Below are positions 1-64,000 of a stretch of 64,000 bases of DNA, in pieces. Source of the stretch: Sphingorhabdus profundilacus. GTDB lineage: Bacteria > Pseudomonadota > Alphaproteobacteria > Sphingomonadales > Sphingomonadaceae. The notes beneath the pieces were generated by a model, which searched no databases, was not told the origin of the DNA, and saw nothing but the letters and a program-made list of their open reading frames with translations. The stretch is taken from NCBI RefSeq assembly GCF_009769755.1, contig NZ_SDWJ01000001.1:186001-250000 (forward strand), read 5' to 3'. Position 1 is the stretch's first letter, and each line of letters opens with the position of its first letter. Made by a program: the position numbers and the translations under genes.

Positions 1-207
1 ACAATTTTGCGTCAGAAGGAAGAAGAAAAGAAGGTATCAGGGGCGGGGCTACCTCCACCTTTCGTTTGAGATAACCGCGACCCCAGTTGTCATTCCGATC
101 TGCGCGGGAACGACAAAGGGAGGACGGGAATGACAATGATGAGTTGAGGTTGGCAAAGACGAGCGAGTGAAACCGTTACGAATGCGCCGCCTAAATGCGA
201 GGGGCCG
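1..207. other. Gene-free window edge with an inverted repeat
   Basis: No convincing coding sequence was found between the window start and the apt stop codon. The stretch contains the imperfect inverted repeat described separately at 87-134. It probably belongs to the intergenic space downstream of apt. Confidence 0.5.
87..134. repeat. Dispersed GTCATTCC...GGAATGAC inverted repeat
   Basis: GTCATTCC at 89-96 is answered by GGGAATGAC at 126-134, with a GC-rich centre. This resembles the GTCATTCC-type intergenic palindromes common in sphingomonad genomes (recognition from memory, not a search). It lies 3' of apt and may act as an mRNA end or a mobile palindromic unit. Confidence 0.5.
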
Positions 208-744
208 TCAATCGCCTTCGAAATCTATCAGGCAGTCAACCTTGATACCCTTTGCGCGGAGTTTTGCGGCGCCGCCCAGGTCGGGCAGGTCGACGATGAA
301 CAATGCCTGTTCGACAATACCTCCACCCCTTGTGATCAGATCGACTCCGGCCAAAGCGGTGCCGCCGGTGGCGATCAAATCATCGACCAGCAACACTTTT
401 TGTCCGTCACGCACATGGCCGACATGCATTTCTATCCGGTCGGTGCCATATTCAAGGGCATAGTCCGTGCCGATCTTCTCACCGGGCAACTTGCCGGGTT
501 TGCGAAGCATCAATTTACCCAGCCCCAGCGCGTAAGAAAGACCAGCCGCAACGACAAAACCGCGCGCTTCAATTCCGGCGATCAATGTCGTGTCCGGGGC
601 GACCATCGCCGCCATCCGGTCGATTGTTGCGCGAAATCCGGGACCGTCGAGCAACAATGTCGAAACATCCCGAAATAATATCCCCGGTTTGGGATAATCG
701 GGGATCGTGCGAATCAGCGCGGCAAGGTCGGCATTGTCAGTCAT
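208..744 (-). CDS. apt: Adenine phosphoribosyltransferase
   Basis: This enzyme salvages adenine by joining it to PRPP to give AMP and pyrophosphate in the cytosol. The 178-residue protein has the usual family length. It carries the N-terminal DYPKPGILFRDVS segment (about residues 16-28), the GIEARGF loop (58-64) and the PRPP-binding signature VLLVDDLIATGGT (117-129). The reading frame is open further upstream to 795, but the extra 17 residues do not resemble the family, so the ATG at 744 is preferred. It is divergent from the DUF2975 gene, leaving about 140 bp of shared promoter space. Ordinary housekeeping gene. Confidence 0.95.
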   Translation of the reverse strand: MTDNADLAALIRTIPDYPKPGILFRDVSTLLLDGPGFRATIDRMAAMVAPDTTLIAGIEARGFVVAAGLSYALGLGKLMLRKPGKLPGEKIGTDYALEYGTDRIEMHVGHVRDGQKVLLVDDLIATGGTALAGVDLITRGGGIVEQALFIVDLPDLGGAAKLRAKGIKVDCLIDFEGD

Positions 745-826
745 GAAGATTGAGTGCCTTGTCGTCCCGGAAGTTTCAAAGGAAAAGCGTAGCAAAGCCC
801 ATGTTTATCGAAAAACAATAATGTTC

Positions 827-855
827 TTGACGTTATTCGAATCATGACATATTGA
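827..855 (+). promoter_or_regulatory. Candidate sigma70-type promoter of the DUF2975/HTH operon
   Basis: TTGACG at 827-832 and TATTGA at 850-855 are separated by exactly 17 bp, and the ATG lies 31 bp past the -10. The -10 is embedded in the palindrome at 850-864. This is a pattern match by eye. Confidence 0.5.
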
Positions 856-864
856 TAATCAATA
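850..864. promoter_or_regulatory. Palindromic candidate operator over the -10 box
   Basis: ATTGAT at 851-856 and ATCAAT at 858-863 are a perfect inverted repeat around one central base, extended by a further T-A pair. It overlaps the candidate -10 and sits just before the ribosome-binding site. That position fits autorepression by the HTH protein encoded by the second gene of the operon. This is an inference. Confidence 0.45.
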
Positions 865-885
865 ATACCAATATTGGAGATCGAT

Positions 886-1416
886 ATGACTGAAATTACC
901 GACAACCGTATTTTAAGGGTAACCAGATGGCTGGTGTATCTCATTATGGGCCTTGTCGCTGCGGTAGGAGTTTTTCTCGCGGTGATGAGCGTCATATTGC
1001 CATTCCACTGGACCGACGCGATGGCACAGCTCGCCAAATCCTATCCCAATCTCGACCCGTCGACATTGTTACCGCATCTGCTTTCGATTTTTGCTTTGGG
1101 CATCATGGTGCTTGGAATGTTGTGGACGATCATGCGGAAACTTCTGGCGATAATCGCCAGTGTTGAGCTGGGCGATCCCTTTGTGCGGGCCAACGCCGTC
1201 CGGTTGAAAGCGATCGGCTGGCTGATGGTCGGCTTGCAGATCGTCGGAATGCCACTGGCCTTTGCGGCTGGCGAGCTGGCGGACTTATTCGGGGAATCCG
1301 ATACCGGTCTGGACCTTTCGCTGAACGGTATCTTGTCCATCCTGCTGGTGTTCATCCTTGCCGGAATTTTCGAACGCGGCGCAGAAATGCGTGAAGAGCT
1401 GGAAGGAACCGTCTGA
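886..1416 (+). CDS. DUF2975 family membrane protein
   Basis: This 176-residue inner-membrane protein has four hydrophobic segments at roughly residues 12-34, 63-85, 107-130 and 143-163. A GDPFVRANAVRLKAIGW stretch before the third segment is typical of DUF2975. The function is not known; DUF2975 proteins are commonly encoded with a small YozG-type HTH regulator, as here. The ATG at 886 is chosen over an in-frame TTG at 874 because GGAG ends 6 bp before it. The stop codon overlaps the next start (TGATG), implying translational coupling. The gene is the first of a three-frame coupled operon reading on into 1416-1628 and the tiny ORF at 1628. Confidence 0.8.
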   Translation: MTEITDNRILRVTRWLVYLIMGLVAAVGVFLAVMSVILPFHWTDAMAQLAKSYPNLDPSTLLPHLLSIFALGIMVLGMLWTIMRKLLAIIASVELGDPFVRANAVRLKAIGWLMVGLQIVGMPLAFAAGELADLFGESDTGLDLSLNGILSILLVFILAGIFERGAEMREELEGTV

Positions 1417-1628
1417 TGCCCGTGACTGTCAAACTGGACGATCTGCTTTATGCCAAGCGGATGACTCTGACCGAATTGGCCGAACGGGTGGACATCACGC
1501 TGGCTAATCTGTCGATCTTGAAAACCGGCAAGGCCAAGGCGATCCGTTTTTCCACATTGGAAGCGATCTGCAAGGTTCTGGAATGCCAACCCGGTGATTT
1601 GCTGGGATTTGAAGAGGGAAACAACTGA
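1416..1628 (+). CDS. Small Cro/CI-type HTH regulator (YozG-like)
   Basis: This 70-residue protein is almost entirely one helix-turn-helix domain: MTLTELAERVDITLANLSILKTG contains the recognition helices (around residues 11-33), followed by the IRFSTLEAICKVLECQPGDLL tail typical of the HTH_26/YozG group. It probably binds DNA as a dimer and represses its own operon; the palindrome at 850-864 is the obvious candidate target. The start overlaps the DUF2975 stop, and its own stop overlaps the start of a 28-codon ORF. Family assignment is secure; the physiological signal is unknown. Confidence 0.85.
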   Translation: MPVTVKLDDLLYAKRMTLTELAERVDITLANLSILKTGKAKAIRFSTLEAICKVLECQPGDLLGFEEGNN

Positions 1629-1714
1629 TGCACATCGCATTCAAAATTTCGGTACCGCCGCGTCTGCTGATGATGCTGGCTCTGGTTTCCGCAGCTGCTC
1701 TCATTCTCGGCTAA
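1628..1714 (+). CDS. Candidate 28-residue membrane peptide, translationally coupled
   Basis: The HTH stop codon overlaps an ATG (TGATG at 1626-1630), which opens a 28-codon frame closed by TAA at 1712-1714. The product starts MHIAFKISVPPRL and continues as a single hydrophobic helix (LLMMLALVSAAALILG), so it would be a one-span membrane peptide with a positively charged N-terminus. The frame lies entirely before the terminator at 1746-1776 and so is on the operon transcript. No homologue is recognised; chance is possible for such a short frame, but the coupling and composition argue for translation. Confidence 0.45.
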   Translation: MHIAFKISVPPRLLMMLALVSAAALILG

Positions 1715-1745
1715 GCCTGAAACACCCCTCCGCCAAAATGAAAAA

Positions 1746-1776
1746 GGGCGGCCTATCGCTAGGCCGCCCCTTTTTT
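1746..1776. terminator. Bidirectional rho-independent terminator
   Basis: A perfect 10-bp stem (GGGCGGCCTA / TAGGCCGCCC) with a TCGC loop is followed by CTTTTTT on the plus strand and preceded by AAAAA, so it can end both the HTH operon (plus) and rplJ-rplL (minus). It shows that transcription does not continue from rplL into rpoBC at this locus. Confidence 0.9.
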
Positions 1777-1797
1777 GTCCCGTTAAGGAAAACCGAA

Positions 1798-2169
1798 TTA
1801 CTTCAGTTCGACGGTACCACCAGCAGCAGTGATCTTCGCCTTGATTTCTTCGGCTTCGGCCTTGTTCACGCCTTCCTTGATCGCCTTTGGCGCGGACTCG
1901 ACAAGAGCCTTTGCTTCGGTCAGACCAAGTGCAGTGATCGCACGGACTTCCTTGATGACAGCAATCTTGTTGCCGCCGTCGCCGGTCAGGATTACGTCAA
2001 ATTCTGTCTGCTCTTCAGCAGCAGGTGCAGCAGCGGCAGCAGGGCCGGCAACAGCAACAGCAGCAGCGGCGCTAACGCCCCATTTTTCTTCCAGAGCCTT
2101 TGCAAGGTCAGCCGCTTCAAGAACGGTCAACGACGAGAGCTGCTCAACGAGCTTTTCAATATCAGCCAT
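1798..2169 (-). CDS. rplL: 50S ribosomal protein L7/L12
   Basis: This 123-residue acidic stalk protein is present in several copies on L10 and recruits translational GTPases. The N-terminal dimerisation helix ([23 protein letters not shown]), the Ala-rich hinge (about residues 35-53) and the C-terminal domain with [20 protein letters not shown] are all present. Its length matches the family. It follows rplJ by about 75 bp on the same strand and is followed by a strong terminator rather than by rpoB. Confidence 0.98.
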
Positions 2170-2243
2170 AAAAATAACACTCCGATTTTCTTAAATATCT
2201 GTAGGGCTCGCCCATAAGGACGCAGCCGGTTAATCCAAAAATA

Positions 2244-2759
2244 TTACGCCGCCTTCTGGTCGGCATAGGCACCAAATACCCGCGCCAATTTCGCAGCCGG
2301 TGCAGTTGTGAGCTGGGCGATCTTCGTTGCCGGTGCTTGTACAAGACCGATAATCGTAGCGCGCAGTTCGTCGAGCGATGGCAGCGAAGCCAGCGCCTTC
2401 ACACCGTTTACATCGAGGAATGTGTCACCCATCGCACCGCCGACAATTTCAAGTTTGTCATTGGTCTTGGCGAACTCGACCGCAATCTTTGCAGCGGCGA
2501 CCGGGTCCGACGATGTGGCGAGCGCTGTAGGTCCAGTGAGCAATTCTGCTACCGCACCATATTGCGTTCCCTCAAGGGCGATTTTGGCAAGACGGTTCTT
2601 GGCAACCTTGTAGCTTGCGCCCGCATCGCGCATCTTCAAACGAAGGTCGGTCGATTGTGCAACCGTCAACCCGAGGTTCCGGGTAACGACAACAACCGCC
2701 GCTTCGTTAAAAGTGGCGTTCAGCGATGCAACTGTTTCGGTCTTTTCAGAACGGTTCAT
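2244..2759 (-). CDS. rplJ: 50S ribosomal protein L10
   Basis: This 171-residue protein forms the base of the ribosomal stalk, binding 23S rRNA and the C-terminal helix carries L7/L12 dimers. The start [17 protein letters not shown], the [12 protein letters not shown] region and the C-terminal helical tail ending in [15 protein letters not shown] are typical. L10 usually represses its own operon by binding an mRNA leader, and a long untranslated stretch lies upstream here. A GGAG-type site precedes the ATG. Confidence 0.98.
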
Positions 2760-3204
2760 GCATTACTCCTTTTTCGGGTTTTTCCGGCGAACCGGACAAA
2801 CCCAACACGACATTCGAACCACGCAAATGCGTGACCCGTAACTTAGTCCGTGGGGAAGTTTCATGCCGAACTCGCGACAATGAACGTCGGGAGTGGTTGG
2901 CGAAGGCAGGCGCAAGGGCCAGACCTGAAATCTCTATCCCCGTCTAGGCTGGACATTAAGATGGGCAAATTCCCATCACCAACTGTCTCGGACGGTTGTC
3001 CGGAAAGGCCGTCGCCTCACCGAACGTCGCCGCCACTAGCAGGGTTGGGGGGAGAGTCAAGGCCGTTGCGGATTTCCGCGCTCTGCGAGGCAGTGGAAAT
3101 CCCGAAATCTTGTGCAGCTTTGGACAATTTATCTTACTGGACAAGCTTTGTCGCGCTGACCTAATCCGGTCACGTTGAATAGCCAAGGCAAGATAGGAGT
3201 AAAT
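2760..3204. promoter_or_regulatory. Gene-free 445 bp: likely rplJ leader (minus) and promoter of the NTF2 operon (plus)
   Basis: No gene fits here. On the minus strand this is the leader and promoter region of rplJ; short hairpins such as ACGCA-TT-TGCGT (near 2820-2835) and CCGG-TTCG-CCGG are visible close to the gene, consistent with an L10-binding leader, a known autoregulatory device in bacteria. The right-hand part must also hold the promoter for the plus-strand operon starting at 3205. No exact structure was derived. Confidence 0.4.
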
Positions 3205-3618
3205 ATGCCGGATGTCCGTGAAACCACTATGGCCCTGATCGAACATTATTATGCCGCGTTCAACGCCATGGACATTGAAGGCATTTTGGCCTGCCTTACC
3301 GATGATGTTGCTCATGACATCAATCAGGGCGATCGCGAAAGCGGCAAGGATGCATTCCGCGCCTTTCTGGGCCGGATGGACCATGCCTATAGCGAGCAGT
3401 TAAAGGACATCATCATCATGACCAGCCCGGATGGCGCGCGCGCGGCGGCCGAATTCATGGTACATGGCATCTACAAGGTTGCCGACGAAGGTTTCCCGGC
3501 GGCGCACGGCCAAAGCTATACCTTGCCTGCTGGCGGCTTCTTCGAAATTCGCGACGGAAAGATTGCGCGTGTTTCGGTCTATTATAATCTTGCCGACTGG
3601 ATCGCCCAGGTTTCATGA
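3205..3618 (+). CDS. NTF2-like / SnoaL-type protein (ketosteroid isomerase-related)
   Basis: This 137-residue protein has the fold pattern of the NTF2-like superfamily: an N-terminal helix pair (MALIEHYYAAFNAMDIEGILACLTDDVAHD), a mid-strand region and a C-terminal strand set GGFFEIRDGKIARVSVYYNL. Members form dimeric cone-shaped pockets and include isomerases, cyclases and non-enzymatic binders, so the substrate is open. The ATG at 3205 follows TAGGAG with good spacing and is preferred to a TTG at 3175. It is the first gene of a tightly overlapping operon with a GNAT acetyltransferase and a nitrilase-family hydrolase. Confidence 0.75.
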   Translation: MPDVRETTMALIEHYYAAFNAMDIEGILACLTDDVAHDINQGDRESGKDAFRAFLGRMDHAYSEQLKDIIIMTSPDGARAAAEFMVHGIYKVADEGFPAAHGQSYTLPAGGFFEIRDGKIARVSVYYNLADWIAQVS

Positions 3619-4205
3619 CCGTCGACGTCCGCACGTTGACGGATGCAGAGGAACGGCATGCCGCCATTCCGGCGTTGTCCGATCTGCGTATCCGTATTTT
3701 TCGGGGCTGGCCCTATCTCTATGACGGGACGGCGGATTATGAGGCGGAATATCTCGCCGAATTCATCCGCGAACCTGGTTCGGCGTTGGTCGTGGCGCAG
3801 GATGGCGACGCGATTGTCGGTGCGGCAACAGCATCCCCGATGGCGGGACAAAAGCCGGAGTTTCAGGAACCGTTGCGGCGACATGGACTGGATGTGGCGC
3901 GCATTTTCTATTTCGGGGAATCGGTCTTGCTCCCCGCCTATCAAGGGCAAGGTATCGGCCACCGCTTTTTCGACGCGCGCGAAGCTGCAGCCCGCGCGGC
4001 TGGGGCGGTCCAGACGGCTTTCTGCGCTGTGATCCGCCCTGACGATCATCCGATGCGGCCCGCTAGCCCCCGCGATCTGCATCCATTCTGGCGGGCGAGG
4101 GGCTATGTGCCGGTCGACGGCCTGACCGGCATTTTGCACTGGCAGGATGTGGGTGATGCGTCCGAAATCGCGCACCAGATGCAATTTTGGATGCGCGACC
4201 TGTGA
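3615..4205 (+). CDS. GNAT family N-acetyltransferase
   Basis: This 196-residue protein has the GNAT core: after the ALVVAQDGDAIVGAATASPM strands comes the acetyl-CoA pyrophosphate loop YQGQGIGHRFFD (about residues 109-120) and a C-terminal strand region. The start overlaps the upstream stop by 4 bp (ATGA), and its stop overlaps the nitrilase-family start by 4 bp (GTGA), implying coupled expression. GNAT and carbon-nitrogen hydrolase domains are also known fused in one polypeptide in other organisms, so these two probably act on the same pathway. The acceptor substrate is not evident. Confidence 0.8.
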   Translation: MTVDVRTLTDAEERHAAIPALSDLRIRIFRGWPYLYDGTADYEAEYLAEFIREPGSALVVAQDGDAIVGAATASPMAGQKPEFQEPLRRHGLDVARIFYFGESVLLPAYQGQGIGHRFFDAREAAARAAGAVQTAFCAVIRPDDHPMRPASPRDLHPFWRARGYVPVDGLTGILHWQDVGDASEIAHQMQFWMRDL

Positions 4206-5107
4206 CCGCTTTGGTCCGCATTGCCGCCGCCCAATATCCCGTCGGGCAACCCGACAGCTTTGTCGTCTGGCAGGCCAAATTGGCGCAATGGGTGGCCGAC
4301 GCGGTGAGGCAGGGCGCGCAGCTTTTGGTATTTCCGGAATATGCAGCGATGGAACTGGCCGCGATCGACAGCGCGACCGCAGGCGACCTGCACGCGTCGT
4401 TGCGCGCGGTCGTGGCGCTGGGGCCACAGATCGACGCGCATTATACCGATCTTGCTCGGCGCTTTGGCGTCACACTGCTCGGCGGGACGCGGCCGCATGG
4501 GGTGGACGACGGGCGGATCGTCAACCGGGCGACGCTCTATCTTCCCGACGGGCAAAGCGGGCATCAGGACAAGATCATGATGACGCGCTTCGAACGGGAA
4601 TCATGGGACATCAAGGGCGGTACCCGTCTGCGTGTTTTCCGCACGCCTCTGGGGATGCTGGGCATTTCGACCTGCTATGATGTCGAATTCCCGATGATAG
4701 CGCGCACGCAAGCCACAGCAGGCGCGCAGGTCATCCTTTGTCCATCCTGCACCGACAGTTTGCAGGGCTATTACCGCGTCCGGATCGGGGCGCAGGCGCG
4801 GGCGCTGGAGAACCAGATTTTCGTGGTGCAGGCACCGACGGTCGGCATGGCGCCCTGGTCGCCTGCGCTTGATGAAAATTACGGTGCGGCAGGTGTTTTC
4901 GTTCCGCCTGACGGCGATAGCCCCGACGATGGTGTGGTGGCGATCGGCACCGAAGGGCAAGGGGCGTGGGTTTTTGCCGATGCCGACCTTGGGCGGGTCG
5001 AGCGGTGGCGGACCCAAGGCGCGGTCCGTCCCTTCGCGCATTGGCCCGAACAATATTGCGAGGCGCAGACCGACGATCTGCCGGTGGAGATTGTGTCGCT
5101 GGATTAA
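4202..5107 (+). CDS. Carbon-nitrogen (nitrilase superfamily) hydrolase
   Basis: This 301-residue hydrolase would cleave an amide or related C-N bond using the Glu-Lys-Cys triad, all visible: Glu46 in VFPEYAAME, Lys124 in HQDKIMMTRFE and Cys158 in GISTCYDVEFP. The GTG at 4202 overlaps the GNAT stop codon; an in-frame TTG at 4187 is less likely. It closes the NTF2-GNAT-hydrolase operon and converges on rplA. The substrate cannot be named; the close coupling to a GNAT gene resembles the fused GNAT-nitrilase arrangement. Confidence 0.85.
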   Translation: MTALVRIAAAQYPVGQPDSFVVWQAKLAQWVADAVRQGAQLLVFPEYAAMELAAIDSATAGDLHASLRAVVALGPQIDAHYTDLARRFGVTLLGGTRPHGVDDGRIVNRATLYLPDGQSGHQDKIMMTRFERESWDIKGGTRLRVFRTPLGMLGISTCYDVEFPMIARTQATAGAQVILCPSCTDSLQGYYRVRIGAQARALENQIFVVQAPTVGMAPWSPALDENYGAAGVFVPPDGDSPDDGVVAIGTEGQGAWVFADADLGRVERWRTQGAVRPFAHWPEQYCEAQTDDLPVEIVSLD

Positions 5108-5116
5108 GCGACCATG

Positions 5117-5146
5117 AAAAAGGGCCGGAAGTTTCCCTCCAGCCCC
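5117..5146 (-). terminator. Rho-independent terminator of rplKA
   Basis: Read on the minus strand, GGGCTGG pairs with CCGGCCC (one G-U) and is followed at once by TTTTT. It sits about 25 bp beyond the rplA stop codon and in the gap between convergent genes. Confidence 0.75.
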
Positions 5147-5170
5147 CTATTCTAATCTATATGTGCAGGC

Positions 5171-5866
5171 TTATGCGCCGGCAACGTCGGCCAGATCGAC
5201 CTTCAGGCCGGGGCCCATGGACGAGCTGATGGCGACCTTGCGGACATATTTGCCCTTGGAACCGCTTGGCTTGCTCTTGATAACCGCATCGACCAGCGCA
5301 TCGAAATTCTTGCGAAGATCAGCGTCGGAGAAGCTCTTCTTGCCGATGCCGCTGTGGATGATGCCCTGCTTTTCAACGCGGAACTCAACCTGGCCAGCCT
5401 TGGCAGCCTTGACGGCTTCGGCAACGTCCATGGTAACAGTGCCCAGCTTCGGGTTTGGCATCAGGCCCTTGGGACCCAGCGTCTTGCCGAGACGGCCAAC
5501 GATACCCATCATGTCCGGCGTTGCGATAACGCGGTCATAATCAAGGTTACCGGCCAGCATGTCTTCCATCAGGTCTTCGGCACCCACCTTGTCGGCACCA
5601 GCAGCGGTCGCGGCTGCGGCCTTGTCGGCGCGTGCGAACACGGCAACCTTCATATCCTTGCCGGTTCCTGCAGGAAGCGAAACCATGCCACGGACCATCT
5701 GGTCAGCATGACGCGGGTCGACGCCCAGATTCAGCGCAACTTCGATGGTTTCGTCAAACTTGGCGGTCGCCAGTTCCTTGATGGTTTTCAGCGCTTCATC
5801 AACGCCATACAGCTTGTCGGCATCAAGATGCGCGAGCGATTTTGCTTTTTTGGTCAGCTTTGCCAT
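5171..5866 (-). CDS. rplA: 50S ribosomal protein L1
   Basis: This 231-residue L1 stalk protein binds 23S rRNA and usually also the rplKA mRNA as translational repressor. The family signature region around [17 protein letters not shown] and [11 protein letters not shown] is present, and the length is normal. The start at 5866 ([15 protein letters not shown]) is preferred to the six-residue longer frame. It follows rplK with only a few bases between and is closed by a terminator. Confidence 0.97.
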
Positions 5867-5870
5867 CAGT

Positions 5871-6302
5871 TCAGCCCTCCACAATTTCGAGGCCCATGGC
5901 GGTCGCCGAGCCTGCGATGATTTTTACAGCCGCGTCCATGTCGTTCGCGTTGAGGTCAGCCATTTTCTGGGTGGCGACTTCTTCGAGCTGCTTGCGGGTG
6001 ATCTTTCCTGCCGAAACCTTGCCGGGTTCTTTCGAACCGGATTTCAGGCCTAGAACCTTCTTGATCAGGTAGGTTGCTGGCGGCGACTTCATCACGAAGG
6101 TGAAGCTCTTGTCCGCAAAGACGGTGATCTTGGTTGGAATCGGCGTGCCCTTTTCCATGTCGCCGGTGGCGGCATTGAACTGCTTGCAGAATTCCATAAT
6201 GTTCACGCCGCGCTGACCCAATGCAGGGCCGATCGGCGGAGAGGGGGTGGCAGAACCTGCAGGAACCTGCAGGCCGATATAGCCGTCAATCTTCTTGGCC
6301 AT
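5871..6302 (-). CDS. rplK: 50S ribosomal protein L11
   Basis: This 143-residue protein is part of the GTPase-associated centre together with 23S rRNA. The proline-rich N-terminal domain motif [20 protein letters not shown] and the RNA-binding C-terminal domain are present and full length. It is the first gene of rplK-rplA; nusG and secE lie upstream on the same strand but are separated by about 270 bp containing an inverted repeat pair. Confidence 0.98.
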
Positions 6303-6466
6303 GAGTGGCCTCCTTTCATTCTTTCTCCGCCGTTGCGCGCGCGCATTGACGGATCAAATTAAGCGGTCAAACGGCAATCCGAAGAGAGCCTCCCGCACGG
6401 TTTTTCCCTGATTCTTATCGGGGAAGGGGCGCGCATAGTCTAACACGACGCTTAAATCAACAAACT

Positions 6467-6558
6467 CGTCACCCTGAACTTGTTTCAGGGTCTATCGTGC
6501 CAAACAGATCGAAGAGCAGAGAGGAGAAATGGACCCTGAAACAAGTTCAGGGTGACGG
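6467..6558. repeat. Inverted pair of the CCCTGAACTTGTTTCAGGG repeat family
   Basis: Two copies of a roughly 28-bp element, each internally palindromic around CCCTGAA...TTCAGGG, face each other at 6467-6495 and 6529-6558. Translated, this family gives peptides such as HPELVSGS and KQVQHDG. The pair sits in the gap between nusG and rplK. Equivalent pairs occur at 20629-20774 and, in frame, inside glyS at 54219-54299. Confidence 0.85.
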
Positions 6559-6571
6559 TTCCCCGCGCCCG

Positions 6572-7108
6572 TCACTTCATCAGTTCAACTTCTTCGAAGT
6601 CCAGTTCGACCGGTGTGGCGCGGCCGAAGATCGATACCGAAACCTTGACGCGGTTCTTGTCGAAATCGAGTTCCTCGACCAAGCCGTTGAAGCTGGCGAA
6701 CGGTCCGCCCAATACCTTGACCTGATCGCCGATTTCATAGTCGACCGAAACACGCTTTTTCGGTGCGGATTCGAGTTCCTGCTTGGTGTTCAGAATGCGG
6801 GCGGCTTCGGCTTCGCTGATCGGCTGCGGCTTGTTGCCCGCGCCCAAAAATCCGGTGACCTTGGGTGTGTTTTTGACAAGGTGATAGACATCGTCATTCA
6901 TGTTCAGCTTGGCGAGAACATAGCCCGGGAAGAATTTGCGTTCCGCCTTGATCTTCTTGCCACGGCGCACTTCGGTGACCTGTTCGGTCGGAACCTCGAC
7001 GGCTTCGACCAGTTGCGAGAGGCCAATGCGCTCTGCTTCGGCGAGTATCTGGTCACGGACCTTGTTTTCAAAACCCGAATAAGCGTGAATGATGTACCAG
7101 CGTGCCAT
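6572..7108 (-). CDS. nusG: Transcription termination/antitermination factor NusG
   Basis: This 178-residue elongation factor binds RNA polymerase through its NGN domain and links it to Rho or the ribosome through its KOW domain. The start MARWYIIHAYSGFENKV, the KFFPGYVLAKLNMND segment and the KOW segment VKVLGGPFASFNGLVEELD (about residues 130-148) are clear. It follows secE closely, the near-universal secE-nusG order. Confidence 0.98.
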   Translation of the reverse strand: MARWYIIHAYSGFENKVRDQILAEAERIGLSQLVEAVEVPTEQVTEVRRGKKIKAERKFFPGYVLAKLNMNDDVYHLVKNTPKVTGFLGAGNKPQPISEAEAARILNTKQELESAPKKRVSVDYEIGDQVKVLGGPFASFNGLVEELDFDKNRVKVSVSIFGRATPVELDFEEVELMK

Positions 7109-7135
7109 ATCTTCTATTCTTTTCTCTTGCCGCGC

Positions 7136-7336
7136 TTAGCCTTGGGCCAGCGACAGCAGCCCCTTCACAATCGCGGCAAAGACCGCGTCGACACCCAGGA
7201 AGAAGAAGGCAAGTATGATCGTCATGATCAGCACCATGATCGCGGTCTGCACAGTTTCCTGCCTTGTGGGCCATACTACCTTGCCGATTTCGGTCCGCAC
7301 CTGACGGATGAATTCACCGGGGCTTGTCTTTGCCAT
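7136..7336 (-). CDS. secE: Preprotein translocase subunit SecE
   Basis: This 66-residue single-span form of SecE stabilises SecY in the Sec translocon. It shows the conserved amphipathic helix FIRQVRTEIGKVVWPTRQET and one membrane helix (about residues 30-58). An in-frame extension to 7459 adds 41 residues that do not look like SecE, so the ATG at 7336 is used. It lies 27 bp upstream of nusG. Its usual tRNA-Trp neighbour is 1.1 kb upstream, with a DUF808 gene on the opposite strand in between. Confidence 0.95.
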   Translation of the reverse strand: MAKTSPGEFIRQVRTEIGKVVWPTRQETVQTAIMVLIMTIILAFFFLGVDAVFAAIVKGLLSLAQG

Positions 7337-7545
7337 ATTCTGTCTTCCTGTTTCACTTCCGAGGGTAGCCGCCAGCGCTCCGACCGGCGGGGTCGAGAGC
7401 GATATAGGTTCCGATTTCGGAAAGACTAGGCCTTTAGCCACAGATTCGCGTCGAGGCAAGGGGATTTGGTTTTCGGAACAGCCTTGAACTATCGGTGCGT
7501 TTGGCTATCTCCGGCTGCGTACATCCCAACAGGAATTTCTTGCCC

Positions 7546-8451
7546 ATGCCCTCCGGTCTTGCTGCCTTACTCGATGATATTGCCACCATTACCAAAGTTG
7601 CCGCGGCCTCTGTGGACGATGTCGCCGCCGCCGCTGGCAAGGCGAGCAGCAAGGCGGCCGGCGTGGTGATCGACGATACCGCCGTTACCCCTCAATATGT
7701 GACAGGCTTTACCCCGGACCGAGAATTGCCCATCATCTGGCGCATTGCGAAGGGGTCGCTGTTTAACAAATTGGTGATTATCCTGCCGGTGGCATTGCTG
7801 CTCAGCCTCTTTCTGCCGTGGGCGATTACGCCGTTGCTGATGCTGGGCGGGGCCTATCTATGTTTTGAAGGGGCGGAAAAGGTTCTGGAGAAGCTGAGTC
7901 CACATGAAGAGGAAAGCCTGGCCGAAGAAGTGGCCGAGCTGACCAGTGCGGAGCATGAGCAAATCATGGTCAAAGGCGCGGTGCGTACCGACTTCATTCT
8001 TTCCGCCGAAATCATGGCCATCGCCCTTAACGAAGTGAAGCAATTGGCCGAAACCTCGGTCTGGCTGGAGGCGGCGACCCTGGCGGTGGTGGCTGTGGCG
8101 ATTACGATCGCGGTTTATGGCGTCGTCGGCCTGATCGTAAAAATGGATGATATCGGCCTTAATATGGCAAAACGCAGACTTGGCGTGACCCGCGCAATCG
8201 GCCGCGCGCTGGTCCGCGGTATGCCCAAATTGCTGGCGGTGCTTTCCACCGTGGGTACGGCGGCGATGTTGTGGGTCGGCGGGCAGATTGTTATCCACGG
8301 CTTTGGCGTCCACCCGGCCGAATATGCCGGACTGCACAAAGGCGCGCTGGCTTGGTTCGTCGATGCAGCGTTATGCGGTGTGTTCGGCCTTGCGCTGGGT
8401 GCCATTATCGTATGGGTGCACCACAAGGTTTCGGGTGCGAAAGGGAATTGA
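7546..8451 (+). CDS. DUF808 family inner-membrane protein (YedI-like)
   Basis: This 301-residue protein matches the DUF808/YedI family in length and landmarks: the N-terminal LAALLDDIATITKVAAASVDDVAAAA, the conserved ELPIIWRIAKGSLFNKL segment before the first membrane helix, and several later hydrophobic helices. It is an integral membrane protein of unknown function. The ATG at 7546 is chosen because the preceding 17 residues of the open frame are not family-like. It lies head-to-head with secE and tail-to-tail with tRNA-Trp, so it is an insertion in the usual tRNA-Trp-secE-nusG order. Confidence 0.85.
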   Translation: MPSGLAALLDDIATITKVAAASVDDVAAAAGKASSKAAGVVIDDTAVTPQYVTGFTPDRELPIIWRIAKGSLFNKLVIILPVALLLSLFLPWAITPLLMLGGAYLCFEGAEKVLEKLSPHEEESLAEEVAELTSAEHEQIMVKGAVRTDFILSAEIMAIALNEVKQLAETSVWLEAATLAVVAVAITIAVYGVVGLIVKMDDIGLNMAKRRLGVTRAIGRALVRGMPKLLAVLSTVGTAAMLWVGGQIVIHGFGVHPAEYAGLHKGALAWFVDAALCGVFGLALGAIIVWVHHKVSGAKGN

Positions 8452-8478
8452 GACCCGACCATTATCCATGAGAGGAAA

Positions 8479-8554
8479 TGGCAGGAGTTGGGGGACTCGA
8501 ACCCACGACCCTCGGTTTTGGAGACCGATGCTCTACCAACTGAGCTAAACTCCT
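8479..8554 (-). tRNA. tRNA-Trp (anticodon CCA)
   Basis: The minus-strand sequence folds with a 7-bp acceptor (AGGAGTT / AACTCCT), D-arm GCTCAGTTGGTAGAGC, anticodon loop CTCCAAA giving anticodon CCA, and T-arm GTGGGTTCGAGTCCCC, with an encoded 3' CCA. It is 76 nt long with the CCA. It is normally found just upstream of secE and still has that orientation here. Confidence 0.97.
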
Positions 8555-8652
8555 GCACTTCACCCATTGACTGAACAATGCCGCGAAGAGATGCGCCCTT
8601 AACGCTGTTGGCGTGGCGGGGCAAGTATCAATGTGCCGCTTGCGACCTATGT

Positions 8653-8685
8653 GTTGGGGACAGTCCCTAAGGGACAGCCCCCAAC
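8653..8685. terminator. Two-step hairpin downstream of the TonB receptor
   Basis: GTTGGGG (8653-8659) pairs with CCCCAAC (8679-8685) and inside it GTCCC pairs with GGGAC around TAA. It starts 7 bp after the receptor stop codon on the minus strand. No T-run follows, so it may be a stabilising 3' hairpin or a non-canonical terminator. Confidence 0.5.
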
Positions 8686-8691
8686 CCCTAA

Positions 8692-10923
8692 TCAGAATTT
8701 GATCGACGCTTCCAAGCCGTAGATCCGCGGTTCGTTGACGAAACCGGTCAGGTTGTTGAAGTCGATACCGCCGACGGCTGATGTGTCGTTGGTGATGTTG
8801 CGGACAAAGCCTGCGACATCGAAACGGTCGGTGCGATAGCCGACACGCAGGCCGCCTTCCAACATGCTGTCATCATTAAATTCTTCCGAGGTGTAGAGGA
8901 AGAAATTGACTTTGGAGCGATAGGCCCAGTCCGTGAAGGCATAAATTTCGCCATTTCCGACAGGAACACCATAGCCAGCGGTCCAGTTGATCGACCATTT
9001 GGGCGCCTGCGGCAACTGGTTGCCGTCGATCGAGAAAATGCCGGGGCTCGCCGGACGGGCCGGATCGGTTACGGTGCATCCGCCACCGCATCCCGTAATG
9101 AACGCATTCGTGTCGTCGATTTCGGCGCTGTTATAGCTGATACCTGCGGTCAGGCTGAGATTATCGATGGGGCGTGCTTCCAGTTCCGCTTCAAATCCGT
9201 AACCGGCAACATTGTCCACATTGATCAGGCGCGCCGCGTTGCTTGCCCCGCCAACTGCGGTCAATTGGGCATTGTTCAGATCATATTTGAACGCCGACAG
9301 GTTGAAGCGGACGCGGTTGGAAAACTGCGTCTTGATTCCGGCTTCGTAAGACATGATGGTTTCGGAATCAGCGGTGCTGATCGCGTCCTGAACCGTGGTG
9401 AACACGAACAGCGCACGGCCCTGGATCGACGGTGCGCGATAGCCCTTGGCCACGCGGGCATAAAGGTTCACCGCATCCGACGCTTCATAGGTGGCGCTGA
9501 TATCCCAGGTCAGGTTGTTGTCCTGCACCTTGGCAAGGCCAGTGCCGATGGCGCCGAAGAAACCGCCCCGACCAACGTCAAGACGACGCTTGTCGTCATT
9601 ATACCGCAGACCGGCCGTCAGCGAGAGCTGCTCGGTCAGTGGATAGGTCAACGAACCAAATATGCCCCAGGCCTTTGAATCCTGCTGCTGCAATGCAGTT
9701 ACGCTTGGGCTTGTGCCGGTGGGTGTGCTGAAGTTGAACGAAGCGATGGCGAGGCTTTCGTCAAAGTAGAACACCCCGGCTTGATATTTCAGGCCTTCGT
9801 CATTGTTCGACGAGATGCGTACTTCTTGTGTTAGCTGGTCAAGATCAGGAACATCATCCTGCGAGTTTGCCGAAAAGGGAATAAATCCGGGACCAGCAGG
9901 GACGCCACCGTCGATATCGCCACGGCTGGAATATTTACCGCTCCACCAGGATGTCACCGATGTCAGTGTCGCAGGGCCGAAATCATATTCAAACGTGCTG
10001 GCGATGCTGTACAATTTCAGCTTCTGGAAATTCAGGCCATCGGCGCGAACTTGATCACGACGGAACGGGGTGTTCACGCCGCCCAATCCGACCAGATTGT
10101 TGGTACCTGGGGCAAACACATTGGCACGGAATACGCGGGCTGTACCATCAAAGTCCCGATATTGGCCAGTTACGCGCAGTTTAATGGCGTCGGTCGGCGC
10201 ATATTGAAGCTGCAAGCGCAGTGCGAGGTCTTCATAGCCTTCGAGATTATTTTCACCGGGGGCATCGATATTGTCGACCCAGTCGCTGCGCCGCTGATAG
10301 GTGCCTGAAAGACGGGCCGAAAATGCATCCGACAATTTCCCGCCTGCTGCGCCTTCGAGCGACAGCGAGTTGAACCGGCCATAGCTTGCTTTGGCATAGC
10401 CGCCATCCTTGTCGGGACGCACGCTATCGAACTTCACGATACCAGCCGGTGTGTTGCGACCGAATAATGTGCCCTGAGGACCGCGCAAGACTTCGACCCG
10501 TTCTATATCGAAAACGGGAAAGCCTTTCAGGATCGGGTTTTCAAGAACGACATCGTCATACACCAGACTGACTGGTTGCGAGGCGTTCAGGTCAAAATCG
10601 GTATTGCCAAGGCCGCGAATATAAAAACGCGGGAAAGTACGTCCGAACGAGCTTTCGATATTCAGGCTAGGGACGCGACCTGCAAAGGCGCGAATGTCGC
10701 CGCCACCTGCGTTTATCGCGTCAAGCTTCTCACCTGAAACCACATCGACCGACAAGGGCACATCCTGCAAATTTTCTTCACGGCGCTGCGCGGTGACGAC
10801 GATTTCGCTGAGTCCGCCTTCTTCGGCGGCTTCATTCTGGCCATAAGCCGGCGCGATAAGAAAACTGGTCGAGGCAATTGCAATGGCAACGCCAGATGTA
10901 AGGGTTGAACGGAAAGTACGCAT
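8692..10923 (-). CDS. TonB-dependent outer-membrane receptor
   Basis: This 743-residue receptor has a signal peptide (MRTFRSTLTSGVAIAIAS, cut near residue 29), a TonB-box/plug start at SEIVVTAQRREENLQDVPLSV, plug hallmarks such as RVEVLRGPQGTLFGRNTPAG and a long beta-barrel ending in an aromatic residue (ASIKF), the usual outer-membrane sorting end. It imports an unknown ligand using TonB-ExbBD energy. The frame is open upstream to 11097 through a repeat half, but the ATG at 10923 directly precedes the signal peptide. No partner genes reveal the substrate. Confidence 0.93.
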   Translation of the reverse strand: MRTFRSTLTSGVAIAIASTSFLIAPAYGQNEAAEEGGLSEIVVTAQRREENLQDVPLSVDVVSGEKLDAINAGGGDIRAFAGRVPSLNIESSFGRTFPRFYIRGLGNTDFDLNASQPVSLVYDDVVLENPILKGFPVFDIERVEVLRGPQGTLFGRNTPAGIVKFDSVRPDKDGGYAKASYGRFNSLSLEGAAGGKLSDAFSARLSGTYQRRSDWVDNIDAPGENNLEGYEDLALRLQLQYAPTDAIKLRVTGQYRDFDGTARVFRANVFAPGTNNLVGLGGVNTPFRRDQVRADGLNFQKLKLYSIASTFEYDFGPATLTSVTSWWSGKYSSRGDIDGGVPAGPGFIPFSANSQDDVPDLDQLTQEVRISSNNDEGLKYQAGVFYFDESLAIASFNFSTPTGTSPSVTALQQQDSKAWGIFGSLTYPLTEQLSLTAGLRYNDDKRRLDVGRGGFFGAIGTGLAKVQDNNLTWDISATYEASDAVNLYARVAKGYRAPSIQGRALFVFTTVQDAISTADSETIMSYEAGIKTQFSNRVRFNLSAFKYDLNNAQLTAVGGASNAARLINVDNVAGYGFEAELEARPIDNLSLTAGISYNSAEIDDTNAFITGCGGGCTVTDPARPASPGIFSIDGNQLPQAPKWSINWTAGYGVPVGNGEIYAFTDWAYRSKVNFFLYTSEEFNDDSMLEGGLRVGYRTDRFDVAGFVRNITNDTSAVGGIDFNNLTGFVNEPRIYGLEASIKF

Positions 10924-11249
10924 GGAAACTCCCTGAATGTCAGTGGGTCGATAGAGAATCGGGGCACTTTTGGTCCCGTTATCGCCGCCATCATTCTTCC
11001 CGGCAAAAGGGTCAACTCTGCATTGCAAATCTGTGACGTTTTTGCGTCGCCTGTGGCAGTTTTGCACCGAAACAAGTTCAGGATGGCGGTTATTCATGAG
11101 ACGGACTTGATCTCCCCCTCCCGCCTGCGGGAGGGGCTAGGGGAGGGGGCGCGCCGCGGGCGCGCCTTGCAACCTCTCCGACTCACCCTCCCCCAACCCC
11201 TCCCGCCTGCGGGAGGGGAGTAGGGTGACGGGGAGGAGAGCGGAGTTTC
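10924..11249. other. Gene-free 326 bp carrying repeats between gshA and the TonB receptor
   Basis: No gene was found. The stretch should hold the promoter of the TonB receptor (minus strand). A degenerate half of the CTGAACTTGTTTC family lies near 11067-11087, and the paired 22-bp palindromes occupy 11115-11218. Confidence 0.6.
11115..11218. repeat. Two identical 22-bp palindromes bracketing a GGCGCGCC palindrome
   Basis: The same 22-bp palindrome, CCCCTCCCGC...GCGGGAGGGG, occurs at 11115-11136 and 11197-11218. Between them is a GGCGCGCC-GCG-GGCGCGCC motif (about 11146-11165). Diverged copies of the palindrome with the same paired layout occur inside glyS at 53179-53265. These look like a dispersed non-coding palindromic element. 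Confidence 0.8.
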
Positions 11250-12623
11250 CTAAAAGCTCATCTCGTCATAAATCCGGCGGATATCGCCGCCCCATTCGCC
11301 GTGGTAGCGGTCTAGCAGCTGCTCTGACATGGTTTTGCCCGATGCCACAATTTCGCGCAGGGGATCGAGAAAACCGGTTTCATTGTCGCCGCTGCTGTTC
11401 AGGCAATTGCGCGCGGCGAGCCCTGCGGAAGAAATGTCGAGAATACGCCCGGCCAGGTCGAGCAATTTGCCTCCGCCGGGAAGCGCGGCATTCAGGCCCT
11501 GTGCGGGAACGGCAGAGCGCAAGGCTTCGCGTTCATCCATCGACCAGTGCTTGACCTCATCCCACGCCGCGTCGAGCGCACCTTGATCGTACAACAGGCC
11601 AACCCAGAAGGCGGGCAGCGCGCAGATGCGGTTCCATGGGCCACCGTCGGCCCCGCGCATTTCGAGAAAGCTTTTCAACCGGACCTCGGGGAAAGCGGTC
11701 GACATATGGTCTTCCCAATCGCTGACGGTCGGTTTTTCACCCGGTAGAACGGCCAATTCGCCTTTCAGGAAATCTTTGAAATCGAGGCCCGATGCATCGA
11801 TATATTTGCCGTCACGATAGACGAAATACATCGGTACATTCAGCATATAATCGACATAGCGTTCATAGCCGAAACTGTCGTCAAATACGAACGGTAACAT
11901 GCCGGTGCGATGCGGGTCGGTGTCGGACCAGATATGGCTGCGATAGGAAAGGAAACCGTTGGGCTTTCCTTCCAGAAAAGGGGAATTTGCAAACAATGCG
12001 GTCGCCAGTGGTTGCAGCGCCAAAGAGGTGCGGAATTTATGCGCCATGTCAGCCTCGCTCGAAAAGTCGAGATTGACCTGAATGGTGCAGGTTCGCAGCA
12101 TCATATCAAGACCCATGCTGCCGACACGCGGCATATGGCGCAGCATGATTTCATAACGGCCCTTGGGCATGATGGGTAACTCGGCCCGCGTCTTGTCTGG
12201 CCAAAGGCCCATGCCCAAAAAGCCTTTGCCGGTTTTCTCGCCAATGGCCTTGACCTGTTTGAGATGCCGTCCGGTTTCCGCGCAGGTCTGGTGCAGATTT
12301 TCAAGCGGCGCCCCGGACAGTTCCAATTGTCCTGCAGGTTCAAGGCTGACGGCTCCATCCGGGCCGGTCAGGGCAATGACATTTCCGCCCTCCATCACCG
12401 GGGTCCAGCCATATTCGGTCAACGCCATCAACAAGTCACGAATGCCGCCGGGTTCGTCATAGGTAGGGGCGTTGAAATTTTTGCGGCAATAAACGAATTT
12501 CTCATGCTCGGTCCCGATGCGCCAGCGGTCCTTGGGTTTTTCCCCCTTGGCGATCGCTGCAACGAGTTGATCGCGGCTCTCGATGACGGGTTCGTTGCGA
12601 TTCGAAACTGTTTTTGTGCTCAT
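11250..12623 (-). CDS. gshA: Glutamate-cysteine ligase
   Basis: This 457-residue enzyme makes gamma-glutamylcysteine from glutamate, cysteine and ATP, the first step of glutathione synthesis. It belongs to the plant/alphaproteobacterial GCS2 class by length and landmarks: RIGTEHEKFVY (about residues 35-45), GWTPVMEGGNVIAL, SLEPAGQLELSG and the MLRTCTIQVNLDF region. The start MSTKTVSNRNEP is the only sensible one. In related genomes gshA is commonly close to rsmE and ubiA (from memory); here a 5 kb surface-protein insert separates it from rsmE. Confidence 0.93.
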   Translation of the reverse strand: MSTKTVSNRNEPVIESRDQLVAAIAKGEKPKDRWRIGTEHEKFVYCRKNFNAPTYDEPGGIRDLLMALTEYGWTPVMEGGNVIALTGPDGAVSLEPAGQLELSGAPLENLHQTCAETGRHLKQVKAIGEKTGKGFLGMGLWPDKTRAELPIMPKGRYEIMLRHMPRVGSMGLDMMLRTCTIQVNLDFSSEADMAHKFRTSLALQPLATALFANSPFLEGKPNGFLSYRSHIWSDTDPHRTGMLPFVFDDSFGYERYVDYMLNVPMYFVYRDGKYIDASGLDFKDFLKGELAVLPGEKPTVSDWEDHMSTAFPEVRLKSFLEMRGADGGPWNRICALPAFWVGLLYDQGALDAAWDEVKHWSMDEREALRSAVPAQGLNAALPGGGKLLDLAGRILDISSAGLAARNCLNSSGDNETGFLDPLREIVASGKTMSEQLLDRYHGEWGGDIRRIYDEMSF

Positions 12624-12672
12624 GACGCGGGTTTAGAAATGTCGCGGCTGTATTGCCAGTAATTTCATCGCG

Positions 12673-13605
12673 TCAGTTGACGGTGACAAGAAAGGCCAGA
12701 GCAAAGCTGGCGGCGTTCGCCATTGTCGGAGCCGAAAGCGAAAGTACGGATCCGGAGACCGAGGCACCCATCGGGTCGGATTCGTCGGCACCCACGGCGT
12801 CATCATCTTCTGCAGTTAACGTACTGGCGCAGTCGGTACCCGAGCGTAATGAATTCGGTACATAGCTTGTGTTGGGCGGGATGATGTCGGTCCCTGAGAT
12901 CGTCGTTGCCAGACCCGGGCCATCGTTGGAAATAGTGATGCAATAACGGACGCGCGCGCCTGGAACGGATTTCGGGTTCGTGGCACTTACAAAGTCAAAT
13001 TGCGCCACACTAATTTTTGTGACGCTGAGCGTAGCGCGCAACGGAATGATCGATAAAGTGGATTGGAAGAATGTCCCGGTGTTTGCGGCCACATTATCGC
13101 AAATACTCAATGTCCAATTGCCGTTCGCATTTTCGCCATTAAACGTGTTCAAGCTTTGGACAGGCGAAAAGCTGCGTTGAAACGGAGGCGCTACCGTCCC
13201 TGCCGCCGCCGTATCGTTCGCGGCGGAATGCGTGTTCACCGAAGTCGGAATTGCACTGTCGAAAAGTACATTGAGATTACTGCGTGTCCCACCGGTATTG
13301 CGAAACAAGGTTACACTGGTTCCGGCAGGCGACGTCAGCGTTATGATCAAATTGTTCCGCCGCGCATGCCCGATCAATACCCCGATATTGATGTCGGCAA
13401 TTGTATAGATTTCGGGTACATTGATTATGCGGTTTAGCGGGTTCGCACATGGGGTCAAAGTTTCGGAAATATTACCGTCTACGCTATTGGTATAACTGAT
13501 CACAGTCTGTGCAAAGCCGGGGCTGGACCAACCCGCCCACAAGGCCATGGCAAAAAAAACCGTGCGAAGCCATCGCCAGATTATCCTGTCGCCATATATA
13601 ACCAT
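12673..13605 (-). CDS. Secreted P-domain / DUF11-type protein (short paralogue)
   Basis: This 310-residue exported protein begins with a signal peptide (cut near AQ at 32-33). Residues about 34-190 form a proprotein-convertase P-type beta-sandwich, with the hallmark strands NNLIITLTSPAGTSVTLF and ENANGNWTLSICDNVAANTG. Residues about 195-310 are a DUF11-like module starting LSVTKIS and containing NPKSVPGARVRYCI, an acidic TAEDDDAVGADESDP loop and the terminal FALAFLVTVN. No protease domain is attached, so this is likely a surface or matrix protein. It is a shortened paralogue of the next gene, lacking about 300 central residues. Confidence 0.75.
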   Translation of the reverse strand: MVIYGDRIIWRWLRTVFFAMALWAGWSSPGFAQTVISYTNSVDGNISETLTPCANPLNRIINVPEIYTIADINIGVLIGHARRNNLIITLTSPAGTSVTLFRNTGGTRSNLNVLFDSAIPTSVNTHSAANDTAAAGTVAPPFQRSFSPVQSLNTFNGENANGNWTLSICDNVAANTGTFFQSTLSIIPLRATLSVTKISVAQFDFVSATNPKSVPGARVRYCITISNDGPGLATTISGTDIIPPNTSYVPNSLRSGTDCASTLTAEDDDAVGADESDPMGASVSGSVLSLSAPTMANAASFALAFLVTVN

Positions 13606-13807
13606 AGTTATATATTAGCAGACATTTGACTGGTTTTTCCACGACTTTTTTTAACGGCGTTAGGAAGGAAGAATGGCTAAATCTTTCAAGGCCATGGAGC
13701 CCGCCATTGCCATGCAGGCGCTCTCCTTCTTCTTCCTTTTTCCCTTTTTACTTTCGACGAAAACAAGGACACGGCCATTCAACGCGAACGGAAGTATTTG
13801 GCGCAAC
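13606..13807. other. 202-bp gap between the two P-domain genes
   Basis: No gene is supported. The right side would carry transcription onward from 15742 and the left side lies just before the 13605 start. A GGAGC...GCTCC hairpin-like element (about 13697-13725) followed on the plus strand by a pyrimidine run is visible, of unclear role. Confidence 0.35.
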
Positions 13808-15742
13808 TTAATTGACCGTCGCGTTGAACACCATCGCAAAACTTGCCGCAGGCCCAAGCGATGCGGCCCGGCCGGTCACGACATTCCCGGCAAAATCCAT
13901 ACCGAACGGGTCGGTTTCATCCCCGCCGCTATTATTGTCATCCTCTGCCGTCGCTGCTGCCGCGCAGGATGTGCCAGAGAGCAAGCTGCCGGGAACGAAC
14001 GTCAGGTTGGCCGGAATGCTGTCGGTGGCCACGACGTTGCTGCTGGTGGCACTGCCCGAATTGGAAACGAGCACGCAATAGCGAACAATGGCACCGGGAA
14101 CGGACTTGGGATTGCTGCCGCTGACACCGTCGCCCACCACGTTGCTGAGCTTCGTGACACTTAGCGCGGTCTGCGGGTTGCAAAAGGTGAAATCGTTGAT
14201 GGCGATGGCTTGCCCGTCGGGATCGGCTGGGGCCGTCGTGTGGTTGCCATAGACAATGGTGATCGTATCGACCGGCGATGAAAATGTCGCCACGACCGTG
14301 CCCTGATTGGTCGTGTCTGACGCCGTCACATCGCCGATGGCGACATTACCGAAGACGTAGTTGGTTATGCCATTTGTTAGCGTTGGAGTAACCGACGCGC
14401 CGTTGTAACTGCCGGTAATCGTCATCTTGTCGGCAAAGTCATTGGGTGCGTAGTCGACGTCAAAGATCGTAAACTGTGTACCGGGGACAGCGGTCGGCAG
14501 AGTGACCACCGTTGTCGTCGTTTGCGTCCGGCTTGTATATTCAACATTCTGGTACAGCGAATTCTGGCCTGTCGTCCCGCCCGTGATCGTCGCGTTGAGT
14601 TGCAAGGGGATGGTGAACGTACCTTGCGTGGTGACATTAAATCCGATGGTGCCGATATTGGCCACATTGGCGGTTCCGGTCGGACTGCCGCTGGTCCAGC
14701 TTTGCGCGTTCCAGTCAAGCAATGTCGTGCCATTGGGACAGAATAGTGTAGGCGGCGTTCCGGCGGTTCGCGTTCCGGTCGTGGTAAAACTGACCTCCGC
14801 GTCGTCATCTTCATTTGTGGAGTTGTTTCCCGGTATGGAATCGAGATCGGTGATCGACGACGCGCTGATCTCCGCGTCATTCTGGATGGTGGTGCCGAGA
14901 CCGGCGGTGATCGTAACGTTGATGGTCAGCGTTCGGGTGGTGCCGACCGGAATGCTGCCGACTGTCCAGATACCGGTTGAGCTGTTGTAACTACCAAATC
15001 CAGTCGCACTTACAAAAGTAACACCGAAAGGTAAAACGTCCCGAACGGTTACGCCTGACGCCGCAGAAGGCGAACTGGCTGAATTGGTTGCGGATAATGT
15101 GTAAGAAATGGCATTGCCACTGGCAGGCGTTGCATTGCTGACTGTTTTTGCGAGCGATAAATCTGCATAATTGGCCGGAGCTTGTGTGAGATACAGGTCC
15201 GCGCGCATGAACGTGCCGATATCGGCTGCGATCGAATCGCATATTACCATCGTCCAGTTGCCAAGCGCATTCTGTCCATCAAATGCGTTCAATATCGACG
15301 TCGGGCGGAAAGTCCGTTGATAGGGCGGGACCGCCCCTGTGGTATCGTTGCTCGTATGGCTGCTGATCGCAGCCGCTGCTTCATCGTCATATAGAACATT
15401 AAGGTTGTCCGCAGCAGCACCTGTATTGGTCATAATCTGGACGGTCGTTCCGGCAGGTGACGTCAATGTTATGCGAAGGTCGGACCGATATGTGTGGCTG
15501 AGCAACACGCCCAAATCGACATCGGATAATGTGAAACTGGTGCCAACACTGAACGTCCGCGTGACTGTGGTCGAACAATTGGTGGAATCGACGATATTGC
15601 CGGTAATGGTGTTGCTGTACTGGGTAACCGTCTGGGCAAGTGCCAATGTCGGCAACAAAAATACCGCAAAGATCACCGCCGCAAAAGGTGCGATAATCCG
15701 CAGCAAAGCTGCCTTTACAAATGAAAGCGACCCCATTTTCAA
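13808..15742 (-). CDS. Large secreted P-domain / DUF11 multi-domain protein
   Basis: This 644-residue exported protein has a signal peptide ending at LALAQ (about residue 37), a P-type beta-sandwich (about 38-190; RITLTSPAGTTVQI, ALGNWTMVICDS), a DUF11 repeat (about 195-320; DLSLAKTVSNATPASGNAISYT), a central domain with FDVDYAPNDFADKMTITGSYNG, and a C-terminal DUF11-like module with LSVTKLS, NPKSVPGAIVRYCV, TAEDDNNSGGDETDP and terminal FAMVFNATVN. DUF11-type domains are typical of cell-surface or extracellular proteins. Its two ends align with the short paralogue at 12673, pointing to tandem duplication followed by loss or gain of the centre. Confidence 0.8.
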   Translation of the reverse strand: MKMGSLSFVKAALLRIIAPFAAVIFAVFLLPTLALAQTVTQYSNTITGNIVDSTNCSTTVTRTFSVGTSFTLSDVDLGVLLSHTYRSDLRITLTSPAGTTVQIMTNTGAAADNLNVLYDDEAAAAISSHTSNDTTGAVPPYQRTFRPTSILNAFDGQNALGNWTMVICDSIAADIGTFMRADLYLTQAPANYADLSLAKTVSNATPASGNAISYTLSATNSASSPSAASGVTVRDVLPFGVTFVSATGFGSYNSSTGIWTVGSIPVGTTRTLTINVTITAGLGTTIQNDAEISASSITDLDSIPGNNSTNEDDDAEVSFTTTGTRTAGTPPTLFCPNGTTLLDWNAQSWTSGSPTGTANVANIGTIGFNVTTQGTFTIPLQLNATITGGTTGQNSLYQNVEYTSRTQTTTTVVTLPTAVPGTQFTIFDVDYAPNDFADKMTITGSYNGASVTPTLTNGITNYVFGNVAIGDVTASDTTNQGTVVATFSSPVDTITIVYGNHTTAPADPDGQAIAINDFTFCNPQTALSVTKLSNVVGDGVSGSNPKSVPGAIVRYCVLVSNSGSATSSNVVATDSIPANLTFVPGSLLSGTSCAAAATAEDDNNSGGDETDPFGMDFAGNVVTGRAASLGPAASFAMVFNATVN

Positions 15743-15857
15743 TTTCGCTTTGGTCCCAAAGTCATCGGGAAGGGGTAATGGAAAGAATTTAATTAATGAT
15801 AAATAGCAGCGGAATTGCGCGCTTCTAATTTGTAAAATTCTATAAATTTTGGGTGGC

Positions 15858-15884
15858 GGTTAACATTATTACCGATCGTTAACC
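15858..15884. promoter_or_regulatory. GGTTAAC/GTTAACC inverted repeat in the divergent surface-protein promoter
   Basis: GGTTAAC at 15858-15864 and GTTAACC at 15878-15884 are perfect inverted copies with centres 20 bp apart, about two helical turns. The site lies 115 bp from the minus-strand start at 15742 and 45 bp from the plus-strand start at 15930. Each arm contains the TTAACC half-site known for CtrA in alphaproteobacteria, but the arrangement differs from the usual direct repeat, so the binding protein is open. Confidence 0.35.
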
Positions 15885-15929
15885 TCATCGCGGTAAAAAT
15901 GGTCGCACGCGTTACGACCAGGACCGCAA

Positions 15930-17795
15930 TTGCATAAAGCTACAATCAACCGGCTTCGGCTTTTATTGGCGATGATGTTCGCCGCGTTTATCGGGTTGGG
16001 ATCTACGTCCGCCCAGGCGCAGAGCTGTGCGCCTGCGACGTCGCAAGGCACCGCGCCGCAGGGTTGGGAAACCTACTGCTGGCTGGATTTTTCGACCTAT
16101 AATGATGCAACGGCGCGTTCGGCAGCGGGGCAGAATTTTTCCTTCAACCTGAACGATGGCTCGACGCTTTCTTTCAACTTGAAGGTAACACCAACAACCG
16201 CCACGGCGTTCGGCTCGATCGCCGCGCCATCATGGACAGGGGCCGCCGTCGGTAACACGGCCTTTCTGGGCATACCGGGGCGGCCCGTGCTCTATACTTC
16301 TTCGGCAGGAAACAAGTCGATCACCTTTTCGGGGATCACGATTACCCCGCCGCCCGGAGCGCCTGCGGTTACCGCCTATTCCTTTGTGGCAGCCGATGCG
16401 GAATCCACCAATGATGGCGAGAATTTGCAGTTCATAACCAATGGCTCGGGGTGGCAGATACTGGATCAGGTCAACCCGATCAGCGGCAGCACCTATCCGC
16501 TTATCTCGGGTACCGGCACGTCAACCTTTACCGAAACAGGTGTGTCCGGAACGGTCGGGGGATATATTGTCGGATCAAACAGCCCGACCACGGTCACCAC
16601 CAACATGGCGGCTGGCGGTCTGCAAGGCGCGATGTTTGCGGTCCGTTTTGCCTCTATCCGCCTACGCAAAACCATTACCGGCGCGCGCGTCAACGCGGCG
16701 GACCAGTTCACCTTTCGCGTGTCGGCAACATCGTCGGGCACCACATTGGCAACCGGCACCACGACCGGGACCGGAAACGGCCCCTTCTCCGCGACGCCCC
16801 TCTCGCTGGCGTCGGGCATTCCGTTGACCCTGTCCGAGGCAATGGCACCGGGCAGTGTCAGCACATTGGCGAAATATGCAAGTCTGCTGACCTGCACAAA
16901 TACGACGACAAGTTCGACAACACCGCTGCCCAATAATCTGCTGACCACCAGTTATAATTTCGGCGCGTTGCAGTTCGGCGATGCCGTGATTTGCGTGTTC
17001 AATAACGCTGCCTTTCCGCATATCCAGATCAGCAAGGCGCTCGGGACCGGTGGGCGGCGGTTCAGCACCGACCAGTTTACCGTTCGCATCAACCAGGCAT
17101 CGACCGTTGTGGCTTCCGCAACGACTACGGGCACAGGTACGACGGTGACTGGCGGGAATACCGGCTTGGTTCAGGTCACGCCGGGGACAACCTATACATT
17201 GGATGAAATCATGTCGGGACCGGGCAGCCTGACACAATATACGTCCACACTTGCGTGTACAAACGCGACGAACGGAGTGACGACAACTTTCCCGACGACC
17301 GTTCCTGCCAATATCACGCCGGTCTTGGGTGACATCATCAGTTGCGTTGTAACCAACACGCGACTGTCAGGAAACGCCACATTGATCGTGTCGAAAACAT
17401 CGACGATCGTGTCTGACGGTGTCAGCACCGCGAACCCCAAATCAGTTCCGGGCGCAATTGTGCGCTACACCATCACCGTCCAGAATACCGGCAATTTGTC
17501 GGTGGACGCGAACAGCATTGTCATTGTTGATGCCTTTCCGCCGAATTTCACGCTCGATGCATCGACGCCCTTTACCTTCACCGAAGGCACGCGCGTCAGC
17601 AACCTCAATGCGTTTAACCAGAGCACTATGGTGAGCTATTCCAATACGGGAAGCGCGCCCTTTACGGCGTCATTGGGCAGCGGCTATAACGCCGCCGTCC
17701 GCGCATTCCGCTTCGCGCCCGTCGGGTCGATGCAAGGTGCCGGAACGACCGGCCCGTCAAGCTTCTCAATCTCATTCGTCGGGCGCCTGAACTAA
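15930..17795 (+). CDS. Secreted CshA-NR2-like / SpaA-like / DUF11 adhesin-type protein
   Basis: This 621-residue exported protein has a signal peptide (cut near AQA at 30). Residues about 33-240 resemble the non-repetitive CshA_NR2 adhesin domain: ETYCWLDFSTYNDATARS, GQNFSFNLNDGSTLSFNLKV. Two similar prealbumin/SpaA-like domains follow (about 245-365 and 368-480), each of the pattern ADQFTFRV...TTTGTG...LACTN...ICVFNN. The end (about 483-621) is a DUF11-like module with NPKSVPGAIVRYTI and final SISFVGRLN. A TTG start at 15930 preceded by AGGA is used because it gives a full signal peptide. The stop shares CTAA with rsmE. Probably a surface adhesin; no sortase motif is present. Confidence 0.75.
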   Translation: MHKATINRLRLLLAMMFAAFIGLGSTSAQAQSCAPATSQGTAPQGWETYCWLDFSTYNDATARSAAGQNFSFNLNDGSTLSFNLKVTPTTATAFGSIAAPSWTGAAVGNTAFLGIPGRPVLYTSSAGNKSITFSGITITPPPGAPAVTAYSFVAADAESTNDGENLQFITNGSGWQILDQVNPISGSTYPLISGTGTSTFTETGVSGTVGGYIVGSNSPTTVTTNMAAGGLQGAMFAVRFASIRLRKTITGARVNAADQFTFRVSATSSGTTLATGTTTGTGNGPFSATPLSLASGIPLTLSEAMAPGSVSTLAKYASLLTCTNTTTSSTTPLPNNLLTTSYNFGALQFGDAVICVFNNAAFPHIQISKALGTGGRRFSTDQFTVRINQASTVVASATTTGTGTTVTGGNTGLVQVTPGTTYTLDEIMSGPGSLTQYTSTLACTNATNGVTTTFPTTVPANITPVLGDIISCVVTNTRLSGNATLIVSKTSTIVSDGVSTANPKSVPGAIVRYTITVQNTGNLSVDANSIVIVDAFPPNFTLDASTPFTFTEGTRVSNLNAFNQSTMVSYSNTGSAPFTASLGSGYNAAVRAFRFAPVGSMQGAGTTGPSSFSISFVGRLN

Positions 17796-18532
17796 CCCCA
17801 ATCGCCCTGCGCCGCCATCCAGACCGATAGCGCCGCCACCGCCGCCGTATCGGCGCGCAAAATCCGCGGGCCAAGCGACACGGCGACTGCCGCCGGATGC
17901 CCGCGAATGGCGCTATTCTCCGCGTCGGTAAAGCCACCCTCCGGCCCGATCAGCAGCGCGGCTGGCCCGGCCTTGATGGCTGATCCGAACGGCACGCCCC
18001 CGCGCTCGTCACAGAAATAGAGCGCGCGTTCCGCCGACCAGCCGCGCAGCAGGGCATCGAGTTTTGCCAGCGGCGCAATCTCAGGCAGGGCCGTCCGCTC
18101 GCACTGTTCGGCCGCCTCGATCATATGCGCGCGCAGGCGGTCTTCCTTGACCTTGTCCACGACGCATCGCGCCGTCAGCAAGGGCACAAAGCGCGCCGCG
18201 CCCAGCTCGCAGGCTTTCTCCGCGATCCAGTCAAACCGGTCCTTTTTGACCAGCGCCTGGCACAGCCAGATATCGGGCACCGCCTCGCGCAGGCGCAAGC
18301 GTTGCGCCACGTGCAGGGTCAGGTCGCGCTTCCCCGCGCTCGCTACATGGGCGAGATATTCGCCAGTTTGATCATCGAACAGGACGACAGGCGCGTCCAC
18401 TTTCAACCGCATCACCCCGATCAGATAATGCGCCGCGCCGCCGGACACGGCGACATCCTGCCCTTCGGCAAGCGGCTGTTCGACAAACAGGCGCGGGGTG
18501 GATTTCGGGGGCCAGGCGGGGGTTGCGGGCAT
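17792..18532 (-). CDS. rsmE: 16S rRNA (uracil-1498-N3)-methyltransferase
   Basis: This 246-residue SPOUT-family enzyme methylates U1498 of 16S rRNA with S-adenosylmethionine. The knotted cofactor site shows as LIGPEGGF (about residues 192-199) and SLGPRILRADTAA (about 218-230), with VKKDRFDWIAEKACELG earlier. Length is normal. Its TAG stop overlaps the TAA of the convergent adhesin gene in a shared CTAA. It is divergent from ubiA. Confidence 0.95.
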   Translation of the reverse strand: MPATPAWPPKSTPRLFVEQPLAEGQDVAVSGGAAHYLIGVMRLKVDAPVVLFDDQTGEYLAHVASAGKRDLTLHVAQRLRLREAVPDIWLCQALVKKDRFDWIAEKACELGAARFVPLLTARCVVDKVKEDRLRAHMIEAAEQCERTALPEIAPLAKLDALLRGWSAERALYFCDERGGVPFGSAIKAGPAALLIGPEGGFTDAENSAIRGHPAAVAVSLGPRILRADTAAVAALSVWMAAQGDWG

Positions 18533-18558
18533 GACGGTTCCCTAACCCCAAATAGACC

Positions 18559-18602
18559 GCGCGTCATCCTGCTTTTGGAACAAGTTCGGCGTGACGACGG
18601 GC
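18559..18602. repeat. Degenerate GTCATCCTG...GTGACG repeat between rsmE and ubiA
   Basis: CGTCATCCTGCTTTTGGAAC followed by AAGTTCGGCGTGACG is a compact, diverged member of the CCCTGAACTTGTTTCAGGG family. It lies in the divergent promoter region of rsmE and ubiA and may influence their transcripts. Confidence 0.5.
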
Positions 18603-18625
18603 GGATTTTTGTGCAGAGCGGTGCC

Positions 18626-19537
18626 ATGGCGATTCAAACGGTTCCGGACAGTGAATATAGCGGCTTCATGGGCCTGTTGCCTCCATGGCTTCGCGCCTTT
18701 GCCTTGCTGGCCCGTTTTGACCGGCCGATTGGCTGGTGGCTGCTGTTCTGGCCTTGCGTTTATGGACTGGCGCTATCGGGCGGATTGATTGCCCAGTGGG
18801 ATTTGGCCCTATGGATGCTGCTCGGCGCTATTGCGATGCGTGGCGCCGGGTGCGTGTATAACGACATTGTCGACCGCGACCTCGACGCGCAGGTCGCGCG
18901 CACCGCGCTGCGGCCTTTGCCGAGCGGCGCGGTCAGCGTGAAGGCGGCATGGGCGTGGTTGCTCACCCTGTGCCTTGTCGGTCTCGCCGTGCTCATGCAG
19001 ATCCGGTGGGAGGCGCAACTTGTTGCCCTGGCCAGTCTCGCGCTTGTCGCGGCCTATCCTTTCATGAAGCGGATAACATGGTGGCCGCAACTTTGGCTCG
19101 GACTGGTGTTCAGTTGGGGCGCGCCGGTCGGCTGGGTTGCGATCACCGGGCAGGCCGACGCTGCGATGGGCTGGCTGTATGCCGGAACGATCTGCTGGGT
19201 CATCGGCTACGACACCGTCTATGCCATACAGGATCGTGAAGATGACGCGCTGGTCGGCATCAAGTCGAGCGCCTTGCGTCTGGGCGGATATATCCGCAGC
19301 GGCGTCGCGTTCTTCTACACGCTGGCGCTCACCGGTTGGGGCTTGGCGATCTGGAGCATCCGTCCGGAAAAACAGGCGCTGGTTGCTTTAGCACCTGTTG
19401 CTATTCACTTGATGCTGCAAGTTTTTTCACTCAAGAATGATGGCAGCAATGCGCTCGACCATTTTAGGTCGAACCGGATGGCCGGGCTGTTCGCGGCTTT
19501 GGCCTTTCTGGTCGTAGGGGCCGCAGGGACTTTTTAG
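18626..19537 (+). CDS. ubiA: 4-hydroxybenzoate octaprenyltransferase
   Basis: This 303-residue integral-membrane prenyltransferase attaches a polyprenyl chain to 4-hydroxybenzoate in ubiquinone synthesis. The two Asp-rich substrate sites are visible: YNDIVDRDLDAQVARTALRP (about residues 77-96) and YDTVYAIQDREDDALVG (about 195-211), among about eight hydrophobic helices. The open frame extends 5' to 18125 antisense to rsmE; the ATG at 18626 matches the expected N-terminus. An aldo/keto reductase gene follows after 9 bp. Confidence 0.94.
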   Translation: MAIQTVPDSEYSGFMGLLPPWLRAFALLARFDRPIGWWLLFWPCVYGLALSGGLIAQWDLALWMLLGAIAMRGAGCVYNDIVDRDLDAQVARTALRPLPSGAVSVKAAWAWLLTLCLVGLAVLMQIRWEAQLVALASLALVAAYPFMKRITWWPQLWLGLVFSWGAPVGWVAITGQADAAMGWLYAGTICWVIGYDTVYAIQDREDDALVGIKSSALRLGGYIRSGVAFFYTLALTGWGLAIWSIRPEKQALVALAPVAIHLMLQVFSLKNDGSNALDHFRSNRMAGLFAALAFLVVGAAGTF

Positions 19538-19546
19538 GAGAGTAAT

Positions 19547-20566
19547 ATGGAACATCGTCGTTTGGGAAAAAGCGCCGTTGTTGTTTCCGACATCTGCATG
19601 GGAACAATGACCTTCGGATCGCAAACCGAAGAGGCAGAGGCGCACCGCATATTGGACAAATGCCTCGATGCCGGAATCAACTTTTTTGACACCGCAGAGG
19701 GCTATCCTGTTCCACCCGACATCAAATGGGTCGGCCGAACCGAGGAAATTGTCGGGCGCTGGATGAAGGGCAAGAATCGCGACGCGATCATCATGGCGAC
19801 CAAGGTGTCCGGCCCCAGCCATGTGTGGTTCAAATCCCCCAAGCGCGGCGGCATGACGGCGCTGGACCGGCATAACATCACCGTCGCTGTCGAAGACAGT
19901 CTGCGCCGGTTGCAGACCGACTATATCGACCTCTACCAAACCCATTGGCCCGACCATGACACCGCCTATGACGAAACCATGGAAACGCTCGACGAGTTGG
20001 TCCGCGCCGGAAAAGTGCGCGTGCTGGGGTGCTCGAATGAAACCAGCTATGGCCTGATGAAGTCGCTGGCGACGTCGGAACGGCTGGGCACGGCGCGGTA
20101 CCACACGATCCAGAATAATTATTCGATCAACAACCGCCGTTTCGAAGATGAACTGAAGCAGGTCTGCCGTCAGGAAGGCGTGTCGTTGCTGCCCTATTCC
20201 CCCTTGGGTGGCGGTGTTTTGTCAGGAAAATATCTCGACAACCAGCGTCCTGAAGGCGCGCGTTTTTCCCGCTATCTGGAAATGCAAGGGGAACGCCAGT
20301 TTGAAATGGCGCAACGGTTTGCAGGGCCAAGGGCGCTGGAATCTACGGCGCGGATCGTCGCCATCGCGAAAGAAGCGGGCATGTCGCCCATCACCTTGGC
20401 GACGGCTTGGTCAAAGCAGAATGACTTTGTTGCCTCGACCATCGTGGGGGTCAGCCGCGAGGATCAACTCGACGAGATTTTCGCAGCGATTGACCTGAAG
20501 TTGAGCAAGGAAGTGATGTCGGCGGTGCACAAGGTTACGAAGGAAATTTTGTACCCAATGGGGTAG
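19547..20566 (+). CDS. Aldo/keto reductase (Tas-like)
   Basis: This 339-residue NADP-dependent oxidoreductase is a single (beta/alpha)8 barrel. The catalytic set is visible: Asp and Tyr in FFDTAEGYPVP, Lys in MATKVSG and His in YQTHWPD. The C-terminal cofactor part SPITLATAWSKQNDFVASTIVG is also present. A GAGAGTAAT site precedes the ATG. It resembles E. coli Tas in length and in the YPVP loop. It is probably co-transcribed with ubiA; the substrate is unknown. Confidence 0.9.
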   Translation: MEHRRLGKSAVVVSDICMGTMTFGSQTEEAEAHRILDKCLDAGINFFDTAEGYPVPPDIKWVGRTEEIVGRWMKGKNRDAIIMATKVSGPSHVWFKSPKRGGMTALDRHNITVAVEDSLRRLQTDYIDLYQTHWPDHDTAYDETMETLDELVRAGKVRVLGCSNETSYGLMKSLATSERLGTARYHTIQNNYSINNRRFEDELKQVCRQEGVSLLPYSPLGGGVLSGKYLDNQRPEGARFSRYLEMQGERQFEMAQRFAGPRALESTARIVAIAKEAGMSPITLATAWSKQNDFVASTIVGVSREDQLDEIFAAIDLKLSKEVMSAVHKVTKEILYPMG

Positions 20567-20574
20567 TGGTTGGG

Positions 20575-20594
20575 AGCGTCCCGATCGGGACGCT
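20575..20594. terminator. Perfect 20-bp palindrome after the aldo/keto reductase
   Basis: AGCGTCCC-GATC-GGGACGCT is perfectly self-complementary and begins 9 bp after the stop codon. It likely acts as a 3' hairpin or terminator, although no T-run follows. Confidence 0.5.
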
Positions 20595-20628
20595 TACCAA
20601 GCGGATACTCCCTTTACCTTACGCGCTT

Positions 20629-20774
20629 CGTCACCCTGAACTTGTTTCAGGGTCTATTCCTCAGCCTGTTCCTACGCCCTCGGTGACAAGCCAGACGGCA
20701 ACGCACGGTTGCGTTCTCTTTCACAGAAGGTTTGCCGCTTAAAGATGGACCCTGAAACAAGTTCAGGGTGACGG
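20629..20774. repeat. Inverted pair of the CCCTGAACTTGTTTCAGGG repeat family
   Basis: Copies at 20629-20657 and 20745-20774 face each other, nearly identical to the pair at 6467-6558 but separated by about 87 bp. The pair fills the gap between the convergent aldo/keto reductase and ppx genes. Confidence 0.85.
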
Positions 20775-20827
20775 TGTGTATTATTTCGATGGCAACGACG
20801 GCTTCTCATTCAGTGGTATCAGCCCGA

Positions 20828-22294
20828 TCAGCCCGTCACAATCTCCGAACGACCATAGCCCAAGGCTTCGGCCAATGCCTGCAACCGGCGCTGGACCGAG
20901 TTGGAGCGCAGCCGTGTTGCCTGACCGCTCAGCCGCAGGCGTAATATGGCGTCGTCGCCTTCGATCCGACTGTCCGACAAGGCGCGTCCGGTACCACCGT
21001 CGAGCCGCTGCGCCAGACGGATCGCCAAGCCCCAGATCACCGCCTGCGCCAGCGCGCCGGGCTTGGCGAGATTGGCCAGCATTTCCGGCAGCGTCCGCTT
21101 GCCTGCATGGACCGTCCAGAGGGCGGCGGCGATGATGGCACGGTCGCTGGCGACGACACCCGGCCAATTTCCGTCGAGCGCCAGATCAAGCGCGTGGTCG
21201 GCGCGATATTCGGGGTTCACATTCCACACGCTGTCCGACAGCAGGCAGGCGGCACGGCACAGCCGGGCGTCGCCATCGCTCTGTCCGGCGAACACGGGGG
21301 CAATCCAGTCGGCCAGCGCATCGCCATGAAAGGGGAAGCGGGCGAGGCGTTCGCCTTCAAAGCGGGTCGCGGCAATCAGCGGGTCCTCCCGCCGCTCGGC
21401 ATCGGAAAGCTGGTCGAACAGCAATCCCTCACGCAAGCCGTAAATACTGGTGACCAACTCGCTTGGTTCCAACAGGCGGACAACGCCAGACAAAAGCGCC
21501 GTCGCCCCCGGTAATGCAGCGATACGCGCCGAAGCAACGACTTTGGTCTGGGCCAACGCCGTCGCATCATTAACCAGCGGCATTAACCGCATCGGCGCGT
21601 CGGATGGCATTTGGTAATTGGACAGGATGGTCAGCGGATATCCGACATCGTGCATGTGCAGGCGTGCAAATGAACGCCATGATCCTCCGATCATGTAAAA
21701 GGGCAAACCGCTCTCGATTGGAAAGCCGTCTTCGCCTTTTATCGCCGCGATATCGTCGCGCAGCATCTGGGTTATCTGCTTGGTGGTTTTGCCTTTCAGC
21801 ACCGCATGGCGCAACGTACCCAGCGGCAATGATATGCGATCACCCAATTTGCCATCCGCCACGCGGATCAGTTCAAGGCTGCCCCCGCCCAGATCTCCGA
21901 CATAGCCGTTGGCATGCGGATTATCGCTGACCACACCAAGGCCGGCAGCCGTTGCCTCGGTTTCGCCGTCGAGCACCTCGACCCGGATGCCCAGTGCCGC
22001 CGCGCTTTCGACCAGTTGCGCTCCGTTCTTTGCTTCGCGTGTTGCTGCGGTCGCCACCACGCGCAACGTGTCGACTTTCATGGACCGTGCGAGTGTTTCA
22101 AACCGCGCCAAGGCGGCCAGCGCCTTTTTCATTGTTGCTGCGTTTATGATCCCGTCGCCAGCAAGGCATGCACCCAGAGCGACACGGCTTTTTTCGTTAT
22201 AGATCGGCATCGGCGCACGCGGCAGACCGGCATAGACGACAAGGCGAACTGTATTGGAGCCGATATCGATCACGGCCTGACGGACCGATTTCAT
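20828..22294 (-). CDS. ppx: Exopolyphosphatase (Ppx/GppA family)
   Basis: This 488-residue enzyme removes terminal phosphate from polyphosphate (or pppGpp). It has the ASKHA phosphate loops VIDIGSNTVRLVVY (about residues 8-21) and YVGDLGGGSLELI (about 129-141), the usual TLRVVATAATREAKN helix, and the C-terminal HD-like part. Its start overlaps the ppk stop by 4 bp, so degradation and synthesis of polyphosphate are encoded by one operon. Confidence 0.92.
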   Translation of the reverse strand: MKSVRQAVIDIGSNTVRLVVYAGLPRAPMPIYNEKSRVALGACLAGDGIINAATMKKALAALARFETLARSMKVDTLRVVATAATREAKNGAQLVESAAALGIRVEVLDGETEATAAGLGVVSDNPHANGYVGDLGGGSLELIRVADGKLGDRISLPLGTLRHAVLKGKTTKQITQMLRDDIAAIKGEDGFPIESGLPFYMIGGSWRSFARLHMHDVGYPLTILSNYQMPSDAPMRLMPLVNDATALAQTKVVASARIAALPGATALLSGVVRLLEPSELVTSIYGLREGLLFDQLSDAERREDPLIAATRFEGERLARFPFHGDALADWIAPVFAGQSDGDARLCRAACLLSDSVWNVNPEYRADHALDLALDGNWPGVVASDRAIIAAALWTVHAGKRTLPEMLANLAKPGALAQAVIWGLAIRLAQRLDGGTGRALSDSRIEGDDAILRLRLSGQATRLRSNSVQRRLQALAEALGYGRSEIVTG

Positions 22295-24417
22295 CTCCGC
22301 CGGACAAGGTTTAACGTCGGCACCTTTTTGTCATCGGCCAAAGCGCCGCCGCGACCCGACAGCGATGCGTTGGTCATGAAATAATGGTGCAGATTGAACG
22401 GCATATCGCCTGCCTTGACCCTTTCGTACCGGCCATCCGACCGCAGCATCCAGCTTTGCTGATTGTCGAGCAGGTTTGCAACCATAACCTGATCTAAAAT
22501 CTGGTCATGGACTGTCGGGTTTTCAATCGGCAGCATATATTCGACGCGCCGGTCAAAGTTGCGCGACATCCAGTCAGCGGACGAAATAAAGACCTTTGCC
22601 TTGGGATTGGGCAAGTCGGCACCATTGCCCATCGCCCAGATACGGCTATGTTCCAAAAAGCGTCCGACCACGGATTTTACACGGATGCGCGACGACATGC
22701 CTTTGACGCCAGGGCGAAGGCAGCAAATGCCGCGCACGACCAGATCGATTTCCACTCCGGCTTCGCTGGCTTCGTACAATTTGTCTATGACCGCCTTGTC
22801 GACCAGTGAATTCAGTTTTGCCCACACTGCGCCGGGTTTCCCCGCCTGCACATTGGCAATTTCCTGATCGATCAACGCCATTACCTTTTCGCGCAAACCC
22901 AGCGGGCTCATGGTCAGTAATTTCAGGTCGCTCGGCGGAATATAGCCGGTGATATAGTTGAAGATCTGGCCCGCATCATGGCCGACACGAGGGTCGGCGG
23001 TGAAGAAACTGATGTCGGTATAAATCTTGGCGGTGATCGGGTGGTAATTGCCCGTGCCCAAATGGCAATAGGTGCGAAAACCATCGGCTTCACGGCGAAC
23101 AACCAGCGAGATTTTGGCATGCGTTTTCATGTCGACAAAGCCATAGACGACCTGAACCCCGCTATTTTCCAGTTGCGAGGCCCAGTGGAGATTCTGCTCC
23201 TCGTCAAAGCGTGCTTTCAGCTCGACAATGGCCGTCACTGACTTGCCGGCTTCCGCAGCTTCGCACAAAGCGCGAATGACGGCTGATTGCTTGCCTGCGC
23301 GGTACAGCGTCTGTTTGATGGCGACCACATCGGGGTCGAGCGCCGCCTGCTGTAAAAAGGCCAGAACGACGTCGAAGCTCTCATAAGGGTGGTGGATGAC
23401 GATATCTTTTTGACGGATCGCGGCAAAGCAATCGCCATCATGTTCCAATATGCGTTCGGGAAAGCGCGGCGAATAGGGCGGGAATTTGAGCGAGGGGCGG
23501 TCTTCGTCCACCAGTTGGGCAAGGTCCCCGATGCCAAGGAAGCCAACGGTTTCAGCGACCAGTGATGACCCTGCACCCAATTCGTTGCGAATCAACGTCG
23601 ACAGTTCCAGCGGCAAGCCTTTTTCCAGTTTCAGCCGGATAATCTTTCCCCGACGCCGCCTTTTGATCGCGCTGCGGAAATAGCGGACGAGATCTTCGGC
23701 CTCTTCCTCCACCTCTATATCGCTGTCGCGGATCACGCGGAATGCACCTGCCGCGATCAACAGATAGTCGGGGAACATCTGCCCTACAAAATGGCGGATC
23801 AAATCTTCGATCGTAACAAAGCGGGTTCCGGCACCCGGCAGACGGACGAAGCGGCGCAGCGATGATGGTATCATCACCAGTTGCCGGACAACTTCGCCAT
23901 CATCCTTGCGGCGCATGTCGAAAATCAGGCTGATGCCCTGATTGGGAATGAAGGGAAAGGGATGGGCCGGGTCCAGCGCCTGCGGCGTTAGCACCGGCAA
24001 TATCTGTTCGCGGAAATAGCGTTCGACTTCGGCCTGATGGGTTTTACCGATGGCGGCGGGTTCGACGACCTTTATGCCTTCGGCCGACAATTCCTTGATC
24101 AGTTTCTTCCACAATTTCTGTTGCTGGGCCATCAACGCATCGGCAGCGGCAACGGTTTCGGAAAGCTGTTCCGACGGGGTGCGGCCATCGATGGAGAGTT
24201 CCTCGATCCGCCGTTGCTGCTGCCCCCGCAAACCGGCCACACGGACCATGAAAAATTCATCGAGGTTGGTGCCGGAAATCGAAAGGAAACGCAGCCTCTC
24301 CAAAAGCGGGTGGGCGGGATTGGCGGCTTCTTCAAGGACGCGCTCGTTAAATTTCAGCCAGGAAAGCTCACGATTGAAATAGCGGCTGGAGGCCAGGTTT
24401 TTCTGTTGCTCGATCAT
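22291..24417 (-). CDS. ppk: Polyphosphate kinase 1
   Basis: This enzyme of about 708 residues reversibly polymerises the gamma-phosphate of ATP. It shows the N-domain FNRELSWLKFNERVLEEA, the head-domain RYFREQILPVLTPQALDPAHPFP, and the catalytic segment YCHLGTGNYHPITAKIYTD, whose histidine is the phospho-acceptor in the family, followed by a second phospholipase-D-like half. The start is uncertain between ATG 24417 and GTG 24480; neither has a strong ribosome site, and the ATG gives the family-like N-terminus. It is divergent from a TonB receptor-phytase operon. Confidence 0.93.
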   Translation of the reverse strand: MIEQQKNLASSRYFNRELSWLKFNERVLEEAANPAHPLLERLRFLSISGTNLDEFFMVRVAGLRGQQQRRIEELSIDGRTPSEQLSETVAAADALMAQQQKLWKKLIKELSAEGIKVVEPAAIGKTHQAEVERYFREQILPVLTPQALDPAHPFPFIPNQGISLIFDMRRKDDGEVVRQLVMIPSSLRRFVRLPGAGTRFVTIEDLIRHFVGQMFPDYLLIAAGAFRVIRDSDIEVEEEAEDLVRYFRSAIKRRRRGKIIRLKLEKGLPLELSTLIRNELGAGSSLVAETVGFLGIGDLAQLVDEDRPSLKFPPYSPRFPERILEHDGDCFAAIRQKDIVIHHPYESFDVVLAFLQQAALDPDVVAIKQTLYRAGKQSAVIRALCEAAEAGKSVTAIVELKARFDEEQNLHWASQLENSGVQVVYGFVDMKTHAKISLVVRREADGFRTYCHLGTGNYHPITAKIYTDISFFTADPRVGHDAGQIFNYITGYIPPSDLKLLTMSPLGLREKVMALIDQEIANVQAGKPGAVWAKLNSLVDKAVIDKLYEASEAGVEIDLVVRGICCLRPGVKGMSSRIRVKSVVGRFLEHSRIWAMGNGADLPNPKAKVFISSADWMSRNFDRRVEYMLPIENPTVHDQILDQVMVANLLDNQQSWMLRSDGRYERVKAGDMPFNLHHYFMTNASLSGRGGALADDKKVPTLNLVRRR

Positions 24418-24539
24418 GCTTAAACCTGGGGCGGGATTCACAAAATTTGTCCTTCCAAATACTTTGCTGCGCGGTGCCACGGAAACATTACGTTTTTACG
24501 GCGTTTATGCACCAAAATTGTAATTTTAGTGGCATTTAA

Positions 24540-24584
24540 TTGTCATTGAAGCCACGCAAGCATGTCACACACCTTGCCTAATGC
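24540..24584 (+). promoter_or_regulatory. Candidate Pho box and -10 upstream of the receptor-phytase operon
   Basis: TTGTCAT at 24540, a weak GCCACGC at 24551 and ATGTCAC at 24562 are spaced exactly 11 bp apart, matching the 11-bp periodicity of PhoB sites (consensus CTGTCAT). TAATGC at 24579-24584 lies 10 bp beyond, where a Pho-controlled -10 belongs. The middle unit is poor, so this is a candidate only. Confidence 0.45.
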
Positions 24585-24620
24585 ACCCTTGAGAAACATG
24601 ATTTTACCAGGGGCTATCCA

Positions 24621-26987
24621 ATGCAAAAGCGTTCAAATACATCAACAAATTTGTTCAAATTGTCCATGCTTAGCGGGGCCGCCTTGCTGACGATTTTACC
24701 GTCGGCTGTTATGGCGCAGGCCGCCCCTGCGGACGATGATCAGTCGCGAGACGGTGAAATTTCGACCTCGAACGAAATTGTGGTCCAAGGTCAGATTACC
24801 TATCGCAACCGCAGCGAAGCCGTCGAACCCGTTCTGGTGTATGACGCCGACTATTTCCAACGCTTTGAACCTTTGACAGCCGGTGATGCACTCAAACGCG
24901 TTCCCTCGGTAACCTTTCTGTCCGATGTGATCGAAAGCGACGGCGCACGGTTGCGCGGGCTGGAGCCGGGCTATACCCAGATACTCATCAACGGCGAAAA
25001 AGTCCCCGGTTCAAATGCAGACCGCAGCTTTTTCCTCGACCGCATTCCGGCCGAACTCATCAAACAGGTAGAAATCATCCGTTCGTCGTCGGCACGTCGC
25101 ACGGGCGATGCTGTTGCAGGCACGTTGAACATCGTTCTGCGCGATGGTTATCAACTTGAAGGCGGCTATGTCCGCATGGGCGTGCTGCGCTTTGACGATG
25201 GCGAAGTGAAACCAAGCCTTGGTCTGGTTTACGGCGGTGCGCTTGGACCGGGCCGTATTCTCATCGGCGGGAATATTCAGGGGCGGTATAACCCGAAGCT
25301 GAAAAAGAGCCTGCGTTTCGGCGATTCGCCAGAAAATAATCCGAATTTTGAAACCGATGATTTTGACAATCGCGAAGACCAGACCGATACCCGCGATGGC
25401 ACCGATTACGCGTTCAACGCCACCTATGACATTGACGGCGAAACCACCGATTTTGAACTGAGCGGCTATTATGTCCGCACTGACCGTATCGAGGATGAAC
25501 GCTCGTTTGAATATGACGACCCGACGGCGCTCACTGGTCCTGTGCGGACCACGCCGGTCGCCGGAAATCTGCTGACCGACAATGCCAACTTCAACAGCAT
25601 CAAGCAGGAAAGCTACAGCATTGCCAGCAAGCTGGAGCAGGAATGGTCGGCAGGCGTTACCAAGTTGAAAGTCGGCTATTCACGCTTTTCCGACAAGCAG
25701 GACGAAACCGAATTCGAAATTGACTTTGACCGGTCAACACCGCGCTTTACCGGCGATTTGACTGATCTTGATATTGTCGACAAGGAATTGTCGGTCGGCC
25801 TGGAACATGTGTTCAAACTGGGCGCGGATATTGAACTTGCCATCGGCGGATTTGCCCAGAACAAGGATCGCGACACCAGCATCCTGTCCATCCGTGACCG
25901 CTTCAACCTGACAGCGGCTGATCGCGCATATGACCAGTTTGGCCGCAACCCCGAAGAATTCGCCCGTCCCTTTGGTGTGCCGCTATTCACGCCCGGCAGC
26001 CTGAATACAATCGAAGAAGACCGGCGTGACCTGTTCGCGGAAGTCGAAGGAAAATCGGGTAGCCTGAGCTGGGTCGCCGGTGTGCGCTATGAAACCACCG
26101 ACTTTGCTATCAATGACCTCACAGTTCCGGCCGCTTCTGCGGTTCAGGAAAATGACTATTCGTTCCTGTTGCCGTCGGCTTCGGTAAAGATCGAGGTTGG
26201 CAGCGGTGGCCGCATCACGGCTTCGGCGGCACGTACCAATCGTCGCCCGCGCCTTGATTTCCTATCGCCTGCACTGCTTGAGGCGGAATTGGGAGACAAT
26301 GATTTGCTCGGTAATCCCGCGCTTCGTCCCGAAACATCATGGGGCGGCGATCTTGGTTATGAACAGCGTCTTGGCCGCACCGGTGTGATCGGCGTCAACC
26401 TGTTCTATCGCAAGATCAAAGACCTGATCGAGGTCGCAAATACCGGTGTGGAGGGGTCGGAAGGGCCAGGTACTTTTGTGCTACAGCCACGAAACACCGG
26501 CGATGGCGAGGTGTACGGGATTGAATTTGACCTGTCGACCGACCTCGGCTTTCTGGGCTTGCCCGACACGGGCGTGTTCGGCAACCTGTCGTTCCTTGAC
26601 AGCGACATCACCGATTTTGGCGGAACCCGCCGTTTCAACGGCCAATCCAAATATGTTTACAATGCTGGCTTCATTCAGGACATTCCATCGGCTGGCGTCG
26701 CATTCGGCGCAACCTATCGCAAACAGGGTGGCGCGTTTGACCGGATTGTCGGCGAAGAAATCACCACAACCTATGGTGCCGATCTGGAAATCTTCATTGA
26801 AAAGCGTTTCGGCAACAGGCTGACTATTCGCGCGGTGGGGTCAAACCTGCTCAACGGGTCAAAGGATGAGGTGTTTAACAAGTTCAACACGATTGATGAA
26901 CAGCTAGACCGCGATTTCGATGAATTTGAACTGGAAACCGAAGAAGCAGGCCCGGTCTTCCAGATCATGGCGCGGTACGCATTCTGA
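24621..26987 (+). CDS. TonB-dependent receptor, likely for a phytate- or phosphate-related ligand
   Basis: This 788-residue receptor has a signal peptide (cut near VMAQ at 32), a plug starting NEIVVQGQITYRNRSEAVEPV with GDALKRVPSVTFLSD, RLRGLEPGYTQILINGEKVPG and QVEIIRSSSARRTGDAVAGTLNIVLRD nearby in the plug, and a beta-barrel ending MARYAF. AGGGG lies 6 bp before the ATG. The stop overlaps the next ATG by 1 bp, coupling it to a beta-propeller phytase. The pairing and the polyphosphate genes next door suggest uptake of inositol phosphates or their products; this is inference from context. Confidence 0.9.
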   Translation: MQKRSNTSTNLFKLSMLSGAALLTILPSAVMAQAAPADDDQSRDGEISTSNEIVVQGQITYRNRSEAVEPVLVYDADYFQRFEPLTAGDALKRVPSVTFLSDVIESDGARLRGLEPGYTQILINGEKVPGSNADRSFFLDRIPAELIKQVEIIRSSSARRTGDAVAGTLNIVLRDGYQLEGGYVRMGVLRFDDGEVKPSLGLVYGGALGPGRILIGGNIQGRYNPKLKKSLRFGDSPENNPNFETDDFDNREDQTDTRDGTDYAFNATYDIDGETTDFELSGYYVRTDRIEDERSFEYDDPTALTGPVRTTPVAGNLLTDNANFNSIKQESYSIASKLEQEWSAGVTKLKVGYSRFSDKQDETEFEIDFDRSTPRFTGDLTDLDIVDKELSVGLEHVFKLGADIELAIGGFAQNKDRDTSILSIRDRFNLTAADRAYDQFGRNPEEFARPFGVPLFTPGSLNTIEEDRRDLFAEVEGKSGSLSWVAGVRYETTDFAINDLTVPAASAVQENDYSFLLPSASVKIEVGSGGRITASAARTNRRPRLDFLSPALLEAELGDNDLLGNPALRPETSWGGDLGYEQRLGRTGVIGVNLFYRKIKDLIEVANTGVEGSEGPGTFVLQPRNTGDGEVYGIEFDLSTDLGFLGLPDTGVFGNLSFLDSDITDFGGTRRFNGQSKYVYNAGFIQDIPSAGVAFGATYRKQGGAFDRIVGEEITTTYGADLEIFIEKRFGNRLTIRAVGSNLLNGSKDEVFNKFNTIDEQLDRDFDEFELETEEAGPVFQIMARYAF

Positions 26988-28018
26988 TGCGTCAGGTCAT
27001 TTGGGCATTGCCATTGCTCGTCGCCGGTTGCGCCACCCCGCAACCGGTTATGAGCCCGCTCACAACCGCGACCGTTTCGGCCAAGGTTGAAACCCAGCCG
27101 GTTGCGTCGATGGACGATGCCGCCGATGATCCGGCGATCTGGCGCAATGCGGCCAATCCGGCGGAAAGCCTGATCGTCGCCACCGACAAGCGGGCGGCGA
27201 TCCATGTCTATGACCTGAAAGGGTCAAAGCTTCACTCCGCGCCGTCACCCCGGCTGAACAACGTCGATCTACGTGATCTGGGCGGGGCCAGTGGTGTATT
27301 GGTCGCGGCCAGTGACCGGCAGGATATCGCCAATGCCAAAATGGCGCTGTTCCGGCTGGATACGGTTGCAAAACAACTGGTGCCGCTGGGCAGCATAGCG
27401 GTCGGACCGGGCGAAGCCTATGGCATGTGCCTGTGGCGACGTGCATCGGACAAGGCACTGTTCGGTTTTGTCGTGATGAAAGATGGCCGCATCGACCAGG
27501 TCGCGATGGATCTGACCGGCCCGGTCCCCGCCGGTAAAGTCGTTCGCAGCATGAAATTGGGGACCCAGTCCGAAGGATGCGTCGCCGATGACCGCACCGG
27601 CGTTTTGTATGTCGCCGAAGAAGATGTCGGCCTGTGGAAATTTGATGCATCGCCCGACGGGCCAGTCACCGCGACGGCTTTGGCCAAGGCGGATGGCAAG
27701 GAAATTGTCATGGATGCCGAAGGCGTGGCGCTGTCGCCTGCTGGAGTAGACGGCGGCTATGTCATCGTGTCCAGTCAGGGTGACAATGCTTATGCGGTCT
27801 ATAAATTGCCGCAAGCCAGCTATGTCGGTCGCTTTCGCATCACCGACGGGGCCATTGACGGCGTTCAGGAAACCGATGGCATCGAATTGATGCTGGGCGA
27901 TTTCGGACCTGATTTTCCGGGCGGGCTTTTTGTGGTGCAAGATGGCGACAATCTGCCGCAGACCCAGAATTTCAAGCTGGTCAACTGGGCCGATGTGGTT
28001 GCCGCATTGGGCTTGTGA
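26987..28018 (+). CDS. Beta-propeller phytase, lipoprotein
   Basis: This 343-residue enzyme would release phosphate from phytate in a calcium-dependent way. Residues 1-15 are a lipoprotein signal with lipobox LVAGC, so the protein is membrane-anchored outside the cytoplasm. Family landmarks are DDPAIWRN (about residues 47-54), VATDKRAAIHVYDLKG, LNNVDLRD, the EGCVADDRTGVLYVAEED block (about 198-215) and DAEGVALSP. Length fits a single six-bladed propeller. It follows the TonB receptor with overlapping stop and start. Confidence 0.9.
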   Translation: MRQVIWALPLLVAGCATPQPVMSPLTTATVSAKVETQPVASMDDAADDPAIWRNAANPAESLIVATDKRAAIHVYDLKGSKLHSAPSPRLNNVDLRDLGGASGVLVAASDRQDIANAKMALFRLDTVAKQLVPLGSIAVGPGEAYGMCLWRRASDKALFGFVVMKDGRIDQVAMDLTGPVPAGKVVRSMKLGTQSEGCVADDRTGVLYVAEEDVGLWKFDASPDGPVTATALAKADGKEIVMDAEGVALSPAGVDGGYVIVSSQGDNAYAVYKLPQASYVGRFRITDGAIDGVQETDGIELMLGDFGPDFPGGLFVVQDGDNLPQTQNFKLVNWADVVAALGL

Positions 28019-28062
28019 AAAGACCGGGTTGCAATAGCGGGCCTGCGGGTTAATTGCAGCGA

Positions 28063-28500
28063 ATGACAAAAATCTGGTTCAATGATACGCTCGACCTGAA
28101 ATCCCTCACCGCAAATGGTGATAAATCTATGCCGGGCTATCTCGGCATCGAATTTATCGACTTTGGCGATGACTGGATCAAGGCGCGGATGCCGGTCGAT
28201 GAACGCACCAAGCAGCCTTATGGACGGTTGCACGGCGGGGCGTCGGTCGTTCTGGCCGAAACCATCGGCTCGGTCGGCGCGGCAATGACCATTGACCAAA
28301 GCAAATTTGCCGTGGTCGGCATGGAGATAAATGCCAACCATATCCGTCCGGTCAAGGACGGCTATGTGTATGCGGTCGCACGGGCGGAATCGATGGGGCG
28401 GACAACGCAGATCTGGTCGATCCGTATCGAGGATGAAGCAGGAAAACTGGTCTGCATTTCGCGCATCACGATGGCGGTGATTTCGACCGACCGGGCGTGA
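28063..28500 (+). CDS. PaaI-type hotdog thioesterase
   Basis: This 145-residue protein of the hotdog fold probably hydrolyses an acyl- or aroyl-CoA thioester. The motif GRLHGGASVVLAETIGS (about residues 55-71) holds the conserved HGG and the catalytic acid position in the following helix; the last strands are QIWSIRIEDEAGKLVCISRITMAVI. The ATG at 28063 is used in place of an upstream TTG. The next gene starts 90 bp on, and the two may share a transcript. The acyl substrate is unknown. Confidence 0.85.
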   Translation: MTKIWFNDTLDLKSLTANGDKSMPGYLGIEFIDFGDDWIKARMPVDERTKQPYGRLHGGASVVLAETIGSVGAAMTIDQSKFAVVGMEINANHIRPVKDGYVYAVARAESMGRTTQIWSIRIEDEAGKLVCISRITMAVISTDRA

Positions 28501-28590
28501 TTGAAAAGCCGACCTGAGGCAATTGCCGTTGCGGCGGCAGGCTGCTATCACCAAGATGACACCGCTGGACAATATTGGGAAAATAGACAG

Positions 28591-29826
28591 ATGACGATGA
28601 GATATGTCCGTGAATTCAAAGGATTTGCCGGCATCCGCCTCGAATCGGACGATATCGGCACTGCGGATGATCCTTCGATTATTTTATTGCACGGTTTCGG
28701 CCAGACCCGCAAAATCTGGGAAGATGTCGCAGTCGGGCTGGAACAAGCCGGACGCCATGTCATTAACGTCGATTTGCGCGGACATGGCGGCAGCGACTGG
28801 CCTTCTGACGCCCGCTATGATTTCGACGCCTATGTCGAAGATTTGCGGGCGGTGTTGGGCCAGATGCGAACACGGCCGGTGGTGGTGGCGGCGATGCACA
28901 GCGGTTGGATTGCGACCGCTGCGCTGGCCGAAGATGCCGCAACGCTGGCGTCAGGGCTGATTCTGGTCGATCCGCAATCGGAGTCCGGCGCCCAATCGGT
29001 CCGCGCATGTGCCGAAGAGCTGTCGGCATCGGTTGGACAGGGCCTTGCAAAGCCCGACTATGACGAACGTCTGCTGGACATTTTCGACGTTGACGGGTCG
29101 GGGGCACGCCTTTTGGATAGCGCCCCGCACATCAATATTCCCGTGCTGGTTGTGCGCGGTGCATTGGGGTCGGGCCATAGGGCGGAAAATAGCACCGGCT
29201 ATGCCGATGCCTTCCCCAATGCCGAAGCGATCAATGTCGACGGCGGTGGATTGCTGGTCAATGCCGAACGGACCGAGGCATTTAACGGCTTGCTGATCGA
29301 TTTTCTCGAACGCAAACAGCCGCGCTTCATCCCCGAATATCGGTCAGGTTCCGATGCCCGCACGTTGCGCGACGCCATGGGGTGCTTTGCCACCGGCATC
29401 ACGATCATCACGGCGCATGACGCCGATGGGAAACCGATCGGCCTTACCGCCAACAGCTTCACCAGCGTATCGCTCGACCCGCCATTGTTGCTGGTATGCA
29501 TCGCCAATAATGCGGGGAGTGCGGAAACATTACGATCGGCACAAAGTTTTGCGGTCAATGTCCTGCAAATCGGCCAGCAACCGGTGTCGAACCTGTTCGC
29601 AGGCAAGGGCGAGGATCGCTTTGCCGGCACACGCTGGGAAGTTGGCGAATATGGCGCGCCGATATTGCCCAGTTCGCTAGGAATCTTCGAATGCACCCGC
29701 AATGCCTTGCACGAGGCGGGCGACCATTTCCTGCTGGTCGGCAAGGTGGAAAAGGCGAGCTTTGAACCAAGGCGCGATCCATTGCTCTATTTCCGGGGAA
29801 AATACCGGCGGTTGCATTTCACCTAA
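28591..29826 (+). CDS. Alpha/beta-hydrolase-like domain fused to a flavin reductase domain
   Basis: This 411-residue fusion has an N-terminal alpha/beta-hydrolase fold (about 1-240): LLHGFGQTRKIW, VDLRGHGGSDWP and the nucleophile elbow AMHSGW with Ser104. The usual acid (after LVVRG) reads ALGSGHRAEN and the usual histidine position reads VDGGGLLVNAERTEAF, so Asp and His of the triad are not seen. Residues about 253-411 are an FMN-binding flavin reductase: DAMGCFATGITIITAHDADG, GLTANSFTSVSLDPPLLLVCI and a final FRGKYRRL. Flavin reductases feed monooxygenases, but no such gene is nearby. The ATG at 28591 (or 28597) is chosen over the frame start at 28501. Confidence 0.85.
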   Translation: MTMRYVREFKGFAGIRLESDDIGTADDPSIILLHGFGQTRKIWEDVAVGLEQAGRHVINVDLRGHGGSDWPSDARYDFDAYVEDLRAVLGQMRTRPVVVAAMHSGWIATAALAEDAATLASGLILVDPQSESGAQSVRACAEELSASVGQGLAKPDYDERLLDIFDVDGSGARLLDSAPHINIPVLVVRGALGSGHRAENSTGYADAFPNAEAINVDGGGLLVNAERTEAFNGLLIDFLERKQPRFIPEYRSGSDARTLRDAMGCFATGITIITAHDADGKPIGLTANSFTSVSLDPPLLLVCIANNAGSAETLRSAQSFAVNVLQIGQQPVSNLFAGKGEDRFAGTRWEVGEYGAPILPSSLGIFECTRNALHEAGDHFLLVGKVEKASFEPRRDPLLYFRGKYRRLHFT

Positions 29827-29925
29827 AATCTACCAATCGGGCTGAAATATTTCAGCTAGCCTATTCTTGCCTGTACTATGAGTTTGGCCCAAAGGCGGAG
29901 AATATATTCTGTCAGGAGAGTCGAG

Positions 29926-31422
29926 ATGCGGCAAATAGATCATTTCATCAATGGTGGCGCTGGTTCGCCCGGGTCGCGCTTCGCCGACATCATGGACCCC
30001 AATAATGGTGGGGTTCAGGCCCGGGTTGTATTGGGTGACCGCAATGTTCTGGATGCTGCCGTTGCCGCTGCCCAGGCCGCGCAACCGGCATGGGCCGCCA
30101 TGAACCCGCAGCGCCGCGCCCGCGTGATGTTTGATTTCAAGGCGCTGATCGAAAAGCATATGGACGAACTGGCGCATATGCTGAGCGCCGAACATGGCAA
30201 GGTGATCGCCGACAGCAAGGGCGATATCCAGCGCGGGCTTGAGGTTGTGGAATTCTGCTGCGGCCTGCCGCATGTGATGAAGGGCGAATATACACAAGGC
30301 GCTGGCCCCGGCATCGATGTCTGGTCAATGCGTCAGCCTTTGGGCATTGGCGCAGGGATTACGCCGTTCAACTTTCCCGCGATGATCCCGCTGTGGATGG
30401 GCGCGGTGGCGACCAGCGTCGGCAATGCCTTCATCCTGAAGCCTTCGGAACGTGACCCGAGCGTGCCGAACCGTCTGGCGGAACTCTTTTTGGAAGCAGG
30501 CATGCCTGCGGGCATTTTTCAGGTCGTGCATGGCGACAAGGAAATGGTCGACGCGATCCTCGACCATCCGGCCATTAGCGCGGTCAGCTTTGTCGGCTCT
30601 TCGGACATCGCCCATTATGTCTACAATCGCGGTGTTGCGGCTGGCAAGCGCATACAGGCCATGGGCGGCGCGAAGAACCACGGCATCGTCATGCCCGACG
30701 CCGATCTCGATCAGGTGGTCAACGACCTGACGGGCGCTGCCTTTGGTTCGGCTGGCGAACGCTGCATGGCGTTGCCTGTGGTCGTACCGGTGGGCGACGA
30801 TACAGCCGAGCGGCTGAAGGCCAAGCTGATCCCCGCGATTGCCGCGTTGCGCGTGGGAATCTCGACCGATGCCGACGCGCATTATGGCCCGGTTGTCACC
30901 GCGCAGCACAAGGCCAAGGTTGAAGGCTGGATCCAGACCGCCATTGATGAAGGTTCGGAACTCGTGGTCGATGGCCGGGGCTTCAAGCTGCAAGGCCATG
31001 AGGAAGGCTATTTCATCGGACCTACCTTGCTCGATCATGTCACCACCGACATGGAAAGCTATAAAGAAGAAATCTTCGGCCCCGTCCTCCAGATGGTGCG
31101 CGCCGCGAATTTTGAAGAAGCTCTCGCGCTGCCCAGCAAGCATCAATATGGCAATGGCGTTGCGATCTTTACCCGTAACGGCCACGCGGCGCGCGAATTT
31201 GCGGCGCGGGTGAATGTCGGCATGGTCGGCATCAACGTGCCGATCCCCGTGCCCGTGGCCTATCACAGCTTCGGCGGGTGGAAACGCTCGGGCTTTGGCG
31301 ACACCGACCAATATGGCATGGAGGGCATCAAATTCTGGACCAAGGTCAAGAAGATCACCGCCCGCTGGCCTGACGGTTCGCCGGACGGCACCAACGCCTT
31401 CATCATTCCGACAATGGGCTAG
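29926..31422 (+). CDS. mmsA: Methylmalonate-semialdehyde dehydrogenase (CoA-acylating)
   Basis: This 498-residue NAD enzyme converts methylmalonate semialdehyde to propionyl-CoA in valine breakdown (and malonate semialdehyde to acetyl-CoA). It has the Rossmann segment TPFNFPAMIPLWMGAVA (about 146-162), the MGGAKNH stretch typical of this subfamily in place of the usual general-base Glu loop, and the active-site Cys280 in GSAGERCMALPV. The ATG at 29926 follows CAGGAGAG. mmsB follows within 6 bp, so both steps are one operon. Confidence 0.95.
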   Translation: MRQIDHFINGGAGSPGSRFADIMDPNNGGVQARVVLGDRNVLDAAVAAAQAAQPAWAAMNPQRRARVMFDFKALIEKHMDELAHMLSAEHGKVIADSKGDIQRGLEVVEFCCGLPHVMKGEYTQGAGPGIDVWSMRQPLGIGAGITPFNFPAMIPLWMGAVATSVGNAFILKPSERDPSVPNRLAELFLEAGMPAGIFQVVHGDKEMVDAILDHPAISAVSFVGSSDIAHYVYNRGVAAGKRIQAMGGAKNHGIVMPDADLDQVVNDLTGAAFGSAGERCMALPVVVPVGDDTAERLKAKLIPAIAALRVGISTDADAHYGPVVTAQHKAKVEGWIQTAIDEGSELVVDGRGFKLQGHEEGYFIGPTLLDHVTTDMESYKEEIFGPVLQMVRAANFEEALALPSKHQYGNGVAIFTRNGHAAREFAARVNVGMVGINVPIPVPVAYHSFGGWKRSGFGDTDQYGMEGIKFWTKVKKITARWPDGSPDGTNAFIIPTMG

Positions 31423-31427
31423 GTCGC

Positions 31428-32297
31428 ATGAAAATAGCCTTTATCGGACTGGGCAATATGGGCGGTGGCATGGCCGCAAACCTTGTGAAAGCAGGGCATG
31501 AGGTCAGCGCGTTCGACCTGTCGCCCGAGGCGCTTGCCCGGGCGAAGGAAAATGGCTGTGCTGCTTTTGATAATGTGCAGGATGCGGTTTCCGGCGTCGA
31601 TGCCGTGGTGTCGATGTTGCCCAATGGGGCGATTGTCGATGTTGTCTATCGCACGGATGTCATCGGCCACGCGCCGCAAGGGGCGCTGTTCCTCGATTGC
31701 TCCACCATCGATGTGGACACCGCACGCACGGTAACGGCGGCGGCGGTAGGCGCTGGCTATGCGATGGTCGATGCCCCTGTGTCCGGCGGCATCGCGGCGG
31801 CCAATGGCGGCACGTTGACCTTCATGGTCGGCGGCACCGATGACGCCTTTGCCCGCGCTGAACCAATCCTGTCGGCGATGGGCAAGGCGGTCATCCACGC
31901 GGGAACCAGCGGCGCGGGGCAGGCGGCCAAAATCTGCAACAACATGCTGCTGGGCGCATCGATGATTGCGACTTGCGAGACATTCAGACTGGCGGAAAAA
32001 CTCGGCCTTGACCTGCAAACTTTTTACGACATTTCGTCGAAGGCATCGGGCCAGAACTGGTCGATGACCAGCTATTGCCCCGTCCCCGGCGTCGGCCCGC
32101 AAAGCCCGGCCGATAATGACTATCAGGGCGGCTTTGCCACGGCGCTGATGCTGAAGGACCTGAAACTGGCGATGGCGGCGGCACAGTCTGTTGATGCCGA
32201 TGTCCCCATGGGCGAAAAAGCCGCTGCGCTTTATGAAGCCTATGCCGACAGCGGTGCAGGCGGCCTGGATTTTTCGGCGATTATCAAGACGCTGTAA
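31428..32297 (+). CDS. mmsB: 3-Hydroxyisobutyrate dehydrogenase
   Basis: This 289-residue NAD-dependent beta-hydroxyacid dehydrogenase makes methylmalonate semialdehyde, the substrate of mmsA. Visible are the nucleotide-binding IGLGNMGGGMAANL (about residues 5-18), the substrate loop DAPVSGGIAAANGGTLTFMVGG (first half around 117-128), and the catalytic lysine in GAGQAAKICNNM (about 160-171). Overlap with mmsA in pathway and position makes the assignment secure. Confidence 0.95.
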   Translation: MKIAFIGLGNMGGGMAANLVKAGHEVSAFDLSPEALARAKENGCAAFDNVQDAVSGVDAVVSMLPNGAIVDVVYRTDVIGHAPQGALFLDCSTIDVDTARTVTAAAVGAGYAMVDAPVSGGIAAANGGTLTFMVGGTDDAFARAEPILSAMGKAVIHAGTSGAGQAAKICNNMLLGASMIATCETFRLAEKLGLDLQTFYDISSKASGQNWSMTSYCPVPGVGPQSPADNDYQGGFATALMLKDLKLAMAAAQSVDADVPMGEKAAALYEAYADSGAGGLDFSAIIKTL

Positions 32298-32678
32298 ATT
32301 TGGAACCGCACAACTTATTCACGGCGAAGAAACATGTTCGTCTTGATACCGCGTTGGTTGCGCCACCGTTGAATTGTAGGATTTGTTCTGCCAATTCCGG
32401 CACGTCCTTTCCTTTTGGGGAAGCGGCTATTCTTTGAAATTGGGAATATAGGGAAATTTGTAGGATATTTTCTCACGCAGCGGCGTGAAGATATCAGCGT
32501 TTTCGGGGCTTTTGGTGTATGGGCCAGGTTGGAAAAGGGTCGTTTTCCACTTTTGATAAAACGCCCCCCAAGCTTCAGCCGAATTAACAAACGCCAAATC
32601 GCCACGGCTAATGCGTGGGTTATCGGACCCGACGGGAATTGGGGGCGATTGGAAAGTTTGAAGTCAAGAAAGGAGAAA
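32298..32678. other. Gene-free 381 bp next to tRNA-Lys
   Basis: No gene with convincing start, composition or similarity was found on either strand; a 96-codon minus-strand frame (32315-32605) is very rich in Arg and Lys and looks like chance. The composition is less GC-rich than the flanks. It may be decayed sequence beside a tRNA 3' end. Confidence 0.45.
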
Positions 32679-32754
<76 letters not shown>

Positions 32755-32824
32755 CCATTTCGATGCGGCCAAATTGCCGGGCATCGTTTGGAGCGCCGCC
32801 TTTGATGGGATTCGGTGGCTTTGT

Positions 32825-32838
32825 CAAGCTTCGGCTTG
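32825..32838 (-). terminator. Short TTCG/CGAA hairpin after rodA
   Basis: CAAGC-TTCG-GCTTG begins about 6 bp beyond the rodA stop codon. The stem is only 5 bp and no T-run follows; it may end or stabilise the mre operon transcript. Confidence 0.35.
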
Positions 32839-32843
32839 TTGAG

Positions 32844-33956
32844 TCAGGTAAATTGACCACGCTTTGCACCCGGGTGACGTTCGATCGACATGATGATGCC
32901 GACGCAGATCATCATGGTCAGCATCGATGACCCACCATGGCTGACAAAGGGCAGGGGAATGCCCGCGACCGGCGCGAGACCGACGACCATCAGCAGGTTG
33001 ATCATGATATAAAAGAAAATAGTGCAGGTCAGGCCCGCCGCAACGAGTTGGCCATAACGGGTCTTGCTTTGCATCGCGACGCGCAAGCCCCAGCGCATCA
33101 GGAGGACATATAATCCCAAAATGAAAAAGCCCCCGACAATGCCCCATTCTTCGGCCATGGTGGCAAAGACGAAATCGGTATGGCCTTCGGGCAAGTAATC
33201 GAGGTGGCTTTGGGTGCCATTGCCGAATCCTTTGCCAAAAATGCCGCCTGAACCAATGGCGATTTTCGATTGGGTGATGTGATATCCGGCACCCAATGGG
33301 TCATTTTCAGGATTAAGGAAAATCAGAACGCGGTCCTGTTGATAGGGCTTCATTCCGAAAAAATAGATGAGGGGCGCGATGACGGCCAATGCGCCGCCGG
33401 CACTTATGAAATAAATCAAAGGCAGGCCGGCCAGAAATGCGACAACACCCAACCCAAAGGCATATGCAATCGCTGCATCAAAATCCGGTTGAATGACAAC
33501 TAGCGCGCTGGGCAGGACGAGCAAGGCAATAATGGGCCAGATTGCATCGATACCGTTAATGCGATTGGGAGGTAATCTGTCAAAAAACCACGCTGCGGCC
33601 AATACCATTACCGGCTTCATAAGTTCCGACGGCTGCAGCGTGATGATGCCAAGATTGATCCATCTCTGACTTCCGCCGCCGACAAAGCCCATGAGTTCGA
33701 CGACAACGAGTAATATAAGAAGTATGAGATATAAGGGGAATGTAATCGATTTCCAGAATTCCATCTTGAGCCGGGACATGACAATGGCCATCGCCAGCAA
33801 TACCAGAAACCGGGCGACATGCTTTCCGGCCCAAGGCTCCAAATGGCCACCTGCAGCGGAATATAACACTGTCGCGCCAAAGCCGACCAAGGCCATCAAT
33901 ATAAAAATGACGCGCCAAGGCAGGCTTGCAATGGGGGCCGGTACAATACCAGTCAT
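32844..33956 (-). CDS. rodA: Rod-shape determining protein RodA (SEDS peptidoglycan polymerase)
   Basis: This 370-residue membrane protein of about ten helices polymerises lipid II into glycan strands during cell elongation with its partner PBP2. Family landmarks are GGGSQRWINLGIITLQPSELMKP (around residues 93-110), VVIQPDFDAAIAYAFGLG, the extracellular loop region NPENDPLGAGYHITQSKIAIGSGG in part, and the end GIPLPFVSHGGSSML. It is the last gene of the mreB-mreC-mreD-mrdA-rodA operon and overlaps mrdA by 4 bp. Confidence 0.96.
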   Translation of the reverse strand: MTGIVPAPIASLPWRVIFILMALVGFGATVLYSAAGGHLEPWAGKHVARFLVLLAMAIVMSRLKMEFWKSITFPLYLILLILLVVVELMGFVGGGSQRWINLGIITLQPSELMKPVMVLAAAWFFDRLPPNRINGIDAIWPIIALLVLPSALVVIQPDFDAAIAYAFGLGVVAFLAGLPLIYFISAGGALAVIAPLIYFFGMKPYQQDRVLIFLNPENDPLGAGYHITQSKIAIGSGGIFGKGFGNGTQSHLDYLPEGHTDFVFATMAEEWGIVGGFFILGLYVLLMRWGLRVAMQSKTRYGQLVAAGLTCTIFFYIMINLLMVVGLAPVAGIPLPFVSHGGSSMLTMMICVGIIMSIERHPGAKRGQFT

Positions 33957-35860
33957 GCGGTCGGGTCCAATGGCGGCGGTTCGGCAGGCTGCCCCTGGAA
34001 TGCGGCATATTTTGCGGCCAGGCGCTGCTCGATATTTCCGCCCCAGCCCGCTTCAAGCGCCTCGAGCGATTTCATGGCCAATTCGCGATCATAGATGAAA
34101 GTCAAAACATCTTTCGCAATTGGCGCGGCGGCGCGCGCACCGCCCATGCCGTGTTCTATGACGACCGCTGCGCCATAACGCGGGTTGTCGACGGGTGCGA
34201 AGCATATGAAAAGACCATGGTCCCGATATTTCCATGCACCGGATTGACCGCGTTGCGCCCCGGCAATCCGCCGGACCTGCGCGGTTCCGGTTTTGCCGGC
34301 CATCATGATGTTTTCTAGCGGAAGCCGGCTGCGAACCGCGGTGCCGGCCCCATTGACGACCAGGTTCATACCATTGCGGACGATATCCAGATGCTCAGTC
34401 GGGAAAGAAAGGAGTGAAGGCGCGGCACGATTGCTCTTAAGGATTTGTGGATGAATATTTAGCCCTGACGCGATGCGAGCCGCCATCAGGCCCAATTGGA
34501 ACGGACTTGCGATAATATAGCCTTGACCAATAACCGCGTTCAATGTGTCGGATTCAGTCCACGCTTGGCCCAATTTGCGTTGTTTCCATTCGCTGTCGGG
34601 AACCGTTCCATAGCGTTGCGAAGGGAAAGGAAGCGGAAATTCCTGACCCAGACCAAGTTCGCGGGCAATGGGTGCGATCTTGTCATAACCGATGCGCCTG
34701 CCCATCGAATAGAAATAGGTGTTGCAGCTTTTCATGATTGCGCTGGTCATATTCATCGTGCCATGTCGGCCCAGGCATTTGAAAACGCGATTGCCCAGCC
34801 GGTACCCGCCAGCACAGAAAACAGTTTCGTCCGGGTCGACTCCATTTTTCAATAAGGCGAGCGCTGCCATCGGCTTCAACGTAGAACCCGGCGGATAAAG
34901 ACCTTGAAGCGCTTTGTTGAGCATCGGAATATGATCGTCCGAATTCAGCATCTTCCATTCAATGCGGCCAATACCATCGGAAAAGCTGTTCGGGTCATAA
35001 CAGGGCATCGACGCCATCGTCAGTATGTCCCCGGTCAGACAGTCGAACACGACAACCGATCCGGATTCAAGTCCAAGGCGGCGCGCTGCGAAATTGTGCA
35101 AGTCGATGTCGATGGTAAGCTGGACCGACTTTCCGGGCGTGTCGGGCCGCGTGGTCAATTCCCTGATAATCTTGCCGCGCGCCGTCACTTCGCTCCTTTT
35201 GGCACCAGGTTCGCCTTGAAGCTTTGCTTCGAGCGTTTTTTCCAGACCATCTTTTCCAACTTTAAAGCCGGGGGTAATGAGCAGGGGGTTTTTGTTCTTT
35301 TGATATTCTTCGGCCGAAACCGTACCGACATAGCCAACGAGATGGCCAACCGCGGCACCGCTGGGATAAAATCGCGAATATCCTTGGCGCGGGCTGACCC
35401 CGGGGAGGTCGGGTAAACGAACACTGACGGCGGCGAAGCGTTCATAATCGAGTCCGTCAGCCACCTGTACTGGCTGGAACCCTTGGGCAAGCTGGAGTTC
35501 CCGGTGAATACGGTCCACATCGTCACTCGACAAGGCAAGCAAATTGGCCAGCGTCGCAATCGTCTCGTCCTTGCGGACGAGGCGATCCGGTATGATATCG
35601 ACGCGAAAATCGGCTCGATTTGTGGCAATCGGCTTGCCATTGCGATCAATGAACCAGCCCCTGCGCGGCGGAATGATTGTCAGGTTGACCCGGTTGCTTT
35701 CAGCCAGAAGTTTGTACTTTTCATTATCGGCAACCGCAATATATGACATTCGCGCAGCGACCGTCGCGCCGATTGCAGCTTGGACACCGCCGACGAAAAT
35801 AGCACGTCGGGAAAATGTGAAATCCAGTTGTCCCGATGTTACCTGCTTTTCGATTTTCAT
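33953..35860 (-). CDS. mrdA: Penicillin-binding protein 2
   Basis: This 635-residue transpeptidase crosslinks peptidoglycan during elongation. It has a short cytoplasmic start and one N-terminal membrane helix (about residues 17-40), a pedestal domain with VNLTIIPPRRGWFIDRNGKPI, and the transpeptidase domain with active-site Ser in GSTLKPMAAL, the SCN motif in IMKSCNTYF and the KTG motif in MAGKTGTAQV. Start and stop overlap mreD and rodA by 4 bp each. Confidence 0.96.
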   Translation of the reverse strand: MKIEKQVTSGQLDFTFSRRAIFVGGVQAAIGATVAARMSYIAVADNEKYKLLAESNRVNLTIIPPRRGWFIDRNGKPIATNRADFRVDIIPDRLVRKDETIATLANLLALSSDDVDRIHRELQLAQGFQPVQVADGLDYERFAAVSVRLPDLPGVSPRQGYSRFYPSGAAVGHLVGYVGTVSAEEYQKNKNPLLITPGFKVGKDGLEKTLEAKLQGEPGAKRSEVTARGKIIRELTTRPDTPGKSVQLTIDIDLHNFAARRLGLESGSVVVFDCLTGDILTMASMPCYDPNSFSDGIGRIEWKMLNSDDHIPMLNKALQGLYPPGSTLKPMAALALLKNGVDPDETVFCAGGYRLGNRVFKCLGRHGTMNMTSAIMKSCNTYFYSMGRRIGYDKIAPIARELGLGQEFPLPFPSQRYGTVPDSEWKQRKLGQAWTESDTLNAVIGQGYIIASPFQLGLMAARIASGLNIHPQILKSNRAAPSLLSFPTEHLDIVRNGMNLVVNGAGTAVRSRLPLENIMMAGKTGTAQVRRIAGAQRGQSGAWKYRDHGLFICFAPVDNPRYGAAVVIEHGMGGARAAAPIAKDVLTFIYDRELAMKSLEALEAGWGGNIEQRLAAKYAAFQGQPAEPPPLDPTA

Positions 35861-36411
35861 GTTGCCAATCGCCAGCTATCCAGTCGCGCACAAATTCGCA
35901 CGACCAGCGGATATAACAATATCGACAGAATGATCTGGGGCAATAATATAGACGGGTGGCTTGCGGCATGCGCCATAGCAGTGATCCACAGACCGCCCAA
36001 GAGCGTGGCGATCGTCAACAATGCTGCGATCAGCCAATCTTGAATATGGTCGCGCCAGATCGCCCTGGAATCGATGATCTCAATAGTTAGCATGGCCAAT
36101 GACCATAGAAGGCCTGCACTTCCAAAGGGTTGTCCACTGAAAATATCATCTGTTAAACCAAAGGGTACGCCTGACCAAACCGGTAAAAGCCCAGGTCGCA
36201 TAAGCCGCCATGCCAGAAACATCAAAAACCCGAATGGTGGAAGGATGGGCAGCGGCGCATAAATTGGCAAAGTAGTAATCATTGAAGCCATGACCACCGA
36301 TGCTATCGGTATTGCCAGCATTTTGAGCGTCGATTGTTCGCGGTCGAACCGGCTTTCATATTCGCGACCGGGTCGCAATGGCAAACGGATCGCGGTAACT
36401 GGGTTTTTCAC
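35857..36411 (-). CDS. mreD: Rod-shape determining protein MreD
   Basis: This 184-residue inner-membrane protein has about five hydrophobic helices, the motif LPILPPFGFLMFLAWRLMRPGLLPVW in part, and the conserved GLTDDIFSGQPFGSAGLLWS region (about residues 85-104). Sequence conservation in MreD is low, so the call rests on position between mreC and mrdA, length and topology. Overlaps both neighbours by 4 bp. Confidence 0.88.
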   Translation of the reverse strand: MKNPVTAIRLPLRPGREYESRFDREQSTLKMLAIPIASVVMASMITTLPIYAPLPILPPFGFLMFLAWRLMRPGLLPVWSGVPFGLTDDIFSGQPFGSAGLLWSLAMLTIEIIDSRAIWRDHIQDWLIAALLTIATLLGGLWITAMAHAASHPSILLPQIILSILLYPLVVRICARLDSWRLAT

Positions 36412-37310
36412 TCGGTCACCTCTTTGACCATGCCATCTGGTGCGACCGCCTGTTGCGCTTTACGCGCCTCGGCCTGATAAGCGCGCATCACTACGGCATA
36501 AGGTGAATTTGAAGGATCGGCCAAAGGGCGGGCAAGAGCGCCATCATTCGTCTTTCGAATGACGCGGGCAAATGGAATATTGGGCTGATAGAGACCGCCA
36601 TTGCCGGACGTTACGATGATGTCACCAACCTTGAACGGACTCTCACCAAGATTGAGGGGTTTAATCACGACCAGTCCATTGCCAAGCCCGGCTGAAAATG
36701 CAGGGAGTCCGTCTTTTACCCGCATGACCGGGACGAAGTTTTCTGCATCGGTGATTAGTAATATTCGGGCTGTGGTTGGTCCGGTCTCGATTACGCGCCC
36801 GATTAGTCCGGCGGGCCCGCGAACAGGTTGCGCTCGTTCAACGCCATAATTTGTCCCGATGGAAAGCGTAGCGACGCGCCGGGTGCTTGATGCGGTTGAG
36901 CTGATGATTCGGCCAACAGCAATCTGCTCCGACATTTCCTCTTTCAATTTCAAGATGCCTCGCAGACGTGCATTTTCGACTTTCAACGCCCGGGCTTCGA
37001 TCAACTTTGTCCGGCTTGCCGCTACTTCTTTGGTGAGGGCCGCATTTTTGGACGCCGCATCCAGATAAGCCGACATATTGCTGCCAATTTCGTTGCTGCT
37101 CCGGCGAATATTATTGAAAAACCGTGCAATCGGGGCAGTGATTTCTGCACCGACAGTTCGCAATGCTGCGAACCCCGTCGGATCAGCCACCGATATAATT
37201 AGCAACAAAGCAGCCACCACCGTTCCTGCAATCGCGATTACATAAGTCGCGAACAGGCCATATTGCGCCTTCCGGGAAAATCCGGGGCGCCGATGGGGTG
37301 GCGGCGCCAT
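36408..37310 (-). CDS. mreC: Cell-shape protein MreC
   Basis: This 300-residue bitopic protein connects MreB to periplasmic synthases and activates PBP2. It has an N-terminal membrane helix (about residues 15-38), a coiled-coil stretch (about 65-110, ASKNAALTKEVAASRTKLIEAR in part), and the beta-domain with VGRIISSTASSTRRVATLSIG, GPAGLIGRVIETGP and VGDIIVTSGNGGLYQPNIP in part. It lies between mreB and mreD. Confidence 0.95.
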   Translation of the reverse strand: MAPPPHRRPGFSRKAQYGLFATYVIAIAGTVVAALLLIISVADPTGFAALRTVGAEITAPIARFFNNIRRSSNEIGSNMSAYLDAASKNAALTKEVAASRTKLIEARALKVENARLRGILKLKEEMSEQIAVGRIISSTASSTRRVATLSIGTNYGVERAQPVRGPAGLIGRVIETGPTTARILLITDAENFVPVMRVKDGLPAFSAGLGNGLVVIKPLNLGESPFKVGDIIVTSGNGGLYQPNIPFARVIRKTNDGALARPLADPSNSPYAVVMRAYQAEARKAQQAVAPDGMVKEVTE

Positions 37311-37324
37311 GCTGAAATCCTAAA

Positions 37325-38365
<1,041 letters not shown>

Positions 38366-38527
38366 TTAATGTCCACCCAATCCAAGTCTGGTCAGAATCC
38401 TTTTGAGCGCGCCCAAAACAATCGCGCGGTCCTAGCGGAATTTGCTGTTTTTAAAAACAGGTATTTGGCTGGAATGCGAACGATTAAGGAGTCGCCTGCA
38501 CGGGCCGCTTGGGCTAGGAATGTCGAC

Positions 38528-40342
38528 ATGTCAATAAGAAGACTTCCGGAAAATCTGGTCAATCGCATTGCTGCCGGTGAAGTGGTAGAAAGACCGGCCA
38601 GTGCGTTGAAGGAACTGGTTGAAAATGCCATCGATTCCGGTGCGCGAAATATCGCCGTCCGCCTCGCTTCGGGTGGCATTGATCTGATCGAGGTTGCCGA
38701 CGATGGTTGCGGTATGTCGCCGGATGATATGGCATTGGCGTTGGAACGTCACGCCACGTCTAAATTACCGGGCGAGGATATTGATCTGGTTGCTACACTG
38801 GGCTTTCGCGGCGAAGCATTGCCTTCGATTGCGAGTGTGTCGACCTTGGCTATGGACAGCAGAGTAAGCGGCCGGGAAGGATGGCGGCGCGTTGTCGACC
38901 ACGGCGTGTTGACGCACGAAGGTCCTACCGCATTGCCACCCGGAACCCGGGTGCGGGTCGAAAATCTATTTGGCAAAGTACCCGCTCGACGCAAATTCCT
39001 GCGTAGTCCGCGTGCAGAATATGCGGCTGCACTTGACACCATAAAACGGCTGGCAATGGCGCGTCCCGATATCGGGTTCACGGTCGAGCATGATGGTCGC
39101 CGCGTTCTTGCGGTCCAGCCGGATATGCAGCGTCCCGAAAGGGTGGCAGCGTTGACCAACGCGGAGTTGATCGACAATAGCGTGGGCCTCGACTTCGAAC
39201 GCGAAGGAGTGCGTTTGGGCGGTATTGCCAGCCTGCCGACTTACAATCGCGGCATATCCGACCATCAATTTCTGTTTGTGAACGGGCGACCTGTTAAGGA
39301 CAAGCTGTTGATCGGGGCGGTACGCGGCGCTTATGCCGAAATGCTGGCGAGAGACCGTCATGCCGTCGTGGCGCTGTTTCTCGACCTTCCGTTCACCGAG
39401 GTTGATGTGAACGTCCATCCTGCCAAAACCGAAGTTCGCTTTCGGGAACCTGCGCTCATTCGTGGCATGATCGTTTCCGGTCTGCGCCACGCACTGGACC
39501 AGTCGGGATTTCGCGCCGTGCAACGCCCCGCTGCCGATGCGCTTTCTGCCTGGCAACAAGAACCGGTGCGGACGGCGCAGGGTGATATTTTTGCCGCACC
39601 ACGCACATTTTATCAGGGCAACTACGCCCCCTCTTTTTCGTCGCTGGCCGAAAAGCGGACCAGTTTTGGGGATATGCGCGGTATCGTCGGCGAGGATCTT
39701 GCACCGCTGATGGGCCGCGCTGCCGAAGCAACCGACCCTGTCCCGGAAAGCCGCAGCCATCCGCTCGGCGTCGCACGCGGGCAGGTGGCGAACACTTACA
39801 TCGTGGCCGAAGCCGAAGATGGCCTGGTCATTGTGGATCAACACGCCGCGCATGAAAGGCTCGTGCTTGAACGGATGCGCGGGGCAATGGCGCAGGCAGG
39901 CGGTGCCGTCCCATCGCAGGCGTTGTTGCTTCCGCAAGTTGTTGAGCTGGACGAATCCGCCTGCGACCGGCTAGAGGCGCGTTTGGAAGAGCTGTCTGCC
40001 TTTGGCCTCGAACTTGAACGCTTTGGTCCGGGCGCAATACTGGTCCGCGCAACGCCCGCAATGCTCCGCGGCGGTGATGCCAAAGGATTGATCGAGGATC
40101 TGGCCGACGACCTTGCGGCCTATGATCAGGCCCTGTCGCTGAAAGAACGCATCGACCATGTCGCAGCCACCATGGCGTGCCACGGGTCAGTGCGGGCGGG
40201 GCGCGTGCTGTCAGTCCCCGAGATGAACGCGCTGCTCCGCGAAATGGAAGTGACGCCGCGTTCGGGGCAGTGCAATCATGGGCGTCCGACTTGGGTGAAG
40301 CTGGCGCTCGGCGATGTTGAAAAGCTGTTCGGCCGAAAATAA
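38528..40342 (+). CDS. mutL: DNA mismatch repair endonuclease MutL
   Basis: This 604-residue protein couples MutS mismatch recognition to strand removal. The GHKL ATPase part shows LVENAIDSGA, VADDGCGM and TLGFRGEALPSI. The C-terminal part has the metal-binding endonuclease motif DQHAAHERLVLE plus MACHGSVRAG, QCNHGRPTWV and a final LFGRK, so it should nick DNA itself rather than depend on MutH. The frame is open 5' to 38369, but the ATG at 38528 (MSIRRLPENLVNRIAAGEV) gives the normal N-terminus. Confidence 0.95.
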   Translation: MSIRRLPENLVNRIAAGEVVERPASALKELVENAIDSGARNIAVRLASGGIDLIEVADDGCGMSPDDMALALERHATSKLPGEDIDLVATLGFRGEALPSIASVSTLAMDSRVSGREGWRRVVDHGVLTHEGPTALPPGTRVRVENLFGKVPARRKFLRSPRAEYAAALDTIKRLAMARPDIGFTVEHDGRRVLAVQPDMQRPERVAALTNAELIDNSVGLDFEREGVRLGGIASLPTYNRGISDHQFLFVNGRPVKDKLLIGAVRGAYAEMLARDRHAVVALFLDLPFTEVDVNVHPAKTEVRFREPALIRGMIVSGLRHALDQSGFRAVQRPAADALSAWQQEPVRTAQGDIFAAPRTFYQGNYAPSFSSLAEKRTSFGDMRGIVGEDLAPLMGRAAEATDPVPESRSHPLGVARGQVANTYIVAEAEDGLVIVDQHAAHERLVLERMRGAMAQAGGAVPSQALLLPQVVELDESACDRLEARLEELSAFGLELERFGPGAILVRATPAMLRGGDAKGLIEDLADDLAAYDQALSLKERIDHVAATMACHGSVRAGRVLSVPEMNALLREMEVTPRSGQCNHGRPTWVKLALGDVEKLFGRK

Positions 40343-40394
40343 TTTTCTCGCAATCGACGAAAGGGCAATGACGATGCAACATAACTTCTGGTGG

Positions 40395-40850
40395 TTACGC
40401 GCTTCCCAGCATCCATCCTATGACTAGCCCGATAGCCGTACCCATTATCGTAAGCGTAACTCCGAAAATGGCATTCATCCTCACAAGTGGCGATGTGTGT
40501 GTCCACAAAAATTTAGGTTGATTTAACATCTGATTTACAGGCTCGATAGAAATTCGATTGGTTGCCGGTAATCTAGGTACTCCAAGCCTGCGCCTATCTT
40601 CATATTGCAGTGCTATCTGCCCCTTAGTTAAGCAGTCTTTGCCCGTAGAAGCGCGAACGATTCGAATGATGGAATTGGAAATCCCCTCTCCAGAATGGCA
40701 TGATATCCTTACCAAAGCATCGCGTCCGCCAAGTTGCTTTAATGTGTCACCAGTTACCCTGATAACTCCCACATCTAAATCCTGATTTTGTGTATGAATG
40801 CTCGTAAAAGAGCGTATTTCAAACATACCTGAAATGGGCTTATTCGACAT
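40395..40850 (-). CDS. Unrecognised C-tail-anchored protein, possible double-psi barrel
   Basis: This 151-residue protein is not recognised as a named family. It begins MSNKPISGMFEIRSF, has a beta-rich middle (about 25-105) and ends in one hydrophobic segment (about 126-150, FGVTLTIMGTAIGLVIGWML), which would anchor the domain at the membrane. The segment DALVRISCHSGEGISNSIIR...GQIALQYEDRRRLGV...ISIEPV resembles the rhythm of Cdc48-N-type double-psi barrels (inference). It lies alone between mutL and 41234, in sequence more AT-rich than its neighbours, with no clear ribosome site. Possibly horizontally acquired. Confidence 0.5.
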   Translation of the reverse strand: MSNKPISGMFEIRSFTSIHTQNQDLDVGVIRVTGDTLKQLGGRDALVRISCHSGEGISNSIIRIVRASTGKDCLTKGQIALQYEDRRRLGVPRLPATNRISIEPVNQMLNQPKFLWTHTSPLVRMNAIFGVTLTIMGTAIGLVIGWMLGSA

Positions 40851-40970
40851 AGATGTTGTTCCGAGTTTGCGAAAAAAATCACGACTACGTATATTTCTAT
40901 GTTTTAGATATCTGATTCACAAAGAAAATCTGGTCCGAAATGATGTTAACTTAATAGATTTTCAAATCCC

Positions 40971-41042
40971 CACCGCTGAACTTGTTTCGGTTGCTCAGTC
41001 TTTTGAAGTTTGAATCTCAGACCATGAAACAAGTTCCTGCCG
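40971..41042. repeat. Degenerate inverted copy of the CTGAACTTGTTTC repeat family
   Basis: GCTGAACTTGTTTCGGTTGC is answered about 30 bp later by ATGAAACAAGTTCCTGCCG. The outer parts have drifted compared with the intact pairs at 6467-6558 and 20629-20774. Confidence 0.6.
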
Positions 41043-41177
41043 AAGGAGGAGAAACAACTTAAGGGAGGGGCAAATGGCCAATTTCGGCTAACGCAGTAAG
41101 AACACAAAGCCTTTACGTTCATTGCGGCGCCGAAAGGTTCAAGCGAAGGAACATATTTCGCTTGGAAAAAATAGGAA

Positions 41178-41206
41178 GATCTCAATTAACTGAGCTAAGG
41201 CATTGA
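41178..41206 (-). pseudogene. tRNA 5'-half-like fragment
   Basis: The plus-strand 12-mer AACTGAGCTAAG (41188-41199) is identical to the D-arm region of the tRNA-Lys gene in this window. On the minus strand CCTTAGCTCAGTTAATTGAGA can form a short D-arm, but no anticodon or T arm follows. It may be the scar of an integration at a tRNA gene, or chance. Confidence 0.3.
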
Positions 41207-41233
41207 TACCTGAGACAACAAAAAACTCTAGCT

Positions 41234-42544
41234 TCAATGACCTATGGATAATTTTGCGAACAGAGTGAAACCCAACGGGCTTTTGCCATATGCTGCATCC
41301 AGCGCATTGGGCTTGGCGAAGGCCGACGCCGAGCCGCCCAGCGCCAGGTTTAGCGGGCCGGTTAAAGGCAGGCGATAGGCGTAGCCCGCCTGAAATTTGC
41401 TCACACGAAATGGCACTTCGTGTAGAGGGCTGAGGTCGTCCGGAAACAGCTCGTCATTCTTCACATTTTCGAAGCGGCCAAAGACGCTGTGATGATCATC
41501 AATATCCCAATTGGCCTCTAACAGATAGGCCGTCAGCGTCGGACCCGGATCACGGTTCTTGGCCGAGAAAGCGGCGGTCGCTGTCAGACCATTGCCGTTT
41601 GCATAATGCGCGCTGGCGGTGGTGCGATGTTCATTCTCGTCGGGGTGGATGGTGAATTCCGGCTGCTTCAGAAATCCGTGGCTGACCTGAATGGCCCAAT
41701 CTGGCGATGGGGTGAAGGCTGCACGGAGCGACCAACTGTCGAACCTCGGTTTTTCAATGTTCCAGCGGTCTTCATCTGGTTCGCGACCTGTGAACAGTGA
41801 TGCTTCTACTTGGAATTTCTCGGACGAAAAACCAAGCGTGGCAACGCCATAAGTGATGTGGCTGCTGTCGAACCAGTGGTGGGTGATCGGCGCTTCGGGG
41901 TTCAGTTTGGCCGATCCGCGGTGCATGAACGCCGATGGTCCGAGTGCAGGTTCGCCTACCGGTCCACCATAAAGGTACAGGCTGCTGCCTGAGGCAACAT
42001 CGATATCGATCCGGGCGGCGAGTTCCATGAACAGGTCATGGGGATGTTGGCGATCGACCAAAGGTTCGCCTCCCGCTGTTTCGCCGATGGCAAATAAACT
42101 GGGATAACCGCGATTGGACATTAGCGGTTCAAGGCTGAACATTGATTTGAACTGGAACCGACCGCCCTCAAAGGACCGTTCTGCAGTCAACATCGCCATC
42201 GATTGCACATAAGTCTTGTCGTCACCGCGCGGGCCGGACTGGTCAGTGTAAACACCCCATACATAACCATGTGTCATAACCATCCAGTCATGGGCAATTT
42301 CGAGATGCAGCCCATGCATGCCACCTTCATTCCCGGGCAGCCGCGAAGTGCCGGAGCCTTCTGCAGAAACTGAAATCCGGCGGTCTGCAATTACGACCTC
42401 ACCTTCCGGTTCAGTTACGGCATGCCCCATTTGCGAATGGTCCATCTGGCCATGATCCTGAGCCGCTGCGGGTACCGACAGGCAGCCCAAAGACGGGGCG
42501 AACAATGCCCAAAAGACTGTTCTGCCCCGATCTGAAAACGCCAT
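41234..42544 (-). CDS. His/Met-rich outer-membrane protein, copper-resistance associated type
   Basis: This 436-residue exported protein has a signal peptide (cut near AAAQ at 28-29) and then a short metal-binding-like segment DHGQMDHSQMGH. The rest (about 60-436) is rich in amphipathic strands (EIAHDWMVMTHGYVWGVY, RFQFKSMFSLEP, KFQAGYAYRL, FTLFAKLSIGH) and looks like a beta-barrel. Similar proteins are found in copper-resistance clusters of proteobacteria, but no copA or copB is present here, so a metal role is inferred from composition only. It is followed on the same strand by no close gene; ychF lies 9 bp upstream. Confidence 0.7.
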   Translation of the reverse strand: MAFSDRGRTVFWALFAPSLGCLSVPAAAQDHGQMDHSQMGHAVTEPEGEVVIADRRISVSAEGSGTSRLPGNEGGMHGLHLEIAHDWMVMTHGYVWGVYTDQSGPRGDDKTYVQSMAMLTAERSFEGGRFQFKSMFSLEPLMSNRGYPSLFAIGETAGGEPLVDRQHPHDLFMELAARIDIDVASGSSLYLYGGPVGEPALGPSAFMHRGSAKLNPEAPITHHWFDSSHITYGVATLGFSSEKFQVEASLFTGREPDEDRWNIEKPRFDSWSLRAAFTPSPDWAIQVSHGFLKQPEFTIHPDENEHRTTASAHYANGNGLTATAAFSAKNRDPGPTLTAYLLEANWDIDDHHSVFGRFENVKNDELFPDDLSPLHEVPFRVSKFQAGYAYRLPLTGPLNLALGGSASAFAKPNALDAAYGKSPLGFTLFAKLSIGH

Positions 42545-42553
42545 TACTTTGCC

Positions 42554-43654
42554 TTAGACATTGAAACGGAACAACATGATATCACCGTCTTTGACGAGAT
42601 ATTCCTTGCCTTCTGAACGCCATTTACCAGCTTCTTTCGCACCTGCTTCGCCATTATACTGGACATAATCTTCAAAGGCCATGGTTTCGGCGCGGATGAA
42701 GCCTTTTTCGAAATCGCTGTGGATTGCCCCGGCGGCATTAGGGGCAGTCGCCCCTTTCGTCACGGTCCATGCCCGAGCCTCTTTGGGGCCGACTGTGAAG
42801 AAAGTGATTAGGTGCAAAAGTTCATAGCCCGATCGGATAACCCGCGCCAGACCCGTTTCAGTCAGCCCGAGATCCTCCAGAAAAACCTCTCGATCTTCGG
42901 CGGGCATGGTTGAAATCTCCGCTTCGATAGCGGCAGATACGACAACCGCTTCAGCGCCTTCCGCCGTCGCCTTATCAAAAACCTTTGCCGATAAAGCGTT
43001 ACCGTTCGCCGCGCTCGCCTCTTCGACGTTACAGACATAGAGCACCGGTTTGGCCGTCAGCAATTGGGCCATCTGGAAATGGCGCTCTTCTTCGGCATCG
43101 TCGCGTTTGGTCAGTCGCGCCGGCTTGCCATCCCGCAACAGGTCGAGTGTGCGACTTAACACTGTGGCGCTGATTTTAGCTTCCTTGTCGCCTTGCGTGC
43201 CTTTTTTGACCAGGTTTGGAACCCGCTTTTCCAGCGATTCCAGATCTGACAGCATCAATTCGGTTTCCACCGTTTCGGCATCCGAGATTGGGTCTATCTT
43301 GTTGTCGACATGCTGAATATCGTCATTTTCAAAGCAACGCAAAACATGGACGATGGCATCCACTTCACGGATGTTGCCCAGAAACTGATTTCCCAGGCCT
43401 TCGCCTTTAGAGGCACCACGCACCAGGCCTGCAATGTCAACAAAGCCAAGTTGCGTTTCGATAATCTTCTGGCTGCCACCAATTTTGGCAATGCTTTCCA
43501 AACGCGGGTCGGGCACGGCCACATTACCGATATTTGGTTCAATCGTGCAAAACGGATAGTTGGCAGCTTGCGCGGCGGCAGTTTGCGTCAGTGCGTTGAA
43601 CAGGGTGGACTTGCCCACATTGGGGAGCCCCACAATACCGCATTTGAAACCCAT
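42554..43654 (-). CDS. ychF: Redox-regulated ATPase YchF (Obg family)
   Basis: This 366-residue P-loop protein binds ribosomes and prefers ATP over GTP. The N-terminal FKCGIVGLPNVGKSTLFNAL (about residues 3-22) holds the P-loop, DIAGLVRGASKGEGLG is the switch region, and the fourth motif reads CNVEEA instead of NKxD, the change known to give ATP preference. The C-terminal TGS domain is present with final YLVKDGDIMLFRFNV. Full length; it heads this minus-strand pair. Confidence 0.97.
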   Translation of the reverse strand: MGFKCGIVGLPNVGKSTLFNALTQTAAAQAANYPFCTIEPNIGNVAVPDPRLESIAKIGGSQKIIETQLGFVDIAGLVRGASKGEGLGNQFLGNIREVDAIVHVLRCFENDDIQHVDNKIDPISDAETVETELMLSDLESLEKRVPNLVKKGTQGDKEAKISATVLSRTLDLLRDGKPARLTKRDDAEEERHFQMAQLLTAKPVLYVCNVEEASAANGNALSAKVFDKATAEGAEAVVVSAAIEAEISTMPAEDREVFLEDLGLTETGLARVIRSGYELLHLITFFTVGPKEARAWTVTKGATAPNAAGAIHSDFEKGFIRAETMAFEDYVQYNGEAGAKEAGKWRSEGKEYLVKDGDIMLFRFNV

Positions 43655-43721
43655 GATAACCTACTCTTGACTTGGACTGGAGGAGCGCCTTTAGCGCCTG
43701 AATTCGAAAAAGGGGAGCAAA

Positions 43722-43991
43722 ATGGAACAGCTTTGGTCAGGCCTTGGAATCTTTCTGGATTTTGCGACAATCATCGCATCGGCTTTGGCGGCATGGTTCT
43801 GGTATCTGGCCAGTATCCAGACCGTGCACAGGGTCCACGCATCCGAAACTTTCGACTATCATGACCTGAACCGGATTATCGTAGTCATCAATCGCAATTC
43901 CATGCGAAGCCGCAGGGGCGCATTGGCGAGTGCGGTAGCGGCGGCACTTTTGGCAATTGACCTGGGTTTTTATCATCTGATGGCGCTGTGA
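43722..43991 (+). CDS. Small hypothetical membrane protein
   Basis: This 89-residue protein has two hydrophobic segments (about 7-32 and 66-88) flanking a polar loop with HRVHASETFDYHDLNRIIVVINRN. The ATG follows AAAAGGGGAGCAAA, a good ribosome site, and codon usage resembles its neighbours, so expression is likely. It lies divergent from ychF and convergent with the kinase-like gene at 44041. No family is recognised. Confidence 0.65.
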   Translation: MEQLWSGLGIFLDFATIIASALAAWFWYLASIQTVHRVHASETFDYHDLNRIIVVINRNSMRSRRGALASAVAAALLAIDLGFYHLMAL

Positions 43992-44040
43992 TGGCATCAG
44001 CCCTGAGAAAATCGCCTGCGGTCTTCGAGCGTTCTTCGTT

Positions 44041-44538
44041 TTAGATCGAGCCCAACCAGAGTTGCAGATCTAGCGGACTGCGGAGGCGGATGACCTTTGC
44101 ATCATGGCCCCGCAACCGCGCTTCGGTGCGTAAGCGAGGCCCGCTGTTCCAGCGAATCAGATAGATAAGAAAACCGATATCAAGACGCTCAGGGCATCCC
44201 TCGGTCATGTCGGGGCGGCTTCGTCCGCGATATGTCCAAATGCGTTTGAGCAATCGTGTGACGCACAGGGCAATCGGATAGTCCAGATAGATGACGGTGT
44301 CTGCCCGCGATAAGCGCGCTGCCAATGTACCGCCATAAGTGCCATCTATCAGCCAGCGCTCGGTTGCAACAATGACGGCCAGCTTGTCGTGCAATTCTTC
44401 CTTGCTACTTTCCACCCAGCCGGGTTTCCAATTCAACTGGTCCATATGATAAACAGGCAAGCCCAGCTTTGTCGCCAATGTGGTAGATAGCGTCGATTTC
44501 CCCGCACCGCAGGGACCAATAACGAGCACACGTTCCAC
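44041..44538 (-). CDS. P-loop nucleoside-kinase-like protein (topology modulation/FlaR type)
   Basis: This 165-residue ATP-binding protein has a Walker A loop VIGPCGAGKST (about residues 6-16), an aspartate strand DTVIYLDYP (about 81-89), and a lid region rich in arginines (RLLKRIWTYRGRSRPDM). It resembles adenylate-kinase-like proteins annotated as DNA topology modulation protein; the substrate is unknown. A GTG start at 44538, 4 bp after the pth stop, gives the usual N-terminus; the ORF is open 11 codons further. It is likely translated from the rplY-pth transcript. Confidence 0.75.
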   Translation of the reverse strand: MERVLVIGPCGAGKSTLSTTLATKLGLPVYHMDQLNWKPGWVESSKEELHDKLAVIVATERWLIDGTYGGTLAARLSRADTVIYLDYPIALCVTRLLKRIWTYRGRSRPDMTEGCPERLDIGFLIYLIRWNSGPRLRTEARLRGHDAKVIRLRSPLDLQLWLGSI

Positions 44539-44542
44539 TGGT

Positions 44543-45112
44543 CTATTCCTGCAACCGAAGCGCCACGTCATTCATGAAGCGCACATCATCGCCCTTGGCG
44601 AGCCAGTCAGCTTCGGCTGCCAAGGCGCCCAGCAGGTCAGCCAGGTCGTCGATTTCGCTTTTATGGAAGTTTCCAAGCACATAACCCGTGACGCGGTCCT
44701 TGTGGCCGGGATGACCGATGCCCAGGCGCACCCGGCGAAAATCTGCACCGATATGGTCAATTGCTGACCGGATACCGTTATGCCCGGCTGCCCCGCCGCC
44801 AGACTTCACCTTCACCTTGAACGGCGCGAGATCGAGTTCGTCGTAGAATATGGTAACTTGCGCCGGCTCCAGCTTATAAAAATCCATGGCGGCACGTATG
44901 CTGCGGCCGCTTTCATTCATGAAAGTGGCGGGTTTCAGCAATATGATTTTTTCGGAACCAAGCCGTAATTCCTGCACCCAGCCCTGAAATTTCTTGGCGG
45001 GCAATGGCAGGTCGTGGATTTCGGCAAGGGCATCAATCGCCATGTAGCCTATATTATGCCGGTGCATAGCATAGGTGGGTCCGGGATTACCAAGGCCTAC
45101 CCATAGCTGCAT
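44543..45112 (-). CDS. pth: Peptidyl-tRNA hydrolase
   Basis: This 189-residue enzyme frees tRNA from abortive peptidyl-tRNA. It has WVGLGNPGPTYAMHRHNIGY (about residues 4-23) with the catalytic His19 or its neighbour, the KPATFMNESGRSIRA block and KSGGGAAGHNGIRSAIDHIG (about 107-126). Length is normal. It follows rplY on the same strand, the common rplY-pth order. Confidence 0.96.
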   Translation of the reverse strand: MQLWVGLGNPGPTYAMHRHNIGYMAIDALAEIHDLPLPAKKFQGWVQELRLGSEKIILLKPATFMNESGRSIRAAMDFYKLEPAQVTIFYDELDLAPFKVKVKSGGGAAGHNGIRSAIDHIGADFRRVRLGIGHPGHKDRVTGYVLGNFHKSEIDDLADLLGALAAEADWLAKGDDVRFMNDVALRLQE

Positions 45113-45139
45113 CGCGGTGTTTCCTCGCGGGAATATCCG

Positions 45140-45159
45140 GGGCGGACCGAAGTCCGCCC
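45140..45159. terminator. Stable UUCG-loop hairpin between rplY and pth
   Basis: Read in the direction of transcription, GGGCGGAC-TTCG-GTCCGCCC is an 8-bp stem with an extra-stable TTCG tetraloop. It lies in the rplY-pth gap without a T-run after it, so it may be an attenuator or an mRNA-processing or stability element and not a full terminator. Confidence 0.5.
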
Positions 45160-45172
45160 ACAGGAAAAAACA

Positions 45173-45790
45173 TTAAGCTTCAGCGCCACCGTCAACGGTG
45201 GTGTCACCATCACTCGATTTGAGTGCGGAAGGAGCAACGATCGTCGCAATCGTGAAGTCACGATCGGTGATCTTGCTTTCCGAACCAGCGGGAAGCTTCA
45301 CATGGCTGATGTGGATCGAATCACCCACGTCGAATCCGGTGACGTCGATCTGGATGTCGTCAGGAATCTTGTCATTTTCGCACACGAGCTCCAGCTCATG
45401 ACGAACAATGTTCAAAACGCCACCACGCTTCAGGCCGGGCGATGCATCTTCGTTGACGAAAACAACTGGTACTTCGACTTCTACCTTTGCACCTTTGACG
45501 ATACGAAGAAAGTCAACATGGGTCGGACGATCTGAAACCGGATGGAACGCAACATCCTTCGGGATGGTGATCTGTTTCTTTCCACCAAGGTCGATCTCGA
45601 CCACGCTGTTCGAAAAGTGGCCGGTCATCAACAATTTGACGAGTGCCTTTTCCTCAACATGGATGAGTTCGGGGTCTTGTTTGTTGCCGTAAATTACAGC
45701 GGGTATCCGGTTTTGACGACGCAAATCGCGGGAGGCTCCCTTGCCAGCCCGTTCGCGCGTCTCGGCCGACAAAGTCAGCTGATCGCTCAT
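45173..45790 (-). CDS. rplY: 50S ribosomal protein L25 / general stress protein Ctc
   Basis: This 205-residue long-form L25 binds 5S rRNA. The N-terminal L25 domain has [29 protein letters not shown] and the C-terminal TL5/CTC domain has [20 protein letters not shown] and [22 protein letters not shown] in part; the tail is acidic as usual. It is the first gene before pth. A 10-bp stem-loop lies in its leader. Confidence 0.95.
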
Positions 45791-45811
45791 GATAAATCTC
45801 CAATAAAGTTT

Positions 45812-45854
45812 CGCTTGCCGTCACGCCTCCAGGGATGACCACGAACGGCAAGCG
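45812..45854 (-). promoter_or_regulatory. Stem-loop in the rplY leader
   Basis: CGCTTGCCGT at 45812-45821 and ACGGCAAGCG at 45845-45854 are perfect 10-bp inverted copies around a 23-nt loop, 22 bp upstream of the rplY start. It could be a transcript-end hairpin of an upstream unit or a translational control element of rplY. Confidence 0.45.
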
Positions 45855-45901
45855 CGCGCCTATATGCCGGCTTTACGCCAAATGCAAGCTTTGTCCTCGG
45901 T

Positions 45902-46678
45902 TCAGGACAGCGCCTTGTACAGGCTGAACATACTCGTGGCGATCAGAACAATGCTGACAGCGAAAAGAAGCCTGCGGGGTTGAATTCGCTTGGCCACCAA
46001 CGCGCCCAGCGGCGCAGCCAACAATCCACCGATCAGCAATCCGCCGGTCACAACCGTAAAGGCCTGAAGTCCTATCGTCATGATAAATGTGATAGAAATA
46101 GAGAGAGTCAGACAGAATTCTGCGGTGTTGACGGTGCCAATGGTTTTGCGGGGGTCGCTACCCTGAATGAGCAGGTTGGACGTCACAACAGGCCCCCAAC
46201 CGCCACCACCCGATGCGTCTAAAAAGCCACCGACCAGTCCTAAAGGAATTGTCACCTTAGGATCGCGGGTTTTGTGGTCGTGCGAAAATGTAATGGCTTT
46301 GTATAACAGGTAAAAGCCGATCAATGTCAGGTACAGCATCACAAGCGGTCGGGCGGCTTCGGTATGAACGCTGGCTAGAAGATAAGCGCCGGCACAGCCG
46401 CCAATGATGCCAGGAATTGCAATGCGGCTGAACAATCGCCAGTCTACATTTTTGTGGAGAATATGACTGATGCCTGATGCGCCTGTCGTGAACATCTCCA
46501 CAAAATGTACACCAGCTGACGCCCGCGACGGGGCGACGCCCATGACGCTAACCAATAATGTGCTGCAAATTACGCCGAATGCCATACCCAGCGCACCGTC
46601 GATTAGCTGGGCCAGAAAACCAACTGCTATATAGGGTGCGATTGCTCCCCAATCCAAATTCACCACGAAATCGAGCAT
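45902..46678 (-). CDS. TSUP-family permease (TauE/SafE, sulfite exporter type)
   Basis: This 258-residue inner-membrane protein has about eight hydrophobic helices and TSUP landmarks: GFLAQLIDGALGMAFGVICST (around residues 20-38), SAGVHFVEMFTTGASGISH, and the second-half repeat VGGFLDASGGGGWGPVVTSNLL in part. Family members move sulfite, sulfoacetate or related anions. An Rrf2 regulator gene lies about 285 bp upstream on the same strand, which suggests a sulfur or redox control. The transported ion is inferred only from the family. Confidence 0.88.
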   Translation of the reverse strand: MLDFVVNLDWGAIAPYIAVGFLAQLIDGALGMAFGVICSTLLVSVMGVAPSRASAGVHFVEMFTTGASGISHILHKNVDWRLFSRIAIPGIIGGCAGAYLLASVHTEAARPLVMLYLTLIGFYLLYKAITFSHDHKTRDPKVTIPLGLVGGFLDASGGGGWGPVVTSNLLIQGSDPRKTIGTVNTAEFCLTLSISITFIMTIGLQAFTVVTGGLLIGGLLAAPLGALVAKRIQPRRLLFAVSIVLIATSMFSLYKALS

Positions 46679-46962
46679 TTAGTCATCCCTTGCCTTGCGG
46701 GTCTATTGGCGGGTTATCACTCCGGCCGCATAATCATTGCCAAATCGATTTGCTACCGCATTAACCCTAATAGTCTCACTTTTACCATATTTGCCTACCG
46801 CGTCAGAACCGGTAGGTTTAAGGTCTTTCAATAATATTGCAGTCGGCTCCCCCCGACACGCTGTCCTTAATCTCAACTAATTTAATAGACAATAAGATTC
46901 GGACGTTTTCCTTGAATTAAGCGCTTAACGGTTCTCTTTGTACGGTATTGGGACGAAAGGAG

Positions 46963-47400
46963 TTATTCAGCCGCCTGCAAAAAGGCATCTGCCTCCACAC
47001 TGTCGGACAGGTTGATTGAATCGAGCAAATTGGCGGTTTTGTCCCGCACTTGCAGCATCAAGGCGCGGGTTCGGCAATTTTCTTCTTCGACGCAATTTCG
47101 GCACCGCTCATGCGCGTACCTGCTGGCGCAAGGCACGAGAGCGAGCGAACCACGCATGATCCGTATCAAGTCACCGTAGCTGATATCGATCGGTGGAACA
47201 CCTAACCAGTAACCGCCATCCTTGCCACGTTGGGAAGCCACCAGACCGGACCGGGTCAATTCGGAAAGGATGACAGTCAGAAATTTAGGAGGAATCTTCT
47301 GCGCTTCTGCAATGTCGGCCAACTGCACGGGACCTTTGCCATGAAAATCAGCCAGATGCTGCATGGCGCGGATGGCATAGCGTGTTTTTTGCGACAGCAT
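46963..47400 (-). CDS. Rrf2-family transcription regulator with four cysteines
   Basis: This 145-residue winged-helix regulator has the family start LSQKTRYAIRAMQHLAD, the DNA-binding helix PPKFLTVILSELTRSGLVASQRGKDGGY in part (about 38-64), and four cysteines at 91, 100, 103 and 109 (in PCASRYAHERC-RNC-VEEENC order). Rrf2 regulators such as IscR ligate an iron-sulfur cluster with cysteines here, so a redox- or iron-sulfur-sensing role is likely. The ATG at 47400 is chosen over the 17-codon longer frame. TSUP and, divergently, an LD-carboxypeptidase flank it. Confidence 0.85.
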   Translation of the reverse strand: MLSQKTRYAIRAMQHLADFHGKGPVQLADIAEAQKIPPKFLTVILSELTRSGLVASQRGKDGGYWLGVPPIDISYGDLIRIMRGSLALVPCASRYAHERCRNCVEEENCRTRALMLQVRDKTANLLDSINLSDSVEADAFLQAAE

Positions 47401-47562
47401 GGGATATCTCTGCGCCTTGTGCGTCGGTTTTTCAACCCCGTTAGTAGACAAATAGTGAATGGGTTTTGAAAGCTACTTGCAAGGTGCAACGCGGTTGCAT
47501 TTCGGAAAACCCCGGAATAGCGTTCCATATGATTTGCAAACTTAAGACGGCCGGAGAATGAC

Positions 47563-48612
47563 ATGAATACGAACCGGCGAGAGATACTGGCGGGGTTGGC
47601 GGCGATATTGTCTGCTGCCCCGACCTTGGCAATGCAGGGCGGGCCTCGGCCTGGTTCAATTCATCGAAAACCTGCGCGGTTGCGGGCGGGCGATACGGTC
47701 GGCCTTATTGAACCTGCGTCGGCCAGTGATGAACCATTCCAGATAGAATTGGTCGAAGAAGCAATCGTGGCAATGGGGCTTAAGCCCAAACGTGCCGCGC
47801 ACATTCTTGACCGTTACGGCTATCTGGCCGGTCGGGACAAGGACCGGGCAGCGGATGTTAATGCCATGTTTGCCGATAAGGACGTCAAAGCAATTTTCGC
47901 CGTGCGTGGTGGATGGGGAAGCGCGAGATTATTGCCCTTTTTGGATTGGGACGTCATTCGCGCCAACCCGAAATTGCTAACGGGATTTAGCGATATCACT
48001 GCGCTACATATGGCGATTGCGGCCAAGGCGGGTTTTACTACATTGCACGGCCCCAACGCAGGAAGCGCATGGGGCAAAGCGTCTTGGGACGCATTTTACC
48101 CCATCGCCTTTGATGCCGCGACGCCCATTTTGGCGAATCCCGAAGGTGGCGAGGACCGGCTGGTGCAGCGCCGTTGGCGGACGCAGACCATAACATCTGG
48201 CAAAGCAAAAGGCCGATTGCTCGGTGGTAATTTAACCGTGCTGACAGCTCTTGTGGGCAGTGGTTATCTCCCGGATTTCAACGGCGCGATCCTGTTTCTC
48301 GAAGATGTTGAAGAGGCCGAATATCGTATCGACCGGATGCTGACACAGCTTGGACTTGCAGGTATCTTGAAAAATCTGGCGGCTGTGGTCTTTGGACAAT
48401 GTACGAGTTGCACCGGCAGCAGCAGTGGCGTCTATGGCGGATTTACCTTGAATGATGTGCTGCGCCAGCATTTGGGCGGGTTGGGCATTCCGGTCTATTC
48501 CGGTGCATGGTTCGGCCATATCACTGACCAGTTTACGCTGGCACAAGGCGTAATGACCGAAATTGATGCCGATGCAGGAACTTTGCGGATGTTGGAACCT
48601 GCGGTTTCCTAA
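47563..48612 (+). CDS. LD-carboxypeptidase (peptidase S66 family), Tat-type signal
   Basis: This 349-residue enzyme removes the terminal D-alanine from tetrapeptides of murein. It starts with a twin-arginine-like signal (NRREILAGLAAILSAAP), then the S66 fold: VGLIEPASASDE, FAVRGGWGSARLLPFLDW, the nucleophile Ser in GFSDITALH (about residues 142-150), the acid in FLEDVEEAEYRIDRML and the catalytic His in WFGHITDQFTLAQG (about 315-328). GGAGA precedes the ATG. Its export signal differs from the cytoplasmic E. coli LdcA. The stop shares CTAA with the convergent CPBP gene. Confidence 0.9.
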   Translation: MNTNRREILAGLAAILSAAPTLAMQGGPRPGSIHRKPARLRAGDTVGLIEPASASDEPFQIELVEEAIVAMGLKPKRAAHILDRYGYLAGRDKDRAADVNAMFADKDVKAIFAVRGGWGSARLLPFLDWDVIRANPKLLTGFSDITALHMAIAAKAGFTTLHGPNAGSAWGKASWDAFYPIAFDAATPILANPEGGEDRLVQRRWRTQTITSGKAKGRLLGGNLTVLTALVGSGYLPDFNGAILFLEDVEEAEYRIDRMLTQLGLAGILKNLAAVVFGQCTSCTGSSSGVYGGFTLNDVLRQHLGGLGIPVYSGAWFGHITDQFTLAQGVMTEIDADAGTLRMLEPAVS

Positions 48613-49385
48613 ACCACGGCTTGTGTCAGAAGAAGCGCGGCTGTGTTGTTGAGAATATGCAGCAGGATGTTGGTACGCAGCGACCCTGTGCGGTGGTACA
48701 GATATCCAAAGGCTATGCTAAGCGACATCAGGCCCGGAATGGCATAGGGCTGTAAATGCACCAGTGCGAAAGCGAATGACGAAAGCAGGATAGCCGCCCA
48801 GACCGGCACAAAGCGGGTCAGCGCATTTTGCAAAAACCCGCGAAACAGCAATTCTTCCACCAACGGCGCTGCAATGGCGAAGGCAAAGAAACCCGCGATG
48901 ATGTTGACCGGCGTGCGTGGAATGCTCGCCAGCATCTTGGCCATTTCTTCCTGCATACCAATGCCGGGAATGACATAATGGGCATATAAAAAATTGAACA
49001 GCATCGCGCCAACAACCAAAATGAACGCCAGTCCGAAGGTTCTTGCGAGCGGCATCGTGCCGAAGCTGTCGAGGCCAATTTTTTTGAAGCGGTTGTCTTT
49101 TCGAAGGTACAAAAACATCAGGGACAGCTGAATGATGGCGGAAGCCACAATGCCCCATAACACCGCCAGTCCTTTATGTGCGCCTGCATCGGCAATCTGT
49201 GTTCCTCCACTGACCGCATCGACCGCTATAAAGATGGCGGTACAAATTAGTTGCAGAACGAAATACAAGACGATCCAGCCAATTGTCGGAAAAATACCGG
49301 GAAAAATGCTTGGCTTTTGGGCAAGCGAAGGATCGGAAATTTCCTGCATTTTAACCTGCGATCTGGTTTCGGGCACTATCACCAT
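48609..49385 (-). CDS. CPBP-family intramembrane metalloprotease
   Basis: This protein of up to 258 residues has about seven membrane helices and the CPBP/CAAX-protease motifs PLVEELLFRGFLQNAL (about residues 173-188, with the paired Glu and the Arg) and FALVHLQPYAI (about 209-219, with the ligand His). Family members process membrane proteins or protect against bacteriocins. The start is uncertain: ATG 49385 has GAGGG directly against it, while ATG 49349 has CAGG at better spacing. It shares CTAA with the LD-carboxypeptidase stop. Confidence 0.85.
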   Translation of the reverse strand: MVIVPETRSQVKMQEISDPSLAQKPSIFPGIFPTIGWIVLYFVLQLICTAIFIAVDAVSGGTQIADAGAHKGLAVLWGIVASAIIQLSLMFLYLRKDNRFKKIGLDSFGTMPLARTFGLAFILVVGAMLFNFLYAHYVIPGIGMQEEMAKMLASIPRTPVNIIAGFFAFAIAAPLVEELLFRGFLQNALTRFVPVWAAILLSSFAFALVHLQPYAIPGLMSLSIAFGYLYHRTGSLRTNILLHILNNTAALLLTQAVV

Positions 49386-49399
49386 CCCTCAAAATAAAT

Positions 49400-49424
49400 A
49401 AGGGCCCGCATCATGCGAGCCCTT
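49400..49424 (-). terminator. Rho-independent terminator after the TraB/GumN gene
   Basis: On the minus strand AAGGGC / GCCCTT closes an inner CGCAT/ATGCG stem and the hairpin is followed by TATTTATTTT, running up to the CPBP start at 49385. It lies about 20 bp past the TraB/GumN stop codon, so the CPBP gene needs readthrough or its own promoter. Confidence 0.75.
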
Positions 49425-49444
49425 ATCCCGTGGCAGATTAGCGC

Positions 49445-50380
49445 TTAATATGCCACTCTTTCCGCGGTCAATCCATAGGCGGGGAGCAGGGACTGAACGC
49501 TTGTAGGACCGGCCAGATGTCCGGTGCCGACCGCCATGAAAATAACGCCGGGTTTGTCCATTTCGGCCTTGATCCATTTGGCCCAATTGGCATTTCTTTT
49601 GGTAAGCAGCGCATCATAAATCAGGCGGCTGCTTAGGCCTTCATTCATCAATTGACCCAGGCCGTCAGGGTCCGGCGCGCCCCATAATTCTACCATTTTG
49701 CCCATCATCTGTTCGGCATCACCAATGGCTTTGGCCGAAGTCATAAGAAAACGGATCTGCTCTTCTTCCGGCATATTGTCGAAAATGCCGAGTTGATATT
49801 CCATGGTTTCAACGCCGCTGATAGGCTTTTTAACCGCATTTGCCGCAATGCTTAGCTGCTTTTCAACGCCGCTATTGATGTCGAAGCCCAGCTTTTGAAT
49901 CGCAAGAACGGACATGGTCACCGCCGCCGCCCAAGGATCGAACGGGTCGAGCGCCTGCGTCGGCAATCCGATCTTCGTCAGCGCCGCTTCATAGACGGCA
50001 CGGTCGGCGTCATTCATTTTGGACCGCAGCGTTTTTCCGGTCTGGTCGATGGCCAGCTTGCCAAAAAGTGCCTGTGTTTCAGCCGCAGGCGGTTCCACCA
50101 TTTCAAGGACTAACCTGTCGGATTTATCAAAGGCGGCTTTGACCCCATCGTCAAACCAGTTGAGGCCGGGCTTCAAGATGTGAACAGTGCCGAACAGATA
50201 GATCGTAGTGTCTTCGTCTTTGACAACCCACAGCGCCGGGTCGACGTCCTTTGGTGTCGGTGGAACGGCTTTGACGGGGTCCAGCGCTTCGACGGCCGCA
50301 GGCGCTTCGGTTTGCGCTATGGCTGATGGTGCAAACAAAATCGCCGTTGAAATTAAAAGGGTCTTTATAATTGATGACAT
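49445..50380 (-). CDS. TraB/GumN family protein, exported
   Basis: This 311-residue protein has a signal peptide (MSSIIKTLLISTAILFAPSAIAQ) and the TraB/GumN fold with the conserved strand TIYLFGTVHILKPGLNWF (about residues 55-72), an ELTRSK-like polar helix and the end PGVIFMAVGTGHLAGPTSVQ (about 277-296). These GXXH motifs are shared with the Tiki/TraB metalloprotease-like superfamily; the bacterial function is not known. CAGGAGAAA precedes the ATG at 50380; the frame is open to 50542 but that part is not signal-like. Confidence 0.85.
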   Translation of the reverse strand: MSSIIKTLLISTAILFAPSAIAQTEAPAAVEALDPVKAVPPTPKDVDPALWVVKDEDTTIYLFGTVHILKPGLNWFDDGVKAAFDKSDRLVLEMVEPPAAETQALFGKLAIDQTGKTLRSKMNDADRAVYEAALTKIGLPTQALDPFDPWAAAVTMSVLAIQKLGFDINSGVEKQLSIAANAVKKPISGVETMEYQLGIFDNMPEEEQIRFLMTSAKAIGDAEQMMGKMVELWGAPDPDGLGQLMNEGLSSRLIYDALLTKRNANWAKWIKAEMDKPGVIFMAVGTGHLAGPTSVQSLLPAYGLTAERVAY

Positions 50381-50433
50381 GACTTTCTCCTGTGAAACGC
50401 ACTTTGAGGAAATGAACGATAATTTTCGGAATG

Positions 50434-51096
50434 TCAGTGGTATTTCTTCCAATACCAAACAGCGGACCATAAAAGCGCAAATATCATGAAAATAGCGGGT
50501 CCATTGGGTTCGGGCGCGATTCCGCCACGCCATAACATCCACCAGGTCGGTGCTCCGATAAGATAAGTGTACGCGGCATAATAGCCACCGTCACGATAGG
50601 CGCTGGCTTCTTGTTCATCGATGGCTCGCTTGTGCCAGAACCATGCAACGACGGGCATGATGACCGCCCAGAAGAACGCCAGCAGGATTGCGATAGCGGG
50701 CGCAATCGGGCTGTCCGAAAAAACTGCCAATGCGGAAGGTTCTGAGCCCACGATGTTGATGTCGTAAAAGGCCAGCAACAAACCGATGACACCACCGCTA
50801 AAGCAGCAGCCCAAAATAATGTTTCGATTGAGCTTTTCCCGGTTGGTGAGCATGTCACCGCTTGCCCGGAACTTTTTGCTGTTGATCCAGACAAAATAGG
50901 AAAGGCCGGCAATAATCGCCGAGAAAACGGACATTGCGACAATGCCGGACATACCCAAAGGTCCGCCACCTTGGGCGTTATGCTGTGCCATATACCCTGC
51001 GATCGCACCCGCAGTCATGACGATGCCGAGTGCGGACAGGATTATCCACATAAGGGGGCGGCCGTTGGATTCGGCCATGTCATCACTATCGGTCAT
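50434..51096 (-). CDS. Hypothetical membrane protein of an HTH/membrane pair
   Basis: This 220-residue protein has about six hydrophobic segments and no named family is recognised. It contains SKKFRASGDMLTNREKLNRN between helices two and three and ends WYWKKYH. The ATG at 51096 has GGAGG 5 bp before it and overlaps the HTH gene by 11 bp, so the two are translationally coupled. The arrangement repeats the DUF2975/HTH pair at 886-1628, in the opposite order. Confidence 0.75.
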   Translation of the reverse strand: MTDSDDMAESNGRPLMWIILSALGIVMTAGAIAGYMAQHNAQGGGPLGMSGIVAMSVFSAIIAGLSYFVWINSKKFRASGDMLTNREKLNRNIILGCCFSGGVIGLLLAFYDINIVGSEPSALAVFSDSPIAPAIAILLAFFWAVIMPVVAWFWHKRAIDEQEASAYRDGGYYAAYTYLIGAPTWWMLWRGGIAPEPNGPAIFMIFALLWSAVWYWKKYH

Positions 51097-51301
51097 CTTT
51101 GCCTCCGCTGAATTCATCATCGAAAATCTCCTCAATGGGTCGCCCGAACAGACGCGCTATTTTGAATGCCAGCGGCAAGGACGGGTCATATTTGCCTGTT
51201 TCAATTGCGTTCACTGCCTGACGGGATACGTCGAGACGTTCACCTAGGTCCGCCTGACTCCAGTCACGCATTGCCCGCAAAACTTTCAATTGGTTTTTCA
51301 T
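51086..51301 (-). CDS. Small Cro/CI-type HTH regulator (YozG-like)
   Basis: This 71-residue protein is a single helix-turn-helix domain: LRAMRDWSQADLGERLDVSRQAVNAIETGKYDPSL (parts, about residues 8-42) followed by LPLAFKIARLFGRPIEEIF. Such regulators pair with the membrane protein encoded next and probably repress their own promoter; an inverted repeat covers the -10 at 51328-51343. The start MKNQLKVLRAM is the only sensible one. It is divergent from glyQ. Confidence 0.88.
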   Translation of the reverse strand: MKNQLKVLRAMRDWSQADLGERLDVSRQAVNAIETGKYDPSLPLAFKIARLFGRPIEEIFDDEFSGGKDDR

Positions 51302-51327
51302 GTCAGGTTAGGCTGTCGTTCTGTCAT

Positions 51328-51343
51328 GTTTACCTTACTAAAC
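51328..51343. promoter_or_regulatory. GTTTA/TAAAC candidate operator over the HTH promoter -10
   Basis: GTTTA at 51328 and TAAAC at 51339 form a 5-bp inverted repeat around 6 bp. It covers TAGTAA, the candidate -10 (51335-51340, minus strand), as the palindrome at 850-864 does for the other pair. Confidence 0.35.
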
Positions 51344-51363
51344 TGATTCGCGGATAATGTCAA
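51335..51363 (-). promoter_or_regulatory. Candidate sigma70-type promoter of the HTH/membrane operon
   Basis: On the minus strand TTGACA (51363-51358) is followed after 17 bp by TAGTAA (51340-51335), and the HTH start codon begins 34 bp further on. Confidence 0.55.
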
Positions 51364-51457
51364 CAAGACCTTACATAATGCTATGCGAGGCTGACAAAAT
51401 GCCGTCACGCCGTCCAGAACCTTGATTTAGCGCCTTATCTCGGCCAAGGGGCTGGCC

Positions 51458-52330
51458 ATGTCTGAGGTGGCACCATTAAGTTTTCAGGACCTGATCCTGA
51501 CTCTCCATGATTATTGGGGTAAGCAGGGCTGCATCATTTTGCAGCCTTATGACATGCGCGTCGGGGCAGGGACTTTCCATCCCGCAACGACCTTGCGGGC
51601 GCTCGGCCCCGACAGTTGGAACGCCGCCTATGTGCAGCCTAGCCGCCGCCCCACCGACGGGCGTTATGGCGAGAACCCCAACCGGTTGCAGCATTATTAC
51701 CAATATCAGGTCATCATGAAGCCCAGCCCCGCCAATTTGCAGGAGCTGTATCTGGGTTCGCTCGACGCCATCGGCATTGACCCGTTGAAGCATGATATCC
51801 GTTTTGTCGAGGACGACTGGGAAAGCCCGACTTTGGGGGCATGGGGTCTGGGCTGGGAAGTGTGGTGCGACGGTATGGAGGTGACGCAGTTCACCTATTT
51901 CCAGCAAATGGGCGGCTTTGATTGCAAGCCTGTCGCGGGCGAGCTCACCTACGGTCTTGAGCGTCTCGCCATGTATATCCAGGGTGTCGACAGCGTCTAT
52001 GACCTGAAATTCAACGATCATGGCGTCACCTACGGCGATGTCTTCCACAAGAATGAAGTCGAGTTTTCGACCTATAATTTCGAAGTCGCCGACACCGCCG
52101 CGCTGTTCGACGGCTTTGCCAAGGCCGAGGCGGAATGTCAGCGGTGCATTGCGGCGAGTATCCCGCTCGCGGCCTATGACCAGGCGATTGAGGCCAGCCA
52201 TTTGTTCAACCTGCTGCAGGCCCGGGGCGTTATTTCCGTGCAGGAACGTGCATCTTATATGGGCCGTGTCCGCGATCTCGCCAAAGGCAGTTGTCAGGCG
52301 TGGATGGAAAAGAATGGATGGACGGAATAA
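51458..52330 (+). CDS. glyQ: Glycyl-tRNA synthetase alpha subunit
   Basis: This 290-residue catalytic subunit of the heterotetrameric enzyme activates glycine and, with the beta subunit, charges tRNA-Gly. The class II motifs are in [22 protein letters not shown] (around residues 40-61) and [14 protein letters not shown] (about 139-152), with [18 protein letters not shown] near 160-177. The length is normal. glyS begins within the glyQ stop codon (1-bp overlap), so the subunits are translated together. Confidence 0.97.
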
Positions 52331-54555
52331 TGGCCGACTTCCTTCTCGAACTTCTTTCCGAAGAAATCCCTGCGCGGATGCAGGTCAAGGCCAAGGAAGA
52401 CCTTGCGCGGCTTTTTAACGAGGCGCTGGCCAAGGCTGGTCTTGCCGCGCAGTCGGTCGAAACCTTTGCCACGCCGCGCCGTCTGGCGCTGATTGCCAAA
52501 GGTTTGCCGTTGGCAACCGAGGCGGTGTCCGAAGAAACCAAGGGTCCGAAGGTCGGCGCGCCTCCACAGGCGATGGAAGGCTTTTTGCGAAAAACCGGTC
52601 TGACACAGGACCAGTTGGTGGAGCGCGATGGCATCTATTTCGCTGTCGTCGAAAAGCCCGGGCGCAACACGGCCGACGTGCTCGGTGACGCGATACCCGC
52701 AATCATCCGCGCATTCCCTTGGCCCAAGTCGCAACGCTGGGGCGCGGCGTCGATTTCGACCGAAAGCCTGCGTTGGGTTCGCCCGTTACAGGGCATTATT
52801 GCTCTGCTCGGCAATGATATCGTGCCCTGCGCCATTGATGGCATCGAAAGCGGACGCCACAGCATGGGGCACCGGTTCCATTCGCGCGGCCCCATCGAAA
52901 TCGCCAATGCCGACGCCTATGTCGAGGCGTTGCGCGCGGCGCATGTGATCGTCCACTTCTCCGAACGCTGCACGCTGATCCGTGATGGGGCAAAGGCCGC
53001 GGCTGAGGCTGCCGGTCTGGTGCTGGTGGATGATGAAGGCCTCGTTGCCGAAAATGCCGGACTGACAGAATGGCCGGTGCCGATGCTCGGCCGGTTCGAT
53101 CCTGCCTTTCTGGAGGTTCCGCAAGAGGTCATCCAGCTAACTGCCCGGGTGAACCAGAAATATTTCGTCTGCCAAACTCCCCACCCGCTTGCGGGAGGGG
53201 CCGGGGACGGATCAAGTTCGGAAGCGGCGTTACCCTCCCCTAACCCCTCCCGTAAACGGGAGGGGGATCTTGCCAATGCCTTTGTCTGCACCGCGAACAT
53301 CGTCGCGAACGATGGCGGGGCCGCGATTGTTGCGGGTAACGAAAAGGTATTGGCCGCACGGTTGAGCGATGCGAAATTCTTCTGGGAACAGGATCTGAAG
53401 GTTCCGCTCGATGAACAGGCCAAAAAATTGGCGCAGATTACCTTCCATGAAAAGCTGGGGACGGTTGCCGACAAGGTAGAGCGCGTCGCCAAACTGGCGC
53501 GCTGGTTGGTTGAAGAGGGTGTCGTCAAAGGAGCGAATGCCGACGAAGCCGAGCGCGCAGCGCGGCTTTGCAAAGCCGACCTCGTCACCGGAATGGTTGG
53601 CGAATTCCCCGAACTGCAGGGCATCATGGGCGGCTATTATGCCCGCGCACAGGGTGAAAGCAACGCCGTCGCCGATGCTGTACGCGATCATTACAAACCG
53701 GTCGGGCAGGGCGACGATGTGCCGACCGCGCCGGTCACGGTGGCGGTGAGTTTGGCGGATAAGCTGGATACGTTGCTTTCGTTCTTTGATATTAAAGAAT
53801 TTCCAACAGGTTCGAAAGATCCATTTGCTTTACGGCGCGCTTCAATCGCTATTATAAGATTGATAATTAATAATAATCTTAAATTACACACAGACGCACC
53901 AATAGAGTTTTGGTTAGGTCAATCTGATCCGAAAGCCCAACTAAGCGACCATGATATGGAACGCAGGGGGTTGTTGACCATAGTTCAAGATTTTCTCGCA
54001 GACAGATTGGCGGTGCAGCAACGTGAAGCGGGGATTCGTCACGATTTCGTTTCTGCGTCTAGCGATTGGCTCGGGCGAGGTGATGGGCGATTAGATAGAA
54101 TCGTGATTCGTGCCGAGGCGCTGCGAGGCTTCGTGACAACCGACGAAGGCGCAAATCTTCTGGCCGGTTACAAACGTGCGGCGAATATCCTGAAGCAATC
54201 GGGTGATGACAAAAACAACCGTCACCCTGAACTTGTTTCAGGGTCTTATTCTGCAGACGGCGAAAATACTAAGATGCTGAAACAAGTTCAGCATGACGGT
54301 TTGAGTGATGTTGAAATTGTGCTTAAATCAGCCCTCGACACCGCTGAACCCAAGGCTGCGGCTGCCGTTGATACCGAGGATTTTGAAGGTGCAATGGCCG
54401 TTTTGGCTAGTTTACGTGCTCCCATCGATGCGTTCTTCGACGCCGTGATGATAAATGACCCTGACCCCTCAATCCGCGCCTTCCGGCTGGGCTTACTCGC
54501 GCGGTTCCGCGATGCGGTGCACAGGGTTGCGGATTTTTCGAAAATAGAGGGATAA
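52330..54555 (+). CDS. glyS: Glycyl-tRNA synthetase beta subunit with two in-frame repeat insertions
   Basis: This 741-residue subunit binds tRNA-Gly; E. coli GlyS is 689. The N-terminus FLLELLSEEIPARMQVKA and core landmarks (VNQKYFVC, KVLAARLSDAKFFWEQDLK, VADKLDTL, TGSKDPFALRRA) are intact. The frame carries two repeat elements: one of about 87 bp at 53179-53265 (giving PHPLAGGAGDGSS...PSPNPSRKREG) and one of 81 bp at 54219-54299 (HPELVSGS...MLKQVQHDG). Both are multiples of 3 and open. Between about 53761 and 53940 GC falls to about 36% by hand count against 72% in the 60 bp before, while encoded residues stay family-like. Confidence 0.93.
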   Translation: MADFLLELLSEEIPARMQVKAKEDLARLFNEALAKAGLAAQSVETFATPRRLALIAKGLPLATEAVSEETKGPKVGAPPQAMEGFLRKTGLTQDQLVERDGIYFAVVEKPGRNTADVLGDAIPAIIRAFPWPKSQRWGAASISTESLRWVRPLQGIIALLGNDIVPCAIDGIESGRHSMGHRFHSRGPIEIANADAYVEALRAAHVIVHFSERCTLIRDGAKAAAEAAGLVLVDDEGLVAENAGLTEWPVPMLGRFDPAFLEVPQEVIQLTARVNQKYFVCQTPHPLAGGAGDGSSSEAALPSPNPSRKREGDLANAFVCTANIVANDGGAAIVAGNEKVLAARLSDAKFFWEQDLKVPLDEQAKKLAQITFHEKLGTVADKVERVAKLARWLVEEGVVKGANADEAERAARLCKADLVTGMVGEFPELQGIMGGYYARAQGESNAVADAVRDHYKPVGQGDDVPTAPVTVAVSLADKLDTLLSFFDIKEFPTGSKDPFALRRASIAIIRLIINNNLKLHTDAPIEFWLGQSDPKAQLSDHDMERRGLLTIVQDFLADRLAVQQREAGIRHDFVSASSDWLGRGDGRLDRIVIRAEALRGFVTTDEGANLLAGYKRAANILKQSGDDKNNRHPELVSGSYSADGENTKMLKQVQHDGLSDVEIVLKSALDTAEPKAAAAVDTEDFEGAMAVLASLRAPIDAFFDAVMINDPDPSIRAFRLGLLARFRDAVHRVADFSKIEG
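53179..53265 (+). repeat. In-frame palindromic repeat insertion in glyS (CCCCTCCCG family)
   Basis: A 22-bp palindrome (CCCCACCCGC...GCGGGAGGGG) at 53179-53200 and another (CCCCTCCCGT...ACGGGAGGGG) at 53244-53265 flank 43 bp. This is the layout of the non-coding element at 11115-11218. The 87 bp encodes 29 residues rich in Pro, Ser and Gly inside GlyS, after VNQKYFVC and before ANAFVCTANIV. Confidence 0.85.
54219..54299 (+). repeat. In-frame repeat insertion in glyS (CCCTGAACTTGTTTCAGGG family)
   Basis: A first copy at 54219-54248 and an inverted, slightly diverged copy at 54271-54299 bracket 22 bp. The 81 bp encodes HPELVSGS...KQVQHDG between GDDKNN and SDVEIV of GlyS. Same family and paired layout as the intergenic pairs at 6467 and 20629. 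Confidence 0.9.
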
Positions 54556-54657
54556 TTTGCAAATATCCTTTTGATGCCAAATCGAACCTTTATTGCCTTT
54601 GCCAATTCCGGAGCGTTTTGGCACGGGCAACATAGAAGACAAGTTTTTGGAGGCAGT

Positions 54658-57318
54658 ATGACCCAATATGTGTTTCGGTTCGGCGGGGACGTATCTGACG
54701 GCGACGAAACCGTTCGTGGCAACAAAAACCTGTTGGGGGGAAAGGGCGCGAACCTCGACGGCATGGCATCGATTGGCCTGCCAGTCCCTCCCGGTTTCAC
54801 CATCACCACCGAAATGTGCACGGCTTATTATGTCAATGGCCAAACCTTTCCCGACAGCGTCCGCGCGGAAGTCGCCAACGGTCTCGCGCATATCGAGAAC
54901 GTAACCGGCAAGACCTTTGGCGATCCGGCAAATCCGCTGCTCGTATCAGTCCGTTCCGGCGCGCGGGTTTCTATGCCGGGCATGATGGACACGGTGCTCA
55001 ATCTGGGATTGAACGACGCCACGGTGGAAGGACTTGCCGCGTCGTCGGGCGATGCGCGCTTTGCGTGGGACAGCTATCGCCGCTTCATCCAAATGTACGC
55101 CGATGTCGTTCTCGAACTCGACCATGGTGCCTTTGAAGAGGCTCTGGAGGTCGCGAAGGAAGATCAGGGCTATTATCTCGATACCGAATTAACCTCCGAT
55201 GATCTGAAGGCATTGGTTGCCGCATATAAGAAGCTGGTTGAGGCCGAATGGGGCAAGCCATTTCCACAAGACGTGCATGACCAGCTTTGGGGTGCGGTCG
55301 GCGCCGTCTTTGGTTCGTGGGAATCGGACCGTGCGAAGGTCTATCGCCGCCTGAACAACATCCCCGGCGACTGGGGCACTGCGGTCAATGTGCAGGCCAT
55401 GGTCTTTGGCAATATGGGTGACACATCGGCCACCGGTGTTGCCTTTACCCGCGATCCGGCCACGGGCGAAAATGCCTATTATGGCGAATATTTGATCAAC
55501 GCGCAGGGTGAGGATGTCGTTGCCGGGATCCGCACGCCGCAATATCTGACCAGGGCCGCACGCGAACGTGCCGGCGCCAAGCCACTCTCGATGGAAGAAG
55601 CGATGCCCGGCGTTTATGCGGAGTTAGCGCGCGTCTTTGAAATCCTCGAAACCTATTATCGTGATATGCAGGACATCGAGTTCACCGTTGAGCGCGAAAA
55701 ATTGTGGATGCTGCAAACCCGGTCGGGCAAGCGCACGGCAAAGGCCGCGCTCAAAATCGCGGTGGACATGGCCGAAGCCGGTTTGATTAGCACGGACGAG
55801 GCGGTGTTGCGGGTCGATCCGATGGCGCTCGACCAATTGCTGCACCCCACACTTGACCCCAATGCGCCGCGTGATGTGCTGACGTCCGGCTTGCCTGCGT
55901 CCCCGGGTGCGGCATCGGGCAAGATCGTGTTCGACGCCGACACGGCGGAACGCTTCAACGATATGGGCGAGGCGGTCATATTGGTCCGCATCGAAACCAG
56001 CCCCGAAGATATTCACGGCATGCATGCCGCCAAGGGCATACTGACTGCACGCGGCGGGATGACCAGCCATGCGGCGGTCGTGGCGCGCGGCATGGGACGC
56101 CCGTGCGTTTCCGGCGCGGGAAGCTTGCAGATCGATGCCGCGGCGCGCGTCCTGCGTATTGCTGGCCGCACCCTGACCGAAGGTGACATATTGACGCTCG
56201 ACGGCTCGACCGGCGAAGTGATGGCTGGCGAGGTTCCGACCTTGCAGCCGGAACTGGTCGGCGACTTTGGCACTTTGATGGTGTGGGCCGATGCGGGCCG
56301 CCGGATGAAAGTGCGCGCCAACGCCGAAACGCCGCTCGACGCGCAGACAGCGCGGGATTTTGGCGCGGAAGGCATTGGCCTGTGCCGGACCGAGCATATG
56401 TTCTTCGACGCCAGCCGCATTACCGCTGTGCGCCAGATGATTTTGGCGGAGGATGAAAAAGGCCGCCGTGCCGCGCTCGACAAATTGCTGCCCGAGCAGC
56501 GCAAGGACTTTACCGCTATTTTCGAGGTTATGGCCGGGCTTCCCGTCACCATTCGCTTGCTCGATCCCCCCTTGCACGAATTCCTGCCGCATCAGGAAAG
56601 CGAATTTGCCGAAGTCGCCGAGGCTGCGGGTGTGGGCATTGAAGTGCTCAAACAGCGCGCCGCCGAACTGCACGAATTCAACCCCATGCTGGGCCATCGC
56701 GGTTGCCGGTTGGGCGTCACTTATCCCGAAATCTACGAAATGCAGGCGCGTGCGATTTTCGAGGCGGCCTGTTCGCTTGATGTCGCGCCCGTGCCTGAAA
56801 TCATGATCCCGCTGGTTGGCACCAAACGCGAACTGGAATTGATGAAGGACGTCGTGGACAAGGCTGCGGAAGAGGTTTTTGCCGAACAGGGCAAACGCAT
56901 CGAATATCTGGTCGGCACGATGATCGAACTGCCGCGCGCCGCGCTGATGGCCGATGAAATCGCCGAAGTCGGCAGCTTCTTCAGCTTCGGTACCAATGAC
57001 CTGACCCAGACAACGCTGGGCGTCAGCCGCGACGATGCGGCCCGCTTCCTGACGCATTATGTCGACAAAGGCATCTATGCCCGCGATCCGTTCGTCAGCC
57101 TCGATGTCGAGGGTGTGGGGCAGTTGATCGAAATCGCTGTGACCAAGGGCAAGGCCACCCGTCCCGACATCAAGCTCGGTATCTGTGGGGAACATGGCGG
57201 CGATCCGGCGTCCATTGCCTTCTGCGAAAAGGTTGGCCTCGATTATGTCAGCGCCTCGCCTTATCGCGTGCCCATCGCGCGGTTGGCGGCGGCACAGGCG
57301 GCTTTGGCAAAAGGTTAG
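54658..57318 (+). CDS. ppdK: Pyruvate, phosphate dikinase
   Basis: This 886-residue enzyme interconverts pyruvate, ATP and phosphate with PEP, AMP and pyrophosphate. It has the ATP-grasp domain (GNKNLLGGKGANLDGMAS, residues 20-37), the swivelling domain with the phospho-acceptor histidine in GGMTSHAAVVARGM (about 456-469) and the PEP/pyruvate barrel with GLCRTEHMFF and GTNDLTQTTLG. GGAGG precedes the ATG at 54658; the longer frame to 54571 is not family-like. It is about 100 bp after glyS on the same strand, with its own likely promoter. Confidence 0.97.
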   Translation: MTQYVFRFGGDVSDGDETVRGNKNLLGGKGANLDGMASIGLPVPPGFTITTEMCTAYYVNGQTFPDSVRAEVANGLAHIENVTGKTFGDPANPLLVSVRSGARVSMPGMMDTVLNLGLNDATVEGLAASSGDARFAWDSYRRFIQMYADVVLELDHGAFEEALEVAKEDQGYYLDTELTSDDLKALVAAYKKLVEAEWGKPFPQDVHDQLWGAVGAVFGSWESDRAKVYRRLNNIPGDWGTAVNVQAMVFGNMGDTSATGVAFTRDPATGENAYYGEYLINAQGEDVVAGIRTPQYLTRAARERAGAKPLSMEEAMPGVYAELARVFEILETYYRDMQDIEFTVEREKLWMLQTRSGKRTAKAALKIAVDMAEAGLISTDEAVLRVDPMALDQLLHPTLDPNAPRDVLTSGLPASPGAASGKIVFDADTAERFNDMGEAVILVRIETSPEDIHGMHAAKGILTARGGMTSHAAVVARGMGRPCVSGAGSLQIDAAARVLRIAGRTLTEGDILTLDGSTGEVMAGEVPTLQPELVGDFGTLMVWADAGRRMKVRANAETPLDAQTARDFGAEGIGLCRTEHMFFDASRITAVRQMILAEDEKGRRAALDKLLPEQRKDFTAIFEVMAGLPVTIRLLDPPLHEFLPHQESEFAEVAEAAGVGIEVLKQRAAELHEFNPMLGHRGCRLGVTYPEIYEMQARAIFEAACSLDVAPVPEIMIPLVGTKRELELMKDVVDKAAEEVFAEQGKRIEYLVGTMIELPRAALMADEIAEVGSFFSFGTNDLTQTTLGVSRDDAARFLTHYVDKGIYARDPFVSLDVEGVGQLIEIAVTKGKATRPDIKLGICGEHGGDPASIAFCEKVGLDYVSASPYRVPIARLAAAQAALAKG

Positions 57319-57320
57319 AA

Positions 57321-57348
57321 AAGGGGTTGCGCCCGCTGTAATCCCCTT
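57321..57348 (+). terminator. Weak AAGGGG...CCCCTT hairpin after ppdK
   Basis: AAGGGG and CCCCTT are complementary around 16 bp, starting 2 bp past the ppdK stop. There is no clear T-run, so termination strength is uncertain. Confidence 0.35.
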
Positions 57349-57367
57349 CTAATAGCGGCGCTCCAGT

Positions 57368-57444
57368 GCACCCGTAGCTCAGCTGGATAGAGCATCAGAC
57401 TACGAATCTGAGGGCCGGGCGTTCGAATCGCTCCGGGTGCACCA
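57368..57444 (+). tRNA. tRNA-Arg (anticodon ACG)
   Basis: Acceptor GCACCCG / CGGGTGC, D-arm GCTCAGCTGGATAGAGC, anticodon arm CAGACTACGAATCTG with anticodon ACG (A34 normally edited to inosine, reading CGU, CGC and CGA), T-arm GCGTTCGAATCGC and encoded CCA. The gene is 77 nt with the CCA. Confidence 0.97.
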
Positions 57445-57465
57445 CTTTCCTCTCACTGCCAAAAA

Positions 57466-57545
57466 CCGTTCGTCTCGAGCGCAGTCGAGAGGCCAACAGT
57501 TTATGTACGCCTAAACGGTGTCTCGACTTCGCTCGACACGAACGG
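57466..57545. repeat. Inverted pair of the CCGTTCGT..TCGAGCG..AGTCGAGA repeat family
   Basis: CCGTTCGTCTCGAGCGCAGT (57466 onward, to 57492) and its near-inverse GTGTCTCGACTTCGCTCGAC (57518 onward, to 57545) flank a short spacer. It lies between tRNA-Arg and queC, upstream of the queC start, and so may be in its leader. This is a third dispersed repeat family in the window. Confidence 0.8.
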
Positions 57546-57557
57546 CTATGGGAAAGT

Positions 57558-58241
57558 ATGAACTCCAAAAGTAAATCTGCAATCGTCCTTTTGTCCGGTG
57601 GTCTCGACTCAATGGTCGTCGCCGGTCTGGCGAAAGAGGCTGGATACGCGCTGGTCGCGTTGACCATTGATTATAATCAGCGTCACCGTATCGAATTGGA
57701 ATCGGCCGCGAAAATTGCGGCGCATCTGAATGCGATTGAGCATATCATCCTGCCGCTCGATCTCACACGCTTTGGCGGATCGGCGCTGACCGCAGATATT
57801 GATGTGCCCAAGGACGGTGTGGAGGAAAATGCCATTCCGGTCACCTATGTCCCGGCGCGCAACACCATTTTTCTCTCGCTTTGTCTTGGCCTCGCCGAAG
57901 CGCGCGGTGCGAGGGATTTGTGGATTGGCGTGAATGCGCTGGATTATTCCGGCTATCCGGATTGCCGACCTGAATTTATCCGGTCGTTCGAGGCGATGGC
58001 AAATCTTGCGACCAAAGCCGGGGTAGAAGGCGATGCATTTACGGTTCACACGCCCTTGTTGCACATGAGCAAGGCCGACATCGCCACTCAAGCGGCGCGG
58101 CTCGGGCTGGACGCGGGGATGAGCTGGTCCTGCTACGACCCGACATCTGATAACAAAGCGTGCGGAAAATGCGACAGCTGTCGCCTTCGCGCAAAGGGTT
58201 TTGCCGATGCAGGGCTGGTCGACCCGACCGAATACGTATGA
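57558..58241 (+). CDS. queC: 7-Cyano-7-deazaguanine synthase
   Basis: This 227-residue enzyme converts carboxy-deazaguanine to preQ0 with ATP and ammonia in queuosine synthesis. It has the PP-loop VLLSGGLDSMVVAGLA (about residues 10-25), YVPARNTIFLSL, GVNALDYSGYPDCRPEF and a zinc-binding end with CYDP and CGKCDSCRLRAKGF (about 190-213). Its stop overlaps the queE start (ATGA), so the pair is one operon. Confidence 0.97.
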   Translation: MNSKSKSAIVLLSGGLDSMVVAGLAKEAGYALVALTIDYNQRHRIELESAAKIAAHLNAIEHIILPLDLTRFGGSALTADIDVPKDGVEENAIPVTYVPARNTIFLSLCLGLAEARGARDLWIGVNALDYSGYPDCRPEFIRSFEAMANLATKAGVEGDAFTVHTPLLHMSKADIATQAARLGLDAGMSWSCYDPTSDNKACGKCDSCRLRAKGFADAGLVDPTEYV

Positions 58242-58876
58242 GCTATGCAGTCAAAGAGATTTTCCTGACGTTGCAGGGAGAGGGCGTCCATGCGGGGCGT
58301 CGTGCGGTGTTCCTGCGCTTTACCGGGTGCAATTTGTGGACCGGGCGCGAGGAAGATCGTGCCACCGCTATCTGCCAGTTTTGCGACACGGATTTTGTCG
58401 GAATGGACGGCGAAAATGGTGGTCGATATTTGGCGCAAGATCTGGCGGCGAAGGTGGAATCTCTGTGGGGTGAAGGGAAGTCGGCCCGCTATGTCGTGCT
58501 GACAGGTGGCGAACCGATGTTGCAAGTCGATGACGCACTTGTCGATGCCTTGCACGCGCATGGGTTTACCATTGCCATTGAGAGCAACGGCACAATTGCC
58601 ACACATCCCCGAATTGACTGGGTCTGCATCAGCCCCAAAGCGGGGTCCGATGTTGTGCAGCGCCGGGGAGATGAATTGAAACTTGTCTGGCCGCAACAGG
58701 GTAGTGAGCCTGATTTGATGGAACAATGGGACTTTGCCAATTTTTTGATTCAACCAATGGACTGCGGTGCTGAATCTGAGAATCGGGCAAATGTTGTTGG
58801 CGCGACGGATTTTGTGATGCGCCATCCGAAATGGCGTTTGTCTTTGCAAAATCACAAGATTTTGGGGCTGCCCTGA
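58238..58876 (+). CDS. queE: 7-Carboxy-7-deazaguanine synthase
   Basis: This 212-residue radical-SAM enzyme converts carboxy-tetrahydropterin to carboxy-deazaguanine. The cluster cysteines appear as a CX14CX2C motif in FTGCNLW...AICQFCDTDF (about residues 30-47), one of the unusual spacings known for QueE. GGEPMLQVDDALV and SPKAGSDVV follow. The start at 58238 overlaps the queC stop; the longer open frame is not family-like. QueD and QueF are not in the window. Confidence 0.93.
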   Translation: MSYAVKEIFLTLQGEGVHAGRRAVFLRFTGCNLWTGREEDRATAICQFCDTDFVGMDGENGGRYLAQDLAAKVESLWGEGKSARYVVLTGGEPMLQVDDALVDALHAHGFTIAIESNGTIATHPRIDWVCISPKAGSDVVQRRGDELKLVWPQQGSEPDLMEQWDFANFLIQPMDCGAESENRANVVGATDFVMRHPKWRLSLQNHKILGLP

Positions 58877-58951
58877 CATATGGTAAATCTGCTTGTAACG
58901 CAGGGAATATAGTGACAATCTTCCCCAAGGAGAAAAAAGGGGAGAGTGATC

Positions 58952-59311
58952 ATGGCAAGAGCTGAACATGCACATATGCGTGCACATAAAAGCTATTCCA
59001 AGCGCATGTCGGATCATGTTGCATTTGCATTGGTGGTTTATACATTGATGCTGATCTTTCTCGTTACCCCGGCAATGGAGAATGAGGGGACGTCGATTTT
59101 CCCTTATTTCATGCTCGTAATATTCGTCGCTCTGGTCATTCCGCCGTGCAGAGGTCTGGAACGTCGCTGGCAAACCATTCAGGCTAATGATTCAGGTGAT
59201 GGTGGTTTTGATACCCAATTCAAAATGGATCGGGTCAAATTGTGGATTGGCGCCATCGGTATACCTGCGGGTATTGCCGTTCTTTTTCGTGGGATTACGT
59301 CGGTCGCCTGA
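58952..59311 (+). CDS. Small hypothetical membrane protein
   Basis: This 119-residue protein begins with a basic, His-rich N-terminus (HAHMRAHKSYSKRM) and has hydrophobic segments at about residues 26-42, 52-68 and 98-116. The ATG at 58952 follows GGGGAGAG with suitable spacing; an in-frame GTG lies two codons earlier. It sits between queE and pmbA on the same strand, with 75 and 35 bp gaps. No family is recognised. Confidence 0.65.
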   Translation: MARAEHAHMRAHKSYSKRMSDHVAFALVVYTLMLIFLVTPAMENEGTSIFPYFMLVIFVALVIPPCRGLERRWQTIQANDSGDGGFDTQFKMDRVKLWIGAIGIPAGIAVLFRGITSVA

Positions 59312-59346
59312 TTGACGCTCTTGCGCCCCGCGCCTAAGCGGGGACT

Positions 59347-60693
59347 ATGCTAAAGCCACATGAAGCGCTCGACCGCGCAGAGAATCTTGTTTCCCAAGCT
59401 ATAAAAGCAGGCGCCGATGCCGCCGATGCCGTTTATGTCTGCGATGCGTCCACAGAGGTGCAGGTGCGCCTCGGCGCTCTCGAAGATGTGGCGCGTTCGG
59501 AAGGGGAGGAAATCGGCCTGCGGGTCTTTGTCGGGCAGCGTTCGGCAACCATCTCTTCGTCCAGCCTTAATCCCTCGATCCTGGCAAATCTGGTGTCCCG
59601 CGCCATCGACATGGCAAAGGAAGCGCCCGAGGACCAATATGCAGGGCTGGCCCCGCAAGATCGTTTGCTCAAGGGCGATGTTCCCGATCTGGATGTCGAT
59701 GACGGGCAAGACCCCGACCCGGCTCTGCTTCGTGTCGCGGCGCTGGAATGCGAAGATGCGGCGCGCGCCGTTGCAGGTGTCACCAACAGCGAAGGCGCAG
59801 GCGCGAGCGCCGCACGCTCCATCTTCGCCTTGGCCACGAGCCATGGTTTCGCCGGTGTAAAATCCTCGACCGGCTATGGCCTGTCCGCAAGCGTGCTTGC
59901 GGGTGAGGGGGACGCCAAGGAACGCGATTATGACTGGCGCTCGGCACGCCATCTGGCCGACCTCGACAGCGCGGCAGCGATCGGACGAAGGGCTGGCGAA
60001 CGCGCGGTCAAGCGGGTAAATCCCGGATCGGTAAAGAGCGGCGCGATGCCTGTGGTATTTGATCCGCGTGTCGGCAGCTCGCTGGTGGGCCATTTGCTGG
60101 GTGCGATTTCGGGCTCTTCCATTGCACGCAAGACGAGCTTCCTGCTCGATGCGAATGGCACAGCCCTGTTTGACAGCAGCCTATCGGTCATCGACGATCC
60201 ATTACGCCCACGTGGCTTGTCCAGCCGTGGTTTTGATGGCGAAGGGCTGCCGACCGCACGGCGCGCCATCATCGAAAAAGGGGTGCTGACCGGATGGCTC
60301 ATGGAAAGTGCCTCGGCACGGCAGTTGGGTCTGCAACCGACAGGCCATGCAAGCCGCGGCGTTAGTGGTGCACCAGGGGTCAGCACGTCCAATCTGCATT
60401 TGGAAGGCGGGTCGGGCAGCGTTGCCGACCTGATACGCGACATCAAATATGGCGTCTATGTGCACGAACTGGTGGGACAAGGCGTCAACCTGGTCACGGG
60501 CGACTACAGCCGTGGCGCCGCTGGCTTCCTGATCCTTGATGGCGAGATCGCGGGTCCCGTCAGCGAGTTTACGATCGCGGGTAACCTGAAAGATATGTTC
60601 ACCGCCATGGTCGCCGCCGTCGATCTGGAGTTCATCCGCAGCAGCAATGTGCCGACATTGCGTATCGACGGAATGATGATCGCGAGTGCCTGA
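59347..60693 (+). CDS. pmbA: TldE/PmbA-type subunit of the TldD/E protease
   Basis: This 448-residue protein matches PmbA (TldE) in length and landmarks: DAVYVCDASTEVQVRLGALEDVARSE in part near residues 26-50, GLRVFVGQRSATISSS (about 57-72), and YVHELVGQGVNLVTGDYSRGAAGF (about 372-395). No HExxxH zinc motif is present, so it is the TldE-type partner and not TldD. The TldD/E pair degrades unfolded peptides and matures some modified peptides. No tldD is in the window. Overlaps the next start by 8 bp. Confidence 0.9.
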   Translation: MLKPHEALDRAENLVSQAIKAGADAADAVYVCDASTEVQVRLGALEDVARSEGEEIGLRVFVGQRSATISSSSLNPSILANLVSRAIDMAKEAPEDQYAGLAPQDRLLKGDVPDLDVDDGQDPDPALLRVAALECEDAARAVAGVTNSEGAGASAARSIFALATSHGFAGVKSSTGYGLSASVLAGEGDAKERDYDWRSARHLADLDSAAAIGRRAGERAVKRVNPGSVKSGAMPVVFDPRVGSSLVGHLLGAISGSSIARKTSFLLDANGTALFDSSLSVIDDPLRPRGLSSRGFDGEGLPTARRAIIEKGVLTGWLMESASARQLGLQPTGHASRGVSGAPGVSTSNLHLEGGSGSVADLIRDIKYGVYVHELVGQGVNLVTGDYSRGAAGFLILDGEIAGPVSEFTIAGNLKDMFTAMVAAVDLEFIRSSNVPTLRIDGMMIASA

Positions 60694-61483
60694 GCGGCTG
60701 GTCGACCGTGCTGCGGTGATTGCCGCTGTTGAGGCAGCCGCTGCATTGGCAATGACCAGTTGGCGCGACGGCGCAGCGCCCGACACGCGGGTCTGGTCAA
60801 AAAGCAACGACAGCCCGGTCAGCGATATCGATATGGAAGTAGACGTTCTGCTGAAAGAGCGCCTCACCCGCATCCTGCCCGAAGCCGCATGGCTGTCGGA
60901 AGAAACCGCGGACGACGCGGCGCGCCTGGATTCCCGTTTACTGTGGCTTGTCGACCCAATCGACGGCACGCGCGATTATGTCCGGGGACGTAATGGCTGG
61001 TGCGTTTCGGTCGCACTTGTCGCCGATGGCCAGCCATACTTCGCTATCATGGCCGCGCCTGCACAGCAGAAATTATGGGTCGCAGCGCATGGGGAAGGGG
61101 TGACCTGCAATGGAGATCGCCTCACCGGAAGTGTGCGGCAGGAGTTTGCAGGCGCGCGTGTTCCTGCCGATGAGTTGCCGAAAATCGACCATGATCTTGT
61201 AAGGGTCGCCAAGCCCAACAGCATTGCGATGCGGATGACCATGGTCGCGTGCGACCGCGCCGATCTGGTCGCGACGCTGCGCTGGGGCCATGAATGGGAC
61301 GTCGCAGCGGCGCATCTGGTGGCGCAAGAGGCGGGCGCGGTGGTATCCGATGCGCTGGGACAGCCACTGACATATAACAAGCGTGATCCAAGAGATTTTG
61401 GCCTGATCTGCTGTGCGCCGGGAATTCATGAGGCGGCGGTTCAGCGGCTTGAGGACCGGGCGCGCAAATATATGGCGCCCTAA
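60686..61483 (+). CDS. cysQ: Inositol monophosphatase-family phosphatase (CysQ-like)
   Basis: This 265-residue metal-dependent phosphatase has DSPVSDIDMEVD (about residues 45-56), the metal-binding LWLVDPIDGTRDYVRG (about 89-104) and the second motif HEWDVAAAHLVAQEAG (about 201-216). It is most like 3'(2'),5'-bisphosphate nucleotidases (CysQ), which clear PAP from sulfate assimilation, but inositol monophosphatase activity cannot be excluded. A GTG start at 60686 lies within pmbA. The stop shares CTAA with crtB. Confidence 0.85.
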   Translation: MPERLVDRAAVIAAVEAAAALAMTSWRDGAAPDTRVWSKSNDSPVSDIDMEVDVLLKERLTRILPEAAWLSEETADDAARLDSRLLWLVDPIDGTRDYVRGRNGWCVSVALVADGQPYFAIMAAPAQQKLWVAAHGEGVTCNGDRLTGSVRQEFAGARVPADELPKIDHDLVRVAKPNSIAMRMTMVACDRADLVATLRWGHEWDVAAAHLVAQEAGAVVSDALGQPLTYNKRDPRDFGLICCAPGIHEAAVQRLEDRARKYMAP

Positions 61484-62409
61484 ACCCTCGGCCGCGTCCA
61501 GAGGCCGCTTCGGTCCATGGGACGGGGGTTATTGGCGACAGCATCGGCGAATGCCGTTTTGACCCAACGGAATTTCTCGGGACGGCTGGTATATATACGC
61601 TGATCCCACGCATGTTCGCCTGCGCTGCGGACTTGCCGGGCGATATCGCCATAAATGCCGGCTGCGGACAGTACCGCCCAGCGCGCGCGAAAGGGGAGTT
61701 CGACCGCCCCAATACGCGCCGAAGCTTCATATTGCTCTGCCTCATCAGCAAGCCAGCGGCCCATCAGTGCGAGCTTTTTCCGGTTATGTGGCCGCATATG
61801 CTCGCCGGGGCCGATATCCAGTGTCGCCAGCCAGTCGTCCGGCAGGTAACACCGCCCCGCAGCATCATCCTCGGCAATATCACGCGCAATATTGGCCAAT
61901 TGGAAGGCAAGGCCGAGGTCGCATGCACGGTCGAGTGTTGCTTCCTCGTCCGGGGATACGCCCATCACCACCGCCATCATGACGCCGACTGCGCCTGCAA
62001 CATGGTAGCAATAGCGGTAAAGATCATTTTCCCGCCGGGGGTGCCAGTCGGCGGCATCCAGCGCGAAGCCTTCGATCACATCTTCGGCCATTTTTGCGGT
62101 TAATCCGCACTCGCGCGCAACAATAGCCAAGCAATCAAATGCAGGCTCGCCAGTCGGTGTGCCTTCCAATGCCTTGGCTGTCAGATCGCGGATGATGGCA
62201 AGCCGCTCCAGCGGGTCATCGACAACCGCCATCGCCCCGCCATGGTCCTGTCCGTCGGCCATGTCATCGCATTTGCGGCACCAGGCATAGAGCAACCACA
62301 CCCGTTCACGCGTCGTGCGGTCGAACAGGCGGCTGGCAAAACGGAAGGATTTGGAACCGCGCGCAATGCTTTCCTGCGCGAAAGCGACGAGCGCGGCGCG
62401 GTCTCTCAC
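61480..62409 (-). CDS. crtB: Phytoene synthase
   Basis: This 309-residue enzyme condenses two geranylgeranyl diphosphates to phytoene, the entry to carotenoids. The two Asp-rich metal sites are visible in WCRKCDDMADGQD (about residues 43-55) and ANIARDIAEDDAAGRCYLP (about 171-189), with YRYCYHVAGAVGVMM before the second. Overlaps the LOG-family gene by 4 bp upstream and converges on the cysQ-like gene. Confidence 0.95.
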   Translation of the reverse strand: MRDRAALVAFAQESIARGSKSFRFASRLFDRTTRERVWLLYAWCRKCDDMADGQDHGGAMAVVDDPLERLAIIRDLTAKALEGTPTGEPAFDCLAIVARECGLTAKMAEDVIEGFALDAADWHPRRENDLYRYCYHVAGAVGVMMAVVMGVSPDEEATLDRACDLGLAFQLANIARDIAEDDAAGRCYLPDDWLATLDIGPGEHMRPHNRKKLALMGRWLADEAEQYEASARIGAVELPFRARWAVLSAAGIYGDIARQVRSAGEHAWDQRIYTSRPEKFRWVKTAFADAVANNPRPMDRSGLWTRPRV

Positions 62410-62987
62410 AAATCGTCCGCTTTCATCTGGAAGATCGTCTTGTGCGGGACATAGGCCGCCATTTTGCCGAGCAAACCGTCCAGCGTTTCATCGACGATCA
62501 TGATCCCCGCATGTTGGGGCCGGATGAAACCGACATTGATCATCTTCGCGTTGAACGCAATCAACTCATCGTAAAAGCCCGCCACATTCAAAACACCCAC
62601 GGGTTTTTGATGATAGCCCAATTGTGACCAGCTTATCGCCTCCCACAATTCATCCATTGTGCCGACGCCGCCCGGAATAGTGATGAACCCATCGGACAAA
62701 TCGGTAAAGCGCGCCTTGCGTTCATGCATTCCCGATACGACGTACAATTGCGTGCAGCCCTTATGTGCGACTTCGGCACCAACCAACGCTTCCGGAATGA
62801 TGCCGATCACTTCGCCGCCCGCCGCCAAGGCCGAATCCGCGACCGCACCCATCAACCCCAACCGGCCACCGCCATAGACGACACCAATTCCGCGTTCGGC
62901 GAGCAAGCGCCCGACAGTGCGGGCTGTCTCGATATAGATAGTGTCCTCAGGTGTTGCCGAACCGCAATAAACCGCAAGTCGCTTCAC
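62406..62987 (-). CDS. LOG-family protein (TIGR00730), likely nucleotide phosphoribohydrolase
   Basis: This 193-residue protein has the LOG signatures GVVYGGGRLGLMGAVAD (about residues 35-51) and ITIPGGVGTMDELWEAISW (about 98-116). Bacterial LOG proteins hydrolyse 5'-nucleotide monophosphates, including cytokinin ribotides. A GTG start at 62987 overlaps the crtI stop by one base (TAGTG). It lies between crtI and crtB, so it is probably co-expressed with the carotenoid genes, although its role there is not known. Confidence 0.9.
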   Translation of the reverse strand: MKRLAVYCGSATPEDTIYIETARTVGRLLAERGIGVVYGGGRLGLMGAVADSALAAGGEVIGIIPEALVGAEVAHKGCTQLYVVSGMHERKARFTDLSDGFITIPGGVGTMDELWEAISWSQLGYHQKPVGVLNVAGFYDELIAFNAKMINVGFIRPQHAGIMIVDETLDGLLGKMAAYVPHKTIFQMKADDL

Positions 62988-64000
62988 TATTTCAAATCCT
63001 CCAAAATCAGAGCCGCCGTTGCCTTTGCGCTGCCAACGACACCGGGTATTCCTGCACCAGGATGCGTACCAGCGCCAACAAAATACAGGTTGGGAATGGC
63101 ATCGTCGCGGTTGTGCGCTCGCATATAGGCCGACTGCCATAATACCGGTTCAAGGCTAAATGCGCTGCCCAGATGCGCGGACAGGTCGCGGCCGAAATCT
63201 GCCGGTGTATAATGGAATTGGGTCATAATCCGCGAACGGATGTCGGGGATCAGGCGACGTTCCAGTTCATCCAATATCCGTTCTTTCAAGGCGTCGGCCA
63301 CATCACCATCCCAATCGAGCGGTGCCTTGCCCATATGGGCAACGGGCGCGAGCACGTAGAAGGTCGAGCAACCTTCAGGCGCAAGGCTTGGGTCGGTGAC
63401 GGTGGGATGATGCAGATAAAGCGAGAAATCCTTGGGCAGCACGCCATTTTTGTAAATGTCGTCGAGCAAGCCTTTATACCGCGGGCCGAACAGGATCATG
63501 TGATGGGGAATGCCCGGCCAGGTGCCTTTGATACCCAGATGCAAAACGAACAGCGACGGCGACCAGCTTTTCCGGTTCAGCGACTTTGCCGCGCGCTCGC
63601 CGCGCTTATTGCTGGTGAGCAGATCCCGATATGTATGCATCAAATCGCCGTTGGATGCAGCAACATCGCAATCCATGCGCCAACCCGATTTGGTGCGAAC
63701 GCCGATGACTTTGTCGCCGCGCGTTTCGATTTCTTCCACCGGGTCACCCAGCCTTAGTGTACCGCCAAGCCGTTCAAAATGCGTAACCATCGCAGCGACC
63801 AGCCTGTTGGTACCGCCCTTGGCAAACCAGACTCCGCCTTCTTTTTCAATCGTGTGGATCAGGGCGTAAATCGCGCTGGTCGACATAGGGTTTCCGCCCA
63901 CCAAAAGCGTATGGAAAGACAGGGCTTCGCGCAGCTTTTCGTCTTTGACGTAAGAGGATACGATCGAATAGACCGAGCGCCACGCCTGATATTTCATCAA
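62987..64000 (-). CDS. crtI: Phytoene desaturase, N-terminus beyond the window
   Basis: This partial FAD enzyme (337 residues seen) dehydrogenates phytoene towards lycopene. The visible part covers the middle and C-terminus: VGGNPMSTSAIYALIHTIEKEGG in part, RLGDPVEEIETRGDKVIGV, and the FAD-binding end FVGAGTHPGAGIPGVVGSAKA (in part, about 310-328 of the fragment). The NAD/FAD-binding Rossmann start lies beyond position 64000. Its stop overlaps the LOG-family start by one base. Confidence 0.93.
   Translation of the reverse strand: MMKYQAWRSVYSIVSSYVKDEKLREALSFHTLLVGGNPMSTSAIYALIHTIEKEGGVWFAKGGTNRLVAAMVTHFERLGGTLRLGDPVEEIETRGDKVIGVRTKSGWRMDCDVAASNGDLMHTYRDLLTSNKRGERAAKSLNRKSWSPSLFVLHLGIKGTWPGIPHHMILFGPRYKGLLDDIYKNGVLPKDFSLYLHHPTVTDPSLAPEGCSTFYVLAPVAHMGKAPLDWDGDVADALKERILDELERRLIPDIRSRIMTQFHYTPADFGRDLSAHLGSAFSLEPVLWQSAYMRAHNRDDAIPNLYFVGAGTHPGAGIPGVVGSAKATAALILEDLK

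Follow-up and report, generated by a model that had tools for sequence, protein, structure and literature searches.

A facing pair of CGTC-tagged REPs lies in frame within glyS, the gene for the β subunit of glycyl-tRNA synthetase, in the window, a stretch of 64,000 nucleotides from the genome of Sphingorhabdus profundilacus (contig NZ_SDWJ01000001.1, positions 186,001 to 250,000). This arrangement is very probably best explained by REP insertion that is tolerated at permissive linkers of GlyS. The first-pass annotation had recognised the facing pair and its stop-free frame, and both observations were borne out: the dimer together with nucleotides 54299-54300 encodes residues R631-G657 of GlyS (peptide RHPELVSGSYSADGENTKMLKQVQHDG) within a reading frame that opens with TTG at 52291 and continues to 54555 without an internal stop. 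The same annotation had placed a second, different repeat family in frame in this gene, and this repeat was also recovered (Table 1).

The product of the frame covers the entire TIGR00211 glyS profile with 686.9 bits. The genome, whose assembly is 99.97% complete, gave a single match to PF02092, which was glyS itself; the check for a second intact glyS that had been proposed earlier thus returned no further gene of the β type, the type covered by this search. The frame directly upstream presumably represents glyQ. The gene glyS is essential. Among three species, its codon positions 1 and 2 agreed at 1243 of 1400 sites and position 3 at 326 of 700, a conservation that, judged from the alignment, appears as in a working gene. 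An assembly artefact or a pseudogene is extremely improbable, considering the codon conservation, the frame that is open throughout, the lack of another glyS among the matches and the presence of the identical insert at the identical site in two other genomes (G004 and G019).

Table 1 Features of the glyS region, with positions counted from the first nucleotide of the window
Feature	Position	Strand	Description
Probable glyQ, α subunit	51458..52330	+	ORF of 290 aa, directly upstream of glyS
glyS, glycyl-tRNA synthetase β subunit	52330..54555	+	741 aa from ATG 52330; TIGR00211, PF02092, DALR_1
Second palindromic repeat, C-rich	53179..53265	+	CCCCTCCCG..CGGGAGGGG; in frame, GlyS residues about 284-312
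Entire dimer as single inverted repeat	54217..54301	+	
CGTC-tagged REP facing dimer, tag to tag	54220..54298	+	
Tag CGTC	54220-54223		
Hairpin 1	54224..54244	+	ACCCTGAA-CTTGT-TTCAGGGT; 8-bp perfect stem, 5-nt loop
Hairpin 2, inverted copy	54274..54294	-	+ strand ATGCTGAA-ACAAG-TTCAGCAT; 8-bp perfect stem, 5-nt loop
Complement of tag, GACG	54295-54298		

The arms of the dimer (54217-54248 and 54270-54301) are 88% complementary and reach slightly past the pair as delimited at first. A fold of the corresponding RNA (54217-54304) was predicted at -44.4 kcal/mol, with a z-score of -8.0 against shuffles. At both GlyS inserts, AlphaFold2 gave pLDDT values below 50 (residues 289-309 for the second repeat); such very low confidence is the pattern predicted for disordered linkers and may also stem from the few sequences that align there. 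In its tag, stem, loop, number of copies and pairing, the glyS insert fits the CGTC REPs, an already known kind of repeat, of which it is a typical case. The CGTC tag is situated at one end of the unit and is unpaired within it, and both hairpins have an A-T first pair and dimensions inside the range of this class (stems of 8-9 bp, loops of 4-5 nt). The short unpaired tail reads CTT in the glyS copy and, in some other copies of the genome, CCA, the commonest tail in CGTC REPs.

Genome-wide, the core CCTGAACTTGTTTCAGG was matched 203 times in 2.9 Mb at up to 2 mismatches, compared to 1 match for the reversed control pattern; the window alone contained 9 matches at up to 3 mismatches against 0.08 expected. 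Clusters of the repeat were surveyed in the window and 43 further stretches, which jointly contain all 84 exact copies. The 161 units found formed 80 clusters, 75 of them intergenic, 3 in genes and 2 across a gene edge, with 82% of the surveyed DNA called coding by a small home-made gene finder. A plain facing pair was present in 55 of the 80 clusters, so that opposed dimers predominate as in CGTC REPs; they may correspond to the HH type of Di Nocera et al. (2013; PMC3733652). The three genes with internal clusters were glyS, truB (TIGR00431) and a gene for a DinG-like helicase, whose NCBIfam scores were under the curated cut-offs. In the helicase frame (L103:1735-4614), a repeat-derived stretch and then a GNGDGDGGG-rich run follow after residue 110.

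The first-pass annotation had also proposed selection on the repeats for at least one open frame, which the dimers contradict. Short facing dimers (n=25) had a mean of 1.32 open frames out of six, compared to 1.91 in dinucleotide shuffles, and long ones (n=30) 0.43 compared to 1.49. At least one frame was open in 22 of the 25 short dimers (0.92 of the shuffles) and in 11 of the 30 long dimers (0.84 of the shuffles). The TGA within the stem closes one frame per strand, as was seen in every one of the 55 facing pairs. Selection on the repeats for open frames was rejected, open frames being rarer than in shuffled DNA. The frame that encodes HPELVSGS was free of stops in 7 of the 25 short dimers and in 4 of the 30 long ones; it is used by the five glyS carriers of the CGTC REP and by truB of G000. 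The left unit of the helicase copy is read in another frame, and with so few independent events inside genes a frame bias cannot be claimed. Selection on the gene has let the glyS copy survive, and this copy gives no sign of coding selection on the repeat.

Inserts of repeat type recur in GlyS of related bacteria. The proteins compared were 109 distinct sequences of 662-879 residues, from 38 genomes of the genus and 71 further loci. Any glyS match was obtained from 43 genomes of the genus; G001, G007, G020, G021 and G025 gave fragments only and were left out, G036 and G041 had no match, and six loci failing the start-motif filter as well as 33 duplicates were excluded. Part of the variation among the proteins is due to inserts near core positions 183, 282, 376 and 592. 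Some relatives have an insert-free GlyS, others different repeats at the same sites. By peptide patterns, at least one repeat-type insert was recognised in 53 of the 109 proteins, a share that is no population frequency since the sequences had been retrieved by their resemblance to the query. At least two were present in 15 of the 109, and two captures in one gene, which had been regarded as striking, are thus unexceptional here.

The families were assigned by peptide patterns of our own definition, which distinguished seven near 376 and nine near 592. Several of these have C-rich or PAQAG-like stems in common, and some assignments look wrong (L183, L202 and L219 start like another C-rich family). 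A merged count was made for this reason; when similar families were conservatively united, three groups with different stems were left near 376 and three near 592. Longer segments matching none of the patterns (37 near 592, 6 near 376 and 3 near 282) were scored as no repeat, and some of them look like repeats. A perfect hairpin of at least 7 bp was contained in 66 of the 72 repeat-labelled inserts, compared to 101 of 1440 control segments of the same length from elsewhere in the same genes. Two such hairpins were found in 57 inserts and in 9 control segments; five of the six hairpin-free inserts belong to the RPELVEG family. Near core position 505, another, highly variable insert reaches about 70 residues, and 46 of the 109 proteins have at least 10 extra residues there; it looked unlike a palindromic repeat and was left out of the counts.

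All these inserts could descend from one ancient insertion that diverged into seemingly different families, in line with the common-origin view of RPE-4, RPE-6 and RPE-7 in Rickettsia. Close relatives indeed share one insert per site: G000, G004 and G019 have the same one, with a shortened remnant in G003, and G011, G013, G014, G023 and G027 share an insert near 376. Moreover, several pattern families with similar C-rich stems may be one group. A common origin is nevertheless very unlikely, as groups with different stems persisted after merging and as the families are dispersed in different genomes. Three insert families that were tested had 3-49 matches per genome in their carriers and in two insert-free neighbours (both orientations and the glyS insert itself included), but none in the genome of the window. 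Carriers and non-carriers are also interleaved on the tree of the GlyS core, a single gene. The Fitch minimum near 376, 592, 282 and 183, with losses included, was 33, 16, 8 and 2 changes for pattern-assigned families, 29, 16, 8 and 2 for merged families and still 23, 14, 8 and 2 for presence or absence only. The distribution in truB points in the same direction: G000 has the insert, whereas G003, G004 and G019, its closest relatives by GlyS, have a short linker devoid of it. A single diverged ancestral insert is disfavoured.

Other tRNA-related genes have comparable sites. In truB (L082:1991-2054), the same CGTC REP dimer is inserted in frame, and two synthetase genes of the same genome that were named by NCBIfam, valS (L299:1981-2067) and ileS (L107:3381-3517), contain in-frame palindromic inserts matching the second glyS family. 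The valS site after GWPDQ contained a repeat (C-rich, RAEPVEV-type or another) in 7 of 37 sequences, and 7 of 8 ileS sequences had a C-rich, RPEPVEG-type or PAQAGA-type peptide after PQWFVPMD; six valS and six ileS sequences of relatives had been fetched because their matches were split, so that these shares are no frequencies. At the truB site, the CGTC REP is found intact or decayed in several species, another repeat in G024 and in G030, and expanded mixtures in G042, G043 and G036. The truB insert of G043 (L295) is strongly expanded, with HPEATHR-like tandem units and several repeat remnants, and a milder expansion is seen in G036 (L296). A third, weaker set of tRNA-synt_1 matches, which we take to be LeuS, had among the matches listed a frame 832-871 residues long in 35 genomes and one of 946 residues in a single genome, fragments at contig ends excluded. 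Its mostly uniform length indicates that not every synthetase is equally affected.

Near 376, several families have insert starts that lie only a few codons apart, and single sites recur in ileS, valS and truB. Such close clustering counts against mere tolerance, since it would also be expected from target preference, in which a shared mobilising enzyme or an exchange between repeats would use the linkers as true DNA target sites. A site-specific mechanism of this kind appears unlikely. By eye, no common target motif was apparent in the flanks of the inserts, and a search of the genome for a RAYT (Y1_Tnp) gene with PF01797 gave 0 matches, with 5 of 14 control genomes positive, although other enzymes are possible. 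Furthermore, the predicted linkers would explain at the protein level why these two sites are used in this GlyS. Survival at permissive linkers is favoured over DNA target preference. The in-gene copies seen in the genome are mostly tRNA-related (glyS, valS, ileS and truB), which random survival would not obviously predict; this share is no fair count, since synthetases were searched on purpose.

The hairpin arms are conserved at the nucleotide level. In G000, G004 and G019 they were identical at all 51 bases tested, compared to the agreement of 326 of 700 third positions in the gene. Six insert groups sharing site and family (five of glyS, one of truB) were analysed, all of which are reported; we had chosen them from intact copies, which biases conservation upward, and in their arms 66 of 67 synonymous-capable codons for the same residue were unchanged, compared to 81 of 116 in spacers and edges and 1692 of 3085 (55%) in the rest of the genes. 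The latter rate predicts about 38 of 67 unchanged arm codons. Simple tolerance does not predict a synonymous conservation of the arms. The palindrome might act in glyS as a nucleic acid, in the form of an mRNA hairpin or a DNA cruciform, and be kept by selection on its base sequence, as the stable RNA fold and the unchanged arm codons would suggest. We consider such a role doubtful, because intact arms were the basis on which the groups had been chosen, decayed copies were also observed (G003 in glyS; G002, G011, G031, G035 and G041 in truB) and many species are insert-free. In addition, independent recent insertions of one family are possible in some groups (L184, L185 and L220, with 10 of 24 spacer and edge codons unchanged), and conversion by other copies would yield a pattern identical to that of selection on the hairpin. 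A tentative extension would regard a handful of linkers in tRNA-related enzymes of the Sphingomonadaceae as common docking sites for many unrelated palindromes, with the arms of docked copies maintained at the nucleotide level in addition to the protein code. If true, a captured repeat would be dual-coding, serving both as a translated linker and as a working mRNA or DNA hairpin in glyS, and not tolerated junk. Through the conserved arms, the question of whether a repeat captured by a gene continues to function as a repeat becomes open to test.

According to the preferred reading, tolerance at permissive linkers, a dimer of the CGTC REP, which has about 200 units in the genome, would have entered a linker in the C-terminal part of GlyS, the DALR anticodon-binding region, and would probably have been present since an ancestor that this genome has in common with two close relatives. 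Translation would proceed across the repeat and add 27 residues between two helices, which the enzyme would tolerate. REPs may land widely, and their survival inside a gene would require an open frame and a permissive linker in the protein. The outcome would be a few fixed sites in glyS, ileS, valS and truB that are filled in each lineage from the repeats of its own genome. We infer that the peptide is made and neutral and that the linkers are truly disordered; purifying selection, and not target preference, would concentrate the sites. The inserts also provide a natural catalogue of places in tRNA synthetases that accept some 25-50 foreign residues.

REPINs and GTAG REPs are dispersed palindromic pairs, as is the repeat described here, and are mobilised by RAYTs. 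The tag of the glyS repeat is CGTC, not GTAG, and a RAYT-mobilised GTAG REP was rejected on account of this tag and of the search with PF01797.

Di Nocera et al. (2013; PMC3733652) characterise CGTC REPs by the tag, a stem of 8-9 bp, a loop of 4-5 nt and an A-T first pair; the repeats are mostly intergenic and paired in opposition, and a dedicated transposase is not known. In-frame REPs are mentioned there for E. litoralis and S. alaskensis, where tRNA synthetase genes and truB are among the carriers. The glyS repeat matches this account in tag, stem, loop, intergenic bias, opposed pairs and occasional in-frame copies, and the gene list in Additional file 3 of that paper may already include glyS. 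The paper places REPs in genes of one functional category at different sites, recB of two Xanthomonas being the exception, whereas in our sequences different repeats share sites in glyS, ileS, valS and truB. Among the open-access literature matches listed, with supplements outside the scope, none described repeat sites that recur in glyS; in the accessible text of the RepRanger paper (PMC12306157), the terms 'intragenic' and 'Sphingo' had no match.

The R. japonica genome paper (PMC3767692) describes RPE-4, RPE-6 and RPE-7 as coding palindromes that are in frame, also in PheT and IleS. The RPEs are solvent-exposed in three modelled proteins, and different RPE groups occur at one locus across orthologs. 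RPE-4 and RPE-6 were classed as CGTC REPs in PMC3733652. Like these elements, the glyS repeat is a palindrome in frame within a conserved ORF, and it contains the ATGAC motif (CATGACGG); its host belongs to Sphingorhabdus and not to Rickettsia, or to Wolbachia, where related elements occur. The authors of PMC3767692 lean toward a common origin of RPE-4, RPE-6 and RPE-7 and leave hotspots open, in contrast to the present sites, whose repeats comprise distinct kinds with copies scattered through separate genomes. The recurrent occupation of the same linkers in glyS, ileS, valS and truB by different repeats goes beyond the content of both papers (PMC3733652; PMC3767692) as far as their available text extends. 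It bears on the question raised by the Rickettsia RPEs, one old insertion or repeated hits, and the present bacterial family points to the latter, with different repeats hitting the same linkers.
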